DNA of 64,000 nt from assembly GCF_963665995.1 (NCBI RefSeq), contig NZ_OY762512.1:2790001-2854000 (forward strand), given 5' to 3'. This stretch comes from Pleurocapsa sp. FMAR1 (GTDB lineage Bacteria; Cyanobacteriota; Cyanobacteriia; Cyanobacteriales; Xenococcaceae). Below are positions 1 to 64,000 of the stretch, piece after piece. The notes under the pieces were generated by a model. It did not search any database. It saw nothing but the letters and a program-made list of their open reading frames with translations, and was not told the DNA's origin. The first letter of the stretch is position 1. Each line of letters opens with the position of its first letter. The position numbers and the translations under genes were made by a program.

Positions 1-738
1 ATCCATCGGCTTGCTGAACGAATTATAAATTCTTGGCAAAAGTATTTAGATTTATCAGTTTATGCTTTGCCTGAGGGATTAGGATACGTAGAAGGTAAAT
101 TGGAAGGAGAAAGACTACGGATTGAAAATCGCTGTTATCAAACTCCTCAATTTCGCAAAATGCACCTGGAATTAGCCAAGGTTGGTAAAAACCTAGATAT
201 TCTCCATTGTGTAATGTTTCCTCGTCCCGAATATCCTCTACCGATTTTTGGCTGTGATATTGTGGCAGGTAGAGGAGGAATTAGTGCCGCGATCGCTGAT
301 TTGTCTCCCACTAGCCCCGAAAAAACTTTATCTGCTGGCTATACCGAGTCTCTTTTGGCACTACCAAAGTTTGAATTTGCCGAAGCAAGAGAATTACCCC
401 CCTGGGCTGATATTTTCTCCGATTTCTGTCTGTTTGTTCGCCCCCACAATGCTGAAGAAGAACAAGAGTTTTTGGATTTAGCCTCTAGCTATCTGCGTAT
501 ACACTGCAAACAAGCAGTAAAGTCTAATTCTGTATCTCTTCCCCAACAAGAACTATATTTAGCTGGACAAAGGTATTACTGCACCAAGCAGCAGCAAAAC
601 GATAAAACTCGTCGTGTTCTAGAAAAAGCTTTTGGCGAGGAATGGGCAGAAAATTATATGACTTCGGTATTATTTGATGTGCCTGAAGCCATAAGTGAAC
701 CAGAAGCTTCTGTAACTACCGAAAAAGCAAATTTATAA
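1..738 (+). CDS. pcyA: Phycocyanobilin:ferredoxin oxidoreductase (5' end outside window)
   Basis: PcyA reduces biliverdin IXalpha to phycocyanobilin with four electrons from ferredoxin, making the phycobilisome and phytochrome chromophore in the cytoplasm. The frame is open from base 1, so about 20 N-terminal residues are missing compared with the ~248-residue Synechocystis enzyme; a TTG at 67 is only an internal codon. Seen: the signature [14 protein letters not shown], the equivalents of Synechocystis catalytic Glu76 (MHLE), His88 (ILHC) and Asp105 (FGCD), and the C-terminal block [14 protein letters not shown]. The last ~15 residues (after LFDV) form a short non-conserved tail. Family and catalytic roles are established; assignment is secure. 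Confidence 0.96.
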
Positions 739-1289
739 TAGTTGCAGCTAGTATCCTATATCCCTAAAGGAATTTTTAGAGGCTGTTGATTAACTAAAAA
801 TCAAGTGCTTTTTTTGCTCTAGCCCATTTAAATTAAGTGTTTAAGTAGTAATATATTTGACAACGTTTCCTAAAACAGCGTAGTATAATATTAACTAATC
901 AATCGCCTGGCTGTTGAAAGCTGCGGTTTGATAAGCAATTTGAACGTAGAGAAAAGTTTGACTTTATATGGAAATACTGTCCCTTTCTCTCGTACTAGCA
1001 TTGGTAACAATCTATGACCTAGCTGTAAACAGCGAGTGTTAAGCAAGGTTCTAGCTCTGCTTGTATTTTGAAGCGATCGCAATTCAATCGGGAAAAGAAA
1101 AAGAGAGATGAAATAGTTTGCTTCAATGTACTTCTTTTCCTTCACTACAATTATGCTCGGCATGATTGATAATTTTTACGGCACTGACTTAATTTTAGAC
1201 GGTGCTTTTTTTATTGCAGAAATATTTTGTAATTTTTAAGATGATGGTTACAATTTTGAAGACACTATAGAAGCGCGATCGCTCTTATT
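739..1289. other. Intergenic stretch, no convincing gene
   Basis: 551 bases without a gene I can support. A weak A+T hairpin (TTGATT 786-791 / AATCAA 799-804) followed four bases later by seven Ts could terminate pcyA. An open frame on the minus strand (891-1163) has no recognisable motif and no ribosome-binding site. One HIP1 octamer lies near 1074. Confidence 0.4.
786..815 (+). terminator. Possible weak terminator of pcyA
   Basis: Six-base A+T-rich stem TTGATT/AATCAA with a 7-base loop, then GTGC and a run of seven T. It lies 48 bases past the pcyA stop. The stem is weak and the T run is not immediately adjacent, so this is only a candidate. Confidence 0.3.
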
Positions 1290-1913
1290 TTATCTGCCTA
1301 ATTGCTCTTTAATAACGTCAATTAGACTAGAACCTCCCCAGACAACGGCAATCAAAATTGAAGTAGAAATAGCCCCTGCTACAGCACAGATAATTAAACC
1401 CAATAAGCCGATCGCACCATCATCTTCTACTAAGCCAAAACCAGTTACAAAAATACCCATCGCTGGTAGGGTATTTGTCCCTGGAATAGGAATCATCATC
1501 GAAATAGACATTAAGGCGATCGCAATTCCCAAGATTACTCTACCAGGTAAACTAGTGCAAAGGGAGCTAAGACGGGGTTTAGTTATCGCTTCAATTCTCT
1601 CCAACCAAGGAATACCCTTTTTAATAAATCCTTGAACACTCTTAAGGGACATTGAACCATTCATGATTTTAGCAGGCAGCCAAGGGCGATCGCGACCTAT
1701 AATTAGCTGTATTGCCAAGAAAAACATCGCAATGCCAAAAGGAATCGAGTATCCAGGGGCAGGAATTGGCAAAGCAGAAGGTAAAGCCAAAACTACAAAT
1801 AAAAACCCAAATATTCTTTCCCCTGCCAAGGTTAAAATATCTGATAAAGTTACCTTTTCTTCCCTTGCTTCTTCAAAAAAGTAGCGATTTAATTCCACAG
1901 AAAGTTTAGCCAT
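1290..1913 (-). CDS. ExoD-family membrane protein
   Basis: Integral membrane protein of the ExoD family (named for a rhizobial exopolysaccharide gene; biochemical role unknown). From the chosen ATG at 1913 it has 207 residues. Seen: an N-terminal cytoplasmic helix (LSVELNRYFFEEA), then hydrophobic stretches containing the family hallmarks ALPSALPIPAPGYS (about residues 44-57) and MIPIPGTNTLPAMG (about 139-152), and a C-terminal membrane segment. I prefer 1913 over an upstream TTG at 1958 because GGGAG sits a few bases before it and the family begins there. No operon partner: the next gene upstream is pcyA on the other strand. Confidence 0.8.
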   Translation of the reverse strand: MAKLSVELNRYFFEEAREEKVTLSDILTLAGERIFGFLFVVLALPSALPIPAPGYSIPFGIAMFFLAIQLIIGRDRPWLPAKIMNGSMSLKSVQGFIKKGIPWLERIEAITKPRLSSLCTSLPGRVILGIAIALMSISMMIPIPGTNTLPAMGIFVTGFGLVEDDGAIGLLGLIICAVAGAISTSILIAVVWGGSSLIDVIKEQLGR

Positions 1914-2074
1914 TTGCTCCCACACTTTAGATAAATATAATTGTTTAGATAATACCAAGATCGAACTACTGGCAATTATAAAAACTTAAGCAAGATAAAA
2001 CCCAGGGACAGCACCGCTAAAAATCCCCAAGCTACCTAACAAAATATTTTTAAAACTAACTTTCAATAGTAATT

Positions 2075-2110
2075 GAAAAAAACAAAAAAAAGGTGAGCCT
2101 AACCCACCTT
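2075..2110 (-). terminator. Rho-independent terminator of ahcY
   Basis: Read on the minus strand, stem AAGGTG (2110-2105) pairs with CACCTT (2095-2090) around a 9-base loop, followed by eight T, a G and seven more T. It begins 26 bases past the ahcY stop codon. A textbook intrinsic terminator. Confidence 0.85.
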
Positions 2111-2135
2111 AATCTAAAATTATTGTTTAGTACTT

Positions 2136-3539
2136 TTAGTACTTGTAGCTGTCTGTTTTAAACGGGCCATTTACAGGCACTTTAATGTACTTAGCTTGTT
2201 CTTCAGTTAATTGAGTAATTACACCGTCAAACCCTGCAACCATGTAACGGGCTACTTCCTCGTCTAAATGCTTAGGTAAAACTTCTACTGTAATCGCACT
2301 TGCTTGTTCTTCGGCAGATTTATCGGCAAACTTGCGCTCGTATAATAACATTTGCGCTAATACCTGGTTCGCAAAAGAACCATCCATAATTCTCGAAGGA
2401 TGTCCTGTAGCATTACCTAAGTTAACTAAACGTCCCTCTGACAATAGAAGTAAGAAGTCTTGAGGGTCATTACTGCGATAAACTTGGTGGACTTGGGGTT
2501 TAACTTCTTCCCAACGCCATTCTTTACGCATAAAAGCAGTATCGATCTCGTTGTCGAAGTGACCAATGTTACAAACTACTGCACCTGGTTTTAAACATGA
2601 CAACATATAAGCATTACAAACATTATAGTTACCAGTTGCGGTAACAACCATGTCAAGAGAACCTAATAGTTCTTTGTTGATGCTGTTGATTGTGCCATCG
2701 TTTTTGCCATCAATAAAAGGAGATACTAATTCATAGCCATCCATACAGGCTTGCATAGCGCAAATCGGATCTACTTCGGCAACTTTAACAATCATGCCTT
2801 CTTGTCGTAGGGAAGCAACAGAACCTTTACCAACATCACCGTAGCCAATGACCAAAGCTTTTTTACCAGCCATTAGGTGATCGAGACCACGTTTGATGGC
2901 ATCATTTAGACTATGACGACAACCATACTTGTTATCGTTTTTAGTTTTTGTTACCGCATCATTAACGTTAACTGCAGGAATTTTTAATTCGCCATTTTCC
3001 AGCATTTCCCAAAGACGATGAACACCAGTGGTGGTTTCTTCGGTAACACCATGAATGCTATCGAGCATTTGAGGATACTTTTGGTGGATGTGACCAGTAA
3101 GATCGCCACCATCATCTAAAATCATGTTGGCATCCCAAAGATCGCCTTCTGCATTGTGGCAAGTTTGCTCGATACACCAGATATATTCTTCTTCTGTTTC
3201 GCCTTTCCATGCGTATACAGGGATTCCCGCAGCAGCGATCGCAGCTGCAGCGTGGTCTTGTGTAGAGAAAATATTACAAGAAGACCAACGAACTTCTGCA
3301 CCCAATTCGATTAAGGTTTCAATTAAAACCGCCGTCTGAATTGTCATATGAATACAGCCAATGATTTTCGCACCCTGTAGAGGCTTGCTTTCGCTGTATT
3401 TAGCGCGAATTGTCATTAAGGCTGGCATTTCACCTTCAGCAATAGATATTTCTTTACGTCCCCATTCTGCCAGAGTAATGTCCGCTACTTTATAGTCTTG
3501 TTTGTTCGTCTTTTCCTTGGTAATAACTTGTGTATTCAT
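2136..3539 (-). CDS. ahcY: Adenosylhomocysteinase
   Basis: Hydrolyses S-adenosylhomocysteine to adenosine and homocysteine in the activated methyl cycle, with tightly bound NAD. 467 residues, normal for bacterial enzymes with the extra ~40-residue loop. Seen: substrate histidine in GCIHMT (His64), DDGGD (142-146), EETTTG (167-172), Lys198/Asp202/Asn203 in the VTKTKNDN segment matching human Lys186/Asp190/Asn191, NAD fold GYGDVGKG (232-239), and the C-terminal SYKY tail that reaches the neighbouring subunit. Asn201 replaces the usual aromatic residue of this loop (KFDN), a small oddity. Single gene with its own terminator and a dyad near the promoter (see 3589-3621). Confidence 0.97.
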
Positions 3540-3588
3540 AGATTAGTTGTAAATTAAAGTGATAATTGTCAGGTATTTGTGTTGCAGT

Positions 3589-3621
3589 TTGCTGACCCAA
3601 ATGGCTATCAGCAATATTATA
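3589..3621 (-). promoter_or_regulatory. ahcY -10 box and adjacent perfect dyad
   Basis: On the minus strand TATAAT (3621-3616) is a perfect -10 hexamer. Directly downstream lies a 7-bp inverted repeat, TTGCTGA (3614-3608) and TCAGCAA (3595-3589) around 12 bases. Depending on the true start site it is either an operator overlapping the start or a hairpin at the 5' end of the leader. The loop pentamer ATTTG can pair with CAAAT a little further downstream, so a pseudoknot is possible. No family of riboswitch is recognised. Confidence 0.45.
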
Positions 3622-4115
3622 TTGTTTAGCAAAGCCTGCTTGATCCTATCTCAATACAGTTGACTTAGCAGTAAATCGCCTTATCTATAGCAAATATAAC
3701 AGTAAACATTAAATGTGTTCTTTTGATTCTAATGATTTGAGTTGATTACCAATCACTAATAAATCTTCAAAGTAGTATCATCTAATGGTAAATATTTTTC
3801 TTAAGTAATATAACACAGTTATTTAACTGATGTTTGATGTCAAACATTAGAAACTGTGGTCATTTAAGGGAAAGGATGCTTTTGAGCGAGGAAGTGCGCG
3901 GGAGCATCGCTTTTTAAACTTCTTGAAGTAAAAAAAATTTATTCTTTCAGTTAGCCGAGTTTTCAATTGTTCGGGGGTTGAATTTTCAAAAAAAATTATT
4001 TGTAAACTGTTTATGGGTAGTATTACTACAAAAAGATTCAAGTATTCACTGTTAAAAATTCAGATCGTGATCATCAAAAAAACTTATCTCAGTAAACTTT
4101 TCAGTAGCGCAGTTT
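3622..4115. other. Intergenic region with nested inverted repeats
   Basis: Between ahcY and the next gene. It holds a near-perfect palindrome ATGTTTGA-TG-TCAAACAT (3830-3847), directly preceded by CAGTTA-TT-TAACTG (3817-3830) and enclosed by ACAGTT/AACTGT, so the block around 3816-3857 can fold in several ways. A G+C-rich repeat-like stretch follows (about 3879-3910). No gene is supported. Confidence 0.4.
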
Positions 4116-4964
4116 TTGCATATAAAAAAGCATTTCCTCACCGAAGGCGGCGGACGAAGCGTCCGCGGCAGCATATTCCACTCTCGCGGTGGGGGTCTCC
4201 CCCATAAGCGACTGAATCAACAAAGGCTTAAGCCGCATGTAGCGCTCGCCATAATCGCGCTCGCCATTTTATTAACTAACTTTGCTTACACTCCTATTGC
4301 TTTAGCTCAAGATAATCTTCCAACTTACTACCGAGAAAAAGTAATTCATAATCCTGGCGGTATTGGTAAATACTATATGGGTCGTGAAATTGCTCAGGTA
4401 ATGGGACATCAGGCGATGATGTGGTTAGAAAGAGATAGCAGGGAAACAGAAGAACGACCAACCACCACTGTACAGCAGCTAGAGTTAAAACCAGATGATG
4501 TGGTGGCAGATATTGGTGCGGGGACTGGTTACTTTAGCTTTCGCATGGCTGAAAAAGTGCCAAAGGGAAAGGTTTATGCGGTGGATATTCAGCCAGAAAT
4601 GTTAGATGCAGTTAATTTTCTCAAGGAAGAAAATAACATTGCCAACGTAGAGACTATTCTAGGAAAAGAAGACAATCCTAATTTACCCCCAGCTAGCATT
4701 GATTTAGCTTTTATGGTAGATGCTTATCATGAATTTGCCTATCCCAGAGAAATGATGGCAGGGATATATCAGGCACTAAAACCAGGAGGCAGAGTTGTAT
4801 TGCTTGAATACCGTAAAGAAAACCCGCTGATTATGATCAAGCCTCTCCATAAAATGACTCAAAAGCAGGTAAAAAAAGAATTACAAGCAGTTGGCTTAAA
4901 ATGGCAGACAACCAAAGAATTTTTGCCAGAACAACATTTTTTAGTATTCAATAAGCCTGTTTAA
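4116..4964 (+). CDS. Secreted methyltransferase-like protein with a repeat-derived N terminus
   Basis: Class I SAM-dependent methyltransferase fold with an N-terminal export signal. Seen: hydrophobic core ALAIIALAILLTNFAY followed by the cleavage-like IALAQ, then motif I VVADIGAGTGYFS, an acidic strand end AVDIQPEM, and a post-motif LDLAFMVDAYHEF-like stretch. Substrate unknown; the family is common in cyanobacteria. Odd: no ATG or GTG precedes the signal core in frame. The only start is TTG at 4116, and the bases between it and the signal (about 4141-4203) are a G+C-rich palindromic repeat, so the native start may have been replaced. A 15-bp tandem duplication (4242-4256, 4257-) encodes ALAII-ALAIL in the signal. 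Confidence 0.7.
   Translation: MHIKKHFLTEGGGRSVRGSIFHSRGGGLPHKRLNQQRLKPHVALAIIALAILLTNFAYTPIALAQDNLPTYYREKVIHNPGGIGKYYMGREIAQVMGHQAMMWLERDSRETEERPTTTVQQLELKPDDVVADIGAGTGYFSFRMAEKVPKGKVYAVDIQPEMLDAVNFLKEENNIANVETILGKEDNPNLPPASIDLAFMVDAYHEFAYPREMMAGIYQALKPGGRVVLLEYRKENPLIMIKPLHKMTQKQVKKELQAVGLKWQTTKEFLPEQHFLVFNKPV
4141..4203. repeat. G+C-rich palindromic repeat inside the start of a gene
   Basis: Two tight hairpins, CGGACG-AAG-CGTCCG (4151-4165) and GGGGG-TCT-CCCCC (4191-4203), in otherwise A+T-rich DNA. The same architecture (5-6 bp arms, 3-base loop) recurs at 24147-24205 and in the cluster at 29040-29552. The stretch is read as protein (GGGRSVRGS...) in the downstream gene. Confidence 0.7.
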
Positions 4965-5045
4965 TTTCATTTATATTCTTTCAAGGCATCTTCAACTGGC
5001 ATTAATTACTAGGGATTCAATTATAAACTCTAACTGTTGAATAAA

Positions 5046-5079
5046 AAAAGAGACACACCGTGATAGGTGTGTCTCTTTT
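5046..5079. terminator. Bidirectional intrinsic terminator
   Basis: Perfect 14-bp stem, 5046-5059 against 5066-5079, loop GTGATA, with A run on the left and T run on the right. It lies between the converging methyltransferase-like gene and dnaK and can stop both. Confidence 0.9.
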
Positions 5080-5118
5080 GACTTAAAGTCTCAGTTTAAT
5101 TCTCTTTAACTGCTTAAA

Positions 5119-7050
5119 CTATTTAGTTTCCGAAAACTCGGCATCGATTACATCATCGCCACTATTGCTAGAACCACCGCCATCAGCTTGGTCTACAGGA
5201 GGTTCTTCTCCTGGGGCTTCACCCGCTGCTGCATCTGCTGCACCTTCACCTTGTTGGTAGATGCTGCTACCGATGCTGTAGAGAGTTTGCTGTAGTTCGG
5301 GCAGAAGAGTTTTGATTTTCTCATCGTCTTCTGAAGCGACAGCTTCTTTCAGGTCTTTAATTAGACCTTCAGCTTTAGTTTTGTCATCAGCAGATACCTT
5401 GTCACCTAGTTCGGTAAGCTGTTTCTCTGCTTGATATACCAAGGAGTCAGCCTGGTTTTTGCGGTCAATCGCTTCGCGACGTTCTTTGTCAGCAGAAGCA
5501 TTAGACTCTGCTTCTTGTACCATGCGATCAACTTCATCATCAGGAAGAGTTGATGCACCAGTGATACTGATAGACTGCTCTTTGCCTGTACCTTTATCTT
5601 TGGCAGTTACGTTTAAAATACCGTTAGCGTCGATATCAAAAGTAACCTCAATTTGAGGTACACCACGAGGTGCGGGAGGAATGCCGTCTAAGCGGAACGT
5701 TCCCAAACTCTTATTATCTTTCCCAAATTCTCTTTCTCCTTGCAGAACATGAATTTCTACATTAGTTTGACCGTCAACGGCGGTAGAGAAGGTTTCTGAT
5801 TTCTTGGTAGGAATAGTAGTGTTACGAGGAATAATCTTAGTCATTACCCCACCCAAGGTTTCTACACCCAGAGAAAGAGGAGTAACGTCTAGAAGTAAGA
5901 TATCTTTAACTTCCCCAGCCAAAACACCAGCTTGAATAGCTGCACCGACTGCCACTACTTCATCAGGGTTTACAGTTTGATTGGGATCTTTACCTAAAAC
6001 TCGTTTGGTAACATCAACGATCGAGGGAATACGGGTTGAACCACCCACCATTACTATTTCATCGATCGCTTCTTTGGCTAGCTTAGAATCTTTGAGAGCC
6101 TGCTCAACAGGAATGCGACAGCGATCGATTAGATCGGAACATAACTCTTCAAACTTAGCTCTAGTTAAAGAAACGTCAAGGTGCTTGGGACCATCCTGAG
6201 TTGCGGTAATAAAAGGAAGGTTGATATCAGTTTGAGTCGCGCTAGAAAGTTCAATCTTGGCTTTCTCCGCTGCTTCAGTAAGACGCTGTAAAGCCTGATT
6301 GTCTTTACGGAGGTCAATACCTTCGTTTTTCTGAAATTCCCCTGCTAGATAGTCAACGATCTTTTTATCAAAGTCATCACCACCTAGATGAGTATCACCA
6401 GCGGTAGCCAAAACTTCAAATACGCCGTCCCCTACTTCTAGAATCGAAACGTCAAATGTACCACCACCTAAGTCAAAGACGAGGATAGTTTCATTATCTT
6501 TTTTATCTAGACCATAAGCCAAAGAGGCTGCGGTAGGTTCGTTAATAATCCGCAACACCTCTACCCCAGCGATTTTACCAGCGTCTTTAGTTGCCTGACG
6601 CTGAGAATCATTGAAGTAGGCAGGAACAGTAATAACTGCTTGAGTTACCTTTTCTCCCAGATATTTACTAGCATCTTCAACTAGTTTACGTAATACTTGA
6701 GCCGAAATTTCTTCTGGTGCAAACTGCTTATCTTGTGCAGGACAGTTTAACTTAACATTACCATTGCTATCTTTGACTACATCGTAGGCAACCTCTTTAG
6801 TTTCGTTAGTTACTTCATCAGACCGGCGACCAATAAAGCGCTTAACTGAATAAAAAGTGTTACCAGTGTTCATCACAGCCTGGCGTTTCGCAATCTGACC
6901 AACTAGAAGATCGCCATTTTTTGCGTAAGCGACAACTGAGGGAGTAGTTCTAAAACCTTCCGCGTTAGCGATAACCGTGGGTTTTCCCCCTTCCATCACT
7001 GCTACACAAGAGTTAGTAGTTCCTAAGTCAATACCAACAACTTTTGCCAT
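5119..7050 (-). CDS. dnaK: Molecular chaperone DnaK (Hsp70)
   Basis: ATP-driven Hsp70 that binds unfolded segments with DnaJ and GrpE. 643 residues, standard length. Seen: start [18 protein letters not shown], phosphate loops [10 protein letters not shown] and [14 protein letters not shown], linker [13 protein letters not shown] joining the ATPase to the substrate domain, and a C-terminal acidic tail ending [11 protein letters not shown]. Length and tail match the essential housekeeping DnaK2 type rather than the longer cyanobacterial DnaK1/3 types (inference). No dnaJ or grpE neighbour, and no CIRCE operator in the upstream region; GGAG lies about 16 bases before the ATG. Confidence 0.97.
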
Positions 7051-7370
7051 ACTTTAAGCAATACTCCGAATTTAACAACAAAAACTAAAATTTTTTTTGA
7101 GGCAGTGCAATAATATACAATGCGCTATAGATTTAGACTATTTGTGAATCTTATTGGCTTGCTTTTCTCGCCTCAGTTATCACATCTATCTCTATACATA
7201 GTGCAAGTTAATCGTAAGTCTTAGGTAGTGTAGTTTTCCGAACCTTAGGATGGCGGTTGAAGTATAAAGGATGATGGATAAATAGTAACTGGTAGCAGTC
7301 AATATCAATAAAATGCTTGAATCTCCTTACTATTTATTATCATTGAGAAGGCATTTATTTAAAGAGAAGA
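7051..7370. other. Divergent promoter region dnaK / SemiSWEET
   Basis: 320 A+T-rich bases between divergent genes, presumably with both promoters. I looked for the CIRCE heat-shock repeat and did not see it. No other clear motif. Confidence 0.4.
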
Positions 7371-7646
7371 GTGAAATATTTTTATATGGAATTTCCATTT
7401 ATGACTTACGTGGGTCTTTTGGCAGGTATTTTAACTACTATTTCTTTTCTGCCACAGGCAGTTCGCGCCTGGAAGACTAAATCTACTAAAGACATCTCTC
7501 TGGCAATGTTTCTTTCTTTTTGTCTTGGGGTTGTACTATGGGTAATTTATGGTTTTTATACTCAAAATCTGCCTGTGTTTCTAGCCAATTTCGTCACTTT
7601 TATTCTGGCGTTTTCAATTTTGGTTTGCAAATTAAAGTATGGGTAA
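7371..7646 (+). CDS. SemiSWEET-type sugar transporter
   Basis: Small three-helix membrane protein of the SemiSWEET (MtN3/PQ-loop) family, which dimerises to move sugars across the inner membrane. 91 residues from GTG 7371, or 86 from ATG 7386. Seen: helix 1 with the TTISFLPQAVRAWKTKSTKD motif whose Pro-Gln gives the PQ-loop its name, helix 2 SFCLGVVLWVIYG, and helix 3 LANFVTFILAFSILV. The sugar cannot be read from sequence. It lies just upstream of gpsA on the same strand with a 113-base gap. Confidence 0.9.
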   Translation: MKYFYMEFPFMTYVGLLAGILTTISFLPQAVRAWKTKSTKDISLAMFLSFCLGVVLWVIYGFYTQNLPVFLANFVTFILAFSILVCKLKYG

Positions 7647-7759
7647 ATGGCAATAATGATTTGTATTTCCTATATCAGCAAAATAAACGGCAGGATCTCT
7701 TTTAAAGTATTAACAAAGAAGAAATTAAAAATACTATTGTTGAAATTGTATCCATAAAT

Positions 7760-8695
7760 ATGTCATCTAATATTGTCGCCATTTTAGGCACAGGAGTATG
7801 GGGTTCAGCTTTGGGTGCGATCGCCAAAAGCAATAGCCATGATGTCCATTTTTGGTCTCATCGTGGTGATGTGACCTTAGAATCAGTAGTGAAGGATGCA
7901 GATATTATTGTTTCTGCGGTTTCCATGAAGGGAGTCATTCCCACTATTGGCAAACTGCGATCGCTCAACCTGCCTACAGATAAAATTATCGTTACCGCTA
8001 CTAAGGGATTAGACCCTGAAACTACCCGTACCCCTTCCCAGATTTGGCAAACAGCTTTCCCAGATCATTCTGTAGTAGTATTGTCTGGTCCTAATCTTTC
8101 TAAGGAAATAGCCAAAGGTTTACCTGCTGCCACAGTGGTAGCCAGCAATGATTTAGCTGCTGCTGAGAGAGTACAAGAGATTTATTCTTCAGATACCTTT
8201 AGGGTTTATGTGAATGAAGATCCCATCGGCACAGAATTGGGAGGAACGCTGAAAAATGTAATTGCGATCGCCTCTGGTGTTTGTGATGGCATGGAGTTAG
8301 GCACAAACGCTAAAGCAGCTTTACTTACCCGCGCCTTACCTGAAATGATTCGCATCGGCATCCACTTGGGTGCATCGGCAGAAACCTTTTTTGGTTTATC
8401 TGGTTTAGGAGATTTAATGGCTACCTGTGATAGTTCATTATCTCGAAATTACCAAGTAGGCTATGGGCTTTCTCACGGCAAACCTTTAGAGGAAATTTTG
8501 GCAGACTTAGAAGGCACAGCAGAAGGAGTAAATACAGCAAATGTACTGGTTAAAATAGCCGATTTAGAAGCGATCGCCGTCCCCATTGCCCGACAGGTAC
8601 ACCGACTCTTACGGGCTAAAATAACCCCCGAAGAAGCGATTCAAGCACTAATGGAAAGGGATCTCAAACCAGAATTTTGCGATTTGGATTTCTAA
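7760..8695 (+). CDS. gpsA: NAD(P)-dependent glycerol-3-phosphate dehydrogenase
   Basis: Reduces dihydroxyacetone phosphate to sn-glycerol-3-phosphate, the backbone of membrane lipids. 311 residues, normal. Seen: dinucleotide loop GTGVWGSA (10-17), the LSGPNLSKEI block (108-117), catalytic Lys165 in GGTLKNVIAIASG, and the C-terminal helical domain with FFGLSGLGDLMATC and GTAEGVNTA. The ATG at 7760 fits the family start; no strong ribosome-binding site is visible. Confidence 0.96.
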   Translation: MSSNIVAILGTGVWGSALGAIAKSNSHDVHFWSHRGDVTLESVVKDADIIVSAVSMKGVIPTIGKLRSLNLPTDKIIVTATKGLDPETTRTPSQIWQTAFPDHSVVVLSGPNLSKEIAKGLPAATVVASNDLAAAERVQEIYSSDTFRVYVNEDPIGTELGGTLKNVIAIASGVCDGMELGTNAKAALLTRALPEMIRIGIHLGASAETFFGLSGLGDLMATCDSSLSRNYQVGYGLSHGKPLEEILADLEGTAEGVNTANVLVKIADLEAIAVPIARQVHRLLRAKITPEEAIQALMERDLKPEFCDLDF

Positions 8696-8756
8696 ATGTT
8701 GAACCATTAAAAATGTAATTTTTCTAGCAATTAAGTCCGCTACAATTGCGCTTGGC

Positions 8757-8783
8757 AGTTTAATTTAACCGTTTAGTTAAACT
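8757..8783. terminator. Weak inverted repeat between converging genes
   Basis: AGTTTAA (8757-8763) and TTAAACT (8777-8783) around 13 bases, between the ends of gpsA and the pentapeptide lipoprotein gene. A+T-rich and without long T runs; it may act as a weak terminator. Confidence 0.3.
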
Positions 8784-8788
8784 TTATA

Positions 8789-10129
8789 TTACTTATTAGT
8801 GTCTTCTTCTTGGTAGATTGTGCCGTCAGGCATAGTTGCTCCATAAAACATACTGGACTTGCCATATAGCTTTTCTAAGTTGGGAAGCGTCGCATTTAAT
8901 AGATTTGCTTTATATAAATTGGCACGACTTAATTGTGAGTTGCTAAGATTTGCTCCCTGCAAATTAGCTCCTTGTAAATTCGCGCCCTGTAGATTTGCAT
9001 AGCTAAGATTGGCATCCTGTAAATTTATCCGCGATAAGTTTGCGCCAGATAAATTCGCTTTCGATAAGTTTGCTTCATTTAGTGATGTCATAAAAAATCT
9101 AACATTCTTTAAATTAGTTTTGCTCAAATTAGCTTTTACTAAAGATACTTGAATTAGTTCTGCTTGACTAAAATCTAGTCCACTTAAATCTAATCCATCT
9201 AAGTTTTCTCCATCGATAATCTTACCTCTCAAATCTGCGTCTCTCAAACTTACCTTGTTTAGATCGAGAGGATATTTTCCTACTCGAACCATTCCCGCTT
9301 GTACTGGATCAAACTTCGCTGGAAAAACTGTATCTCGATAAAACCCAGTTTCCTTTTCTAAAGCTCCAATCTTTCTGTACTTTGCTTTCTCCAAATTAGC
9401 TCCAGCTAAATTAGCGTTATTTAAATAACCCGAACTCAAATCTCCATAGGACAAATTAGCTCCAGCCAAATTAGCGTTATTTAAATAACCCGAACTCAAG
9501 TCTCCATAGGATAAATTAGCTCCAGCCAAATTAGCATTATTTAAATAACCCGAACCCAAGTCTACATGAGATAAATTAGCATTGCTTAGGTTTGCTTTTG
9601 ACAATGTAACGTTCGATAAATCAAAGTTTTCTAAATTAACTCCCTGCAAATTAGCTCCTTGTAGATTAACTCCCAGCAAATTGACTCTCTCTAAATTAGC
9701 ATCCCTGAGATTTGCTTCTTGTAATTCAACGTTTCTCAAATTAGCTTCACTTAGATTAGCATTACTTAAATTCGCTCCTTTCAAAGAAGCTGATAAATTT
9801 ATTTGACAACTAGTAGGTGGCCCAATGTAACCATTTTGTCCAGCACCAGTATTCATATCATACCAACCTAATTCAGCTTGACTTAGATTGGCTTGTTGTA
9901 AGTTAGCACCATCTAAATTGGCTTTCACTAATTTAGATGGTGCTAAATTCGCGCCAGCTAAATCTGCACCAGCTAAATTAGCATCTCCTAAGCGACAGCC
10001 TATACACTTATTAGTCTTAAGTAATCGCTTCAGATGCCTTGGATTGGTAGTTTGTTTACTTGTACAATCTAAACATCCTGAAAGAAAAGTAAGGATAAAA
10101 ATCGCAGCAATCAAAGGTTTAAGCTTCAT
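8789..10129 (-). CDS. Pentapeptide-repeat lipoprotein
   Basis: Exported lipoprotein whose mature part folds as right-handed quadrilateral beta-helices. 446 residues. Seen: signal peptide with lipobox LSGC (Cys19), a short Cys-containing spacer, then many A(N/D)LXX units in two blocks, about residues 48-250 and 290-430, separated by a non-repeat linker (KAKYRKIGALEKETG...). Residues ~190-250 contain an exact 20-residue repeat (YLNNANLAGANLSYGDLSSG) encoded by 60-bp DNA repeats. Function unknown; such proteins in cyanobacteria are often structural or periplasmic. Its ATG overlaps the stop of the upstream EAL remnant (TAATG). Confidence 0.85.
   Translation of the reverse strand: MKLKPLIAAIFILTFLSGCLDCTSKQTTNPRHLKRLLKTNKCIGCRLGDANLAGADLAGANLAPSKLVKANLDGANLQQANLSQAELGWYDMNTGAGQNGYIGPPTSCQINLSASLKGANLSNANLSEANLRNVELQEANLRDANLERVNLLGVNLQGANLQGVNLENFDLSNVTLSKANLSNANLSHVDLGSGYLNNANLAGANLSYGDLSSGYLNNANLAGANLSYGDLSSGYLNNANLAGANLEKAKYRKIGALEKETGFYRDTVFPAKFDPVQAGMVRVGKYPLDLNKVSLRDADLRGKIIDGENLDGLDLSGLDFSQAELIQVSLVKANLSKTNLKNVRFFMTSLNEANLSKANLSGANLSRINLQDANLSYANLQGANLQGANLQGANLSNSQLSRANLYKANLLNATLPNLEKLYGKSSMFYGATMPDGTIYQEEDTNK
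9391..9580 (-). repeat. 60-bp tandem repeat inside the pentapeptide gene
   Basis: Three units with a period of exactly 60 bases; they line up at 9411, 9471 and 9531 with only scattered substitutions. Each encodes 20 residues, i.e. one full four-pentapeptide coil of the beta-helix, so copy-number change would lengthen the helix by one turn without a frameshift. Confidence 0.9.
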
Positions 10130-10506
10130 TAGTTTAATTGTCTTAACTTGAACTGGCGTTGATTAGCCAAATTTTCCACCATAAACTGCCAAGCAGCTTT
10201 TTTGTCTAAGGGTTTGGCGTAAAAATATCCTTGGGCAAATTTACAACCCCAAGCTTTTAATTGTCCCTGTTCAATTGTTTTTACTCTTTCAGCCACAACA
10301 TTAAAACCCAAATTGTGAGCCAAGTCTAATGTTGCTTTAACGATAGTGCAAGCTTGGTTTTTCTCGTTTAGACGACTAACAAGGAAACGGTCTATCTTTA
10401 AAGTATCTACAGGAAAGCGATCTGAATAGCTAAAGGAGGTAATTACTTCTGATTTTAATCTCTCACTCACCATAGTTATCAGCTTTTCTCCTATACAGCT
10501 AATCAA
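10129..10506 (-). pseudogene. EAL-domain (c-di-GMP phosphodiesterase) remnant
   Basis: C-terminal part of an EAL domain. Seen: RFPVDTLKIDRF, NQACTIVKATLDLAHNLGFNVVAE, KAWGCKFAQGYFYAKPLD. Missing or broken: the whole first half with the EAL motif, the DDFGTGYSSL stretch (replaced by unrelated residues), and the conserved AEGVET is AERVKT. It therefore cannot be an active phosphodiesterase. The last base of its stop codon is the first of the downstream lipoprotein ATG, so transcription through the remnant may still feed that gene. Confidence 0.75.
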
Positions 10507-10558
10507 CTTGCAAAAGTTGCCTAAAATATCTACAATAATATTACGTACCCTAAGTATT
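10504..10558. promoter_or_regulatory. Possible MarR-regulated promoter region
   Basis: Just upstream of the marR-type gene: a 6-bp inverted repeat CAACTT/AAGTTG (10504-10509, 10514-10519) and the octamer TAAGTATT (10551-10558) eight bases before the ATG. The same octamer recurs at 11080-11087 before emrA, which suggests a shared regulator box (inference). Confidence 0.35.
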
Positions 10559-10565
10559 TTGCCAA

Positions 10566-11030
10566 ATGCCTACTAAGTCTGCTGATTTAAGTCCTCAACA
10601 ATATCGAAAAATTCTAGCTCCATGCAGTATCGGCTATCGTATTAAACTGCTATCTCAGCTTTCAGCTCGTAATTTTAATGAACTATTAGAACCTTGGGAT
10701 TTGACTCCTTTTCACTGGGTAGTTCTGTGTTGTCTTTGGTCAGAAGATGGTTTGGCTACTTCAGCAATTGGGGAGAAATTACAACAGGTAGGAGGAACTC
10801 TTACAGGGGTTTTAGACCGTATGGAAGAAAGGAAATTAATTCGCCGTGAACGCGATCGCGCCGATCGACGCATGGTCAGAATCTGGCTAACAGATACGGG
10901 TAAAGAACTCGAAACAGTTTTGCCTCCAATCGTTCTAGGCTTGCAAGAACGTATTATGACGGGTTTTTCAGCCAGCGAACAAGAGCAGTTTTCCCAACTA
11001 GTCGATCGCGCGATCGCTAATATGTCATGA
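10566..11030 (+). CDS. MarR-family transcriptional regulator
   Basis: Winged-helix regulator of the MarR/EmrR type, probably the local repressor of the efflux genes that follow. 154 residues. Seen: N-terminal dimerisation helix (GYRIKLLSQLSARNF), DNA-recognition part ATSAIGEKLQQVGGTLTGVL, and wing RRERDRADRRMVRIWLTDTG, then the C-terminal dimer helix. Ligand unknown. It is 155 bases upstream of the EmrA-like gene on the same strand; an inverted repeat in that gap is a candidate operator. Confidence 0.88.
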   Translation: MPTKSADLSPQQYRKILAPCSIGYRIKLLSQLSARNFNELLEPWDLTPFHWVVLCCLWSEDGLATSAIGEKLQQVGGTLTGVLDRMEERKLIRRERDRADRRMVRIWLTDTGKELETVLPPIVLGLQERIMTGFSASEQEQFSQLVDRAIANMS

Positions 11031-11081
11031 AATTATATGTAGGTTATAATCGACAAATTAAAATTTAGCTTTAGAAAAATA

Positions 11082-11114
11082 AGTATTAAGCATGGTCTTG
11101 CAAAACTTAATACT
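11082..11114. promoter_or_regulatory. Inverted repeat, candidate MarR operator upstream of emrA
   Basis: Perfect 9-bp inverted repeat AGTATTAAG (11082-11090) and CTTAATACT (11106-11114), 15 bases apart, so the half-sites lie 24 bp centre to centre, on the same face for a dimer pair. TAAGTATT in the left half-site also occurs before the marR gene. Confidence 0.5.
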
Positions 11115-11185
11115 ACGCATACGAAATAAAAGACTACTTATTAAATACCTGAGCATATTGAAATTAAATAAAGGAAATAAGAATC

Positions 11186-12571
11186 ATGAAAACTTTAAAC
11201 GGTAGAACATCAGATCGAGATCGAGATCGAGACATACAGGTCAAGGATCAAACTTTGGTTGAAAAACCAATATTAGACAAGCCACAAGACAATCGCGAGC
11301 CAGAACAAGATGCTCCTCAAAAACCGCGTAAAAAACTACCAAAAGGATTAGTTTGGGTAGTAGTAGGAATTGGCGCGATCGCAGCAGGTGTGTTTGGCTA
11401 TCGCTGGTGGCACTATGCTTCTACCCACGCAACTACTGATGATGCCTACATTGCAGGTCATGTACACCCAATCAGCAGCCGTATTGCTGGGACAGTAACT
11501 GACGTAGAAGTCAACGATAACCAGGAAGTCAAAAAAGGAGAATTGCTAGTCAAGCTCGACAAGAGCGATCTTCAAGTCGCGGTAGCAAAAGCAGAAGCAG
11601 CATTATTAACCGCCCAAGGTCAGGCTAAAGCAGCACAGGCAAATATTGCTCTAGCATCAGATACTACTGATGCTAAATCGGCTCAGGCTAAGGGAGACAT
11701 TAGCGATGCTACTGCCAATATTTCTACAGCTAAAGCCGCAGTGTCTGGAGCCAAAGCAGGTATCGCTTCAGCGCAGGCTCAAGTAGCCCAAGCCGATGCC
11801 GATTTAAATAATGCCCAAAAAGATTACAATCGCTATTCCACTCTGTATAAAGAAGGAGCAGTTACCCTTCAACGGTTAGATAATGCACAAGCAACTTATA
11901 AAGTAGCTCTGGCTAAAAAGAATGCAGCCGATCAGGGAGTAGACCAAGCTCAGGCACAGTTGGAACAGGCTCAACAGACGGTAAATAGTGCTAACGCCAA
12001 ACTGGCTTCTACAAAAAGCCAACTACAACAAGTTTCGGCAAGCGGTCAACAAATTGAAGCTAATCGCGCCCAGTATGCTGCTGCTCAAGCCGATATTGCC
12101 CAAGCTAAAGCCACTCTTGAAAATGCACGTTTGCAACTTTCCTATGCCAATATTACCGCTCCAACTGGGGGTAAAGTTGGTAATAAAACAGTAGAAGTAG
12201 GACAAAGAGTCCAGCAAGGAACACCATTGATGGCAGTTGTCGGGGACGATTATTGGGTCACGGCTAACTTTAAAGAAACCCAACTGGGAGAAATGAAGCC
12301 AGGAGAAAAGGTAGAAGTCAAAATTGATGCTTTTGACGGTCGCACTTTTATGGGGAAGGTCAATAGCATTGCCCCAGGTTCGGGAGCGCAATTTGCTTTA
12401 CTACCTCCCGATAATGCTACGGGTAACTTTACTAAAGTAGTACAGCGTATTCCTGTAAAAATTGTTCTCGATCCTCAAAGTATTAAAGGTTACGAGTCGC
12501 GGATCAGCCCTGGTATGTCGGCAGTCGTTCATGTAGATTTACCACAGCACAATGACAATGACTCAAATTAA
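11186..12571 (+). CDS. EmrA/HlyD-type membrane-fusion protein
   Basis: Periplasmic adaptor that couples a major-facilitator pump to an outer-membrane channel. 461 residues. Seen: charged cytoplasmic N terminus with an RDRDRDR run, one membrane anchor (about 54-73), the ATTDDAYIAGHVHPISSRIAG motif region typical of EmrA, the beta/lipoyl half GTVTDVEVNDNQEVKKGELL, a long Ala/Gln-rich coiled-coil hairpin (about 130-305), and the second lipoyl half ITAPTGGKVGN. An AAAGGAAAT ribosome-binding region precedes ATG 11186. The last 20 bases overlap the downstream pump gene, so the two are translationally linked. Confidence 0.9.
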   Translation: MKTLNGRTSDRDRDRDIQVKDQTLVEKPILDKPQDNREPEQDAPQKPRKKLPKGLVWVVVGIGAIAAGVFGYRWWHYASTHATTDDAYIAGHVHPISSRIAGTVTDVEVNDNQEVKKGELLVKLDKSDLQVAVAKAEAALLTAQGQAKAAQANIALASDTTDAKSAQAKGDISDATANISTAKAAVSGAKAGIASAQAQVAQADADLNNAQKDYNRYSTLYKEGAVTLQRLDNAQATYKVALAKKNAADQGVDQAQAQLEQAQQTVNSANAKLASTKSQLQQVSASGQQIEANRAQYAAAQADIAQAKATLENARLQLSYANITAPTGGKVGNKTVEVGQRVQQGTPLMAVVGDDYWVTANFKETQLGEMKPGEKVEVKIDAFDGRTFMGKVNSIAPGSGAQFALLPPDNATGNFTKVVQRIPVKIVLDPQSIKGYESRISPGMSAVVHVDLPQHNDNDSN

Positions 12572-14147
12572 TAAATCCCAAAACTTCGTTACCGATCGCT
12601 TGGATACCAATTTTCTCAAGTGGGCGATCGCGATTACCGTCGCTTTAGGAGCAATCCTCGAAGTCATTGATACTAGTATCGTTAATGTTGCCTTACCCGA
12701 TATTCAGGCTAATTTGGGAGCGACAATTACCGAAATCGGCTGGGTGGTTACTGGTTACGCGATCGCCAATGTAATTGTTATTCCTTTAACTGCCTGGTTA
12801 GGGGAACAGTTTGGTCAAAAACGCTACTTTATCTTTTCTCTGGTTGGTTTTACCATTTCTTCGGTGCTGTGCGGATTTGCTCCTACTTTGCCATTTTTAA
12901 TAATTTCGCGCATTCTTCAAGGACTTTGTGGCGGAGGCTTACTAGCCAAAGCTCAGGCGATTTTATTTCAGACTTTTCCTCCCGAAGAACAAGGGACTGC
13001 TCAAGGAGTGTTTGGCATGGGGGTAATCGTCGGACCAGCCATTGGTCCTACTTTAGGAGGTTATTTAACTGATAGCGTCGGCTGGCGATGGATTTTCTTT
13101 GTCAATATTCCGAAAGGAATATTAGCCGTAATTATGTGTTGGCTGTTTCTGCCAACCGATTCCAAGGCAACACAGCATTCTAGTAGAAAAGTCGATTGGT
13201 TGGGAATTAGTTTATTGGCGATCGCCGTTGGTAGCCTGCAAACTTTTTTAGAAGAAGGAGAACGGGACGATTGGTTTAATTCTAGCTTCATTTTTACTCT
13301 AGGAATTGTAGCTGTGTTAGTGCTGGGATTGTTTATCTGGCGAGAACTGACCGCTAAACGTCCCGCAGTAGATCTAAAAGTTCTGCGTCATCGTTCTTTA
13401 GCTGCTGGCAGCCTCTATTCGGCAATTTTGGGGATGGGGCTTTATGGCACGTTGTTCGCCGTACCAATTTTCGCGCAAAACGTGCTGCACTTTACCGCCA
13501 TGCAAACGGGGATGCTGTTGTTTCCTGGAGCTTTAGCAGCAGGAATTATGATGCCTATTTTGGGTAAGGTGACGAGCAAAATCGACTCTAGACTACTAAT
13601 TGCTAGTGGTGCAATTATTACCAGCTTGGTCATGTTTCAACTGGCAAAAATTAATTCCAATACGGGGACAGAAGCATTGTTTTACCCTTTACTTTGGCGA
13701 GGAGTCGGCACAGTGTTAATGTTTTTACCTTTAAGTTTAGCTACCATCGGTTCACTGCCCAAAAGCGATATCCCCGCAGGATCTGGTTTTTACAATCTCA
13801 CCCGTCAATTAGGAGGAAGCATTGGTATTGCAATCCTCTCTACTCTTTTAGCCCGACGAGAAGCTTTTCATCGCGCTATTTTAAGCAGCGATGTAAGCCT
13901 TTATAATTCAGCAACCAATCAACGTCTTGATGCTTTAACTGGTGCGTTTCAAGGTCGCGGTATGGATGCCCATACTGCCCATCAACAGGCTTTAGCAGTC
14001 ATTTCCCAGACGCTCGATCTTCAGTCGTCGATTTTGTCTTTTGAAGACATTTTTAAAATCGTCGGTATTGTTTTTATTTGTACCTTGCCTTTGCTGTTGC
14101 TTCTTGGTAAAGGAAACAAAAAAGCGAGTGTGTCTGGAGTCGATTAA
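12552..14147 (+). CDS. EmrB-type multidrug efflux MFS transporter (DHA2, 14 helices)
   Basis: Proton-drug antiporter of the DHA2 family, partner of the EmrA-like protein. 531 residues. Seen: helix 1 ILEVIDTSIVNVALPDI (the D and N positions are typical of DHA2), motif A WLGEQFGQKRYF, motif C-like GVFGMGVIVGPAIGPTLGGY, and repeated hydrophobic segments consistent with 14 helices. Starts at ATG 12552 or 12558; it overlaps emrA by 20 bases with no own ribosome-binding site, suggesting coupling. Confidence 0.9.
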   Translation: MTMTQINKSQNFVTDRLDTNFLKWAIAITVALGAILEVIDTSIVNVALPDIQANLGATITEIGWVVTGYAIANVIVIPLTAWLGEQFGQKRYFIFSLVGFTISSVLCGFAPTLPFLIISRILQGLCGGGLLAKAQAILFQTFPPEEQGTAQGVFGMGVIVGPAIGPTLGGYLTDSVGWRWIFFVNIPKGILAVIMCWLFLPTDSKATQHSSRKVDWLGISLLAIAVGSLQTFLEEGERDDWFNSSFIFTLGIVAVLVLGLFIWRELTAKRPAVDLKVLRHRSLAAGSLYSAILGMGLYGTLFAVPIFAQNVLHFTAMQTGMLLFPGALAAGIMMPILGKVTSKIDSRLLIASGAIITSLVMFQLAKINSNTGTEALFYPLLWRGVGTVLMFLPLSLATIGSLPKSDIPAGSGFYNLTRQLGGSIGIAILSTLLARREAFHRAILSSDVSLYNSATNQRLDALTGAFQGRGMDAHTAHQQALAVISQTLDLQSSILSFEDIFKIVGIVFICTLPLLLLLGKGNKKASVSGVD

Positions 14148-14187
14148 TTTTACTTCCTCATTCTTCATCTTTCATCTTTTTAAAAAA

Positions 14188-15768
14188 ATGTCTCAAACAA
14201 CTCAAGTCAAACAACGGCAACAAGAAGATACAGTCAGCTTCAAAACTTGGATCGGTGTCATCGGTGCCATGTTAGGCGCATTTATGGCGGTGCTAGACAT
14301 TCAAATTACCAACTCGTCGTTACAAGACATTCAGGGAGCTTTAGCAGCAACTTTAGACGAAGGTTCTTGGATTTCTACGGCTTACCTGATCGCCGAAATT
14401 GTGGTAGTTCCAATTTCAGGCTGGCTGTCGCAAGTATTTTCAGTACGTCGCTATCTTTTAGTTAACGTTACTTTGTTTATCTGCTTTTCCTTTGCTTGCG
14501 CCCAGGCAACTAGCCTGGGGATAATGATTGGTCTTCGTGCCTGTCAAGGGTTTACGGGGGGCGTTTTAATTCCTATGGCACTGACTATTGTTTTGACTTT
14601 TTTACCCAAATCAAAACAATCTATTGGCATGGCAATGTTTGCTGTAACTGCCACTTTTGCGCCTTCGATTGGACCAGCTATTGGCGGCTGGCTGACGGAT
14701 AATTTGGGCTGGGAATATATCTTCTATCTCAATATAATTCCTGGGATAATTATGTTTGCAGCGATCGCCTATGCCATTCCTCCTAAACCAATGCAGCTTC
14801 ATCAACTTAAGAGGGGCGATTGGTGGGGCATCCTCAGCATGGCAATCGGTTTGGGTTCTTTAACCGTATTTTTAGAAGAAGGTAATCGCAAAGATTGGTT
14901 TGGTTCGGAGTTGGTTACCCGTTGCGCTATCTTTGCCGTAATTTTTATCGCTATTTTCTTGTGGATTGAGCTTACTCGTCGTCAACCTTTTATCAATCTA
15001 CGTCTGCTGCTACGACGTAACTTTGGGATCGGTAGTATTGCGGGAATGGGTTTGGGACTAGGTTTATACGGCTCAGTTTATATTTTGCCTTTATATTTAG
15101 CTCAGATTCAAGACTATACGGCATTGCAAATTGGGGAAGTAATTATGTGGTCGGGTTTGCCCCAGCTAGTATTAATTCCATTTGTGCCGAAATTAATGCA
15201 GCGTTTTGATGTTAGGTTGATCGCTGCCGTCGGATTTAGTATTTTTGCCGTAAGCTGTTTCATGAACTCCAACATGAGCAGCCAGACGGATATTACCCAG
15301 CTAAAGTGGTCGCAGCTAGTCAGGGCATTGGGTCAACCGTTGATGATCGTACCTCTAACCACAATTGCTACGGGCAATATTGAACCAGAACAGGCTGGTT
15401 CGGCTTCTGGCTTGTTTAACGTAATGCGTAACTTAGGTGGCTCATTTGGCATTGCTACCTTGTCTACTATACTCTCACGACGAGAGCAGTTTCATTCTAA
15501 TCGCATCGGCAATGCTGTTTCTTTGTATGCTCCCCAAACTCAACAACGACTCAATGAGTTAACCCAAAACTTTATCAGTAAAGGTAGCGATGCAGTAACG
15601 GCAAACCAGCAGGCGATCGCCGCGATCGATAATATTGTCCGCCAACAGGCTAATGTAATGGCTTACAACGATTGTTTTTATCTAATGGGGTTTGCCATTC
15701 TGATTTGCGGTTTGGCTTTGGTTTTTTGTAAGAAAGTTAAGGCTGGTGGTAATGCTGCTGCACATTAA
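14188..15768 (+). CDS. Second EmrB-type MFS transporter (DHA2)
   Basis: A second 14-helix DHA2 pump, 526 residues, 40 bases after the first. ATG 14188 (MSQTTQVKQ) gives the family start; upstream in-frame codons only read the end of the previous gene. Seen: AVLDIQITNSSLQDIQGAL, motif A WLSQVFSVRRYLL, FAPSIGPAIGGWLTDNLGWE, and a C-terminal GSASGLFNVMRNLGGSFG shared with the first pump. The two are clearly diverged paralogues (for example SLQDI against ALPDI). Two pumps with one adaptor could form a heteromer or widen substrate range (inference). Confidence 0.9.
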   Translation: MSQTTQVKQRQQEDTVSFKTWIGVIGAMLGAFMAVLDIQITNSSLQDIQGALAATLDEGSWISTAYLIAEIVVVPISGWLSQVFSVRRYLLVNVTLFICFSFACAQATSLGIMIGLRACQGFTGGVLIPMALTIVLTFLPKSKQSIGMAMFAVTATFAPSIGPAIGGWLTDNLGWEYIFYLNIIPGIIMFAAIAYAIPPKPMQLHQLKRGDWWGILSMAIGLGSLTVFLEEGNRKDWFGSELVTRCAIFAVIFIAIFLWIELTRRQPFINLRLLLRRNFGIGSIAGMGLGLGLYGSVYILPLYLAQIQDYTALQIGEVIMWSGLPQLVLIPFVPKLMQRFDVRLIAAVGFSIFAVSCFMNSNMSSQTDITQLKWSQLVRALGQPLMIVPLTTIATGNIEPEQAGSASGLFNVMRNLGGSFGIATLSTILSRREQFHSNRIGNAVSLYAPQTQQRLNELTQNFISKGSDAVTANQQAIAAIDNIVRQQANVMAYNDCFYLMGFAILICGLALVFCKKVKAGGNAAAH

Positions 15769-15872
15769 AGCTTTGTATAGAAACTAATCGAGATCCGAGC
15801 GATCGCAATTATTTATAAACACTTATACAATTTATATCCAAAGCAAATAGACCAATCGAATCATCAAGCTAT

Positions 15873-16109
15873 TCAAAATGGAATATCGTTACATTTCTGG
15901 ATACCCTCTTTTGCCAAATGTTCAATAATATAATTTGGCGTATTGGAATTATTAGCCACTTGTTGACGAATCATTCTGTCTTTATCGAAAGCTAATTTGC
16001 TGAGAATAGTTACAGTAGCACTAGGGTTGTCAGCAATAAAATATCGAACTCTCGTGTTATCACTAGCTGCACATATTTCCATCAAGTCAAGGGAACTATT
16101 ATTATCCAT
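15873..16109 (-). CDS. Small variant leucine-rich (LRV/HEAT-like) repeat protein
   Basis: 78 residues made of about two helical repeats of the LRV type: NTRVRYFIADNPSATVTILS and DRMIRQQVANNSNTPNYIIE, with the typical VA-N-NTP turn. The family often has a longer protein with many repeats; this one is short but begins at a good ATG and looks complete. Function unknown. It sits alone between the efflux cluster and a lipoprotein gene. Confidence 0.6.
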   Translation of the reverse strand: MDNNSSLDLMEICAASDNTRVRYFIADNPSATVTILSKLAFDKDRMIRQQVANNSNTPNYIIEHLAKEGIQKCNDIPF

Positions 16110-16237
16110 TGATTGATTTATTGCTTCTTAAGGATATTGAACGTTTACGAATAGTTTAAACAAAGATTAACTATCAATTAGAAGTTAACCCTTCAAACAG
16201 CCGTTTCTATGCCTAGTCTGCTGCACATTAAATTATT

Positions 16238-16882
16238 TTATTCTGACTGACAGCTTTGCTCCATTAATGAAGCTGCATTCTCATCATTAGCTATTTTTCG
16301 GATTTTTGCTGACTCGATATGTATAGGATGGAAGGGTGGCTCTGAGAAGATTTTCGGGTTTACTTGCCGAAGAGTATAGCAGCCGACAAAAGTGTCTTTT
16401 GAACCGTTTGTATTAGTTACAGAGAGCGTAACTGGTACAGTCGTGAACACGGAGCCAGCCGCACCTTCACCTCTAATTTTGCCTGTTGTCAGCTTTACTT
16501 GAGCCGTATTACTATAGCCTGCTGCAAATTGTGGATATGCAGGCGGTTGGGATTGAGCATCAGTACCTTTTTGCCCCCAATAAGAATAAGCACGCACGTA
16601 TTCTTGACGGTTAATCGCGTTGTAATAAGACTTGAGAACCTCTATTGGAGTACTGCGATCGTCGAGGTATGGCTGCTGATTGTTTTGTGCTATTTGTTGC
16701 TCTTTGGAAGGAATATTTTTTGCTTGTGATGCTTGACTTACTCTATGTGTGGAGATTGCAATTCCTTGATCGCTAGTCACCGCGTTATGATTACACCCAA
16801 TTAGAGCTATTGTCAGAATTAAATACGTCCATAACGCTGCCACACTGCCAAATCTCAATCGTTTTGCTTTCATAGTCGGCAT
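16238..16882 (-). CDS. Putative lipoprotein with NTF2-like domain
   Basis: 214 residues. Seen: basic N terminus, hydrophobic segment ending in lipobox LIGC (about residue 30), a low-complexity Gln/Ser linker, then TPIEVLKSYYNAINRQEYVRAYSYW, the helix pattern that opens NTF2-like (SnoaL/DUF4440) domains, and a beta-rich C terminus with one Cys pair candidate. Two ATGs nine bases apart (16882, 16873) are both usable. No function can be assigned. Confidence 0.65.
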   Translation of the reverse strand: MPTMKAKRLRFGSVAALWTYLILTIALIGCNHNAVTSDQGIAISTHRVSQASQAKNIPSKEQQIAQNNQQPYLDDRSTPIEVLKSYYNAINRQEYVRAYSYWGQKGTDAQSQPPAYPQFAAGYSNTAQVKLTTGKIRGEGAAGSVFTTVPVTLSVTNTNGSKDTFVGCYTLRQVNPKIFSEPPFHPIHIESAKIRKIANDENAASLMEQSCQSE

Positions 16883-16986
16883 ATATTAATTGCAATATTT
16901 ATGATAGCCATAAACTGCATCTAGTTTGAAGTGCGGAAATGCTTGGGTTTCCCAAGCTGTCTTGCAACAGTACGTGCGGACAAGTA

Positions 16987-18010
16987 TAGCAATACGTGGC
17001 TAGGTTAGGACAAAATTAGCTAAAATAAAAGCGCTCGCCAAAACCGAAAAATAATGCCTGCTCCCTATAGCTACGATTTAAGAAAAAAAGCCGTAGATGC
17101 CTGTTCTAGAGGTGAAAAGAAGAGAACTATTTGTCGATTGATGAAAATAAGCCGTAACACCTTAGACCTATGGCTGAAAAGAGAACAAGAAACAGGAGAC
17201 TTTAAAGCGGTCGCCGAGCGTCCCACCAGAGAAGAGCGAAAAATTCAGGATTTAGAGAGATTCAAACAGTTTGTTAAACAACATAAAGATAAGACACAAC
17301 AGCAAATGGCAGATTTGTGGGGAGAGAATCTTACCCAGCAAAATATTAGTGATGGAATTAAAAAGTTAGGCATAACCAGAAAAAAAGCGGTCAGACCCCG
17401 CGTCGCCGACAGGCGCAAGACAAAGGGCTTGCCCGCATGTACGCTGACCAAGACAAACTTACGGGTATCAAGAAACAGATGAAGAGAAAAGAAAAGAATT
17501 TCAAGAGCAACTAAAACATCAACAGGCAAATAACCTAGTTTATGTGGATGAAGCAGGATTCGATAACCGAGACGATTATCCCTATGGTTATAGCCCCAAA
17601 GGAGAAAGATGTTAGGCACTCAAATCTGGTAAAAGAAATGAGAGAGTAAGTTGGATTGCTGCATTCAAAGAAGGAAAAGTGTTTGCTCCGTTAACTTTTG
17701 AAGGGTCATGTAATCGAGATTTATTTGAGACATGGCTTAAAGAAAGTTTGATTCCTCAACTTCAACCTGGAAATATCATTATTATTGATAATGCTACTTT
17801 TCATAAAGGACAAAGTATTCAAGAAATAGTAGAAGAAGCAGGGTGCCAGATTTGGTATTTGCCCTCTTATTCTGCCGATCTAAACAAGATAGAGCGTTGG
17901 TGGTCGGTTCTCAAAACTTGGATGAAGCAGAGAGTTAAAGAATTTGAGACTGTTAGAGAATGTGTTGATACAGCTTTCAAAAAATGTCCTAACGTATATG
18001 CGTAATGCTA
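16987..18010 (+). mobile_element. IS630-family insertion sequence, degenerate
   Basis: 1,024-bp element with terminal inverted repeats: left end TAGCAATACG... (from 16987), right end reading TAGCATTACG... on the other strand (to 18010); both continue to a shared TTAGGACA about 27 bases in. It is flanked by TA on both sides (16985-16986, 18011-18012), the IS630/mariner target duplication. The single transposase frame is broken, so the element can move only if helped in trans. Confidence 0.85.
17054..18005 (+). pseudogene. IS630 transposase, broken by a repeat insertion and a nonsense codon
   Basis: DDE transposase. Seen: N-terminal helix-turn-helix (KKRTICRLMKISRNTLDLWL), then, after the lesions, catalytic VDEAGFD, IIDNATFHKG and LPSYSADLNKIERWW (the DDE triad). 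Lesion 1: about 17391-17455 a palindromic-repeat copy (family A) separates RKK from TYGYQET and shifts the frame by +1. Lesion 2: the codon after GERC is TAG at about 17613 where relatives have Tyr. The stop at 18003-18005 lies inside the right terminal repeat, as usual for the family. All three catalytic residues survive, so decay is recent. Confidence 0.85.
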
Positions 18011-18227
18011 TATCGAAGGGCGATCGCCATGAACAAGCCGCCTGAAAGTTATGGTCGTTGCCATCAGTTTATCGCCAATGTGCGGTGGCATACACTGATA
18101 CAGGGTCTGCTTATACAATAGTTTTTCCTCCTACGCTACAGTTAAGAATATTACCGAATATTTTGAGCTTAACAGACAAGCATACAAACTATATTTTCTA
18201 GAGCGATCGCACCCTAGCATCAGCAAA

Positions 18228-18602
18228 ATGGATTTAGATTACGAATATATAAATGAACGGTTCAAAACTTTAATTACCAATATTCCAGGCGCAATATACC
18301 GTTGTGCTAACGATGCTGACTGGACGATGGAGTTCTTGAGTGATGAAATTACGACGATCTCAGGTTATCGAGGTGCCGACTTTATTCAAAATCAAAGTCA
18401 GACTATAAAAAGCATTATTTACCCAGAAGATCGCGATCGAGTTATTCGAGAAGTAACAGAGGCGATCGCCGTTCGTCAACCCTATACAATTGAGTATCGG
18501 ATTATTCGCTCAGATGGGGAAATTAGCTGGATAAACGATCGAGGGCAAGGAATATTTGATCGAGATGGCAAACTTCTTTGGTTAGATGGAATTATCTTAT
18601 AA
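18228..18602 (+). pseudogene. PAS-domain fragment of a sensor protein
   Basis: 124 residues forming one PAS fold of the PAS_3 type: RFKTLITNIPGAIYRC, FLSDEITTISGY, IIYPEDRDRVIREV, YTIEYRIIRSDGEISWINDR, DGKLLWLDGII. It stops right where the linker to the next domain should begin; after the TAA the frame stays related (ENQPQTNTRLIDANR, then TAG), so a longer sensor (probably a histidine kinase or cyclase) has been truncated. Downstream is a response-regulator pseudogene in opposite orientation. Confidence 0.6.
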
Positions 18603-18665
18603 GAGAATCAACCTCAAACAAATACTCGTCTTATAGATGCGAATAGGTAGAAGTTTAACGAGGAA

Positions 18666-20072
18666 CTAAAATTTATGATCGACAATCATTATCTTAACTT
18701 TAGCCCCAGAACATTGTAGCAGTTGAGTTGCAGATGCGATCGCCTGAGTTGGATTCATCGGCTGCACTAACAATGTGTGTTCGCCACCACGCAATATTTT
18801 CAGACGATTAGCAAAGTCTTTGTTGGTGCTAAATAAAAATGTCTTGGGGAGTATCACCACAATTGGTAACGAGGGCATTTGCTGGTGAAATTCAGCTAGT
18901 AAATCTAGACTATCCATCGGGCTATCTTGGGTTGTTTTGCTTCTAATCTGAAATATTTTGAGCAAAACAATCGCAGGTTGGTCGCGTTGAATTATTTCTT
19001 GTGCTTGTGATGCAGTTGTAGCGATGCCTTCGGCTAGCTTCGCGATCGTTATCCATAATTAATAACAAGGGAGAACTATCTAAAACCGAATTAGAACTAA
19101 AATCGTAACGGTCGAATTTATCTCTCAAGTTGCAAACCAATTCATTGAAAGGCTCGATTTGTTCTGGCTGGGGAAAAGTCTCAGCATCGAGAAAAGCTTC
19201 TAGTTCACTTGCTAGCTTTGAGCCATCGGCAAAACCCAAACTACCTAAAGAACCTGCTAATTTATGGGCTGTTAAGTTTGCTGACTGTTTTGATTCTCGA
19301 TCAAGATCATTTTTACGGGACGCGATCTCCGTCTTTTCTAAAACCACTAAGCGATCGCTTAGTGGTTTTAGAAAAGACGGAGATCGCGCTTCGGAATTGG
19401 ATACAGACTCAGTTGGTTGTTGGGCTTTATTAGATAGTGGCTTAAGTCAATAACCTATCCCGTAAACCGTTTCCATTAAATCTTTAGCTGCACCAGCCCC
19501 TTTTAACTTTTGACGCAGTGTTTTAATATGCGTTCTAACTGCTTCCTCAGTCGGCGGTTCTTCAAAAGTCCAGAGGTTTTCCATAATTCCCTTAAGACTA
19601 AAAACGCGGTTATGGTTGCGTAGAAATAGCTCTAGCAAAGCATAATCTTTTGCCGTTAAATTGAGAGATTTCTCATCATCAATCACCTCTAAACTATTAA
19701 GATTGAGACTTAAATTACCCTACCTTAATCTAATGGATTCGCACCGTAAGCTCGTTAAAATTGAATGGTTTGACTAGATAATCATCAGCCCCAGCATTGA
19801 AACCTTTGACAGTATCCGTGCTGCGATTGCGAGTAGTTAACATGAGAACGGGCATACTGTAATCGCGATCGCGAAGTTTTTTACACAGGCTGATGCCATC
19901 AATTTTTGGCAGCATTACATCTAAAACCACCAAATCGTAGCTAAAAAGCTCGATATATTCCCATGCTTCTTCACCATCTAAAGACAATATCCAACGCATA
20001 TCTTTGAGCGATAAAATGCCTAGACAGTGCATCTAACAACACTTCATCATCGCCCACTAATAAAAGTCTCAT
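18666..20072 (-). pseudogene. Multidomain response regulator (REC-wHTH-HPt-REC), heavily decayed
   Basis: Reads on the minus strand from ATG 20072. Order: receiver start MRLLLVGDDE, frameshift near 19990, receiver body DLVVLDVMLPKIDGISLCKK and LTTRNRSTDTVKGFNAGADD, loss of the domain end near 19735, OmpR-type winged helix KSLNLTAKDYALLELFLRNH...GIGY, TGA in place of an Arg-type codon (19450-19448), linker, HPt domain with AHKLAGSLGSLGF, second receiver start LLLIMDNDRE, frameshift near 19055 at a small repeat (GCGAAGC...GGCATCGC), then a receiver remnant ending MIVDHKF. At least five lesions. This architecture is known in cyanobacteria as multi-component winged-helix regulators. A 68-bp palindrome lies in the linker. 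Confidence 0.75.
19321..19388. repeat. Perfect 68-bp palindrome centred on a HIP1 site
   Basis: Bases 19321-19354 are the exact reverse complement of 19355-19388, with no loop; the centre is the HIP1 octamer GCGATCGC (19351-19358). It lies in the linker of the decayed response regulator. Reading across it, the frame stays open (…SFLKPLSDR then LVVLEKTEIASR), so it may be an inverted duplication of one 34-bp arm. Confidence 0.95.
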
Positions 20073-20279
20073 TTAAGTTTTGGGAATCGCTTGAAGTCTT
20101 TGTTCTATCTATCGACCATTTATAAGTCGTTGAAACCATATTACTAAGCTCATCACCAACTATAAGCTGATTTCAAGCGATCGCTTTTAAGACCATCAAG
20201 CGATAAAATTAATTATTTTAACGAGCGAAGCTACAAGCTTGGGTTAAAGTAGCTGCGGACAAGTCCTTACTCTTTTCTA

Positions 20280-20330
20280 TCTTTTATAGAAAGTGAAAAC
20301 CCACGCGGTTCACCCGTGGGATGGAAAAAC
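20280..20330. other. Hairpin resembling an IS200/IS605 element end
   Basis: CCCACG (20300-20305) and CGTGGG pair around a short loop containing GGTTCAC, preceded by GTGAAAA and followed by ATGGAAAAACC. Similar subterminal hairpins mark ends of TnpB-carrying elements and the 3' end of their guide RNA. It could be an end of the tnpB element described below or of a lost one. Confidence 0.4.
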
Positions 20331-20539
20331 CAATCGCTTAATATACGCAATTTACATCGAAGCCGTGTTTGTGGTACGATTATCGTCGCTCTGGGTTTAA
20401 AGCCTTGCCCTATAAGGGCAGCTTTGCTGTGTGTGCTTATAGCTTATAGCCAGAATCACCCGTCATTCATGCGGGTAAGCAGTCAAATCATGAAACAGTG
20501 CAACCCGTTAAGGTCAAAGGTAATACATATTACCGTCAA

Positions 20540-21590
20540 CCTTGTGAGATAACATCTCATAACTTTTTATTTTATAGAGGTTAAATTCCTCTCTACCGAA
20601 CCCAAGGTATGAATCCGTCTACCCAGGTTTTGCTAATTGGTAACTAGCATCTCTCGGTGCATGGGTAGAAATGCAGCCCTGCCAAAAGTCGTCTTTAGGT
20701 ATCCTGCTAGGGAAGATACATACGGTTAACGTACAGTTAATCCACTCACCTTGTCGTAAAGATGGTATGGACGCAAAGCGACTGAAAATATAGAGCTTTC
20801 AACTCTATATCCAAGATTTTGGTCAAAGAAGCACTTCAGACTTTAAACGTACAGTGCAGACTAATTGAAGGATGAAGCGTTCGCCAGAAAGAAATGTCAA
20901 ATAGACTACATTAAAGTGTTTCGTGAATGTGTAAGGGTGTCTGACACGGCATATTGTGGAAACCTAAGTGTATCGAGAAATAGAAAAAAAGGAACAGGGA
21001 AACCCAATATGTCTCCAGATAAGAGAATAAAATTTGCCCTCATTGAACCTAGTTAAAGGAAGAAAGTTTATCGCTATTTGCGTACTTGTTTCATACTTCG
21101 TTTAACTCAAATTTCCAAGAGGTGCGTCGAGAAGCTGGATAACTTGCTTTTATTAATCATAATAGCAACATCTGAACTCTGTGAGCGACAAAACAAAGAT
21201 AAATCTCAAAACAATGGTAGGCAACCAGCCACAAGATATATTGGAATAGGATGTCCTAAAAAGCCAATGCCTTATCCCTGAACGGACAGGGGAAGGGGAA
21301 ACCCAAGGATATGCCTACGTAGGATGGTTAATGCGTAGGATACGACTTAGTAACATCTAAAATGCCCAATACGCAGATGCGTACAGAAGGCTTTAAAACT
21401 GACACTTCCAAGGCGGTCAAGCGTGGGATTATAAGGGTGAAAACAGCGTTAAACAATCCAAGTCCGAAGACTGGTAACGGTCAAAGACACCATATACATG
21501 GCGCATACCAGGAGCTAGATGAGTTGGAAACTCTCACGTCTGGTTTTGAAGTAGAGGTGAGGTATCAGAAATGAACCCATCGACTATAAC
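20540..21590 (+). mobile_element. Probable ORF-less group II intron (3' part certain, 5' end not placed)
   Basis: No protein-coding frame, yet highly structured. The 3' end carries a typical domain V at 21512-21548: GAGC start, GAG-UUGGAAACU-CUC tip with the GNRA-like loop, and GUCUGGUUUU closing arm. A domain VI-like arm follows and could end at TATAAC (21590), comparable with CTAAC and TCGAC at the ends of the next two introns. Upstream blocks such as GGGAAACCCAA (20998-21008 and 21296-21306), GAAACCTAAGTGTATCGAGA and CCTTATCCCTGAACGG look like domain I helices. The 5' GTGYG could not be located; 20540 is a rough guess. Immediately downstream comes the start of tnpB. Confidence 0.5.
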
Positions 21591-22868
21591 ACTGCGCGGA
21601 TTCAAGTACAGATTTTACGTGCGGTTCGTTAGTGTCACCAATCTTAACCGCTGAAGTACACTGCACGCAGGCAATTGCGTCATTAGGAAAGCTCTAATTT
21701 TAAAAAAAAAGAGCGATACCGAGACAACTTACTCATCATGGTAGTGAGGAGCATTCCAAGTCTACCCCTCTAGAAATAAGAGTGAAAGCATCATATCCAA
21801 CTTTAGAAACTGATAATGTCTAATGTTGAAGCGATATGAAAACCACCCAAACTAGTAGCCAAAACTGGTGCAAGTGGGAGCAACTGAATATGGATAACGA
21901 AAGTGAATTCTTGGTAATTCTTTGTAATGTATAACCTGGGGAATGGCTTATATCCAGGGAGCGAAATAAGCTCAAGGTGGGCACAGTAAAGGATACTGGG
22001 CAGTGAAACGCAGTACATATTTAACTCTCGCGCCCCCGAAGAAGAGAGGAATCCTAAACTCAGGAAACAATGGTAAGTAGGAACGAATCAAAGGATGGGA
22101 AGGTTCTCTGTAAACAGAGTAGTTATCCGCAAAGAAACCACCCAATCTAGGGATTGTGGAATAAGCCAAAGCCTATCTGTAATAGATATGGATATGCTGA
22201 CAGCCACACTGCTGTATGGGATGTTCATTTTCTGATTAAAAGTTAATAAATCCAATATGGAGATTACATCAAAGTCGGAATGGAATAACTAGGATGAAAT
22301 CGACTTTAATCCAGTCGATTCCAGCATATTTAAGCTTCAAAAGAGAATCTACAGAGCATCATTAACCGAGGACTATAAGTTAGTTCACAAGCTTCAAAAG
22401 TTAATGGTTAAATCCTGGTATGGAAAACTACTAGCTGTAAGGAAAGTAGCTCAGGAAAATAAAGGTAAGAAAACTGCTGGAGTAGATGGGATTAAGTCTA
22501 TTTCTCCTAGTAAGAGGCTTGCACTTGTTGACCAGCTTGCTATAGACGGTATTGCAAATCCAACTAGAAGGGTTTGGATTCCTAAACCTGGAAAGAAAGA
22601 AATGCGACCGCTAGGCATACCAACCATGCTAGATAGATCCAAACAGTCCCTTCTCAAGCTGGCAATCGAGCCAGAATGGGAAGCAAAGTTTTTGAAGGCA
22701 AATGAGTTGGCTTCAGACCAGGTAGGTCGTGTCACGATGCAATCAAAGCTATTAAAGATAGTATCAAGACCAAATCTAAATTTGTTCTTGATGCAGATAT
22801 AGCCAGTTGTTTTGACAAAATCAAACATGACACTCTTCTAAATAAACTAAACACTCTTCCAAAGTTCA

Positions 22869-22910
22869 AAAGTCAACTACTCCTGATTTTAACCAGGAGT
22901 AGTTGACTTT
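22869..22910. repeat. 17-bp perfect inverted repeat at a frameshift
   Basis: 22869-22885 is the exact reverse complement of 22894-22910 (arm AAAGTCAACTACTCCTG), loop of 8. Upstream the reverse-transcriptase frame is phase 2, downstream it is phase 0, so the lesion coincides with the repeat. Confidence 0.9.
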
Positions 22911-22968
22911 AGTAAATGGTCAGAAAGAAAAGGATACAACCAAACACAAGCTGGAACTCCACAAGGCG

Positions 22969-23002
22969 GGGCGATATTCGCCATTATTGGCGAATATCGC
23001 CC
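22969..23002. repeat. 14-bp perfect inverted repeat created by a one-base insertion
   Basis: GGGCGATATTCGCC (22969-22982) and GGCGAATATCGCCC (22989-23002), loop ATTATT. Coding for the invariant ISPLLANIALHG requires one T fewer in the left arm (ATATCG in place of ATATTCG); the extra T is what makes the arms complementary. Confidence 0.9.
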
Positions 23003-24146
23003 TACACGGGCTGGAAAACAAGCTAAAAGGACTAGTAGTAACTCTACCCAATAGATATCCAAATGGGGAAAATATGCGTAAGAAAGACAAAGCATTCTCT
23101 TTGTCCGTAATACGTTATGCTGACGATTTCGTCATCTTACATAAAAATATCGAAACAGTTCTTAAGTGTAAGGAAGTAATAGAAGAGTGGCTTCAAAATT
23201 TTGACCTAGAATTAAAGCCAAGTAAAACCAGAATTGCCCATACTCGTGATGAATATAATGGTGAAAAACCTGGATTTGATTTTCTTGGATTTCACATTCA
23301 ACACCATAAATTAGGTAAACATCATTCAGGAAAGGACACCAAAGGTAATAGACTTGGATTTAAGACTATCATTGAACCTCAGAAAGAAAAAATCCAACTA
23401 CATTACAGAAAACTGGATGAATGTATGAACAAAATGAGTTCATTCAAACAATCGGAACTTATTGGTAAACTCATCCCTATTATTAGAGGATGGTGTAATT
23501 ATCAAAGTCCTTGGAACTCATCTAACGCATTTAGAAAGTTAACTAACTTAATGTGGAATAGATTATGGAGATGGGGTAAACGTCTTCATCCAAATAAAGG
23601 TAGAAAATGGATTGCCAGGAAATACTGGGATCTAAAAGATAAAGGATGGAGATTTACATTCAAATCAAAAGACTTTTCTTACGCCCTACCAAAACACTCT
23701 GACTTCAGTTGTGGAAAGATGTGGGTCAAAGTACAAAATACTAGAAGCCCCTTTGATGGCGATGAAACTTATTGGAGTAAAAGGATGGGAGATAAATATC
23801 TAACATCCGACCCACAAAAATCCAGGCTAATTAAAAAGCAGAAGGGTAAATGTGGTCATTGTGGATTAAACTTCCACCCAGAAGATTTGACTGAAAAACA
23901 CCATATTCAAGAAAAATCAAAAGGTGGCAACAATTCAGATAAGAACCTAGTTCTAATACATCTACATTGTCATGATAAAGTTCACGGTAAAAGATGATGG
24001 TACAAATTATGGTACTAGCCATACACTGAGGAGCGGTATGAAGGGAAACTTTCACGTACCGTTTTGGAGGGAAGTAGGGAAAGGCAACTTTCCTTACTCA
24101 CCTAACTCAACTTCAGTGCAGCGATTAGAGCTAGCGCAAACGTTTG

Positions 24147-24205
24147 GCACAGCCTGCTTTGCAGGCAAGCGTCGCTAGACGCGACTTGAGCCTTCGGCTC
24201 TGTCC
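24147..24205. repeat. Palindromic repeat inserted in tnpB exon 2
   Basis: Two hairpins, GCCTGC-TTT-GCAGGC (24152-24166) and GAGCC-TTC-GGCTC (24188-24200), with GCGTCGCTAGACGC between them. They interrupt tnpB exactly between AQTFG and RFVYNW and add a TAG. Confidence 0.85.
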
Positions 24206-25913
24206 AGATTCGTATACAACTGGGCATTAGCTTTAAGAACCAATAGTTACTACCAAGATAACGTATCTCTTAGCTATACAGATACTTCTAATGCTCTAAC
24301 TAAATTAAAGAAAGATCCAGAAAAACCTTGGTTAAAACAAGTTTCAGCAGTCCCATCACAGCAAGGACTAAGGCATCTAAATACTGCATTCATCAACTTT
24401 TTCGCTGGTAGAAACAAGTATCCTAGATTTAAAAAGAAGAACAGTCGGCAGTCATGTCATTACGCACCAAATGCTTTTAAATGGGAAAAAGACGCATTAA
24501 CTTTAGCTAAAATGCCTCAACAGTTGAAAATCAAATGGAGCAGATATTTTACTGGTGAGCCTAAATCTGTAACTATTTCTAAAGATTCAAGTAATAGATA
24601 TTTTGTCTCTTTCTTAGTTGAAGAAGAATTAGAACAGTGGCAAACAACAGTAGGTAAAATCGGTGTTGACTTGGGCGTAAAAGATGTGATGGTGACTAGC
24701 ACGGGCTTTGCTTCTGGCAATCCTAAATGCCACCAAAAATATCAGACTAGATTAAAGACGTTACAGCGCAGACTAGCAAAGAAAAAGAAAGGTTCAAATA
24801 ACAGGTATAAAGCAAGGCTAAAAGTAGCGAAACTACACGCTAAAATAGCCGATTGCCGTAAAGACTGTCTTGGTGCGCGAAAACCAAGCTATCTATACTG
24901 AGACGTTAGCTGTAAAAAACATGATGGCGAATCATAAACTCGCCAAGATCATAGCAAGCCCTCCAGCGTGCGTGGATGGGGCGAAGCATTACGTCAATTC
25001 CAGTACAAATGTAAATGGCATGACCGCGTACTTGGAGCAATAGATAGATGGTTTCCATCTTCTAAACGCTGCAATCCTTGCGGTCATATTTTAGATAAGC
25101 TACCTTTAGATGTTAGAGAGTGGGTATATCCTAGCTGTAAAAACCTCAACTTGAGGGATAAAAACGCAGCAATAATGTGCGATTCGTTCAGTCGAAACCT
25201 AATAATAGGGGAATGACTGGCATCTGTTAAGTAACCAGTAATGGTAGAGTTCGCACTTTAATCCTTAACAGATGACAACTTCATAATCATATAAGTGAGT
25301 GAGAGTACCCTAGAAATCACAAGTCTTATTACCCCAGTACTGGGTTAAAAACATATTCCCCAGGTTCGAGACTAGCCATCAACGCCTGAAGCGGGAATAA
25401 AAGCGGAAAGAAGAGGTAAACCTAATACCAAATCCCGTTATTAAAATCTCTAAGAATAGCGAAAGCAAAGAACTGTAAAAAAACTGCCGTTACTGCGAAC
25501 CAGTGAAAATAGGTTGACACACTGGGAGTACCAAAAGGTCATAGGGTCATATTTATATGACATAAGGGCGATAGAAGAGTATTATTCGGTCTATCAGTAC
25601 AACCCTAAAACTTGGTGGAGTGGTTCATTCTAAGGAGATTAAAACGATGATTGTGAGGAACGAAATAATCTATCCGAATGCTCCTATTGAATGGTCGAAT
25701 ATCGATAGGTAGTCAGCTAAGACGAAAAATCTACTTAAAAAGGTAGGCATCAGATAGAAAAGATTGAGTCAGAAGCCAACGCTCTATTGTAATGATAGAG
25801 ATATGCCGACAGACTTACGGTAATACGGAATGTAAAGCAAGCAATAGTAGTACATAAGTCATAAACACGGATAATCCGATGTAAAACAAGTTAGAAAACT
25901 CCAAAAGACATTA

Positions 25914-27677
25914 ATGAGGTCTTGGTCAAATAAGGTCTTAGCGATTCGGCGGGTAACTCAAGATAATAGAGGGCAAAAGACAGCAGGAGTGGATGGTAAG
26001 AAATCACTATCTCCAGAAGCACGTCTTAGACTCATAGGACAACTCAAACTTATAGGAAAAAGTAGACCTACTCGAAGAGTTTGGATACCCAAACCTGGAA
26101 AGGATGAAAAACGTCCACTTGGAATCCCAACAATGCACGACCGCGCCTTACAAGCGTTATTAAAACACGCCATAGAGCCAGAATGGGAAGCTCTCTTCGA
26201 GAGCAATTCCTACGGATTTCGACCAGGACGTTCCTGTCAAGATGCTATCAAGCAAATAAAAAATGCAATTCAATCTAAAGCCAAATATGTGCTGGATGCT
26301 GATATTGCAAAATGCTTTGATAAAATCAACCACTTAGCCTTACTACAGAAACTCGGTTACACGGGCAAATTCAGGCAACAACTTAAAGCTTGGTTAAAAT
26401 CTGGAGTCATAGACCAAAAGGTATTTACTGCCACATCCGAAGGAACACCTCAAGGTGGGGTTATAAGCCCTTTACTTGCTAATGTTGCTCTACACGGGAT
26501 GGAAAAGATGTTAATGAAGTTTGCCAAAACTCTTGATGTTAAAAGGAAAGATAAACCAAACAGCCAGATTAGCTGGCAACAAAAGGTCAAATCTCTTACC
26601 TTTATCAGGTATGCAGATGACTTTCTTCTAATACATCATGACCTAAATGTAGTCAAAAGATGCAGAGAATTAATCTCTGAGTGGTTAAAAGACATGGGAC
26701 TGGAACTAAAACCTTCAAAAACCAGAATCGCCCACACTTTAATTTCAGAGCAAAGCGAAGATGGACAAGCTGGGTTTGACTTTTTGGGCTATCACATTCG
26801 ACAGTTTCGGGTGGGAAAATACAAAAGTTCAATACATCCCAGCACCAAAGAAAAACTTGGTTTTAGAACATTCATTATTCCATCAAAATTTGCCTGTAAG
26901 AAACATCAACAAAAGATTAAAGATGTTTTTAAGAAACACAAATACTCCCATCAAGCAAAACTTATAGTTGAGGCGCACGGAAGCCTCGATGCATCGAGGC
27001 TGTCCGCCGTCGCCTGCTTGCAGCTTAACCCGATTATCCGAGGATGGACAAATTATTATTCATTTTCTGATGCTCAGGGAACAGGAGTACTAACAGGTCA
27101 AGATTACCTCGTATTCCAAAAACTTAGAGCTTGGAGTCGTCACCGTACTGGTGATTGGGGAAAAGCAATTAAAAAGTATTGGACAACCATTGGTAATAGA
27201 AACTGGGTATTCGCAACCAGAAAAGGAGATAAAAATCCCCTTCGGTTACTAACACATACTGAATTTGGAAGCAGTAGCATTGAATATGTGAAAGTTAAAG
27301 GTGATGCCAGTCCATTTGACGGGAAATTAATCTATTGGAATACCAGGATGGGACGTAGCCCCGATATGCCTTCTCGAAAAGCATTACTGCTCAAGAGACA
27401 AAAAGGTGTGTGTTCCTGGTGTTGCTTACGCTTTCGTGAAGGAGATTTGTTAGAAACTGACCACAATATTCCTCGCGCCCTCGGTGGTAAAGACGAATAT
27501 AAGAATCTACAACTCCTATATGGGCATTGCCATGACGAAAAAACTGCCCTTGACATGGAATTTATTAGAAATCAAAGATTCATAAAATACATGGATTACA
27601 TCAACCAAACACTAGCTAAATCTAACTGGCTTTGGAATGAAAATGATTTTCTAATAGTTTCAGACAACAAAGAGTAG
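25914..27677 (+). CDS. ltrA: Group II intron reverse transcriptase/maturase with HNH endonuclease
   Basis: Intron-encoded protein that helps splicing and copies the intron RNA into DNA. 587 residues from ATG 25914. Seen: KTAGVDG (22-28), RRVWIPKPGKDEKRPLGIP (54-72), GFRPGRSCQDAI (101-112), YVLDADIAKCFDKI (125-138), TPQGGVISPLLANVALHG (178-195), catalytic YADD (233-236), maturase X PIIRGWTNYY, and C-terminal HNH CSWCCL...TDHNIPRALGG...HCHDEK (about 497-545). All key residues are present. The N terminus looks ~40 residues short: family-like residues (SDVKQVRKLQKTL) continue upstream to a TAA at 25872. Residues ~353-369 are an in-frame palindromic insert. Activity is therefore uncertain. The symbol is the generic name for such proteins. 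Confidence 0.88.
   Translation: MRSWSNKVLAIRRVTQDNRGQKTAGVDGKKSLSPEARLRLIGQLKLIGKSRPTRRVWIPKPGKDEKRPLGIPTMHDRALQALLKHAIEPEWEALFESNSYGFRPGRSCQDAIKQIKNAIQSKAKYVLDADIAKCFDKINHLALLQKLGYTGKFRQQLKAWLKSGVIDQKVFTATSEGTPQGGVISPLLANVALHGMEKMLMKFAKTLDVKRKDKPNSQISWQQKVKSLTFIRYADDFLLIHHDLNVVKRCRELISEWLKDMGLELKPSKTRIAHTLISEQSEDGQAGFDFLGYHIRQFRVGKYKSSIHPSTKEKLGFRTFIIPSKFACKKHQQKIKDVFKKHKYSHQAKLIVEAHGSLDASRLSAVACLQLNPIIRGWTNYYSFSDAQGTGVLTGQDYLVFQKLRAWSRHRTGDWGKAIKKYWTTIGNRNWVFATRKGDKNPLRLLTHTEFGSSSIEYVKVKGDASPFDGKLIYWNTRMGRSPDMPSRKALLLKRQKGVCSWCCLRFREGDLLETDHNIPRALGGKDEYKNLQLLYGHCHDEKTALDMEFIRNQRFIKYMDYINQTLAKSNWLWNENDFLIVSDNKE
26970..27022. repeat. In-frame palindromic repeat insert in the intron 2 maturase
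   Basis: Contains the perfect 18-bp palindrome GCCTCGATGCATCGAGGC (26983-27000) followed by GTCCGCCGTCGCCTGC. It encodes about 17 extra residues (AHGSLDASRLSAVACLQ) between KLIVE and LNPIIRGW, where the intron 1 protein goes directly from IGK to LIPIIRGW. Confidence 0.75.
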
Positions 27678-27857
27678 GATGTCCCACTGACAATGGGGAA
27701 TATGTTGAGTAGCCGAGTGAGGGGAAATCTCTCACGCTCGGTTTCGGACGGGAGGGGTGTAGTGGTAACACTCACCTCGACCTTTCTAGTGTCAAAATAG
27801 ACCTATTGCATGAATCGAGAGAAAGTGAGAAAAGTAGGTCAGAGAGTGAAAAAAAGA

Positions 27858-28317
27858 ATGACCTACAAACAAATAAAAAATCTGAGAGACAAAGGGCTTG
27901 CACGCATGTAAGAATTTAAACGTTTGTGCGGGGTGAAACCCAAACTGTTTGATGAAATGGTAAAGGTGTTGAAGCGCGAATAGCCTAAATGCATACAGCG
28001 AGGGGGACAACTAAAATTGAGTACGGAAGACCAATTACTAATTACTTTAGAATATTGGTCAGAGTACCGTACTTATTTTCAGATCGCAAGCGTCATGGGG
28101 AGTTCATGAATCTACAATCGCGTGGAGCGATTCGCCGTTGCAAAGCAACGTCGGATTGCCGAAGGCAATCGCAGAATAGTTCACCGAGTAGAAGACAAGC
28201 TGATTAAATCAAAAAAGTTCAGCTTACCTGGGAAAAAAGCACTATCGTCTAGCGAAATAAAATGGTTAGCGGTAATTATAGATGTGGGAGAAAGTCCAAT
28301 TGAACGCCCTAAAAAGC
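27858..28317 (+). pseudogene. IS5-family transposase remnant
   Basis: N-terminal half of a DDE transposase of the IS5 group. From ATG 27858: MTYKQIKNLRDK, a family A repeat copy (27888-27910) ending in TAA, then EFKRLCGVKPKLFDEMVKVL, TAG, LSTEDQLLITLEYWSEYRTYFQIASVMG, frameshift, a palindromic repeat (about 28126-28178), RVEDKLIKSKKFSLPGKKAL and VIIDVGESPIERPKK (first catalytic Asp in IIDVGES). The rest is missing. Its start abuts the 3' end of group II intron 2. Confidence 0.75.
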
Positions 28318-28464
28318 CGTATCTGCCGCTTTCCGTTGTGAATGTGAGCGTTTTTTACAATTTTTGTATAAGAACAGCAACAGCTTGGGCAAATCAGCAT
28401 CATTAAAAGCTTTAAAATATTAGTTCTTAATTCTAAATCATTACTTCTACACGACTACCAAAAT

Positions 28465-28893
28465 CTATTGAATATATTTGGCTAAAGCTGTTTCTAATGT
28501 TGCTATTAACTGGTCAATATCTCCATCTGTAGCAGCAAAAGAATCTGGTGGAGAAGTATTAGGTTGAAAGTTGATTAATTTTACTTGTCCTTCCCCAATG
28601 ACAACTATCACAACCTCTGTTTCTTGGTCATAATTATCAACAATTCCCAGTATCTCTTGTAGTTGTCCCCTAGTATTTTGATTGAGTTTCTCAAGACTTT
28701 CTAGAGAACAAGCAACAAAATGAGGCTCAGGTTTTAAATCAATACCCAAAACTTCTTTTGTACCTGCCCATTCTTGCTGTAATCCCCAGGCTAAAGCAGC
28801 AAGCTGTTGTTCATTATCGTTAACAAAAAAATCTAATTGCGATCGCCATTTTTGTTCGGCTATTTCTGGTCGATTATTACCTAAATCAAACAT
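28465..28893 (-). CDS. ccmS: CcmS-like beta-carboxysome assembly chaperone
   Basis: 142 residues, matching my memory of the cyanobacterial CcmS family: start MFDLGNNRPEIAEQKWRSQL, then QQLAALAWGLQQEW, GIDLKPEPHFVACS, LQEILGIVDN, EVVIVVIGEGQVKLINFQP and a C-terminal IDQLIATLE helix. CcmS was reported to bind the shell protein CcmK1 and to aid beta-carboxysome assembly. It stands apart from any ccm gene here, as in Synechocystis. The recognition is by motif recall only, so function is moderately sure while the family identity is better supported. Confidence 0.65.
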   Translation of the reverse strand: MFDLGNNRPEIAEQKWRSQLDFFVNDNEQQLAALAWGLQQEWAGTKEVLGIDLKPEPHFVACSLESLEKLNQNTRGQLQEILGIVDNYDQETEVVIVVIGEGQVKLINFQPNTSPPDSFAATDGDIDQLIATLETALAKYIQ

Positions 28894-29039
28894 ATTAACT
28901 GTTAAACACCCTAAAGTTTTGCCCTACAGCCAGATATAATCCTGCAAAATTTTGGCTTGTGAAAACTACATCCTTATTTATCGTCTTCTTTGTCCACACT
29001 AAAGTCAAGCGTTATAGTCGTACCAAGTTAAATTAGCGG

Positions 29040-29552
29040 TGCACCCCCCGCAACGGCTTCTTGAAGCGATGGCTCATGGGGGAAACCCCCAAGACCGCCT
29101 CGCTTCGCTTCTTAAAACAGTTTCTTTAACGGAGGAAACCTCCCTTCGTGTTCAGCACCCGTTAGCATTCGCCGTAGGCGCAGTAGCGGCGACGCGGTGA
29201 GAAAGGACGCTTCGTCCGCATCTGAGTCCGTTGGCGGGCTTCCCCCGCTACAGGCTGCAAAGCAGCCAAGTCCGTCCTTGGCGGACGTACTGGGCGGTAC
29301 TCCGCCCTGTGGAACTGTCGAACCATGCGCGGGGGTCTTTCCTCAGTTTGCTCAAGTCGGGTTTCCCGACGGGGCTTATAAATCCTGCGAGTAAGGCTTT
29401 AGCCGCAACTGACCCACAGGAACAGCCCCTCCGCAACGCAACTGCTTCACCGCAACGAACTGTTTCGCTTTTCGCGCTTGCCCGCATGTACTTGTCCGCA
29501 TCTAGGCGCAAGACAAAGGCGCTTTGCCGCATATACGCGCACCAAGAGACAC
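29040..29552. repeat. Cluster of G+C-rich short palindromic repeats
   Basis: At least seven tight hairpins, mostly with 3-base loops: GGGGG-AAA-CCCCC (29078-29090), GGAGG-AAA-CCTCC (29131-29143), GGACG-CTT-CGTCC (29205-29217), GGCTGC-AAA-GCAGCC (29253-29267), GTCCG...CGGAC (29270-29286), GGGCGG-TACT-CCGCCC (29292-29307), GTCGGG-TTT-CCCGAC (29356-29370). It also holds family A copies (29476-29491, 29504-29551) and a family B copy (29045-29062). It looks like repeats inserted next to or into one another. Confidence 0.85.
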
Positions 29553-29585
29553 ATTAAAGTTATTTGCTCGTAAGTAACGAGTTTT

Positions 29586-29620
29586 AAAAAATGTCTATCA
29601 CGTTTACACGTAATGCTATA
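29586..29620 (+). repeat. Solo IS630-type right terminal repeat
   Basis: Begins AAAAAATGTC and ends ACACGTAATGCTATA. It matches the right end of the IS630 element (17980-18012) at most positions, including the TA flank, but no transposase adjoins it. Confidence 0.65.
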
Positions 29621-29783
29621 CCTGAATCGCAGCGCATTCCCTTGCGCCTATCAGCGACGCGGGGTCGCTGCTCCTTTTCAAGGCAAAGCAAACTTTTGAA
29701 ATAAACTTTTAGCTCAAATTAAAGGATTTTTTCACCGCAGACTACCTTAACCTCGCCAAGTTTAGCCAGATCTATGAACCCAA

Positions 29784-30101
29784 TTAAATGTCGCACTCCA
29801 TGCGAGCAAACGTAATAGCATCAAACCCAAAGGCAAACATCAAAGGCATCGGCGAGCCAAAAAGATAGCTAGCAAACAATGCTAGCACGCTGACAACAGC
29901 AGCAGAAACTAACCATTTATATTCGCTACTACTCAAACCTTTTTCACTTTTTATCACTCTCATTACCTTTTGGGGAATAGGTTCTGGCATAACGCCATTA
30001 GGAGGAAATGCCCAGTAGTGATTGTAGCGTTCTTGAAATAGATCTGTCCAACCATGGCGATCGCACCATTCTTGAACCCATTCGTCATGAAAGTGTTTCA
30101 T
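29784..30101 (-). CDS. Conserved hypothetical membrane protein
   Basis: 105 residues. Seen: a soluble N-terminal half rich in Trp/His (HDEWVQEWCDRHGWTDLFQERYNHYWAFPPNGVMP) and two hydrophobic helices near the C terminus (WLVSAAVVSVLALFASYLF and PLMFAFGFDAITFA). The N-terminal pattern is seen in small cyanobacterial proteins of unknown role. Good ATG at 30101; flanked by A+T-rich DNA on the upstream side. Function unknown. Confidence 0.6.
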   Translation of the reverse strand: MKHFHDEWVQEWCDRHGWTDLFQERYNHYWAFPPNGVMPEPIPQKVMRVIKSEKGLSSSEYKWLVSAAVVSVLALFASYLFGSPMPLMFAFGFDAITFARMECDI

Positions 30102-30364
30102 CAGATTTGAAGATGACTTAATTGTTAAATTTTTTAGAGCAATAAATTTTTAAATATTTGTCTTTTTCCAATTTTCATAACGTTAGCAAAAGCAGTGTTT
30201 TTTTTAAATATTTATTCCTGCATACTTAACAAACCTTAAATAAAACTTAATTGTTTCATTCAAAAATATGAGCATAATTACTCATTTTATTAGTTTATGC
30301 TTAATATATCTTCATTGTTCAGTAGGTTAATTTGAGACAAAAGATACTTAACAATTGGTAATAT

Positions 30365-30934
30365 TTATGAGCAGTATTCAAAAGATTCTAAACAAGTTTC
30401 AGTACAAATAAAGTTCAATTTGATGTCCCATTTATCTACTGGCAATCGGTCAACATAGGCAAAATCAAATACTATACCAATAGTGGGAATAGTTGCCCAC
30501 TGGGGGAGACTTAATAAACGATCGTAAAAACCTCCACCGTAACCTAAACGATACCCTCGTTGATCGCAAGCTACGGTAGGAACTAGAATCAAGTCGGTAG
30601 ATAAAGGAATAATTGTTTTTGCTGTCGCTAAAGGTTCTTTGATACCATATTTACCCACATTTAGAGTTTCTCCTGGCTGCCATGAATGCCAAACCAAAGT
30701 TTTTTCAACACAGCGAGGAAATGCCCAGTTCTTATGTTCAGAAAATAGGATTGTCAAATCAGCTTCGTGACGAAAACTAAAGTAGGCAAAAACAGTTTTT
30801 GCTTGTTGAAATAGCGGAAAAGTTTTCAAGCGATCGCAAAGAAGATTACTTTTTGTCTGCCATTCATTAGTAGAAAGAGATTTTCTTTGCTGTATTATTG
30901 TCCGTCTTAATGCTGATTTATCTAGTTGAGACAT
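30365..30934 (-). CDS. 5-formyltetrahydrofolate cyclo-ligase
   Basis: Converts 5-formyl-THF to 5,10-methenyl-THF using ATP, recycling folate. 189 residues, normal. Seen: N-terminal basic helix KSALRRTIIQQRKSL, the YFSFRHEADLTIL strand, FPRC, and the C-terminal signature DLILVPTVACDQRGYRLGYGGGFYDR with the GGGFYDR phosphate loop. Single gene, ATG at 30934, no visible operon. Confidence 0.93.
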   Translation of the reverse strand: MSQLDKSALRRTIIQQRKSLSTNEWQTKSNLLCDRLKTFPLFQQAKTVFAYFSFRHEADLTILFSEHKNWAFPRCVEKTLVWHSWQPGETLNVGKYGIKEPLATAKTIIPLSTDLILVPTVACDQRGYRLGYGGGFYDRLLSLPQWATIPTIGIVFDFAYVDRLPVDKWDIKLNFICTETCLESFEYCS

Positions 30935-31279
30935 AATATTAAGAAAACAAAAGTAACGTTAGTTGGCGAATAATATTCTAAATACTTTAATCACTCAATT
31001 GCGTGGCAAGTAATTTTAAAATAGGGGCGATCGCCAATCAAATGTAGCTTATCAAAAAAGCCTTTAGCCTTTAGCCTTTAGCTTTTAGCTTTCAGTTGAC
31101 TGCTAAAAGCGCGATTGAGTTTAAGACTCCGACCTTTTAGGTCGTCTTCGCCCTCGCTAATAACCTCAACGGGGTGAAACCCCGCAACGGTTTTGGCTCG
31201 CAATTAGGTAGAGTTTAAGACTCTATTTAACCCGTGCTAATAGCTAAGAGCTAATAGCTAATAGCTAGGGCGAAGCCCT
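30935..31279. other. Intergenic with heptad and palindromic repeats
   Basis: 345 bases. Heptanucleotide repeats of the AGCCTTT/AGCTTTT type (31059-31094) and GCTAATA type (31236-31267), and a family B palindrome GGGG-TGAAA-CCCC followed by GCAACGG (31171-31190). No gene. Confidence 0.7.
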
Positions 31280-32113
31280 TTATTTTTCAGATTCGAGATA
31301 AGAACACCAATCACTCCAGCCACCAGGATACAATTTAGTATTCTTCAACCCTGCCAAACTGAGAGAAAATAGGTTAACACAGGCAGTTACCCCAGATCCG
31401 CAATAGACAATTATATCTTCAGCGTCCTTCAAATCGCTCCATAACTGTTGCTGTGCTTGTTTGGACTTGAGATATCCCGATTCATCGCTTACCTGTTTCC
31501 AAGGAGAATTAACCGCACCTTCAATACTTCCTGCAATCGGATCTATCGGTTCAATTAATCCAAGATAGCGATCGCGATCGCGTGAGTCTACTACAATTAC
31601 CCCATCTTTATTTTGGACAGATTTAACTGTATTTATGTCTACTAACCAATCTAGATTAGGTTGAGGGGAGAAACTTGTGGGTCTATTTTTGGGAATAGCA
31701 TTACTTACAGGATAATTATGTTTTAGCCAGTCATTCCAACCACCGTCCAATAGAACTACAGAATCATGTCCTAAATAACGTAATAACCACCATAAGCGCG
31801 CTGCAAATGCAAAACGAGAATCATCATAGGCGACAACTAGGGTTTCATTTTTGATAATTCCCATACGTGCCAACTTTTGAGCCAGTGTATCTATATCTGG
31901 TAAAGGGTGTCTTCCTCCGTGGCGTTGTACTTCACTAGCTAAATCGCGATCTGAATTTAGATAATATGCACCCTTAATATGACCGTGATGATATGACTCT
32001 TCTCCCCAATTGGGATCGCCTAGCTGAAAACGACAATCTACTATAACTAAAAAAGGGTTATCTAATTGCTGTATCAGCCATTGGCTATCGACTAGATATT
32101 CTGTTTTCTTCAT
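31280..32113 (-). CDS. Tandem-rhodanese sulfurtransferase
   Basis: Transfers a sulfane sulfur from thiosulfate or 3-mercaptopyruvate to a thiol acceptor. 277 residues in two rhodanese domains. N-terminal domain (about 5-140): IVDCRFQLG, HIKGAYYLN, and Asp97 instead of Cys in the active loop, as expected for the inactive half. C-terminal domain (about 155-275): VVDSRDRDRYLG, AGSIEGAVNSPW, active Cys238 in the CGSGVTAC loop. CGSGVT is more like mercaptopyruvate sulfurtransferases than CRKGVT of thiosulfate rhodaneses (family knowledge), so MST is slightly favoured. Confidence 0.9.
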   Translation of the reverse strand: MKKTEYLVDSQWLIQQLDNPFLVIVDCRFQLGDPNWGEESYHHGHIKGAYYLNSDRDLASEVQRHGGRHPLPDIDTLAQKLARMGIIKNETLVVAYDDSRFAFAARLWWLLRYLGHDSVVLLDGGWNDWLKHNYPVSNAIPKNRPTSFSPQPNLDWLVDINTVKSVQNKDGVIVVDSRDRDRYLGLIEPIDPIAGSIEGAVNSPWKQVSDESGYLKSKQAQQQLWSDLKDAEDIIVYCGSGVTACVNLFSLSLAGLKNTKLYPGGWSDWCSYLESEK

Positions 32114-32303
32114 GGGAATTTATGTTCAACGCATCTCTATTTTTATAATGTCCTAATGGATAAAGATATAGTATCGATTGAAACCTCTGATTTAATGTTA
32201 AAACGGCAGTTATTTGGTGTCGTACTGCTAATGCAACTATGGATTATGCTAATTTAGCTAATGATAGTAGTGCCAGTATTAAATAATTAATGTTGACTTT
32301 AAA

Positions 32304-32762
32304 TTAAGCTATATTAGGTGGGGTTTGCAGCTGTTCAATTTGGGTTTTGATTAAGTTTGCTAAATGCTCTCTTTTTATTTCCACTCCTTGATTTAGATCG
32401 CGGGAATTTTCCAGAAAAATCAGGCTATCTACCTGCTGTAAAGAGAATAGCCTAAACAATAGTTGAACAATGGAAATTGGTAGGGCAATTAAATCTGGGT
32501 TGGTTTTACCCTGAAATGTAGCAGCATCCTGAACCGAAACAAAAGCATAAATCACCTGCTTTTCTTGAGATGTTTGAGGATTAGCAATAGTAGTTAAAAC
32601 CCAATCCTCTTCAAGATTTTGCAGCACATAGTATTCAGCATACTTTAACTGCTCGGCAAATAGTTTTAAAACAGGAGCGATCGCTTTTTCGGCGATGATA
32701 GCTGGCACACCAAAGTTAGGTGCTTCATCAATTATTTCTGCTAACTGTTGTTCCAATTCCAT
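32304..32762 (-). CDS. Conserved hypothetical protein
   Basis: 152 residues, soluble, no signal or membrane segment. Seen: acidic N terminus, FGVPAIIAEKAIAPVLKLFAEQLKYAEYYVLQN, ALPISIVQLLFRLFSLQQVDSLIFLE. I do not recognise the fold; similar proteins of this length occur across cyanobacteria. It is 10 bases downstream of the ABC-F gene stop, same strand, so the two are very probably co-transcribed. Confidence 0.7.
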   Translation of the reverse strand: MELEQQLAEIIDEAPNFGVPAIIAEKAIAPVLKLFAEQLKYAEYYVLQNLEEDWVLTTIANPQTSQEKQVIYAFVSVQDAATFQGKTNPDLIALPISIVQLLFRLFSLQQVDSLIFLENSRDLNQGVEIKREHLANLIKTQIEQLQTPPNIA

Positions 32763-32772
32763 TGCTTTTTAT

Positions 32773-34485
32773 TTATGCTTTGGCTTTTTTCTGTTTCTTC
32801 TTGGTAGCCTGCTTGGCTTGCTTTTCTGCTTTTTTAGCAGCCTTTTGTTCGACTTCTGCTTTTTGTCTGGCTTTTTCTTTCTCTTCGGCGATCTTGTCTA
32901 TATAGTAGTGATAATCGCCTCGGTATACTATTAATTCTCCATCACGAATTTCGACAATTTTGGTAGCAGCCTGAGAAATAAAATAGCGATCATGAGAAAC
33001 AATAACTACCGTACCGTCATAGTGCTGTAATGCTTCTTCAAGCATTTCTTTAGCAGGAATATCTAAATGATTAGTCGGCTCATCTAAAATTAGTAAGTTA
33101 GCAGGAGTCAAGAGCATTTTTGCTAAAGCCAAACGAGCCTTTTCGCCTCCGCTTAAAGCTGCGACTTTTTTGAATGCCGTTTCCCCACTAAACAAAAACT
33201 GTCCTAATAAAGTCCGCACCTGTTCATTTTTCCAGTCGGGAACTTCATCATGGATCGTATTCATCACAGTTTTATCCATGTCTAAAGCTTCTGCTTGGTT
33301 CTGCTCAAAATAGCCAGGAATGACGTTATGCTTACCAATTTCTACTTCTCCTTCGTCAAACTCTTCCATACCCATGATCATGCGTAATAGAGTTGATTTT
33401 CCTGCACCATTTGCACCTAAAATGGCAATGCGATCGCCTCTTTCGATGGTTAATTCTGCTCCTAAAAACAAAATAGCGTTATTGTAAGCATGAACCAGAT
33501 CTTTAATGGCGATCACTTCCTTACCGCTTCTAGGAGAAGGAGGAAAACGGAATTTTAGTGTTCTCAAGCCAGCAACAGGTGCTTCAACTAGTTCTACTTT
33601 GTCTAACTGCTTTTCTCTACTCTTGGCTTGGGTACTACGGGTAGCACTAGCTCGGAACTTTTCGATAAATTCCTGCTGCTTAGCCATTTCTTTTTGCTGT
33701 CGCTCGTAAGTTGCTCCTTGAGCTATCTGCGTCTCTGCTTTTTGCTGAAGATAAGCAGAATAATTACCCAAGTAAGTAGTAGAAATTCCTCGTTCTGTCT
33801 CCACAATTTTTGTGCAAAGACGGTCTAAAAATTCGCGGTCATGGGATACAATTACCATTGGTGTATTAATCCCGCGCAGGTAGTTTTCTAGCCACTCAAT
33901 TGTTTCTAAATCTAAGTGGTTGGTTGGCTCATCCAACAGCAGCAAATCTGGCTCTTGCAGGAGTATTTTACCCAAACTCATACGCATCTGCCAGCCTCCA
34001 CTATAAGAGCTTACCAGGCGATCGCCATCTTCGGAGGTAAAGCCCATTTCGGGCAAAATCTTCTCGATTTGAGCATCTAAAGTATAGCCGTCTAAAGCCT
34101 CAAATTGTCGCTGTAGCTTGTCTAGCTGATCGATTAGCTTATCCAACTCTTCAGGAGTGGCTTTTTCCATTTCCTGATGAATTTGGTTCATCTTTTGTTG
34201 CGTAGCATTAGCTTGGGTAAACACTGTCCAAAACTCTTCGTAAACTGTTCTTGTCGGCTCAACCTCAAACTCTTGAGTCAAATAGGCAATCTTGAGACTA
34301 GTTGGGCGAACTACTTCTCCTGATGTGGCTTCAACTTCTCCACTGATAATTTTTAGCTGAGTGGATTTTCCTGCACCATTGACTCCAACTAAACCAACTC
34401 TTTCTCCAGGTTTAACTTCCCAAGTGACATCTTTTAAAACCTCGCCCGTTGGGTAAATTTTGCTGATGTGTTCGAGTCGCAACAT
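32773..34485 (-). CDS. ABC-F family ATPase (ribosome-associated type)
   Basis: Soluble protein with two ABC ATPase domains and no membrane part; ABC-F proteins act on the ribosome E-site or in antibiotic protection. 570 residues. Seen: first Walker A GVNGAGKST (34-42), signature SSYSGGWQMR, Walker B LLLLDEPTNHLD, a charged inter-domain arm (about 235-300), second Walker A GANGAGKST, signature ALSGGEKAR, Walker B LLILDEPTNHLD, and a Lys/Ala/Gln-rich basic C-terminal tail. The tail and lack of a Uup-type coiled coil leave the subfamily open. It leads a two-gene unit with the hypothetical gene at 32304. Confidence 0.92.
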   Translation of the reverse strand: MLRLEHISKIYPTGEVLKDVTWEVKPGERVGLVGVNGAGKSTQLKIISGEVEATSGEVVRPTSLKIAYLTQEFEVEPTRTVYEEFWTVFTQANATQQKMNQIHQEMEKATPEELDKLIDQLDKLQRQFEALDGYTLDAQIEKILPEMGFTSEDGDRLVSSYSGGWQMRMSLGKILLQEPDLLLLDEPTNHLDLETIEWLENYLRGINTPMVIVSHDREFLDRLCTKIVETERGISTTYLGNYSAYLQQKAETQIAQGATYERQQKEMAKQQEFIEKFRASATRSTQAKSREKQLDKVELVEAPVAGLRTLKFRFPPSPRSGKEVIAIKDLVHAYNNAILFLGAELTIERGDRIAILGANGAGKSTLLRMIMGMEEFDEGEVEIGKHNVIPGYFEQNQAEALDMDKTVMNTIHDEVPDWKNEQVRTLLGQFLFSGETAFKKVAALSGGEKARLALAKMLLTPANLLILDEPTNHLDIPAKEMLEEALQHYDGTVVIVSHDRYFISQAATKIVEIRDGELIVYRGDYHYYIDKIAEEKEKARQKAEVEQKAAKKAEKQAKQATKKKQKKAKA

Positions 34486-34963
34486 ACACTATCTCCTATA
34501 AGTTTGAAATGCACTGAAAAAATATTTTGTTTTGTTTACTTTTATTGCATTTTCTATACAAGTTATATTATATGATTAATAAATCGAAATGCGATCATAT
34601 ATTTTTTTTGTATTTAATATTGCAGTTTGATGAAGTTTCCCCTTACAAATAATTAGCTTTGACAAATGTGTAGTAATTTTTAGCAACATTTGGTAAACTA
34701 TTTTTTCATTACCAAAAAACTAATGTGTATGGGCTAACGCCTGTGGACACCTTAGTTAAGCAATTTGCAGTTAAGCTCTAAACCACGCAAGCATCAAAGA
34801 CTCAAGTATACCTAAATAAGCAATCTAGAAAATTTATTCTTTAACCTAATATTTTTCAGTCTTCTCTACAGTGCTGTCTTGATGGCAATTTGTAATGGAT
34901 CGTTTTAAGAAACAGGCTTAAGAAAACACTTATTCAATTTATCTATTTAAAATTTTTATCATC
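34486..34963. other. Divergent intergenic region
   Basis: 478 A+T-rich bases between the ABC-F gene and a response-regulator gene. One hairpin, TTTGGTAA (34689-34696) and TTACCAAA (34709-34716), loop of 12. No gene; both promoters should lie here. Confidence 0.4.
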
Positions 34964-35797
34964 ATGACTACAGTTCTAATAGTTGACGATTTGGGCAGTA
35001 TAAGAGAGTTTTTAAAGATCAATTTATCTAGCGAACCAGACATAAAAATAATTGGTTTAGCAGATAATGGTCAAAGCGCGATCGCACAAGTAGGAGAACA
35101 TCAGCCTGATATCGTGTTAATGGATATCGAAATGCCAGGAAACATAGACGGTATAGCCGCAACCAAAGTAATTTCTAATCGCTTTCCTAAGAGTAAAGTG
35201 CTGTTGTTAACTAGTCAAGATGATCGACAACAGTTAAACTTAGGGCTTCAGGCAGGTGCTAGAGGTTATATTTTAAAAAATAGTAGCGTTAAAGACATTG
35301 CAACCATTATCCGTTTAACTGAAAAAGGCTTCTTCCAAATTGGACCAATTCTCGATAATTGGAATGGTTCTCAACATCACAGTTTGCAGTCAGATACCTA
35401 TATTTTGAAGCCTCAAAAAATCCCTAGTAAAGTTGGAGTAGTAGTTGAGAATAATGGTGCTAACTCAGCTGAGTCGGCTGATACATCGTCAATGAATCAT
35501 GTTCTATCTAATCTAACTTCAGGTTTATTTCAACTACAGGAAACGATCAGATCCCAAGAAGATACTATTATTAACCTGACCAATCAGTATTCGCAAGTTC
35601 AACAAGAAATTAAAGTAAAGCTGAAAAGAGACAAGCATATTACTAGCAGTGGCAGAGTTAATAGCTATCGCAATGGCTTGATGCCTAGATTTGCCAGTCA
35701 AAGACGACAACACCTTTTGTTTATTGCTAGCTTTTTATTAGGAATTTTCACAGTATTAATTATGATGTTCTTAATCATGACTCTTGGTAGTGCTTAA
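34964..35797 (+). CDS. Response regulator receiver with coiled linker and C-terminal membrane anchor
   Basis: 277 residues. Receiver domain (1-125) of the NarL type: acidic pair DD (8-9), phospho-acceptor Asp54 in IVLMDIEMPG, LLTSQDD, and Lys in YILKNSS. No DNA-binding domain follows. Instead there is a Ser/Asn-rich linker, a predicted coiled coil (about 180-220, LFQLQETIRSQEDTIINLTNQYSQVQQEIK), a basic stretch, and a hydrophobic helix near the C terminus (LLFIASFLLGIFTVLIMMFLIM). So a phosphorylation switch tethered to the membrane from its tail. Partner kinase unknown; no kinase gene nearby. Confidence 0.8.
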   Translation: MTTVLIVDDLGSIREFLKINLSSEPDIKIIGLADNGQSAIAQVGEHQPDIVLMDIEMPGNIDGIAATKVISNRFPKSKVLLLTSQDDRQQLNLGLQAGARGYILKNSSVKDIATIIRLTEKGFFQIGPILDNWNGSQHHSLQSDTYILKPQKIPSKVGVVVENNGANSAESADTSSMNHVLSNLTSGLFQLQETIRSQEDTIINLTNQYSQVQQEIKVKLKRDKHITSSGRVNSYRNGLMPRFASQRRQHLLFIASFLLGIFTVLIMMFLIMTLGSA

Positions 35798-35808
35798 GCT
35801 AATAAGCA

Positions 35809-36264
35809 TCAGTTACTATGCTTGTTTTGTATAGCAGTCTCGCCAATCAAATTTGATTCGCGTCCACCAAAGATTACTGATGAATCGCTATAGTATTTAA
35901 ATTCCAGTAGATTGTGAAAAGGATCTTCGATAAAAAAACTATAATGTTCTAATAATTGCTGAGGAAAACGTAGTTTTGGCTGTTCGTAAAATGTAAGCTG
36001 CTTTTCAGTAGCGCGATCGCAAACTGTTTGCCAATCTAGTTTAGTAGGCAAGATCAATCCTAAATGTCGGGGATATATTCCTAATTGTCTATTTAGTTTC
36101 TTGTGAGAGATATGACCAACCAGTTGAGTTCCGTAAAAGTTGAAAATTACGGCTGCTTTGTTCTCTCTACCTACCTCACAGCCTAAACTTGCTCCATAAA
36201 ATTGTTTTGCCTCAGTAATATCGTTAATCGGTATAGCCAAATGAAAAATAGGCGCGTTAATCAT
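35809..36264 (-). CDS. VOC-family (glyoxalase/bleomycin-resistance fold) protein
   Basis: 151 residues of paired beta-alpha-beta-beta-beta modules: FHLAIPINDITEAKQFYGASLGCEVG, NFYGTQLVGHI, and the metal-type C-terminal strand FIEDPFHNLLEFKYY with a conserved Glu. Several His/Glu positions could bind a metal. Such proteins in cyanobacteria are often annotated as glyoxalase or dioxygenase; the substrate cannot be told. Tail-to-tail with the response regulator (11-base gap). Confidence 0.85.
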   Translation of the reverse strand: MINAPIFHLAIPINDITEAKQFYGASLGCEVGRENKAAVIFNFYGTQLVGHISHKKLNRQLGIYPRHLGLILPTKLDWQTVCDRATEKQLTFYEQPKLRFPQQLLEHYSFFIEDPFHNLLEFKYYSDSSVIFGGRESNLIGETAIQNKHSN

Positions 36265-36436
36265 AGCAATATAAGGGTTATAACGCTTATATTTTATCTA
36301 GATTTGAGTTTTAAAACTTGAAAATGTTAAGCCGATTGAGTTTAGATAAACTCCTCTATCCTATTTAGACATTCTCTAAGCGCATTAAGGTAGTATATTG
36401 TGGGGTATAAAAACATATTAAAGACTATAAACAATT

Positions 36437-36970
36437 ATGAATCAACGTGGAGTAGCCGTCTGGTTTACAGGATTTAGTGGTGCGGGCAAAACTACTATTG
36501 CTGATGCACTTACTAATGAACTAAAATCTCAGGGGTGTCAGCTTGAGGTTCTAGATGGCGACGAAATTAGAGAAAACTTAACCAAAGACTTAGGGTTTTC
36601 CAAGGAAGACCGAGATACCAACATTCGCAGAATTGGATTTGTTGCCAAACTCTTAGCTCGAAATGGAGTCATTGTTTTAGTTCCTGTAATTTCTCCCTAT
36701 CGCGCTATTAGAGAAGAAATGCGAGCAAATATTAGTAGCTTTATAGAGGTATTTGTAAATGCTCCTCTTTCTGTTTGCGAAGAGCGGGATGTAAAAGGAC
36801 TTTATGAAAAAGCCCGAGCAGGAAAAATCAAGCAATTTACTGGTATTGATGATCCTTACGAACCACCAACAAACCCTGAAGTAGAGTGTCGTACCGATTT
36901 AGAAGAAATATCCCAAAGCGTAGACAAAATAATTAGTAAACTAAAAGAATCGGGCTATCTCTTGGGGTAA
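36437..36970 (+). CDS. cysC: Adenylyl-sulfate (APS) kinase
   Basis: Phosphorylates APS to PAPS in sulfate assimilation. 177 residues, normal. Seen: P-loop GFSGAGKTT (12-20), DGDEIRENLTKDLGFSKEDR (substrate loop), FVAKLLARNGVIVLVPVISPYR with the invariant Ser-Pro-Tyr, and LYEKARAGKIKQFTGIDDPYEPP, the mobile lid. No ATP sulfurylase gene in the window. Start ATG 36437 is standard. Confidence 0.96.
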   Translation: MNQRGVAVWFTGFSGAGKTTIADALTNELKSQGCQLEVLDGDEIRENLTKDLGFSKEDRDTNIRRIGFVAKLLARNGVIVLVPVISPYRAIREEMRANISSFIEVFVNAPLSVCEERDVKGLYEKARAGKIKQFTGIDDPYEPPTNPEVECRTDLEEISQSVDKIISKLKESGYLLG

Positions 36971-37255
36971 GTAACAAAGCGTTAATCGGCGTTTTGTTAG
37001 CTAAATAATCATAATTTTAACTCTGAAAAACAGGATAAATATCGATAATTGCTATTTTTTGCGATCGCATTTTGGACACGTCTGGCAATAGAAAAGGTTT
37101 AACTACGTAACAATCACTTCCAATCATTATATATGCTTTATTTGTTATAAGCATTAGGTTAAATACAGCTATTTTTATAGCGTGATGATTAAGCCAACAA
37201 AAAATTTAATCTCTGACCGTTAATAAAACAATGCAGTTTCGCAGCTAAATTTACT
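36971..37255. other. Intergenic, nothing recognised
   Basis: 285 bases, A+T-rich, one HIP1-type GCGATCGC near 37062. No gene or clear terminator. Confidence 0.4.
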
Positions 37256-37639
37256 ATGAACATTGTGTCTAATGCTTCAGATTTGCTTTTCAAGACAAAT
37301 CAAATCATCTGCTTAGAATATCAGCATAATTGCCTTTATGGAGAAGTAATTCAGTTAATACCTGAGCGCAAATTATGCTGGTTCAGACCAATGTGCCTAG
37401 TTCAACTAAGCTGCGATCGCAGCCAACCAATGGACGTTAACCAAATAATCGATCTACAGTCTGGATCTGATTTACTGTGGCCAATGAATTTATTTAGACC
37501 TGCTTTGGATACTGAAGTTATTTCTTGGCTGAGTAGGTTAAAGGATCTTGATGAAACATTGATGCCTAAAGCATCGAATCGTCAATGCTTGAACAAATTT
37601 GTGCGGCAAGTTTGGCAAGCCAATAAAGATAAGTTTTAA
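37256..37639 (+). CDS. Conserved hypothetical cyanobacterial protein
   Basis: 127 residues, no membrane segment. Seen: an N-terminal beta part (IICLEYQHNCLYGEVIQLIPERKLCWFRPMCLV) rich in aromatic residues and a helical C terminus (LNKFVRQVWQANKDKF). The pattern LYGEVIQ...CWFRP is familiar from small cyanobacterial proteins without known role. Stands alone; ATG 37256. Confidence 0.6.
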   Translation: MNIVSNASDLLFKTNQIICLEYQHNCLYGEVIQLIPERKLCWFRPMCLVQLSCDRSQPMDVNQIIDLQSGSDLLWPMNLFRPALDTEVISWLSRLKDLDETLMPKASNRQCLNKFVRQVWQANKDKF

Positions 37640-38166
37640 AGTATGAAAAATTATTTTGTCGTTATTATTGCTTGCTGACAAATCATATATCCTCAATGTT
37701 GTTCGAGTTTTTTACTTTTATGATCTAGGCTGATGCTCATCTGCAAAGACAAAAACAGCAGGTATGTCTATAAGAAAACTACAGTTTAGTAATTTTTAAT
37801 ACCAACTTTTGATAAAAATTAAATCATAATAATTTATACCAATTACCAACGGCAGTTCGGTTTATGTAAGGTTAAGCTGAAAATTCAGTGATTACCACGA
37901 TATGAAACCGCTAAAAATTGATTATAAATATAGGGTGTTTCTCATAGGCAAAGCAGACTTAAGCCGATAAGCTTAATCTCAAGTCTTTATAAGTGAATAG
38001 GTTAGGTATATTTAGCCAGTATTTAGCCTCCCTGTAATCAGATTTTAGTAGTACTTCATCTTCTTATCAAGATCCTGTAAAGTAGATCGAATCCGTAAAG
38101 TTACGGATTATGGTTGGGACATAGAACTATTTTTTTAAGTAATATCTAAAGCGGAAAGTAATAAAG
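37640..38166. other. Intergenic with one palindrome
   Basis: 527 bases without a gene. A perfect hairpin AATCCGTAA-AG-TTACGGATT (38090-38109) lies 57 bases upstream of the STAS gene and could be an operator or leader hairpin. Confidence 0.4.
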
Positions 38167-38505
38167 ATGAGCAGCACAAAGTTAAGAACAGAATTCACCA
38201 CTTTTAGACCAGAAGGTTTCTTGAGTGCAGCCAATGCCTCAGAATTTCTAGAAAAATTAACTACAGAAATCAAATCTTCTGTAAACCCCGCTCTACTTGT
38301 AAATATGGAAGCAGTAGAGTTTATGGATAGCGCAGGATTAATGGTCTTAATCAAAGCTTTTCGCCTAGCTCAAAGCCTAGGGCATCGGTTTGGAATTTGT
38401 TCTCTGGCTCCTTCTGTACGCATAATGTTTGAGCTTACCCAATTGGATAAAGCTTTTGAAATCTTCGAGAATCAAGCTGCGTTTCAAGGAGCAATCGCTC
38501 AGTAG
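38167..38505 (+). CDS. STAS-domain protein (anti-sigma factor antagonist type)
   Basis: 112 residues, single STAS domain of the SpoIIAA/RsbV type, a switch for partner-binding by Ser phosphorylation. Seen: beta-strand FRPEGFLSAANASEFLEKL, phospho-site DSAGL (Ser55) followed by MVLIKAFRLAQSLG, and SVRIMFELTQLDKAFEIFE. No anti-sigma kinase or phosphatase neighbour, so the partner is unknown. A palindrome lies upstream (38090-38109). Confidence 0.88.
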   Translation: MSSTKLRTEFTTFRPEGFLSAANASEFLEKLTTEIKSSVNPALLVNMEAVEFMDSAGLMVLIKAFRLAQSLGHRFGICSLAPSVRIMFELTQLDKAFEIFENQAAFQGAIAQ

Positions 38506-38660
38506 CCTTAACTAGGCCTGATTGATTCAAACGCTATTAACGAAAATGAAGTTAAAAAGGCAGTGAAGACTTGGCTTTTTTAGCTTTAATTGTTTTTATA
38601 GCTATTTATTGCTTGGAGCATTTGTAATTTAAGATTATTATTTGGGGTTATTAGTCTACT

Positions 38661-39032
38661 TCAGCCAAAGCGACTAGTAACCCTTCCCATTAAGTATTTG
38701 TAATTCAGCGTACCCCAATGACGACTATCTGTACTGGCTGCAAGATTATCGCCAATTAGAAAGCAGTTGCCATCATTGTCAATAGCTTTAACTCTTTTGA
38801 TTATGGTTAACTCTAAATATAAAGGATGAGTTGCAACTACAATATCGTTAATTTCAGGTAAAGTTCTGTGATAGGAATAGGGATTGACGAGAATTTCTTC
38901 ACCTGGCTGTAACAAAGGCAGCATTGATTTTCCAGTAATTTTTAAGCGTTTTCTTTGACGTAACAGCCACCATAAGAATTCACGGTAGTCAGCCTCTGGT
39001 AGAATAGGCATTTTTTTGTAATTGTCAATCAA
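38661..39032 (-). CDS. sodX: Nickel-superoxide-dismutase maturation protease (SodX-like, S26 family)
   Basis: Signal-peptidase-like serine protease that trims the propeptide of Ni-SOD so the N-terminal His can bind nickel. 123 residues. Seen: catalytic Ser36 in ITGKSMLPLLQPGEEILVNPY, catalytic Lys79 in TIIKRVKA, and GDNLAASTDSRHWGTL typical of S24/S26 proteases. There is no hydrophobic anchor. The Ni-SOD gene (sodN), usually close in marine cyanobacteria, is not in the window. Internal ATG (Met8) is an alternative start. Identification as SodX rests on size and lack of anchor. Confidence 0.7.
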   Translation of the reverse strand: MIDNYKKMPILPEADYREFLWWLLRQRKRLKITGKSMLPLLQPGEEILVNPYSYHRTLPEINDIVVATHPLYLELTIIKRVKAIDNDGNCFLIGDNLAASTDSRHWGTLNYKYLMGRVTSRFG

Positions 39033-39184
39033 TAAAAATAATTTTTTGGTATTTAACTTAAACTTAGGTTATCTATTATATTGCCCTAAAAAGTCGAAAA
39101 AGGTTATGTCGGCAGCGGATGAGCGATCGCTTGTTAAATTATTATCTTTACTAATTACTAGTCTATTTATGATTACCTTACCTT

Positions 39185-39400
39185 AATAATGATCTGGCTT
39201 TTACCTAGCAATTTAATTAAGTCTTGCACTGTTTGTTTAAATATAGTTACTTGTTGATCATGAGATGGAGTTTGTTGCCAGACTTCTCTTTGCATCAGGC
39301 GATCGCTCTGGTTGGATTACAGGAGTTGTATTACTGGATGGAGGAGTAACCGCAGGACGTAATTAAATGATAGATTGTCTAGGCGATCGCCGATTAAATT
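39185..39400 (-). pseudogene. Unidentified decayed coding fragment
   Basis: Two overlapping open stretches on the minus strand: one rich in Pro/Thr/Ser (RPAVTPPSSNTTPVIQPERS), continuing in another frame as QREVWQQTPSHDQQVTIFKQTVQDLI. They look like pieces of one protein shifted near a HIP1 octamer. Possibly the end of the substrate-binding-protein pseudogene next to it. Not recognised. Confidence 0.3.
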
Positions 39401-39742
39401 ATTACTGTGTTGTCGACGATCGCCATATCTACTCGCTCATCTAGAACTACTTGCAAACGTTCTTTATTAGTCACAGGTAAAAACTCTACCGCCTCAGCGT
39501 CACCGAGTAATTCTTCAGCTAATTTATGAGCAATGTCAATTTCTAGCCCAACTAAATTCCCTTTTTTATTGATAAAAGCCCAAAGGACGCAAATTATCTT
39601 TTACAGCGACTTTTAGTTCTCCTCTTGAGGCAATTTCTGACCATTACTCTGCAAGTATTAATTGCGGGTTAGTTGTCATAAAAGCGATCGCCAAGCTAGT
39701 TGAAGATATTGCCGTAACCAGACTTAAAAGTCTTTGTTTCAT
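39400..39742 (-). pseudogene. Amino-acid ABC transporter substrate-binding protein fragment
   Basis: From ATG 39742: signal peptide MKQRLLSLVTAISSTSLAIA, then a TAG after QLILAE, WSEIASRGELKVAVKDNLR, frameshift near 39583, PLGFINKKGNLVGLEIDIAH, KLAEELLGDAEAVEFLPV, NKERLQVVLDERVDMAIV. This is the N-terminal lobe of a type 3 solute-binding protein (glutamine/polar amino acid). At least two lesions and no C-terminal lobe. A formerly complete transporter gene has been lost here. Confidence 0.75.
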
Positions 39743-39765
39743 TAGGTTAAGTAGCTTATTACAGA

Positions 39766-40317
39766 TCAAATTAACTTGTTGAAGTTATTAGTTACTTGCT
39801 CTAGCAAATTGAATACCTGATTGGGATTTTGCAGAATAATAATTTGCTTGCTGTCTTGATATTCAGCTAACTTATTCATAATTTTGTGACGATGTAGCTT
39901 AGGAAAATTCCAGACATACTGCAAAAATTCCCAGTTCAATCTTTCAGGACATCCTACAGCCATATCTGGTCTTACCTTGTCAGGATACTCTAAATATCGT
40001 TTTATAACTCGCCATAAACATAAATAACGATTGAAATCCAGCCAGATAATAGTGTCTGCTGCTGTTAAACGGATATCTGTTGTATTGTAATAATTTCCGT
40101 CAATGATCCAGCTATTCGCTTCAATTAATTCTTGCTGTATTTTTTGCCATTTGTTTTGATCTGTTTCTTGCCATCCTGATTGCCAATAATAAGCATCCAA
40201 ATGAATAACTGACAAATTAAGCCGTTGTCCTAAATTTCTTGCTAGGGTAGATTTACCTGCACCACAAGAACCAATTATCACTATACGTTCTTGATCAAAC
40301 TTTTGAAAAGCAACCAT
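39766..40317 (-). CDS. P-loop kinase-like ATPase (FlaR/topology-modulation type)
   Basis: 183 residues. Seen: Walker A IIGSCGAGKSTLARNL (P-loop GSCGAGKST 16-24), HLDAYYWQSGW, WIIDGNYYNT, DTIIWLDFNRYLCLWRVIKRYL. This is the pattern of small adenylate-kinase-like proteins annotated as topology modulation protein or FlaR; true substrate unknown. It is 16 bases downstream of the membrane-protein gene at 40334, same strand, likely one unit. Confidence 0.8.
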   Translation of the reverse strand: MVAFQKFDQERIVIIGSCGAGKSTLARNLGQRLNLSVIHLDAYYWQSGWQETDQNKWQKIQQELIEANSWIIDGNYYNTTDIRLTAADTIIWLDFNRYLCLWRVIKRYLEYPDKVRPDMAVGCPERLNWEFLQYVWNFPKLHRHKIMNKLAEYQDSKQIIILQNPNQVFNLLEQVTNNFNKLI

Positions 40318-40333
40318 TACTTTTAATCGAAAG

Positions 40334-40786
40334 TTAAACTAATTTTGAGCGCAAAATTTGGTCTACCTGTACTCGCTTTGCTTGAGGAACCCAAATTTTC
40401 CACTTTTTACACCACCAATTTCGGCGTTTAAACTTTAACAACAACTCTTCAGAACTTTTCCATTCATAGGAATGAATTAGTGACCAGCGAATGAGATAGC
40501 CATAGGTTATAATTCCATTTTCTCGCATCTCTTCAGGGCAGAAAAGATCTATCAAGTAACTTGAAGCTAGACCCATAGAACCGCCACTAATTAAGGGATT
40601 TTGAATATAAAAACCCAAAATAATTAGAACAGTGCTTAATCCAATTAACATAAACCGCCGAAATTTAGACATTGGGATGACTAATAGTTGTTTCCCTGCT
40701 TGACGATACCGTTGCTTTAACAATGCAACAAATATTACAAAAAGTGCTATTGGCAGAATTAATATAGCAGCTAGCTTAATAAACAT
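40334..40786 (-). CDS. Membrane protein of unknown function
   Basis: 150 residues. Seen: N-terminal membrane helix (LAAILILPIALFVIFVALL), second hydrophobic hairpin (FMLIGLSTVLIILGFYI), then a soluble beta part (GIITYGYLIRWSLIHSYEWKSSEELLLKFKRR) resembling the bPH/DUF5673 type of small membrane proteins. No function known. Leads a two-gene unit with the P-loop ATPase. Confidence 0.6.
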   Translation of the reverse strand: MFIKLAAILILPIALFVIFVALLKQRYRQAGKQLLVIPMSKFRRFMLIGLSTVLIILGFYIQNPLISGGSMGLASSYLIDLFCPEEMRENGIITYGYLIRWSLIHSYEWKSSEELLLKFKRRNWWCKKWKIWVPQAKRVQVDQILRSKLV

Positions 40787-41049
40787 GGCTTTTTACCTTT
40801 AAATGTTATTTATTAGCCTTTATAAGTCGGTTTTTTTAAACTAATTTATCACCTCAACTTTGAAAAGATTAGTCTAAACTCTTACTTAGGAAAATGTTGT
40901 TTGTTATTCTTAAATCATAAATTTTTTGATTACAAAAATATGTTTAAATATTGACAGTAAGAGTACTTTAAATTAAGGTTAATTTATGCTTAAGATATTT
41001 AATCTTATGATATTTATTGTATGTATAATTACTGAGAATTTATAATAAA

Positions 41050-41754
41050 ATGAATATATTTGATTATTCAATTATTAGCTTTTTCAATCAATTTGCTCAA
41101 CGATCTGTGCAGTTTGATCAACTAGTGTTACTTATTAGTGACAATGTGTTGCTAAAAGGCGGTTTCATTCTTGCTTTATTTTGCTATGCTTGGTTTAAGG
41201 AAGATAGCTTTAAGATCGTCCAAAGAAATCGTGAATATATTTTGATTACAATTTTAGCTAGTTCAGTGGGAATTGTTGGTGCCAGACTACTAGTTTTGTC
41301 GCTTCCTTTCCGATTAAGACCTCTACACAATCCTGAAATAGCACTGCAATTTCCTCTAAAAAGAGACTTTCTAGAAGGATGGAGTTCTTTCCCCAGCGAT
41401 CATGCTATTTTATTTTTTACCTTGGCTACGGGTTTATTTTTTGTCTCGCGTATTTTAGGTAGTATTGCGATCGCTCACGCCATCTTCGTTATTTCTCTTC
41501 CCAGAATTTATCTTGGATTGCATTATCCAACTGATATCTTGGCAGGGGCTTTAATAGGCATTGGCGTAGCACTTTTAGTCAATAGAAGAAAAATTAGCAG
41601 CAGAATCACTAAACTGCCGATGCGCTTGTTAGACAAGAATCCTAGCTTGTTCTATAGCTGCTTCTTTGTTGTGGACTTTGAAATTGCCGAAATGTTTAAT
41701 AGTTTGCGTAACATAGCTAAGGTGATATTCTCACTCTTGTCTAGCTTTACTTAA
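41050..41754 (+). CDS. PAP2-superfamily membrane phosphatase
   Basis: 234 residues, about six membrane helices. Seen: phosphatase motifs in order: LPFRLRP (motif 1), SSFPSDHA with the catalytic His (motif 2) and PRIYLGLHYPTD (motif 3). Members dephosphorylate lipid phosphates such as phosphatidate or undecaprenyl diphosphate; which one cannot be told. The last ~40 residues are a non-family tail with a hydrophobic stretch. ATG 41050; isolated gene in A+T-rich DNA. Confidence 0.88.
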   Translation: MNIFDYSIISFFNQFAQRSVQFDQLVLLISDNVLLKGGFILALFCYAWFKEDSFKIVQRNREYILITILASSVGIVGARLLVLSLPFRLRPLHNPEIALQFPLKRDFLEGWSSFPSDHAILFFTLATGLFFVSRILGSIAIAHAIFVISLPRIYLGLHYPTDILAGALIGIGVALLVNRRKISSRITKLPMRLLDKNPSLFYSCFFVVDFEIAEMFNSLRNIAKVIFSLLSSFT

Positions 41755-41783
41755 AATTAGGTAGAAGAATAAATGTAGAGTAT

Positions 41784-42236
41784 TTATCTTGAAGAGTTTG
41801 AATAACTAAAACTCCAACCGTGTTGCTTAAAACCCAAGGATTCATAGAATTTGTGAGCGCGCTCGCGTTTTAGATTAGAAGAAAGAGTGACTTTATAACA
41901 CCCTGCATCAAAACTAATCTTTAATGCTTTTTGCATCATCTGTTTGCCAAAGCCTTTTTGCCAATATGCAGTAGAAATAGTAACTGAGTCAAGGATAGCC
42001 GATCTATGAAAACCTCGGTGCATCATGGTAGGCATAAATAATAAGCTAAAAGTGCCTATCTCCTTATCTTCCAAACAAGCCAGATAAATATAATGATTTG
42101 GAACTTGCTCTATTTGATTCCAAATAGCTGTTATTTCAGCCTCAGACATCAATGGTTTTTCATCCATGTCAGCATAGAAATGATTGAGAATCGGTAAATC
42201 TTGTTTTGTTGCCAGACGAATGTTAATCTCTTTCAT
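41784..42236 (-). CDS. GNAT-family N-acetyltransferase
   Basis: Acetyl-CoA dependent acyltransferase, substrate unknown. From ATG 42236, 150 residues. Seen: INIRLATKQDLPILNHFYADMDE start, YIYLACLEDKEIGTFSLLFMP, acetyl-CoA pyrophosphate loop YWQKGFGKQMMQKAL, CYKVTLSSNLKRERAHKFYESLGF. An upstream TTG/ATG frame to 42305 would read through the rplT terminator hairpin, so 42236 is preferred. Together with rpmI-rplT it may be a read-through gene. Confidence 0.88.
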   Translation of the reverse strand: MKEINIRLATKQDLPILNHFYADMDEKPLMSEAEITAIWNQIEQVPNHYIYLACLEDKEIGTFSLLFMPTMMHRGFHRSAILDSVTISTAYWQKGFGKQMMQKALKISFDAGCYKVTLSSNLKRERAHKFYESLGFKQHGWSFSYSNSSR

Positions 42237-42254
42237 TCTTAAATACAAAAAAGC

Positions 42255-42286
42255 GTAAAACTCGGCTTCATTACAAAAACCGAGTC
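42255..42286 (-). terminator. Terminator of rpmI-rplT
   Basis: Read on the minus strand: ACTCGG (42285-42280), 14-base loop, CCGAGT (42265-42260), then TTTTACGCTTTTTT. It lies about 70 bases past the rplT stop and just before the GNAT start. The T run is interrupted, so partial read-through into the GNAT gene is possible. Confidence 0.6.
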
Positions 42287-42353
42287 TCTTACAATTTTCA
42301 GCCATTCAATTAAATTAAATTAAATTAAGTAATTTCTGAATAAATAATCTATT

Positions 42354-42707
42354 TTAATCTGCTGATTTAGCTACTTCAACAACTTTTTCAAAAGCTTGTG
42401 GATCTACCATTGCTAACTGTGCCAACATTTTGCGATTTAAACCTACTTCAGCTTTCTTTAGCTGATAAGTAAACTTACTGTAGCTTAAGTCGTGCATTCT
42501 GGCTGCTGCATTGATGCGGGTAATCCAAAGGCGACGAAAATCACGTTTGCGTTTACGGCGATCGCGATAAGCATTACGCAATGCCTTCATTACCTGCTGA
42601 TTAGCAATGCGAAATAGCTTGGAATGTGAACCACGAAAGCCTTTTGCTAGCTTTAATATTTTCTTGCGACGTTTGCGGGCAACATTGCCCCGTTTGACTC
42701 TACTCAT
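42354..42707 (-). CDS. rplT: 50S ribosomal protein L20
   Basis: Binds 23S rRNA early in 50S assembly. 117 residues, normal. Seen: basic start [56 protein letters not shown]. 72 bases downstream of rpmI on the same strand. infC is not adjacent, unlike in many bacteria. Confidence 0.98.
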
Positions 42708-42779
42708 AATTAATCTTTAGAACTTGTTTGATGGGCGTTAACAACTAAATTTAGAACTACTAGTTTAAATCAGCCTAAA

Positions 42780-42983
42780 TTAGCTATAGGGCATCATTGT
42801 GCGTACTGCTTTTTCGTCAGTTTCATGTACCACAGTCATGCTAGATAGACGACGGCGAGTACGTTCTTTACTTTTACGTTCTAATAAGTGGTTTTTGAAC
42901 GCCTTGCGACGCATAATTTTCTTGCCACTGCCAGTAATACGAAAACGCTTGGCAGCGGATTTTTTAGTTTTTAACTTAGGCAT
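42780..42983 (-). CDS. rpmI: 50S ribosomal protein L35
   Basis: 67 residues, basic. Seen: [40 protein letters not shown]. First gene of the rpmI-rplT pair; promoter presumably in the 149-base gap upstream. Confidence 0.98.
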
Positions 42984-43132
42984 TGGCTACTAATAATTAG
43001 ACACAATTTACAATTATACTCTTCAGCCAATGTCAATTACAAATTTTTTGAAAGCTCCAAGTTCTAAGCTTTTTCAAGAACCAATTTTAATGTGAGAAAA
43101 ATTAATTAAATGCGATCGCGCTGGCACAGTTG

Positions 43133-43954
43133 TTAGCGGTTTAATGCCGACAGAAGTGCTTGCTGTCCTGCTTTTTGATATACTTCAGCTAAATATTGTT
43201 GAACTGCTTCAGCATCGGCAGGAGGTAAAGGCATTTTGCCTAAAATATCTAAAGCTGTTTTTTGTTCTGTAGGTGGCACGATCGCCACTAAACTTGATTC
43301 TAAGGGTTCTTCATATTGCCAAAAGCCCTTGACAACAGCAGATGTGTCTTTTTCTGTATTGGTGAGCGAGCTAATTACCTTGGCTGATTCTGATTGTGCA
43401 GTAGAATATATCTTGGCTGCTTTTTGACTACGTAACTGACGTAAACGCTCAATAATTTGGTTTTTAGTGCGTCCTCGCAATTGAAAAATAATAAAGGGGT
43501 CTTCACTAAAGCGATCGCCCAATTGATAGTAAACTGCTGCAATATGTTTACAGGGATTGGCTTTGTCGGGGCAGCTACAGCGAGAGCGAACTTCGTTAAG
43601 GGTAAAAGGAAACAAGCTTAAGCCACCAGCCGTAAATACAGCTTCAATAGTCTCTGGCATTTCCCCTGCTAGTAGCTGCGCTGAAAAAATTGCCTTCTCA
43701 GACATTTTAGAGATCACATAATCCCAGTCTTCATTACTAAAAGACTGTAAGGACAAAGATACTTTATACGGTTCAGCATCACTTCCCTGCACCGTTGCCT
43801 TGGCACGGGAGTCATTAAAGTCCATAATTAGAACATTACCCTCCCTAGCATAGCTTCTTCCTCTTTCTAGGCGTTTTTTGAAGCGATAGGAACTAAGTAG
43901 CTCCAACCATCGCTCTACCCACCATTCTTGCTTTTCTACTTCAAAGTTGGTCAT
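43133..43954 (-). CDS. SWIM zinc-finger protein
   Basis: 273 residues. Seen: a folded N-terminal part (EWWVERWLELLSSYRFKKRLERGRSYAREG) and the SWIM motif CXC...CXH as CSCPDKANPCKHIAAVYYQL (about 126-145), a zinc-binding module met in DNA-binding and helicase-associated proteins. Many cyanobacteria have this protein next to a SNF2 helicase (HepA-like); no helicase neighbour here. C-terminal part is Ala/Gln-rich and helical. Likely DNA- or protein-binding; exact role unknown. Confidence 0.85.
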   Translation of the reverse strand: MTNFEVEKQEWWVERWLELLSSYRFKKRLERGRSYAREGNVLIMDFNDSRAKATVQGSDAEPYKVSLSLQSFSNEDWDYVISKMSEKAIFSAQLLAGEMPETIEAVFTAGGLSLFPFTLNEVRSRCSCPDKANPCKHIAAVYYQLGDRFSEDPFIIFQLRGRTKNQIIERLRQLRSQKAAKIYSTAQSESAKVISSLTNTEKDTSAVVKGFWQYEEPLESSLVAIVPPTEQKTALDILGKMPLPPADAEAVQQYLAEVYQKAGQQALLSALNR

Positions 43955-43960
43955 TTCATT

Positions 43961-44046
43961 TAGCTTTTAGCTTTTAGCTCTTAGCTTTTAGCTTCCATCC
44001 TAGTACAAAATTAGCCTCAACCTCTGACCTCTGACCTCTGACCTCA
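43961..44046. repeat. Heptanucleotide repeats
   Basis: AGCTTTT/AGCTCTT heptads (43961-43994) and CTCTGAC heptads (about four, 44020-44046) fill the gap between the SWIM and carboxypeptidase genes. They are of the STRR class known from cyanobacteria. Confidence 0.8.
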
Positions 44047-44874
44047 ATTCCTAGCTTTATAAAACGTTTCTAAGCTATCGCGATCGCCGACAAAACGCCA
44101 GTGCCAAGGTTCGTAATTAACGCCTTGTGGATTATTAGGAGGAAAAGATAGTTCAAAGCTATACTTCAAAGCATTTTGTTTCAGCCAGCGAAAAGCAGCA
44201 GTATTCGCAAATGTTTCTTCTACATTAGTTGCAGGAGCATTAGCGTCGCCAATATCGAGGGCATAACCTGTGTGATGCTCACTATAGCCAGGAGGTGCGC
44301 TAACTTCGGCTCTTGTAGTAGCATTCTGTGCTTTTTGCTCTTTAACTTTAAAAAATAGCTTTTCTTGATCTTTTGTACTCCGAAAAGCAGAAATAGCAGC
44401 TAAATTCACACCATCGGCTTTGGCAGCAGCCTGCATTTGCTGAAATTTTTTGGCAGCAGCAGGGCGCAACTTTAACCTATCGTCAACGGTGATTGGTACT
44501 AGTTCTGATTCTGGAGCAACGTCATAGGGTAAATGCCCTAATAAAGTTTCCTGACTAGATTTTGCTGTTGTCCCAGTTTTAGAGGAATTTTGTAGACTTG
44601 TTTGCTTATTTTTGGGTGAGATATTTTGTGCAGCAGGAGTTGGTTGTTGCTGGTTGTTTTTGCCTTTGAGTGTTGGTGATGCTGGTTTAGTAACAGGCTG
44701 GTTAACTGCCGTTGGAGTAGATTTATTGCCTAAAGAAATTAGAAACATTGATAATAAGCCCACTAATCCAAGGCAGGTAATAACCCCAAGAATTAAGGGT
44801 AAAGATAAAACAAAATTTGCTTGTTTAGGGCGGCTCTCTTCTCTTATAGCCTCTGGAATATCTATTTCATCCAT
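44044..44874 (-). CDS. D-alanyl-D-alanine carboxypeptidase (VanY/M15B)
   Basis: Zinc peptidase that trims the terminal D-Ala of peptidoglycan stem peptides, outside the cytoplasmic membrane. 276 residues. Seen: acidic N terminus, one membrane helix (about 25-47), low-complexity Thr/Gln linker, then the M15 domain: AISAFRSTKDQEKLF, GYSEHHTGYALDIGD (zinc His and Asp) and YEPWHWRFVG (catalytic Glu and zinc His). The set of residues is complete. A 22-base gap separates it from the malic enzyme upstream on the same strand. Confidence 0.93.
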   Translation of the reverse strand: MDEIDIPEAIREESRPKQANFVLSLPLILGVITCLGLVGLLSMFLISLGNKSTPTAVNQPVTKPASPTLKGKNNQQQPTPAAQNISPKNKQTSLQNSSKTGTTAKSSQETLLGHLPYDVAPESELVPITVDDRLKLRPAAAKKFQQMQAAAKADGVNLAAISAFRSTKDQEKLFFKVKEQKAQNATTRAEVSAPPGYSEHHTGYALDIGDANAPATNVEETFANTAAFRWLKQNALKYSFELSFPPNNPQGVNYEPWHWRFVGDRDSLETFYKARN

Positions 44875-44896
44875 AATTTGTTCAACAACTATTATT

Positions 44897-46303
44897 TTAT
44901 TTATTAGTTATTGGTTTTTGGGCAACGTTATCATGTTGGGCAGCTTGGTAAACCGCCTGAGCTACTGCTTTTGATACTTTAGGGTTAAACACAGAAGGAA
45001 TAATGTGTTCTCGATCTAAATCGGCATCCTCAACTAAAGCAGCGATCGCTTTAGCAGCTTCCAGGTACATATTAGTGGTAATCGCCGAGGCCCGACAATC
45101 TAATGCTCCACGAAAAACTCCAGGAAAGGCTAACACATTATTAATCTGATTAGGGTAATCGCTACGCCCTGTAGCCATCACTGCCACGCTATCATAAACT
45201 AACTCAGGTTGAATTTCAGGAATGGGATTTGCCATAGCGAAGACAATCGCTTGTTCTGCCATTGTCTGCACTATTTCGGGAGTAATAACTCCTGGCGCAC
45301 TTACACCTAAAAAGATATCAGCGTCTTTCATGGCATCAGCTAATTTACCACTATCTTGTACGGCAAATTCTCGCTTATTAGCGTTTAAATCAGGACGTTC
45401 GGCTGAAATAATACCCTTAGAGTCGCAAATCACAATGTTACTTGCCCCTGCCTTACGTAGAAGTAGAGCGATCGCAATTCCCGCTGCCCCTGCACCATTG
45501 ATTACAATCTTAACCTCAGCTAAATCTTTACCAATTAATTTAAGCGCATTGTACAAGGCTGCCAAAACTACAATAGCCGTACCGTGCTGATCGTCGTGAA
45601 AGACAGGAATATCAAGCTCTTGCCTCAATCTCCGTTCAATTTCAAAACAACGGGGGGCAGCAATATCTTCTAAATTTATGCCTCCAAACACAGGGGCAAT
45701 CTGTTTCACCGCCTTAATAATTTCTTCGGTATCTTGGGTATCTAAGGCAATGGGAAAAGCATCAAGCCCCGCAAATTCTTTAAATAATAGTGCTTTACCT
45801 TCCATGACGGGGAGTGATGCCCCTGCACCCAAGTTACCCAACCCTAAAACAGCACTACCATCGGTAACTACGGCAACTGTATTACTTTTGATGGTTAGTT
45901 CGTAAACCTTTTCAGGAGATTCGGCGATCGCTCGGCAGATTCTACCTACTCCTGGAGTATAAGCCATAGCTAAATCTGACTGAGACTTGAGAGGCAGCTT
46001 ACTTTCAACCCTGATTTTGCCTCCCTGGTGGATCGCAAAAGTGCGATCGCTAAAGCTAATAACTTTAACTTTAGGCAAATTTTTAATTGCCTCAATAATT
46101 TTATCCCCTTGTTCGGTACTAGAGGCATCGATCGTTAATTCTCGTTGAGTATATTTGAGATTGCGTTGCAGCAGCACAATATCTCCCAGACTACCGCCTT
46201 GGTTAGCGATTGTACTCATAATCGAAGCCAATGCACCAGGACGATTGGGAATTTCGATCTCGATCTTTAGGCTAAAGCTAGCACTGGGGTATAAATCTAC
46301 CAT
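44897..46303 (-). CDS. NAD(P)-dependent malic enzyme with ACT domain
   Basis: Decarboxylates malate to pyruvate. 468 residues: ACT regulatory domain at the N terminus (about 10-85, IEIEIPNRPGALASIMSTIA), then malic domain MAYTPGVGRICRAI, TDGSAVLGLGNLGAGASLPVMEGKA, DIAAPRCFEIERRLR and metal-binding FHDDQHGTAIVVLAAL, and the dinucleotide fold INGAGAAGIAIALLL. The ACT domain suggests amino-acid control. Cofactor preference cannot be read safely. First of a same-strand run with the carboxypeptidase. Confidence 0.93.
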   Translation of the reverse strand: MVDLYPSASFSLKIEIEIPNRPGALASIMSTIANQGGSLGDIVLLQRNLKYTQRELTIDASSTEQGDKIIEAIKNLPKVKVISFSDRTFAIHQGGKIRVESKLPLKSQSDLAMAYTPGVGRICRAIAESPEKVYELTIKSNTVAVVTDGSAVLGLGNLGAGASLPVMEGKALLFKEFAGLDAFPIALDTQDTEEIIKAVKQIAPVFGGINLEDIAAPRCFEIERRLRQELDIPVFHDDQHGTAIVVLAALYNALKLIGKDLAEVKIVINGAGAAGIAIALLLRKAGASNIVICDSKGIISAERPDLNANKREFAVQDSGKLADAMKDADIFLGVSAPGVITPEIVQTMAEQAIVFAMANPIPEIQPELVYDSVAVMATGRSDYPNQINNVLAFPGVFRGALDCRASAITTNMYLEAAKAIAALVEDADLDREHIIPSVFNPKVSKAVAQAVYQAAQHDNVAQKPITNK

Positions 46304-46376
46304 TATTTATATGTTTATATGTATTGCAGAATAAATCATTGTAAAACGTTTCGCATAATTAACGTAGTAATGGCAT

Positions 46377-47027
46377 TTAAGGGAACTTCTCTGCTAGGGA
46401 TTTTTGCAACAACACTCGATATACGGGTAGATTTTTCTTTTGCACATATAGCTCTCTTTCGGTTGACACAGGAAAGGGGTTAGTATCTAACCAAGCTGCT
46501 GTATGCTGTTGAATTAATAAAGGATGGTTAGCAAAGCGAGCGCGCATTTCCACCGCTACTTCCTCTATATCAGACTGCAAAAATACCTGCCCTCCCTCTG
46601 CTAGATAATCAACCAGAATCTTGACTAATTCTGACTGCACTACCCGCCGTTTGTTATGTCGCTTCTTAAACCAGGGATCGGGGAATTGAATTGAGATAGT
46701 CTTTAAAACATTGCTTGGCAAAGATGTTAATAACTCTGATGCCGAACTGTTCATGTTGCCAAAAAGATAGTGCAGGTTTGTCAAACCCAACTCATCTCTA
46801 GTTTGATTAGCCGCATTGACCAACTGATCGCGAATTTCAATCCCCAAAAAGTTTGTCTGGGGATCTAGCTGTGCCATTGACAACAAGAAGCCACCCCGCG
46901 CGCAGCCAATATCTAGATGGAGAGGATAATTGCTTTGAGCAAATATATCTTGCCAATTTGGTATATCTAGCGGCTGCTGAAATTTACGAGCGAGGGGATT
47001 AACGTGCTGACGGATACGAATAGGCAT
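46377..47027 (-). CDS. trmB: tRNA (guanine-46-N7)-methyltransferase
   Basis: Makes m7G46 in the tRNA variable loop with SAM. 216 residues. Seen: SAM motif HLDIGCARGGFLL, FLGIEIRDQLVNAAN, the family hallmark FPDPWFKKRHNKRRVVQ, and VSTERELYVQKKNLPVYRVL at the C terminus. 49 bases downstream of the DUF4330 gene, same strand. Confidence 0.96.
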   Translation of the reverse strand: MPIRIRQHVNPLARKFQQPLDIPNWQDIFAQSNYPLHLDIGCARGGFLLSMAQLDPQTNFLGIEIRDQLVNAANQTRDELGLTNLHYLFGNMNSSASELLTSLPSNVLKTISIQFPDPWFKKRHNKRRVVQSELVKILVDYLAEGGQVFLQSDIEEVAVEMRARFANHPLLIQQHTAAWLDTNPFPVSTERELYVQKKNLPVYRVLLQKSLAEKFP

Positions 47028-47076
47028 ACAAAAGAGGGCGTTACTGACTTTAACTGTAGTAAAAGAACTCCAAGAT

Positions 47077-47613
47077 TTAAGAATTAGTATTTATAGAAAC
47101 TACTGTACCGCTAAAGTCATAAAGATCGCCCTGCAACTGAATGGATGAGCCTATTTTTATTTTTTTACTTCCATCCAAAACAACGCCACTGTCGGTTACC
47201 TCAGCATTACTATTGAGAGTCATGATTAAATCTCTAGTAATTATAATTTCAGGGCGTGGATCTGGTAAAGCTTTTACAGATCCGTCTGGCTGAGGTACAG
47301 GAGTTGTTCGCGGTAAGGTTTCAGTGTTAACAATTTCTACTTTTCCTGCTGGTTGATTGCGAATAACAATATCAGCTTTTTTTTCTCGCTTAAATTCTGC
47401 AACCAAGCCATCAAAATCAGCGACGTTCAAACCCTTGACAAAAACCTTTACTTCAACAGGTTTTTGCTTTGTTTGAGCAACAAGATTTGTAGTTAGGGGC
47501 GTACCTGGAAAAAAGAAAACACCGACAAAGACTAGTAAAATTACAGCAGCAGCAGCCAAATCAAGAATGCTTAATTTGCCAAATAATCTTCCTTTAGAAT
47601 CAATAATACTCAT
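47077..47613 (-). CDS. DUF4330-family membrane-anchored protein
   Basis: 178 residues. Seen: MSIIDSKGRLFGKLSILDLAAAAVIL start, one membrane helix (about 15-37), then a beta-rich extracytoplasmic domain (KPVEVKVFVKGL...IIITRDLIMTLNS...GSSIQLQGDLYDFSGTV). This is the DUF4330 pattern, widely conserved in cyanobacteria, function unknown. Same-strand neighbour of trmB. Confidence 0.85.
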   Translation of the reverse strand: MSIIDSKGRLFGKLSILDLAAAAVILLVFVGVFFFPGTPLTTNLVAQTKQKPVEVKVFVKGLNVADFDGLVAEFKREKKADIVIRNQPAGKVEIVNTETLPRTTPVPQPDGSVKALPDPRPEIIITRDLIMTLNSNAEVTDSGVVLDGSKKIKIGSSIQLQGDLYDFSGTVVSINTNS

Positions 47614-47833
47614 AAATCAACTGTCGGAAATTTCGATGTCCTGAATAATTTCGATTATATTATGTCACTTGTTAGCTATTATTTGTTCAACTTAAATGTT
47701 CAAATACTCGCCAATGTATGAAGAAAACAGTAGTTTATTAAATTTTGTCAAAGAAAGAGATGCAGTTTAGTTAGCAAAATCGTTTTCTTTTCTAAAATTT
47801 GAGCAAGAAACAAAATCAGGAAATCAAATAATT

Positions 47834-48256
47834 ATGACCCAATCAACAACAAATGATAACCAAGACTTATTTAAAATTTTGGTAGCAGTTGCTTGGATTG
47901 ATGGAGAAGTTCAAGCCTCAGAAAGAAAGTTTCTGGAGAGAATAGCAGCAGAACAAAATATAGAATCAGCAGCAGTACAAGATTTATTAACCACTCATCA
48001 GGCTACTTCTACCGAACAGTGCTATGAACTATTAAAAGCATATCTAGGCTCTAATCCTAATTTAGAAGACTATCAAGAACTACTATCCGCCGTCAGTACC
48101 TTGATTTATAGCGATGATGACATTGCTACTGAAGAAGCCTCCTTATTGACTCAAATGCAAAATCTTGACCCAAATAACCCAGCCAACAATTCTACTTTTG
48201 ATAAAGTAATTGGTAAAATTCAAAAATTATATCGAGCAGGATTATCAGCAGTTTAA
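47834..48256 (+). CDS. TerB-like protein
   Basis: 140 residues, all-helical acidic domain of the TerB/tellurite-resistance type: LFKILVAVAWIDGEVQASERKFLERIA and the second half LLSAVSTLIYSDDDIATEEASLL repeat the same calcium/metal-binding-like acidic pattern. Name does not imply tellurite resistance; TerB-like domains occur in stress and phage-defence settings. No ter gene cluster nearby. Converges on the permease gene. Confidence 0.85.
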   Translation: MTQSTTNDNQDLFKILVAVAWIDGEVQASERKFLERIAAEQNIESAAVQDLLTTHQATSTEQCYELLKAYLGSNPNLEDYQELLSAVSTLIYSDDDIATEEASLLTQMQNLDPNNPANNSTFDKVIGKIQKLYRAGLSAV

Positions 48257-48268
48257 ACAAGATTCTGG

Positions 48269-49153
48269 CTATTCTTCATTCCAGATACGTAAATAAAAAT
48301 ATACAAACACAAGGGCAATTATCAATAAAATAGTTGCTGCTGCTGCTGCATAGCCAAACTCGAAGCGGGAAAACGCCTGTTCGTAAATATAATAAACCAA
48401 TAAATTAGTTGAGTTTAACGGACCACCACCAGTGATAATATAAACCTGCTCAAAACTTTTCAGGGTAAAGATAGCTGTAGTCAAAACGGCAAAAACAATA
48501 GTCGGTTTTAAGCCAGGAATGGTAATATATCTAAACTTTGCCCAACCATCAGCACCATCTAATTCCGCAGCTTCATAGTGAGATTGAGGAATAGTCTGTA
48601 ATCCAGCTAAAAACACTACTAAGTTAAAGCCCAACTGTTTCCAGCTACTTAATAGAATTAAGACAGGCATTGCCCAAAAAGTACTGCTTAACCAGGCAAT
48701 AGGCTCTAGTCCCCAGTCAATTAAAATATCATTAATTGGGCCATCGGTTTGAAATAGCCAACGAAAGGCTAAACCCACAGCAACTAAAGATGTAATCGAA
48801 GGTATAAAATATGCTGCTCTTAAAACTCCCCGTAAAGCTAAAGAGCGATTGAGTAAAACAGCTAATCCCAGAGGAATAATAATTGTCGGCATCAGAGTAG
48901 CAACCGTAAAATATGCCGTGTTACCAATTACCTGCCAAAAGTCGGCATCGGTAAACAAACGCAGATAATTACGCACTCCTATCCATTCAACCCCTGATAC
49001 TGTAAAGCTGCCAGTAGTAAAGCTAAGGTACAGTAGGTAAACAATCGGATAAAACAGGAAAATACCTAATAGAATCAGTGCAGGGGCGAGAAACAGCCCA
49101 GCAGCAACCGAATCGCGATCGAGCAAGGTCGAGAAAGAAGTTGATTTAGTCAT
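48269..49153 (-). CDS. Sugar ABC transporter permease (MalF/UgpA type)
   Basis: 294 residues, six membrane helices. Seen: LFLAPALILLGIFLFYPIVYLLYLS, and the ATPase-docking EAA loop YEAAELDGADGWAKFRYITIPGL. It should pair with a second permease, a binding protein and an ATPase, none of which is in the window; in cyanobacteria such permeases are often scattered. Its ATG overlaps the stop of the upstream restriction endonuclease (ATGA), so its expression may depend on that gene. Confidence 0.9.
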   Translation of the reverse strand: MTKSTSFSTLLDRDSVAAGLFLAPALILLGIFLFYPIVYLLYLSFTTGSFTVSGVEWIGVRNYLRLFTDADFWQVIGNTAYFTVATLMPTIIIPLGLAVLLNRSLALRGVLRAAYFIPSITSLVAVGLAFRWLFQTDGPINDILIDWGLEPIAWLSSTFWAMPVLILLSSWKQLGFNLVVFLAGLQTIPQSHYEAAELDGADGWAKFRYITIPGLKPTIVFAVLTTAIFTLKSFEQVYIITGGGPLNSTNLLVYYIYEQAFSRFEFGYAAAAATILLIIALVFVYFYLRIWNEE

Positions 49154-50001
49154 GTTTGATATTGGATCAACATAGCTGCAATTGTTTTAACTGGATTATC
49201 TGGAGATTTAATCTTGACTTTTTGAATCTGAAAATTAGAGTTGTCAATTGATTCTAGTTTTTCTCTGTCTGCTAGAGGACAAGATAAATATTTTGATTCA
49301 CGCATCAAGGTTAATAAGCGAAAATTTTGATTTGTCTTTTTAGTTGGTAGATTTAGATATTGATAAACTTTCTGGGGGTGTTCAATATGCCACATTCCTC
49401 GCATTCTTAGGCTGGTAATTCCTAAAGGATCGACTCGGTTTACTCTTCCTAATTCTTTCGTCGGGCTAAATTCAACTCCAGCAGTTTGATTGATTCCTGC
49501 TATTATCCGCACCTTCATATTTTGATAAATTTCATGGCTAGCTGCATAGCAATCTCCATAAACTAACCATAGAGAACTTAATTTTTGTTTGTTGACACAG
49601 CCAACAGCGTATAGCAAATCTTTTTCATCCCACTTTTCACAATCTCTACAAGTTCTAGTAATCATAGGACTACTAGAGTACAGTTTTGCTGAAGGATAAG
49701 AACTATTTAAGGCAATTTGGGCTGTTTCTGACTGTAACTTTTTAACTTCAATTGCGTCACCAGATTTCAACATAAAATCTGGAGGGTTGTTAGCATTGCC
49801 CGCATAAGAAAAAACTTGTTCGTAAACCTCTTGTTTTTTTAGCTCGTTTGCTTCGCGTAGTGTATTAGCAAAAATGTCTTTAATAAATAATTCTAAGGCA
49901 TCTCCCACGGCGTTTATTTTATTTTGATTTCGATAAAAGTTAACAACGTCTGGAATATCATTGCTGACAATACTGTCTATCGCTCTAAGAATATTTACCA
50001 T
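49150..50001 (-). CDS. Type II restriction endonuclease, NgoPII family
   Basis: 283 residues. Seen: N-terminal helix (VNILRAIDSIVSNDIPDVVNFYRNQNKINAVGDALE), then PPDFMLKSGDAIEVKKLQSE, the PD-(D/E)XK type core with Asp and EVKK, and Cys-rich TCRDCEKWDEKDLLYAVGCV. NgoPII and its relatives cut GGCC (family knowledge), so the predicted site is GGCC. It follows its methyltransferase by 12 bases and overlaps the permease start by 4 bases. Confidence 0.85.
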   Translation of the reverse strand: MVNILRAIDSIVSNDIPDVVNFYRNQNKINAVGDALELFIKDIFANTLREANELKKQEVYEQVFSYAGNANNPPDFMLKSGDAIEVKKLQSETAQIALNSSYPSAKLYSSSPMITRTCRDCEKWDEKDLLYAVGCVNKQKLSSLWLVYGDCYAASHEIYQNMKVRIIAGINQTAGVEFSPTKELGRVNRVDPLGITSLRMRGMWHIEHPQKVYQYLNLPTKKTNQNFRLLTLMRESKYLSCPLADREKLESIDNSNFQIQKVKIKSPDNPVKTIAAMLIQYQT

Positions 50002-50013
50002 TCAATAATTTAA

Positions 50014-51156
50014 CTAATTAGCTAAAGTAAGGTTTAAATCCAGATTTAATTGACTAGGCTCTTTTTTTTGCTGATTTTTAAAGGCTGGATTCAATAATTG
50101 TTCTTTAATTGCTGTAGCCAAAGCCCAACTAAGATTGACAGGGACAGCATTACCAATCATTTTGTAACCTGCATTCAAGTTTTGATAATAAAATATAAAG
50201 TCATCAGGAAAAGTTTGAATTCTGGCACACTCTCTTACAGACAAACGATGATAAGGGTAGGGCGAATCAGGATCAAAGATAAATTTATCTCGCGCTACAT
50301 TAATCATTTTGCTAGCATGGGGATGAATTGGCGCATGACGGCAACTTGCTTGAATTGTAAAAGATGGCTCTTGCCACGATCGCACTCGATTACGGGACAT
50401 ATACATACTGGAAAAGCCACCAGTTGCATATTCATGATTGGGAATTAAACAAGCCTTGTCATTGGTTTTATTTTTGGCTTTGGCTGCCAAAGCCGACGCT
50501 CTCAAATCCCAGATAGCATCTTTGAGAGTTAATTTTGGCTGCTGTTTAACTGTTTTAACAGCTTCAATAGCCTCAACGTGGGAAACCCCCGCAACGGCTT
50601 TTCGCTCAAAATCAAAAGCTCGTTCAAGATCTTGACGAAAACCAACAAAAATAACCCGTTTTCTTTGCTGAGGAACATTAAAATTAACTGCATCTAGTAA
50701 TTTAAACCTGACTTCATACCCTGCCTCTTCAAAAGCAGCAATAATATTTTTGAGAGCCTGAGAGTGTTTTTGATGCAGCATTCCTGAAACGTTTTCTGCC
50801 AAGAAAAATAAAGGCTGTTTGTCTTGTAAAATCCGAACATATTCTAAGAATAGGCGACCACGATCATCTTTAATTCCTTTTTGTCTACCTGCTTCACTCC
50901 AACTTTGGCAAGGTGGCCCGCCTACAATACCAATACAGTCAGGAATTTGTGAAGAAGCAATTTCTCGAATATCTCTGTGGTCTAAATGAGTATTAACGTG
51001 GTTTGATTCGTAGGTGTGCCAAATTTCCTTGTCCCATTCATTTGCCCAAATAGTCTTAAATCCCGCTTGAGCAAAACCCAGATCTAAACCGCCACAACCA
51101 GCAAAGAGCGACACAATATTCAAACTGCTGTTTAGATTAGCTAATAGTGATTTCAT
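50014..51156 (-). CDS. C5-cytosine DNA methyltransferase of the type II system
   Basis: Protects host DNA by 5-methylcytosine, predicted site GGCC. 380 residues. Seen: motif I VSLFAGCGGLDLGF (15-28), motif IV VGGPPCQSW with catalytic Cys83, motif VI AENVSGM, motif VIII VPQQRKRVIFVGF (161-173), motif IX-X RLSVRECARIQTFPDD and GNAVPV. Variable target-recognition region about 200-310. Residues ~185-194 (RKAVAGVSHV) are encoded by a family B palindromic repeat (50580-50604), an in-frame insertion just before it. All catalytic motifs are intact, so it should be active. Confidence 0.93.
   Translation of the reverse strand: MKSLLANLNSSLNIVSLFAGCGGLDLGFAQAGFKTIWANEWDKEIWHTYESNHVNTHLDHRDIREIASSQIPDCIGIVGGPPCQSWSEAGRQKGIKDDRGRLFLEYVRILQDKQPLFFLAENVSGMLHQKHSQALKNIIAAFEEAGYEVRFKLLDAVNFNVPQQRKRVIFVGFRQDLERAFDFERKAVAGVSHVEAIEAVKTVKQQPKLTLKDAIWDLRASALAAKAKNKTNDKACLIPNHEYATGGFSSMYMSRNRVRSWQEPSFTIQASCRHAPIHPHASKMINVARDKFIFDPDSPYPYHRLSVRECARIQTFPDDFIFYYQNLNAGYKMIGNAVPVNLSWALATAIKEQLLNPAFKNQQKKEPSQLNLDLNLTLAN
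50580..50604. repeat. Family B palindromic repeat inside the methyltransferase gene
   Basis: GGG-AAA-CCC followed by CCGCAACGGCTTTT, the same tail as at 29045-29062 and 31171-31195. It keeps the reading frame and adds about ten residues. Confidence 0.7.
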
Positions 51157-51263
51157 TAATAAAAAAAATAAAGCGATCGCCTGTAGCTATAAATAATAAG
51201 TTACTTGTCAAGATCAATCATTCTAGATTTTAGCAAAGTAATAGTTTGGTCAAATATCTTCGT

Positions 51264-52220
51264 CTATTTGCCATAGGTTTTAATTGGCTCTTTGATAAAA
51301 CGGATATAAAAGTTTTTAAAGGTCGATCGCAACACACGAGGCAACCCAAAATCAATCGGCATTAAAGCATCAGGCAATTTCCAGTCTGTTACCTGTAAGT
51401 CTGCTGGTTTGCAGTAAGGAAACTCGATTTCAGAGAGTTCAGAACAGTATCCCTGTTTAAATTGAGCAGCTAGAGTCGGTACAACTTTTGGGTCAACATT
51501 GAGAATATCAATCATGGCGCGATCTAAGGCAAACACGTCGGTTGACGCGCCCAAAACTCCTAATTGCTTTGGTTCACCGCCACTAGGGCCATTACCCTCA
51601 TGACCAATAATACCGTCAATTATGGTCAAATTAGGCGCGATCGCCTTTGCCGTTTCGACAATCATTTCTCCAAAGCGATCGGCATTTTTACCAGCCTCCA
51701 TGTGCCACCAAGCCTTCATCTTGCCAGGGACACAGCCAAAGAGATTTTTAACTCCTAGCGTCATCGTTAACTGCACATGAGATTTTACCTTGGGTAAATT
51801 AATTACCACGTCTGCATTCATCGCTTCTTTAGACAGACGAAGATGCTGAAAGTTTTCATTTTCGGTGGCGTAACGCTGTCCTTTAAATTCCACAATAGGT
51901 AAATCTAATTCTGCACATAAAGGTAAATAACCATTAGCTTTTGCCACACCCATAGCACTTCCAAAGGCAGGACTATCCCCCAGGAAAGGTTTTCCCCCTG
52001 CTTCTTTTACCAGTTGGGCAACACAGTAAACAATTTCAGGACGAGTAATACATTCTTTGGTAGGACGACTACCCGTAAGTAAATTAGGCTTTAATAAAAC
52101 GCGATCGCCTTCTTTAACGATGGCTTCTATTCCTCCCAGGGGTTGGAGTAAATATTCGAGGCGCGATCGCAATTTTTTTAGCTCGTAAGATTCAGCGCGA
52201 ATTAGACTAACTGTATACAT
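51264..52220 (-). CDS. DUF362-domain protein (iron-sulfur-type)
   Basis: 318 residues. Seen: VLLKPNLLTG, RPEIVYCVAQLVKEAGGKPFLGDSPAFGS, ADVVINLPKVKSHVQLTMTLGVKNLFG, IIDGIIGHEGNGPSGG. This is the DUF362 fold; some homologues carry ferredoxin-like clusters, but the typical CXXC clusters are absent here. Function unknown. Its ATG at 52220 is standard; lies between the restriction system and a helicase. Confidence 0.85.
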   Translation of the reverse strand: MYTVSLIRAESYELKKLRSRLEYLLQPLGGIEAIVKEGDRVLLKPNLLTGSRPTKECITRPEIVYCVAQLVKEAGGKPFLGDSPAFGSAMGVAKANGYLPLCAELDLPIVEFKGQRYATENENFQHLRLSKEAMNADVVINLPKVKSHVQLTMTLGVKNLFGCVPGKMKAWWHMEAGKNADRFGEMIVETAKAIAPNLTIIDGIIGHEGNGPSGGEPKQLGVLGASTDVFALDRAMIDILNVDPKVVPTLAAQFKQGYCSELSEIEFPYCKPADLQVTDWKLPDALMPIDFGLPRVLRSTFKNFYIRFIKEPIKTYGK

Positions 52221-52421
52221 TTTTTTAGTTTATTTTTAAGCAAGTTATGCAAATTCTATCTCTTCTGCTTAAAATTTTAACCATAGAAATTGCAGTAGCT
52301 CAAATGTTAGAAACCGATCATTATAATTATTGAAATAACCTTGACGCGATCGCTTAATCGCTTTTTTTTTATACTTATATGCCTTTTAATATTTCGTCGA
52401 ATGTTAGAAAATTGACAAAAA

Positions 52422-55346
52422 TTAAATTGGAAAACGTTTCATCATCGTGCTAGCATCTCTAGCGTTGTTGGATAAAGTAGAAGAAATATTAGGGATTTGG
52501 GGGATTTGAGACAAAACATCGACGGTGCGCCTTAGCATTCTCACAATATCTCCCTCTGCCAAACTAACGCTTTCACAAAGATTATTCCAGTCCATACCCA
52601 ACGCCCACTGTTCGCATAGCCCCACTAACTCGTACTCCCGCCATACTGGTAAACTAACCTCGTGACGACGTTGAGCCTGAAATAGACGGGTACGTATCTT
52701 CTGTAGACTAGAGAAGGCTGATTCGTCTCCTGAAGTTGTAGAACCTCTTTTTTTAACTCCTAATGCTTCTAATACTTCTTTGGGCGGGGGAAAGTCACAC
52801 CAAACATCGGCGCGAGGAGTTTCGGTAATTAAGGCACAAACGGTAGCTGCTAGGTGATGGGGTTCTAAGTATTCTAGTTCTCCAGAAACAAAGACTAAAG
52901 CCAGCCACAGTTCGTTGTCTCCGCGAATGGTGGCAGCAGCTTGTCCTAAAAAGGTAGGATTATATTTATCTAAAGCTTCAAAGTCTTGTAAAACATTGAT
53001 TAAATTGAGAAATTCTGACCAATAGTAAGACTGATTTGACTTTTGCTTTTGATATTTGATTTGAGTCTTATGAAGTTTCTCTCTTAGCTGTATCCGCTTA
53101 TTGTGTTTTTTTAATAGGCGATGAGGATTATTTACCTGCTGCACAGGATGGTTATCTATTTCTTGGTGAACGCTATCTAATCTTCGCTGTTGCTCAACTA
53201 CTTCGGGTGCAGGAGTTGGCGGAATTAAATAGTTGACGATTTGTTTGACGGCGATCGCTGTAGCTTCATCACCATTGCGCCATTTACCTAGTTTAACGTT
53301 ATCTAAAGGTGGTAAAGATATTTCGCCTATCTCCTCGGTGGGTAAAGCTCCCTCGTTGATTTCGGTAACGTCGGCGTTGGCTGCAATATACCAGCAGTTA
53401 TCTACTCCCAAGCAGAGTAAATTAGATGCTTTACCTGAACCAGGAATCTTATCTACCAATACCGCAGCTAAAGGTGAACTTAGCCGAATATGCCTGCCCT
53501 TAAGACCAATAATTCTGCCTGGTTCAATTTGAGAAACCAAAGGCTTGATTTTACTTTTTTGATCGGCTTCCGCCTGCTGTTGCAGAATTTCTAAGAGTCG
53601 TTGTTCTTCTTTGGCACGCTCCTGTAGTTTTTGATAGCTGGCTAACTGTCCAGGAGAAGTAGCTGCTAATGCCACGTCTAACTTGGCTAACTCGGTGGTA
53701 ATTTCGGCGATCGCACTTTGTTCGGGAGCAAGTCTTTTTTGGGATAAATACTCGGCAAAACTTCTTTCTAGTAGCTCTTTAACTTCAGCTAAACTATATT
53801 TTTGGAGCAGATTTAATACCATGCCATAGGAAGGAGTAAACCAGCTTCTCAGAGGTTCAGCGGTGGAAGTTGCCAAAAATGCTGCTTCTTTTGCTCCCTC
53901 AAAGGGAGTTTGCATGGTCACTACATGACCTATATCATCTTTACCTCTTCTGCCCGCTCTACCTGCAATCTGCAAAAACTCCGAGGGACTAAGCATACTG
54001 TGTCCCCCATCAGTACGTTTTGACAGGGCAGACATTACCGTGGTGCGGGCGGGCATATTTATCCCTGCTGCTAAGGTAGCCGTTGCAAAGACAATCTTAA
54101 CTAGTCCCTGTTCAAATAATCTTTCGACTAATTCTTTCCAGGCTGGTAACAAGCCTGCATGGTGAGAGGCAATACCCCGCATCAATGGTTCAATCTGTTC
54201 GATTCTGGCAATCTGCGAACTTTCACACAAAAACTGCCAAAGCAAATATTTCTGGTTAGGATCGGCGTTAAGATACTGTGCTAACTTGGCTTCTGCCTGT
54301 TCGTTATTGGCTAAATAATCTCGCAATAGTTCTGCTAACTCTGGATTAGAATCGGCAAAGTGTTCCAACAATGCCGTCTGTAACTCAGTATTTTCAGCTA
54401 GAAAAAAATAGAGCAAAATACTTTCAATTTGCTGCCCTTCTTCAAAAGTCACCAAATCTAATCCATCAAGGGTATCTACAGACTTGTCGCAACCCCGACG
54501 ACTAAAGATGATATAGATCGCAGGCAGCATATCTTTATTCTGTAGCTGCTGCACCACCTGATAAATTTTCGGGCAGTCTTTAATCTTAAGGCGTTTGGGT
54601 TTTTGTCCTTGGCGAGGTGCAGCAGCTTTGAGTTTGGGGCTGATCTCAGTTTCGTTCTGGTTCAGCAGTCGGTGCATTCCACGGCGATCGCAAAAGTAAT
54701 ATCTTAAAGGTACAGGGCGAAAATCTGAATTGATAAGCTCGCACTCGTATTTCTCTTGGTTATCACTATTAGAATTGCGAACTTTGGCAATCCAGTCGGT
54801 TAACTCTTGAGGATTACCAATCGTAGCCGAGAGAGCCACTAGCTGTATTTGGGGTGGACAATAAATAATTGACTCTTCCCATACCGTACCGCGATAACGA
54901 TTACTGATATAGTGACACTCATCTAGTACTACTGCCTCTACATCCTTGAGAGAAGTTCCTAGCTGTCCAATCGGTGTCTCGTAGAGCATATTGCGAAAAA
55001 TCTCTGTGGTCATCACCACCACAGCAGCATTAGGATTAACAATAGTATCCCCTGTCAATAAACCAATTTTCTGAGAATCTCCTGCCCCAAACTGTTCTTG
55101 AAAATCTCGAAATTTTTGGTTAGAAAGAGCCTTAAGAGGAGTAGTATAAAATACTCGCTTACCATGTTTTAAAGCGCGATGAATTGCATATTCACCGATT
55201 AAAGTTTTCCCTGAACCTGTGGGGGCGCATATGACTACGGATTTTCCTGCTGCCAATGCGGCGATCGCCTTTTCTTGAAATTCATCAAGTTCAAAAGGGA
55301 ATAATTCTGACAAATTTAACTCAGACGTAGAGGCGATTAGATTCAC
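52422..55346 (-). CDS. Ski2-like DExH-box RNA helicase with DSHCT-like C terminus
   Basis: 974 residues. Seen: Q-type start FELDEFQEKAIAAL, Walker A APTGSGKT (41-48), DECH box (142-145), SAT motif LVALSATIGNP, motif V/VI region IVFATATLAAGINMPARTTV and QIAGRAGRRGKDDIGHV, then a long helical arch/DSHCT-like C terminus (…VCALITETPRADVW… MLRRTVDVLSQIP). Such enzymes in cyanobacteria and plastids (ISE2 type) act in RNA processing. Its promoter would lie upstream of 55346, facing the pentapeptide gene's end. Function by family only. Confidence 0.92.
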   Translation of the reverse strand: MNLIASTSELNLSELFPFELDEFQEKAIAALAAGKSVVICAPTGSGKTLIGEYAIHRALKHGKRVFYTTPLKALSNQKFRDFQEQFGAGDSQKIGLLTGDTIVNPNAAVVVMTTEIFRNMLYETPIGQLGTSLKDVEAVVLDECHYISNRYRGTVWEESIIYCPPQIQLVALSATIGNPQELTDWIAKVRNSNSDNQEKYECELINSDFRPVPLRYYFCDRRGMHRLLNQNETEISPKLKAAAPRQGQKPKRLKIKDCPKIYQVVQQLQNKDMLPAIYIIFSRRGCDKSVDTLDGLDLVTFEEGQQIESILLYFFLAENTELQTALLEHFADSNPELAELLRDYLANNEQAEAKLAQYLNADPNQKYLLWQFLCESSQIARIEQIEPLMRGIASHHAGLLPAWKELVERLFEQGLVKIVFATATLAAGINMPARTTVMSALSKRTDGGHSMLSPSEFLQIAGRAGRRGKDDIGHVVTMQTPFEGAKEAAFLATSTAEPLRSWFTPSYGMVLNLLQKYSLAEVKELLERSFAEYLSQKRLAPEQSAIAEITTELAKLDVALAATSPGQLASYQKLQERAKEEQRLLEILQQQAEADQKSKIKPLVSQIEPGRIIGLKGRHIRLSSPLAAVLVDKIPGSGKASNLLCLGVDNCWYIAANADVTEINEGALPTEEIGEISLPPLDNVKLGKWRNGDEATAIAVKQIVNYLIPPTPAPEVVEQQRRLDSVHQEIDNHPVQQVNNPHRLLKKHNKRIQLREKLHKTQIKYQKQKSNQSYYWSEFLNLINVLQDFEALDKYNPTFLGQAAATIRGDNELWLALVFVSGELEYLEPHHLAATVCALITETPRADVWCDFPPPKEVLEALGVKKRGSTTSGDESAFSSLQKIRTRLFQAQRRHEVSLPVWREYELVGLCEQWALGMDWNNLCESVSLAEGDIVRMLRRTVDVLSQIPQIPNISSTLSNNARDASTMMKRFPI

Positions 55347-55440
55347 AAGCTGTTCTATAGATCGGACTGTCGGTCGTGATGACCAAAATTAATTATCTCT
55401 ATTGTGGCATTTTTGAATCAAATTAGCTGTTGGTCTTAAT

Positions 55441-55950
55441 TCAAGGACAGTACAAGGTATCTTTAGTGTTTCTGCCTGTAGTTGAATTAGTACCGCTTGC
55501 TATTTCACACAGTTCTCTTTCGGTAGTGGGACTAAGTAAAGCGTCGGTAAAATCTGCCCCTGTAATAGTTGCTCCTTTAAACAAGGCATTAGTTAAATAT
55601 GCCCCTTCTAAATTGGCGTTGGTTAAATTAGCGCGAGTTAAACGAGTCGATTCTAAACTGGCATAACGTAAATCCGTACCTTCCAAATTAGCGTTAGCTA
55701 AATTAGCTCCAAAAAAACGCACTCCTGTTGCCTTGGAGAAACTAAAGTCACTATCTCTTAAATTAGTATGATCGAAGCTGGCATTGGTTAAATCTTGATT
55801 GGTGAAATCGGCATCGGTTAATACCTGTTTATTGTAATCTGCACTCCAAGCGGGCATTACGAATAAAGATAACGTAGCGATAATAGTCACAATCAGAATC
55901 GAAAAACCAGTGACTGTAAATGATCGTAAATGTTTAATCTTGATATCCAT
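55441..55950 (-). CDS. Pentapeptide-repeat protein, exported
   Basis: 169 residues. Seen: basic start and hydrophobic signal segment (FTVTGFSILIVTIIATLSLFVMPAWSA, likely cleaved after WSA), then about 13 pentapeptide units (ADFTNQDLTNASFDHTNLRD...TGADFTDALL), and a C-terminal Cys pair (ELCEIASG, LYCP) typical of lumenal pentapeptide proteins such as the thylakoid TL17 type. Probably lumenal or periplasmic (inference). Confidence 0.85.
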   Translation of the reverse strand: MDIKIKHLRSFTVTGFSILIVTIIATLSLFVMPAWSADYNKQVLTDADFTNQDLTNASFDHTNLRDSDFSFSKATGVRFFGANLANANLEGTDLRYASLESTRLTRANLTNANLEGAYLTNALFKGATITGADFTDALLSPTTERELCEIASGTNSTTGRNTKDTLYCP

Positions 55951-56123
55951 TGTTTTAATTTAATATTTGATCCTCAAAGAAAATATTACCAATGAATAAT
56001 AGACAATTATCGATATAGCAATACTTCTTACCTACAGTAGAGCGATCGCCAATCCGAAATACACCACTATTAATAGCAAGTATTAATATAATAAATTTAA
56101 TGAATGCTCCTTTATAGCCAGCT

Positions 56124-56789
56124 ATGGTTACTCATCAATCCAAAATACTTCCTTTAGAAAATGGCGATCGCCTCTCCCGTCTTGAATTTGAGCGACGCTA
56201 TCGAGCAATGCCTGAACTTAAAAAAGCTGAACTAATTGAAGGAAGAGTATACATGGCATCTCCTGTTAGGATTATTCACGGACAACCCCACGCATATATT
56301 ATGGGATGGTTAGCTGTTTATCATGCAGCTACTCCAGGGACGCAATTTGCCGACAATACTACCGTGAGATTGGATGCAGATAACGAACCTCAACCTGATG
56401 CCTTGCTGCGAATTGAAGCAGGACAATCACAGATTGATGTTGATGATTATATTCAGGGTGCGCCAGAGTTGATTGTCGAAATCGCTGCTAGTACTGCATC
56501 TTACGATCTACAGGAGAAGCTACAGGTATATCGTCGCAATGGAGTGCAGGAATATCTGGTCTGGCAAGTAAGCGATCGCATTTTTGATTGGTTTTGCCTC
56601 CAAGATGGAGAATACATCAAGCTACAACCAGACAAGAAAAATATTATAAAAAGCGAGGTTTTCCCTGGCTTATGGCTGGCACTAGATTCTTTATTAAATT
56701 ATGATCTAGCTGAAGTTCTCAAGACCGTGCAACAAGGATTAAACACAACAGAACATCAAAATTTTATCCGTATAATTAGCAATCAATAG
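56124..56789 (+). CDS. Uma2-family (DUF820) restriction-endonuclease-fold protein
   Basis: 221 residues of the PD-(D/E)XK fold very common in cyanobacteria. Seen: LSRLEFERRYRAMPELKKAELIEGRVYMASPV, NEPQPDALLRI (active Asp), PELIVEIAASTASYDLQEKLQVYRRNGVQEYLVWQV with the Glu and the Lys in the same motif. Biological role not established; they have been proposed as IS-linked or stand-alone nucleases. Stands next to a pfkA remnant. Confidence 0.9.
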   Translation: MVTHQSKILPLENGDRLSRLEFERRYRAMPELKKAELIEGRVYMASPVRIIHGQPHAYIMGWLAVYHAATPGTQFADNTTVRLDADNEPQPDALLRIEAGQSQIDVDDYIQGAPELIVEIAASTASYDLQEKLQVYRRNGVQEYLVWQVSDRIFDWFCLQDGEYIKLQPDKKNIIKSEVFPGLWLALDSLLNYDLAEVLKTVQQGLNTTEHQNFIRIISNQ

Positions 56790-56814
56790 TCATCCCTCAT
56801 CCCTTATTCCTTAC

Positions 56815-57000
56815 CTAGTCTCCTAAGCAAATACCCAAACCTCTAGCGGTTTTAATCAAAGTATTTTCTGAATCTACAGTGCGGTAATTTTCAATCTCCA
56901 CCAATGCCAATTAAAGCATCTAAATCTAGCTGTCTATATCCTGCAATGATTTCTGAAGAGCGATCGCCTGACAACTTTAAATTACCCAAAAAGGCGATCG
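56815..57000 (-). pseudogene. 6-phosphofructokinase (pfkA) remnant
   Basis: Two pieces of PfkA brought together. Internal piece: GDRSSEIIAGYRQLDLDAL then IGIGGD, the ATP-binding strand of the enzyme. It is joined with a frame change near 56895 to the last 29 or so residues, ENYRTVDSENTLIKTARGLG then ICLGD and TAG (56817-56815), the usual C terminus. The ~250 residues between are deleted. A functional pfkA must be elsewhere if glycolysis via PFK is used. Confidence 0.75.
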
Positions 57001-57019
57001 CTAATAACTAATAATTAAA

Positions 57020-59266
57020 TCAGGGTGATTGCAGCCTAATAAACTTATCTTCGGGAACATAACTACGGAATTCACCGCGATCGCAAAAGACAGCTAAGAT
57101 CTCTAAAGTACAATCAGGCTGAATATGCAAATCTGCCCAAGGAACAGCAATTTCTAAACACTGATCGAAAGCAGCTTCGGCACGACAGGCGCGAATTTGC
57201 CACTGCAATTCGCCATGAGCCTCTTCCAACCAAACTGAATCGGTAATCAAGTTGATACCCAAATGATGGTGGAAAGAATAGTTGGTGGGAGCTTCATTGG
57301 GTAACCCAGATATAGGTGCAGAACTATTATGATTCGTCATTCCAGGGTAATACCAGAGTAAATGTAATTCTCCTGGGATATCTTTGCCTGGCTCAACTCC
57401 TGCCTTAAAGTCCATCCGCAGATAAAAACTGCGGTGGTCTAAACCATAATATAATCTCTGCACGACGCTGCTGCGGTGCATTGTACCTCTTGCGCCACCC
57501 ACTTCAATTCTGCCTGCACGATCCCAATCCTGTTCGTCGCCAATACCGTTAACAATAGGATGAATAAAGCTTCGGGGAGGGCGATCGCCTTTTACTTCGT
57601 GTTTATCCACTGCCTGATAAATGTTTTCAGGAATCGGCTCATCTAGTGCTTGATAAATAGCGCAGATATGTTCGCGGAATAGCTGATCGAACATCGCATC
57701 TTGATTTGAAGAATGTCCTTCGCCAAACCACCAAAACCAGTCTGAACCTTCGGCTGCATATAAAGCTTCCCAAACTTCGGGATTTGCTTCTTCGGTAGCT
57801 TCTGGATGTCTGGCTAAAGTTTCTCTGGCTTGAGTTAACAAATCCCAAGCACGATTTTTGACAGGATCGCCAATCCAGGTGGTAAAGCTACCGTCTACCC
57901 AAGATCCACTGTGTAACTGTTGAGCGGGAATCGTCTCTGTAGGCGGAAACTGTTCGATAAACTCTTTAACCGTTACTAGCCTGATATCTTCGCCACGGCT
58001 TAATCTAGCGTACAAAGCGTCTAAAAAGGGCATTCCGTCACGGGGGTAGTATTCCCAGCAGTTTTCTCCATCTAGGGCAATAGTGACCAACCAAGGGTGT
58101 TCTAAGGCAGTATCAGGATTGTCCTGATGAGATTTAAGAGAACGGGCGATCGCTTCTAGATGTCCGATCAAATCCGCAGCAGCATTACGAGGACTCATGC
58201 CGCTATAGGTAAAGCCAATTAAATCCGACAGACGGTGATCGCGGAAGACAATCGCTAAGTCGCCGTTTTCGGTTTCTAATTTATAAGGACGGTAGAGTAA
58301 TTCTGGTTGATAAACATTTCCCGCTTCGTCACGATGGAAAAAGTGCTTGATACTCCAGCCCAAAACCGCCTCATCCGAACAAATCCATTTAAAGCCTTGC
58401 TGGGTAATATAAGGCAAAATTGTCGGGCTGACAGACTGTTCAGAGGGCCACAAACCCGCAGGTTCTTGTTCAAAACGATCTAGATACATTTCCCAGGCAA
58501 TACTCAAGTGGCGGGGAATATCTTCTGACCACTGGAAACGACTTTGGGGCAAGCTCATATTTGGTACAGCCACCCGCCCCGCATTTGTATCAGCCAGCAA
58601 AGGTAAAATTGGATGAGTATAGGGGGTAGTCATGATTTCTAGCTGCCCTGCATCCTGCATTTTCTTATGCTGAGGGATAATGCGCTTAATAATTTCCCGT
58701 TGCTTAGAATAAATTCTCTGGCGATCGCTTAAAGTAAAATCTTTACCCTGTTTTAGCCAACCAGCAATCTCACCATCGTCCCAAAACAAAGGATCGATCC
58801 AAGCTAAATTATGCCAAGCCAATAAATCACTATAGTCTTGATTAGTCCAATTGGCTAAACACCAGTCAAAACCTTTGTCTTGTCGTTGGTGATACAGTTG
58901 AGCATAGCGAGGATGGGGTTCAACTAAAGTGTGATAGTAACCATCAAAGAAGTGCTTGATAATGTATTGCTTTTCTTTAGGCTTGAGATTTGCTTCTGGG
59001 GTTAATGCCAATGCCAAGTAAGGATCGATCGCTTCGCCTTCAGCATAGTCTTCTAGCTGCAAGATCAGTGAAGGCACAAGATTTACTGTCTGGTGCAGTT
59101 TTGGATATTTCTCCAACATCAAAACTAAATCTAAATAATCTTTAGTGCCATGGAGACGCACCCAAGGTAAACGATACTGTCCCCAAGCATCTGAGTCTGC
59201 TTCTCTAGACTTGTACAGGGGTTGATGTTGGTGCCAAACAAAAGCTACATAGAGAGGATGAGACAT
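57020..59266 (-). CDS. Glycoside hydrolase family 57 protein
   Basis: 748 residues; GH57 enzymes act on alpha-glucans (amylase, amylopullulanase, branching). Seen: start YVAFVWHQHQPLYK (HQHQP is the GH57 region 1), LWPSEQS with probable nucleophile Glu276, and IALDGENCWEYY with probable acid Asp399, DLIGFTYSGM, then a C-terminal beta domain (from about 560, PRSFIHPIVNGIGDEQDWD) of the DUF3536/DUF1957-like kind. Cytoplasmic, no signal. Likely glycogen metabolism (inference). Only the relict pfkA lies downstream. Confidence 0.9.
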   Translation of the reverse strand: MSHPLYVAFVWHQHQPLYKSREADSDAWGQYRLPWVRLHGTKDYLDLVLMLEKYPKLHQTVNLVPSLILQLEDYAEGEAIDPYLALALTPEANLKPKEKQYIIKHFFDGYYHTLVEPHPRYAQLYHQRQDKGFDWCLANWTNQDYSDLLAWHNLAWIDPLFWDDGEIAGWLKQGKDFTLSDRQRIYSKQREIIKRIIPQHKKMQDAGQLEIMTTPYTHPILPLLADTNAGRVAVPNMSLPQSRFQWSEDIPRHLSIAWEMYLDRFEQEPAGLWPSEQSVSPTILPYITQQGFKWICSDEAVLGWSIKHFFHRDEAGNVYQPELLYRPYKLETENGDLAIVFRDHRLSDLIGFTYSGMSPRNAAADLIGHLEAIARSLKSHQDNPDTALEHPWLVTIALDGENCWEYYPRDGMPFLDALYARLSRGEDIRLVTVKEFIEQFPPTETIPAQQLHSGSWVDGSFTTWIGDPVKNRAWDLLTQARETLARHPEATEEANPEVWEALYAAEGSDWFWWFGEGHSSNQDAMFDQLFREHICAIYQALDEPIPENIYQAVDKHEVKGDRPPRSFIHPIVNGIGDEQDWDRAGRIEVGGARGTMHRSSVVQRLYYGLDHRSFYLRMDFKAGVEPGKDIPGELHLLWYYPGMTNHNSSAPISGLPNEAPTNYSFHHHLGINLITDSVWLEEAHGELQWQIRACRAEAAFDQCLEIAVPWADLHIQPDCTLEILAVFCDRGEFRSYVPEDKFIRLQSP

Positions 59267-59341
59267 AAATTAATCAGCAGTAAGCAAAATACAAAACCAG
59301 TATAGATCTTAGATCTTTATCTTTAACTACAATTCTTAAAA

Positions 59342-59374
59342 CAAAAGAAAAGACTTAGGAGGTCTACCTAAGTC
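59342..59374 (-). terminator. Terminator of the CARDB gene
   Basis: Minus strand: GACTTAGG (59374-59367), 7-base loop, CCTAAGTC (59359-59352), followed by TTTTCTTTTGTTTT. Clean intrinsic terminator, 63 bases past the CARDB stop. Confidence 0.8.
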
Positions 59375-59436
59375 CAATAAAAAAAATGAGGGTTTTTTCA
59401 GGTCTGTGTATCTTGATTTATCATTTATCTAGTTGA

Positions 59437-61134
59437 CTAGATTACATCGACATTTACTTCGGCGTAATCTATATTTAAGCCGTTGAGGCTATTGTTCGTT
59501 TCATCGCTTTCAACCACGTCTCCGTAAGGATCGGCTGCCACACCAACATAATATTCACCGCTATCCGCACCAAAACCTTCCCAATTTGAAGGCAAAGTTA
59601 ATTCAGTAGTCATGGTAGTGCTTCCATCAGCTTCGAGACTTATTTGAGAAGAATCTTCATCTCCTTGTAGGAAAAATACTTCAGGTATATCTTCAAGGCT
59701 CAAGCCATCGCTTTGATCGAGATATTCCTGATCGAAGATATAGAAATCTGCTGCAAAGTCCTCAGCAACAGCGTTACCTTTGTTTTCAATCTCATAGGTA
59801 ACTTCAAAAGTCGATCCAGTTGAGATAGTATCGTCACTAACTTCAAAAGTCGATCCAGTTAGCAGGTCGGCACCACCAAGAGCGTTATCAATGCTAACTT
59901 TCTGGTAGTCTACGTCTAGTTCAGTTAGGCTATTATTGGTTTCATCACTTTCAGCAAAATCATCATAAACATCTGCCTCCGCACCCAGATAATAATCTCC
60001 AGAACCAGTGAAGCCTTCCCACTTTTCGGGAATAGTTAGCTGAGTAGTCATAGTGCCACTTTCACCAGTTTTAAGACTCATTAAAGTAGATTCGCGATCG
60101 CCCTGAAGAAACATTACTCCAGGATCATCTTCAAGACTTAGACTATCGTTACTCGCTAAATAATCTTTTGTAAATAAATAGAAACCTGTACTAAAATCAT
60201 CAGCAGTAGAATCACCTTGGTTAGTGATTTCATATTCTACTGTCACAGTTTCTCCAGCAGCTACATTATTTTGTACTTTAAAATCAGTTACAGCCAAATC
60301 TGGTTGAGCAACCACAACTCCAGTGTTAATAACATTTATAGCTGTATAGTCTAATCCTGCATTTTGTCCACTGTTATTAACTTCATTGGTTTCGCTTACT
60401 TCATCTTTGGAGTCAACATCTAAAAGAATATTATATTTTCCATCACCACTTTTCCAAAAGAGATGATCTTTTGGAGGAACTTGGTAACTGTATTTTTTAT
60501 CCTCTGTATAGCCATTGGGATTTACGATGTCTTTAATATCGTAAGTACTTAGTTTGGCATCATCTTCGGAGATCTTTGTATCTTTGGAAAGATAAATATC
60601 AACTGAAAATGGATTAGCTATTTCATCAGGACTGACATTTGCCACAGCAAAACTCAAGTCTATATAACTTCCAGCAGCAACCTCTGGCTTGCCAACTCTA
60701 GTTTGTAACCCGACTAGATCAGAATCACCAAACTCTACGGCATCAACTGTATCTAGATCGACTCCTATGCCTCGATTACTGTTATTGCTTTCATTAGACT
60801 CAGAGAACTTGTTTTTAGGATCGAGACGTAGACCTACTGTATAGGTACTATCTTTGTCTAGCCAAAATGGACTTGTAGCACTAGGAGTTTTGTAGCGAAA
60901 GCTTTTAAGACCTGAGTCTTTGCCAGCTTCTAGTACATTTCTTATTTCATAGTTACCGATTTTTAGATCATTTTCATCGATTTTCTCATCTTGAGAAATA
61001 ACAATATCAAAATTAAATGGTTGAATATCTTCATCGCCATTATTAACAACAGAAAAATCAAGATTTATATCTTGTCCTCTACTTATTTTCTGTTGAGTAA
61101 TATTAAAAAAACTACCTGTTAGATCTATTGCCAT
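59437..61134 (-). CDS. Four-repeat CARDB-domain acidic protein
   Basis: 565 residues, strongly acidic. Seen: four CARDB-type beta-sandwich repeats, about 1-130, 135-265, 280-415 and 425-565. Repeat signatures: AIDLTGSFFNITQQKISRGQ, VGKPEVAAGSYIDLSFAVAN, VQNNVAAGETVTVEYEITNQ, VSDDTISTGSTFEVTYEIEN; each ends in a VSETNEVNNS/SDETNNSL motif. CARDB is a cell-adhesion-related fold usually outside the cell, yet there is no N-terminal signal peptide; export by another route such as type I secretion is possible. Repeats 3 and 4 are the most alike, suggesting recent duplication. Confidence 0.8.
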   Translation of the reverse strand: MAIDLTGSFFNITQQKISRGQDINLDFSVVNNGDEDIQPFNFDIVISQDEKIDENDLKIGNYEIRNVLEAGKDSGLKSFRYKTPSATSPFWLDKDSTYTVGLRLDPKNKFSESNESNNSNRGIGVDLDTVDAVEFGDSDLVGLQTRVGKPEVAAGSYIDLSFAVANVSPDEIANPFSVDIYLSKDTKISEDDAKLSTYDIKDIVNPNGYTEDKKYSYQVPPKDHLFWKSGDGKYNILLDVDSKDEVSETNEVNNSGQNAGLDYTAINVINTGVVVAQPDLAVTDFKVQNNVAAGETVTVEYEITNQGDSTADDFSTGFYLFTKDYLASNDSLSLEDDPGVMFLQGDRESTLMSLKTGESGTMTTQLTIPEKWEGFTGSGDYYLGAEADVYDDFAESDETNNSLTELDVDYQKVSIDNALGGADLLTGSTFEVSDDTISTGSTFEVTYEIENKGNAVAEDFAADFYIFDQEYLDQSDGLSLEDIPEVFFLQGDEDSSQISLEADGSTTMTTELTLPSNWEGFGADSGEYYVGVAADPYGDVVESDETNNSLNGLNIDYAEVNVDVI

Positions 61135-61726
61135 AAAATTTATTATTTAAAATACTCCACGCAAATGTAATCTATTTAATATTATTGAGTATGTATCAGG
61201 ATTGAAACTGGTAATTCTTCTATTATTTTTATATTTTTTAGATGAAGCTTCTTAAATGATTTATGTAATTTTGCAGTCAGAAAAAAAGACTTTAGACTCT
61301 TATTTTTTAAGAAGTGTAAAATAATAAGTATAAAAGCGTAACCGAAAATATTGAATATAGTATAAAATAATCTAGTTATTACTTAGGTGTATACGCTATT
61401 TTATATAAGAAAACTAAAAAATTACATCTACAAAGTAAATGCCTATACTTTTTAAGTATTTATACACGTTTTTAATTAAACTACAATAATAGTTATAGGT
61501 ATAAATATGTATAAAGTTGCTATACATAAACAGTTTAAATAATTATAATTATTCATTTAATAATTTGACTTAAATTAATTATTCATTTAATAATTGAATT
61601 TCACAAACCAAATGATAGATAAATTTTGAAATAAATTTAAAGCAATAATTTTTTAAAATTTTTACTTAGTAATAGATAATAGCCAGTCAAGAAAAACTAT
61701 TTATCATCGATATAAATTAAAATGCA
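61135..61726. other. Long A+T-rich intergenic region
   Basis: 592 bases, very A+T-rich, between divergent CARDB and aroE. The 19-bp sequence AATTATTCATTTAATAATT occurs twice in direct orientation (61547-61565, 61577-61595); each copy is itself a hairpin (AATTATT-CATTT-AATAATT). Otherwise no feature. Confidence 0.6.
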
Positions 61727-62593
61727 ATGCAGCTAATTACAGGACAAACAAAGCTATTAGGAATAATAGGAAACCCCGTAGAACATTCTTTATCTCCAGT
61801 GATGCACAATGCAGCGATCGCGCATTTGGGCTTAGATTATATCTATGTACCTTTTCCTGTAAAACAGGCAGATCTAGAAACAGCGATCGCTGGATTTAAA
61901 GCCGTTAACCTAAAAGGATTTAACATCACCATTCCCCATAAACAAGCAATCATACCTTTACTGAGTGAAATTACAGATGATGCAATTAATATTGGTGCAG
62001 TCAATACGGTTTGGCGCACTGCTTCTGGCTGGAAAGGCACAAACACAGATGCAGAGGGTTTTGTTGCTCCTTTAAAAAATATGTCACGAGATTGGACACA
62101 AATAACTCCCGTCATTTTAGGAAATGGAGGCGCAGCTAGAGCAGTAATTGCTGGCTTGGCTAATTTAGGCTGTTCTGAAATTCACGTTGTTGGACGTAAT
62201 CCCGATAAATTAGCTCGATTCTATCAAAGTTGGTCACACACGCCCAATATTACTTCCTTGCTTAAAATTCATAATTGGGATAATCTTGCTAGTTTAATTT
62301 CGGCTGCGGATCTACTGGTTAATACAACTCCTGTGGGAATGTCTCCTCATACAGATGCTTCTCCTGTTGACGCAGACTTGATGCAGAAGCTTAAAAAGAG
62401 TGCGATCGCCTATGATTTAATTTATACTCCTAATCCCACTCAATTTCTCAAACTAGCTCAAGCTCAAGGAGCAACAACTATAGACGGACTAGAAATGCTG
62501 CTGCAACAGGGAGTAGCTGCGCTTAAAATTTGGCTACAGCAACCAGTCCCTGTAGAAGTAATGCGTAATTCTTTAAGAGACTGTTTATATTAA
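61727..62593 (+). CDS. aroE: Shikimate dehydrogenase
   Basis: NADPH-dependent reduction of 3-dehydroshikimate to shikimate in aromatic amino-acid synthesis. 288 residues. Seen: GIIGNPVEHSLSPVMHNAA (12-30), catalytic Lys72 in NITIPHK, Asn93 in GAVNTV, Asp108 in GTNTDAEGF, NADP loop VILGNGGAARAV (129-140), and ATTIDGLEMLLQQG at the C terminus. Start ATG 61727; an out-of-frame ATG lies just upstream. Confidence 0.97.
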   Translation: MQLITGQTKLLGIIGNPVEHSLSPVMHNAAIAHLGLDYIYVPFPVKQADLETAIAGFKAVNLKGFNITIPHKQAIIPLLSEITDDAINIGAVNTVWRTASGWKGTNTDAEGFVAPLKNMSRDWTQITPVILGNGGAARAVIAGLANLGCSEIHVVGRNPDKLARFYQSWSHTPNITSLLKIHNWDNLASLISAADLLVNTTPVGMSPHTDASPVDADLMQKLKKSAIAYDLIYTPNPTQFLKLAQAQGATTIDGLEMLLQQGVAALKIWLQQPVPVEVMRNSLRDCLY

Positions 62594-62616
62594 ACATTGA
62601 GCATTAAACTACTTAT

Positions 62617-63747
62617 TCACCCTATTCCTGGGATAAACTTTAATTTCTGAGTCGCTTTGTCAGCAACTTGAGAATAGCTTAATTCGCCACAGAGAATTTT
62701 ACCCATAAGTTGACCAGCAGTAGGACGTTTGACCCCTAGCTTATAGGCAATCTTAGGAGCTTTATAAAACAAATTAGCTAAGAAGTCTGCTTTGGCTAAA
62801 TTTGCTCCCCATTCCTGGTTAATTGTTTCTGTATAGTTGGCTAAAGCATTAGCATCTCCTTGAAGCGCATTACTAACTGCTGCTGCTGCTTGGACTCCTG
62901 TAAACATCCCAGGACGAATACCTTCCCCAATGAGCGGATCGACCATTCCTGCTGCTTCTCCTACGAGTAAAATGCGATCGCTGTGTAAAGGACGATCTTT
63001 CTGCCATAAATTGAGAGAGTGTTCTCTATATTCTCCCTGACTGGCATCTAAATCGAATAGTTCAGCGTATTTGGTTAGCTGTTTTTTTAGTTCGTCAGGC
63101 TTGCCTTGAGGATTACGCACATAAGCAGCACTGATTGAATAACCATCAGCTTTAGGAAAACACCACATAAAGCCGTTTTTTAATGAACCGAAATCAAAAA
63201 ATGCCGTTATTTTACGGCGATCGCTAACTTCTCCAGGAACTTGTAAACTAGCTGCTGCTATCTTCTGAGTATCAGTAAAACCAAGTAATTTTGCCACGGT
63301 ACTATTAGCACCATCGGCGGCGATTAAATATTTGCTTTTAAATACACCATTATTAGTTTCAACTTGCCAAGTATCTCCCTGCAAACTAACTCCTGTTACT
63401 TCTGTATCAGCTTTAAACTCAACTCCTTGACCTATGGCTTGCTCTATCAAAAAGTTATCAAACTGATCCCTTTGTACCATCCACATTGGAGTAACATTCT
63501 TTAGCTCAACCTCAGCAGGGTCACTCATCTTAAAAGTATATTTGACCTGAGAAACATGATTTTGTACTACAGGGGAAAAGTCAAAATCAAACCATTGAGC
63601 GATCGCAGGAGACACGCCACCACCGCAAGACTTGGTACGGGGAAAAGAAAGTTTTTCTAGCACTAAAATTGAATGCCCTTTTTTAGCTAGATGATAAGCA
63701 GCACTACCTCCAGCAGGACCAGCACCCACGATAATACAGTCAAACAT
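62617..63747 (-). CDS. Geranylgeranyl-reductase-family FAD oxidoreductase
   Basis: 376 residues, FAD-dependent. Seen: N-terminal dinucleotide motif CIIVGAGPAGGSAAYHLA (4-21), RTKSCGGGVSP, ADGANSTVAKLLG, and C-terminal LLVGEAAGMVDPLIGEGIRPGM (the GD-type FAD motif with Glu in place of Asp). Members reduce isoprenoid double bonds. Shorter and different from ChlP, which makes phytyl for chlorophyll, so the substrate here is open (quinone or lipid isoprenoids possible). Tail-to-tail with aroE, 23-base gap. Confidence 0.85.
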   Translation of the reverse strand: MFDCIIVGAGPAGGSAAYHLAKKGHSILVLEKLSFPRTKSCGGGVSPAIAQWFDFDFSPVVQNHVSQVKYTFKMSDPAEVELKNVTPMWMVQRDQFDNFLIEQAIGQGVEFKADTEVTGVSLQGDTWQVETNNGVFKSKYLIAADGANSTVAKLLGFTDTQKIAAASLQVPGEVSDRRKITAFFDFGSLKNGFMWCFPKADGYSISAAYVRNPQGKPDELKKQLTKYAELFDLDASQGEYREHSLNLWQKDRPLHSDRILLVGEAAGMVDPLIGEGIRPGMFTGVQAAAAVSNALQGDANALANYTETINQEWGANLAKADFLANLFYKAPKIAYKLGVKRPTAGQLMGKILCGELSYSQVADKATQKLKFIPGIG

Positions 63748-63897
63748 ACAAAAATACCTTACTATCTAAAAATATTGTTTTAAAACCTTTAATACCTTAA
63801 AGGAAGGAAAACAAATGCGCAACAAGGGAGTTATAACTTAATTAGACAAAAATAAATTAAACACGATCGCTAATTTACAACATGAGTTTCCCAAGAA

Positions 63898-64000
63898 TTA
63901 ATGAGTTTCTAGATAGCTTAATAGCCAATTAGCTGCGGTTGCTCTACGGGTTTCTCTAGGACCAAATTCCCCCAGCTTATAACCTTTAAAACCTAACTTT
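63898..64000 (-). CDS. C-terminal end of an unidentified protein (continues past the window)
   Basis: Thirty-three codons on the minus strand, open from the right edge to TAA (63900-63898). They read KLGFKGYKLGEFGPRETR, then RATAANWLLSYLETH. The tightly packed charged/aromatic pattern looks like real coding sequence. I do not recognise the protein. Confidence 0.5.
   Translation of the reverse strand, partial: KLGFKGYKLGEFGPRETRRATAANWLLSYLETH

What the first reader, a model, noticed from the sequence alone, without database searches (positions are those of the whole stretch)
21571..25176. A TnpB gene rebuilt across a group II intron
Joining base 21618 to 24107 restores one frame with a normal TnpB start (GFKYRFY then STSVQRLELAQTFG) and removes a segment that begins GTGCG and ends with domain V/VI and CTAAC. 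The exon bases TTTTAC can pair with GTAAAG at 21986-21991. Intron 2 at 25177 shows the same logic: AATAAT exon bases against ATTATT at 25581-25586, and it sits in the RuvC-III NAAI motif. Multiple group II introns in a single RNA-guided nuclease gene would make the nuclease depend on splicing.
Basis: partly seen in the sequence, partly recalled or inferred. Interest (0 to 1): 0.8.

Follow-up and report, generated by a model that had tools for sequence, protein, structure and literature searches.

The report
Dead TnpB gene holding three introns
A broken gene for an RNA-guided DNA-cutting enzyme in a cyanobacterium carries three self-splicing introns, and relatives show that such introns have settled in this kind of gene more than once, twice in copies that otherwise look intact.

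Summary
The 21618|24107 junction is right: relatives without an intron read RFY|PTSAQ across it, and three sister introns have the same ends. The real start is ATGAAACA at 20490; joining 20497|21591 and 21618|24107 gives MKQLRGFKYRFYSTSVQ (relatives MKQLRGFKYRFYPTSAQ). So the gene holds three introns.

It is nevertheless dead: an in-frame TAG in a palindromic insert, a frameshifted stretch near 24880-24960, and loss of the tnpB tail and right-end hairpin behind intron 2. This copy cannot be a splicing-gated nuclease.

Relatives are more interesting. Of four copies found of the intron-1 lineage (388 genomes), three sit at the same tnpB codon pair (RFY|P or RFF|P) in diverged tnpB genes; the fourth is in an HNH-like gene. 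Two relatives (L211, L212) carry an intron-0-like intron behind the start codon of an otherwise intact, about 400-aa tnpB, with 6/6 EBS1-IBS1 pairing. Introns inside insertion sequences are known (RmInt1). The listings I saw (titles and abstract starts) report none inside tnpB. New variant of a known kind.

The parts
20351..20383 (+). Upstream (promoter-side) sequence of the tnpB element
   Evidence: Aligns with the bases just before the tnpB ATG above every one of 200 shuffles for 4 of 14 relatives (L088, L089, L087, L100; the two best are L089 and L088); not for the other 10
20490..20497 (+). tnpB exon 1, ATGAAACA (M K and two bases of Q)
   Evidence: Only ATGARACA in 15000-22000, followed by GTGC; joins to give MKQLRGF
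20498..21590 (+). Intron 0: ORF-less group II intron, 1093 nt, 5' end GTGCA (G to A at position 5)
   Evidence: Homologue in G162 aligned over all 1093 positions at 83%, another in G175 over 32-1093 at 80%; longest stop-free run 80 codons
20917..20922 (+). Predicted EBS1 of intron 0, TGTTTC
   Evidence: Pairs 6/6 with GAAACA; aligned column 5/6, 6/6, 6/6 in L209, L211, L212
21510..21590 (+).
   Evidence: RF00029, 44.5 bits; D5/D6 covariation in 7 members
21591..21618 (+). tnpB exon 2, 28 nt (rest of Q, then LRGFKYRFY)
   Evidence: blastn with relatives: exactly 21591-21618 in L088, L090, L097
21619..24106 (+). Intron 1: group II intron, 2488 nt
   Evidence: RF00029 24029-24106, 58.4 bits; sisters L198, L199, L200 at 82-85%
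21986..21991 (+). Predicted EBS1 of intron 1, GTAAAG
22257..23994 (+). Broken intron-encoded protein of intron 1 (two frames)
   Evidence: tblastn with the L199 protein: 22257-22991 frame 3, 22963-23994 frame 1; ORF pieces, Pfam RVT_N, RVT_1, GIIM, HNH
24107..25176 (+). tnpB exon 3, broken (stops, frameshifts)
24148..24205 (+). Palindromic insert in exon 3 with in-frame TAG at 24176-24178
   Evidence: Gap between aligned pieces of relatives; translation
25177..27788 (+). Intron 2: group II intron whose last base or bases are missing or changed; recombinant (see passing notes)
   Evidence: 5' edge shared with four places; RF00029 27708-27781, 41 bits; 3' comparison
25581..25586 (+). Predicted EBS1 of intron 2, ATTATT
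   Evidence: Pairs 6/6 with AATAAT; not supported by sisters
25914..27677 (+). Intact intron-encoded protein of intron 2, 587 aa
   Evidence: ORF; Pfam RVT_1, RVT_N, GIIM, HNH
27787..27794 (+). AGTGTCAA, probably the last 8 nt of the tnpB element's right end
   Evidence: Relatives' elements end ..AGTGTCAA (by eye); the next element begins at about 27796-27797. CTAGTGTCA also lies downstream of intron copy L054, an alternative source

Best explanation
This is a decayed IS200/IS605-type tnpB gene carrying three different group II introns: behind the start codon (intron 0, ORF-less), between the conserved codons RFY|P (intron 1, its own protein now broken) and in the RuvC-III NAA motif (intron 2, protein intact). 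Shown by sequence: exon identity with relatives, both ends of introns 0 and 1, the 5' end of intron 2, EBS1-IBS1 pairing for introns 0 and 1, and the lesions. Inferred: that each arrived by retrohoming guided by its exon-binding sites, and that each could splice on arrival. The copy makes no full TnpB now, spliced or not. The intron-1 lineage looks like an intron that homes to tnpB, since in relatives it occupies the same codon pair of other, diverged tnpB genes.
For: Exon joins and relatives. Intron ends. Pairing. D5/D6 covariation of the intron-0 family: 98.3% of cells paired, slid versions 34-45%, 10 of 25 pairs changed on both sides (the structure came from the same alignment, and two of five shuffle controls are weak, 11/500 and 314/500). 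Lesions. Same codon in three of the four copies of the intron-1 lineage found in 388 genomes.
Against: No RNA was examined. Intron 0 has GTGCA instead of GTGCG. EBS1 of intron 2 is not supported by its aligned sisters. Intron 2's 3' end is uncertain. Only four copies of the intron-1 lineage were found, two of them in one genome, so the preference for tnpB rests on few cases, and the HNH-like gene of the fourth also offers TAC|CC. Introns in tnpB are rare: a D5/D6 model found one inside tnpB in 1 of 80 tnpB loci.
Confidence: 0.88

Rival explanations
1. One reading: this tnpB is functional and its nuclease is made only after splicing.
For: Exon joins restore a normal N-terminus; RuvC and zinc-finger pieces are recognisable.
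Against: In-frame TAG at 24176-24178 and a frameshifted stretch in exon 3; start of intron 0 is GTGCA; tnpB tail and right-end hairpin not found behind intron 2.
Confidence: 0.03
2. In intron-split tnpB genes the D6 of the ORF-less intron supplies a substitute start (ATG at 21571 in the window, GTG in L211 and L212), so that unspliced RNA can be translated with an N-terminal extension; the reader's start is such a substitute.
For: In the window, L211 and L212 the codon is in frame with the tnpB exon and follows GAGGTGA. A second AUG usable without splicing is described for T. elongatus twintrons (PMC2882425, passages).
Against: In the alignment of 7 introns L209, L210 and L214 have no such codon, and GAGGTGA is also a conserved D6 stem strand (6 of 7), so both may be by-products of RNA structure. 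In the window the product would still be broken.
Confidence: 0.12
3. The introns entered a tnpB that was already dead, as neutral clutter; nothing ties them to tnpB beyond the many mobile elements of this genome.
For: The genome has 24 D5/D6 places, 21 over the cut-off, and the gene has many lesions. Of 7 loci matching intron 0 that I inspected, 5 are not followed by tnpB.
Against: Three diverged tnpB genes carry the intron-1 lineage at one codon pair; L211 and L212 are intact apart from the intron.
Confidence: 0.3

Closest known systems
RmInt1 in ISRm2011-2 of Sinorhizobium meliloti (PMC4238363; abstract read)
   Same: A group II intron whose home is inside an insertion sequence, proposed to limit that element through imperfect splicing.
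   Different: Another host element and gene; here the host gene is tnpB, several intron lineages are involved, and the window copy is dead.
Thermosynechococcus elongatus TeI3/TeI4 introns and twintrons (PMC2882425; passages read)
   Same: Many related introns in a cyanobacterium, ORF-less members driven in trans, and an ORF-less intron sitting near the start of another ORF where a second AUG could be used without splicing.
   Different: There the interrupted ORF is an intron maturase, here tnpB.
IStrons (PMC4227781; abstract start in the listings only)
   Same: An insertion sequence joined with a self-splicing intron.
   Different: Those use a group I intron as part of the element; here group II introns interrupt the tnpB coding sequence.
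TnpB RNA-guided endonucleases with solved structures (8bf8, 8h1j)
   Same: The exon of L211 aligns over residues 2-388 with chain 7-399 of 8bf8, E 2.4e-71.
   Different: The window gene is broken; L211 and L212 are split by an intron.

Membership tests
Group II intron | 5' end GTGYG | tested here: met
   Introns 1 and 2 GTGCG; intron 0 is GTGCA, so not met there
Group II intron | Domains V and VI | tested here: met
   RF00029 at or above the gathering score for all three (58.4, 44.5, 41 bits against 40)
Group II intron | EBS1-IBS1 pairing with the 5' exon | tested here: met
   6/6 in all three; supported by relatives for introns 0 and 1, not for intron 2
Group II intron | Intact 3' end | tested here: inconclusive
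   Introns 0 and 1 end in AAC as their relatives do; intron 2 uncertain, last base or bases missing or changed
Group II intron | Domains I-IV, splicing and mobility | not tested
   No full-domain model, no RNA data
TnpB, window copy | OrfB_IS605 and TNB domains | tested here: met
   PF01385 and PF07282 in the open pieces
TnpB, window copy | Open reading frame after removal of introns | tested here: not met
   Stops and frameshifts; tail missing
TnpB, window copy | Right-end hairpin and guide RNA region | tested here: not met
   Only AGTGTCAA of the right end is seen
TnpB in L211 and L212 | Complete domain set in an open exon | tested here: met
   PF12323 from profile position 5, PF01385, PF07282, all over cut-off; open exons of 396 and 403 codons
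TnpB in L211 and L212 | RNA-guided nuclease activity | not testable with these tools
   Needs an experiment

The most novel reading that the evidence does not exclude
In these cyanobacteria ORF-less group II introns have settled behind the start codon of intact tnpB genes, so that an RNA-guided nuclease is made from spliced RNA only, or at another level and with another N-terminus from unspliced RNA: a splicing-gated OMEGA nuclease whose maturase comes in trans from other introns, while a second intron lineage homes to the RFY|P codons of tnpB.
Probability: 0.25. Interest if true: 0.75.

Novelty: new variant of a known kind. Interest (0 to 1): 0.5.

Why it matters
TnpB is the small relative of Cas12 nucleases. 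A retroelement that uses conserved codons of that gene as a landing site would tie two kinds of RNA-guided mobile element together and could make nuclease production conditional on splicing. The open, split genes in L211 and L212 make this testable; the window copy shows how such a locus ends.

Tried and rejected
The ATG at 21571 as the tnpB start: rejected, it is inside D6 of intron 0. GTGCG at 21122 as the 5' end of intron 0: rejected, the base before it does not end a tnpB exon and the homologue in G162 aligns from 20498. AGTGTCAA as the end of the downstream transposase element: rejected, copies of that element start at 27796-27798; CTAGTGTCA downstream of intron copy L054 is kept as a less likely source. 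A substitute start in D6 as a rule: not conserved, kept as a rival. Selection on tnpB since the intron arrived in L211 and L212: not shown, since the introns are 91.2% identical while exon 2 is 76.7% identical with dN 0.16 and dS 1.0, which points to separate insertions into diverged alleles. An exact pattern for the window's RFY codons followed by GTGYG matched only the window among 27 family genomes. The CTAAC-type end after a zinc-finger stretch in L035 was not settled.
Full report
Setting. A genome counted as the same genus (G135) has a contig of 111,021 bases with the best tnpB match, as has Waterburya agarophytonicola KI4, so a pleurocapsalean (Xenococcaceae-like) cyanobacterium is inferred. 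The genome is rich in group II introns: 24 D5/D6 places at E <= 0.001, 21 of them over the Rfam cut-off, and 26 reverse-transcriptase places. It has 6 places with the TnpB zinc-ribbon domain.

The junction. Nine relative tnpB loci without an intron were compared with the window by blastn. Six of nine give a piece ending at 21618 (L088, L089, L090, L092, L093, L097) and seven of nine a piece starting at 24105-24119 (the same six and L094); L100 and L111 give only the long exon. Their proteins read for example MKQLRGFKYRFYPTSAQRLELAQTFGC (L089). In three of nine the first piece begins at 21591, the base after the D6 of another RF00029 match, 21510-21590.

Intron 0 and the real start. ATGARACA occurs once in 15000-22000, at 20490, directly followed by GTGC. 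Joining 20497|21591 and 21618|24107 gives MKQLRGFKYRFYSTSVQRLELAQTFG. A search of 291 genomes with 20498-21590 found matches in 25, nearly all partial; one in G162 covers positions 1-1093 at 83%, one in G175 covers 32-1093 at 80%. The predicted EBS1 (20917-20922) pairs 6/6 with the exon; at the aligned column L209 pairs 5/6, L211 6/6 and L212 6/6 although their exon bases differ (0.2-2.5% of intron positions would pair as well). D5 and D6 of seven members covary: 98.3% of cells paired against 34-45% when slid; of five shuffle controls three give 0/500, one 11/500 and one (further pair types) 314/500; the structure was derived from the same alignment. The intron has no stop-free run over 80 codons and no match to the intron-1 protein. 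Its fifth base is A, not G, which may impair splicing. The sequence 20351-20383 matches relatives' upstream sequence above all shuffles in 4 of 14; 106 nt separate it from the ATG where L088 has 3, so an insert lies between.

Intron 1. The first 21 bases occur in 3 of 388 genomes, 4 places: these and the window. In L198 and L199 the intron is in tnpB at the same codon pair: MKMRLAYRYRFY|PSLEQRIQLAQT and MVERAYKYRFF|PSTEQENLLRR. In L200 it is at MPVNPNLY|PDNWNSLALKVK, an HNH-like gene by eye (not searched in Pfam). EBS1 pairs 6, 5, 6 and 5 of 6 in window, L198, L199, L200 (1.0-6.9% of positions pair as well). The L198 tnpB is itself frameshifted soon after the intron; the L199 contig ends early. 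The window's own intron-1 protein is split over two frames.

Intron 2. Four other places of the genome begin to align exactly at 25177. From 25878 on it is identical to L011 at 1909 of 1911 positions, before that at 469 of 684 aligned. Its EBS1 pairs 6/6, but the aligned column in L011, L014, L015 and L202 pairs 4, 4, 0 and 3 of 6. Rfam ends the window's D6 at 27781 (41 bits) and that of copy L054 (the 3' end of L011) seventeen bases further on in sequence terms, at CTTTCTACTTTAAC (39.2 bits, below the cut-off). The window matches that copy to 27788 and then leaves it. Whichever end is right, the tnpB tail (7 relatives tested) has no match in the window after 25174 better than E 0.18. AGTGTCAA at 27787-27794 equals the last bases of relatives' right ends and lies just before a transposase element that begins at 27796-27798. 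The simplest reading is a deletion from the last base or bases of intron 2 to near the end of the tnpB element. CTAGTGTCA also occurs downstream of L054, which I cannot explain.

State of the gene. TAG at 24176-24178 in a 58-nt palindromic insert, and a stretch near 24880-24960 in another frame. The gene is broken with or without splicing.

How common. Rare, on what was tested. The D5/D6 model R1 found 2 of 80 tnpB loci: L105, which is the place of L198 and lies in tnpB, and L106, on the other strand. R1 matched 277 of 388 genomes, so it is not specific to one lineage. Of its 30 fetched loci 18 had full flanks and 12 were dropped; 3 of 18 are followed by a TnpB N-terminus (window, L211, L212, all in the model's training set) and one more (L241) by a TnpB-like zinc-finger stretch by eye, which is itself broken. 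Of 7 loci matching intron 0 that I inspected, 2 (L211, L212) are followed by tnpB. A further tnpB-like gene, L202 in Hyella, with PF07282 in its 5' exon, is split after DVFPTI by an intron from 1266 with D5/D6 ending at 3946; its upstream part looks truncated and the 3' exon was read by eye.

Open split genes. L211 (G268) reads ATGACTGAGCG|T GCT TAC, MTERAYKYRFF. The introns are 1182 and 1189 nt. Behind them are open exons of 396 and 403 codons with PF12323 (from profile position 5), PF01385 and PF07282 over their cut-offs. L211 aligns with solved TnpB chains (8bf8, E 2.4e-71); in the one alignment shown, to the best hit 9yyg, the stretches GIDAG, IEDL and DRDIN face GVDLG, VEDL and DRDEN; that these hold the catalytic residues is recalled. 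L212 keeps GAATCCCTCG..CGAGGGAGGATGTCAA, like a right-end hairpin (by eye); none was seen in L211. The introns are 91.2% identical and exon 2 76.7%, dN 0.16, dS 1.0, which suggests separate insertions at the same codon. Here the native start needs splicing, unless translation begins at a GTG inside D6.

Comparison with print. T. elongatus ORF-less introns sit between the first two ATGs of an intron ORF, and the authors note that the second AUG could be used without splicing (PMC2882425, passages). RmInt1 lives in an insertion sequence and is proposed to restrain it (PMC4238363, abstract). PMC7923331 has an IS200/605 element beside a group II intron locus (passages). PMC8919778 reports up to 101 group II introns in a cyanobacterial genome (passages). 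Searches listed no title or abstract start that reports a group II intron inside tnpB; lists 43, 58 and 59 were capped at 15, only open-licence papers are held, and the other papers were not opened.

Verdict. The main junction is right, the start and the far end are not. Dependence on splicing fails for this copy but is a fair, testable idea for L211 and L212.

Noticed in passing
window 25177-27788; L011, L013: Intron 2 looks like a recombinant: from 25878 on it is 1909/1911 identical to two other copies, before that only 469 of 684 aligned bases, and its 5' exon differs. Such a swap would change the exon-binding sites while keeping the protein.
   Followed up: partly
L199:4252: A second group II-like 5' end (GTGCGATTCGTTC) lies 61 nt after intron 1 in the same Hyella tnpB; the contig ends at 4441 before its end can be seen.
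   Followed up: no
window 24148-24205, 22869-22910, near 24879; L087, L094: Small palindromic inserts in tnpB and in the intron-1 protein. In L087 and L094 tnpB carries an in-frame insert at the place matching 24879.
   Followed up: partly
window 20384-20489: An insert between the tnpB upstream sequence and the ATG, containing GAATCACCCG..CGGGTAAGCAGTCAA, which resembles a right-end hairpin of this element family (by eye).
   Followed up: no
window 27796-28406: Broken transposase-like element behind intron 2, with partial copies elsewhere in the genome; its family was not tested.
   Followed up: partly
window 17054-18005: Another transposase-like gene split into two open frames; IS630-like by recall, not tested.
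   Followed up: no
L211:109-219: A TnpB C-terminal fragment upstream of the split tnpB, and a second D5/D6 on the other strand at 2853-2931 downstream.
   Followed up: no
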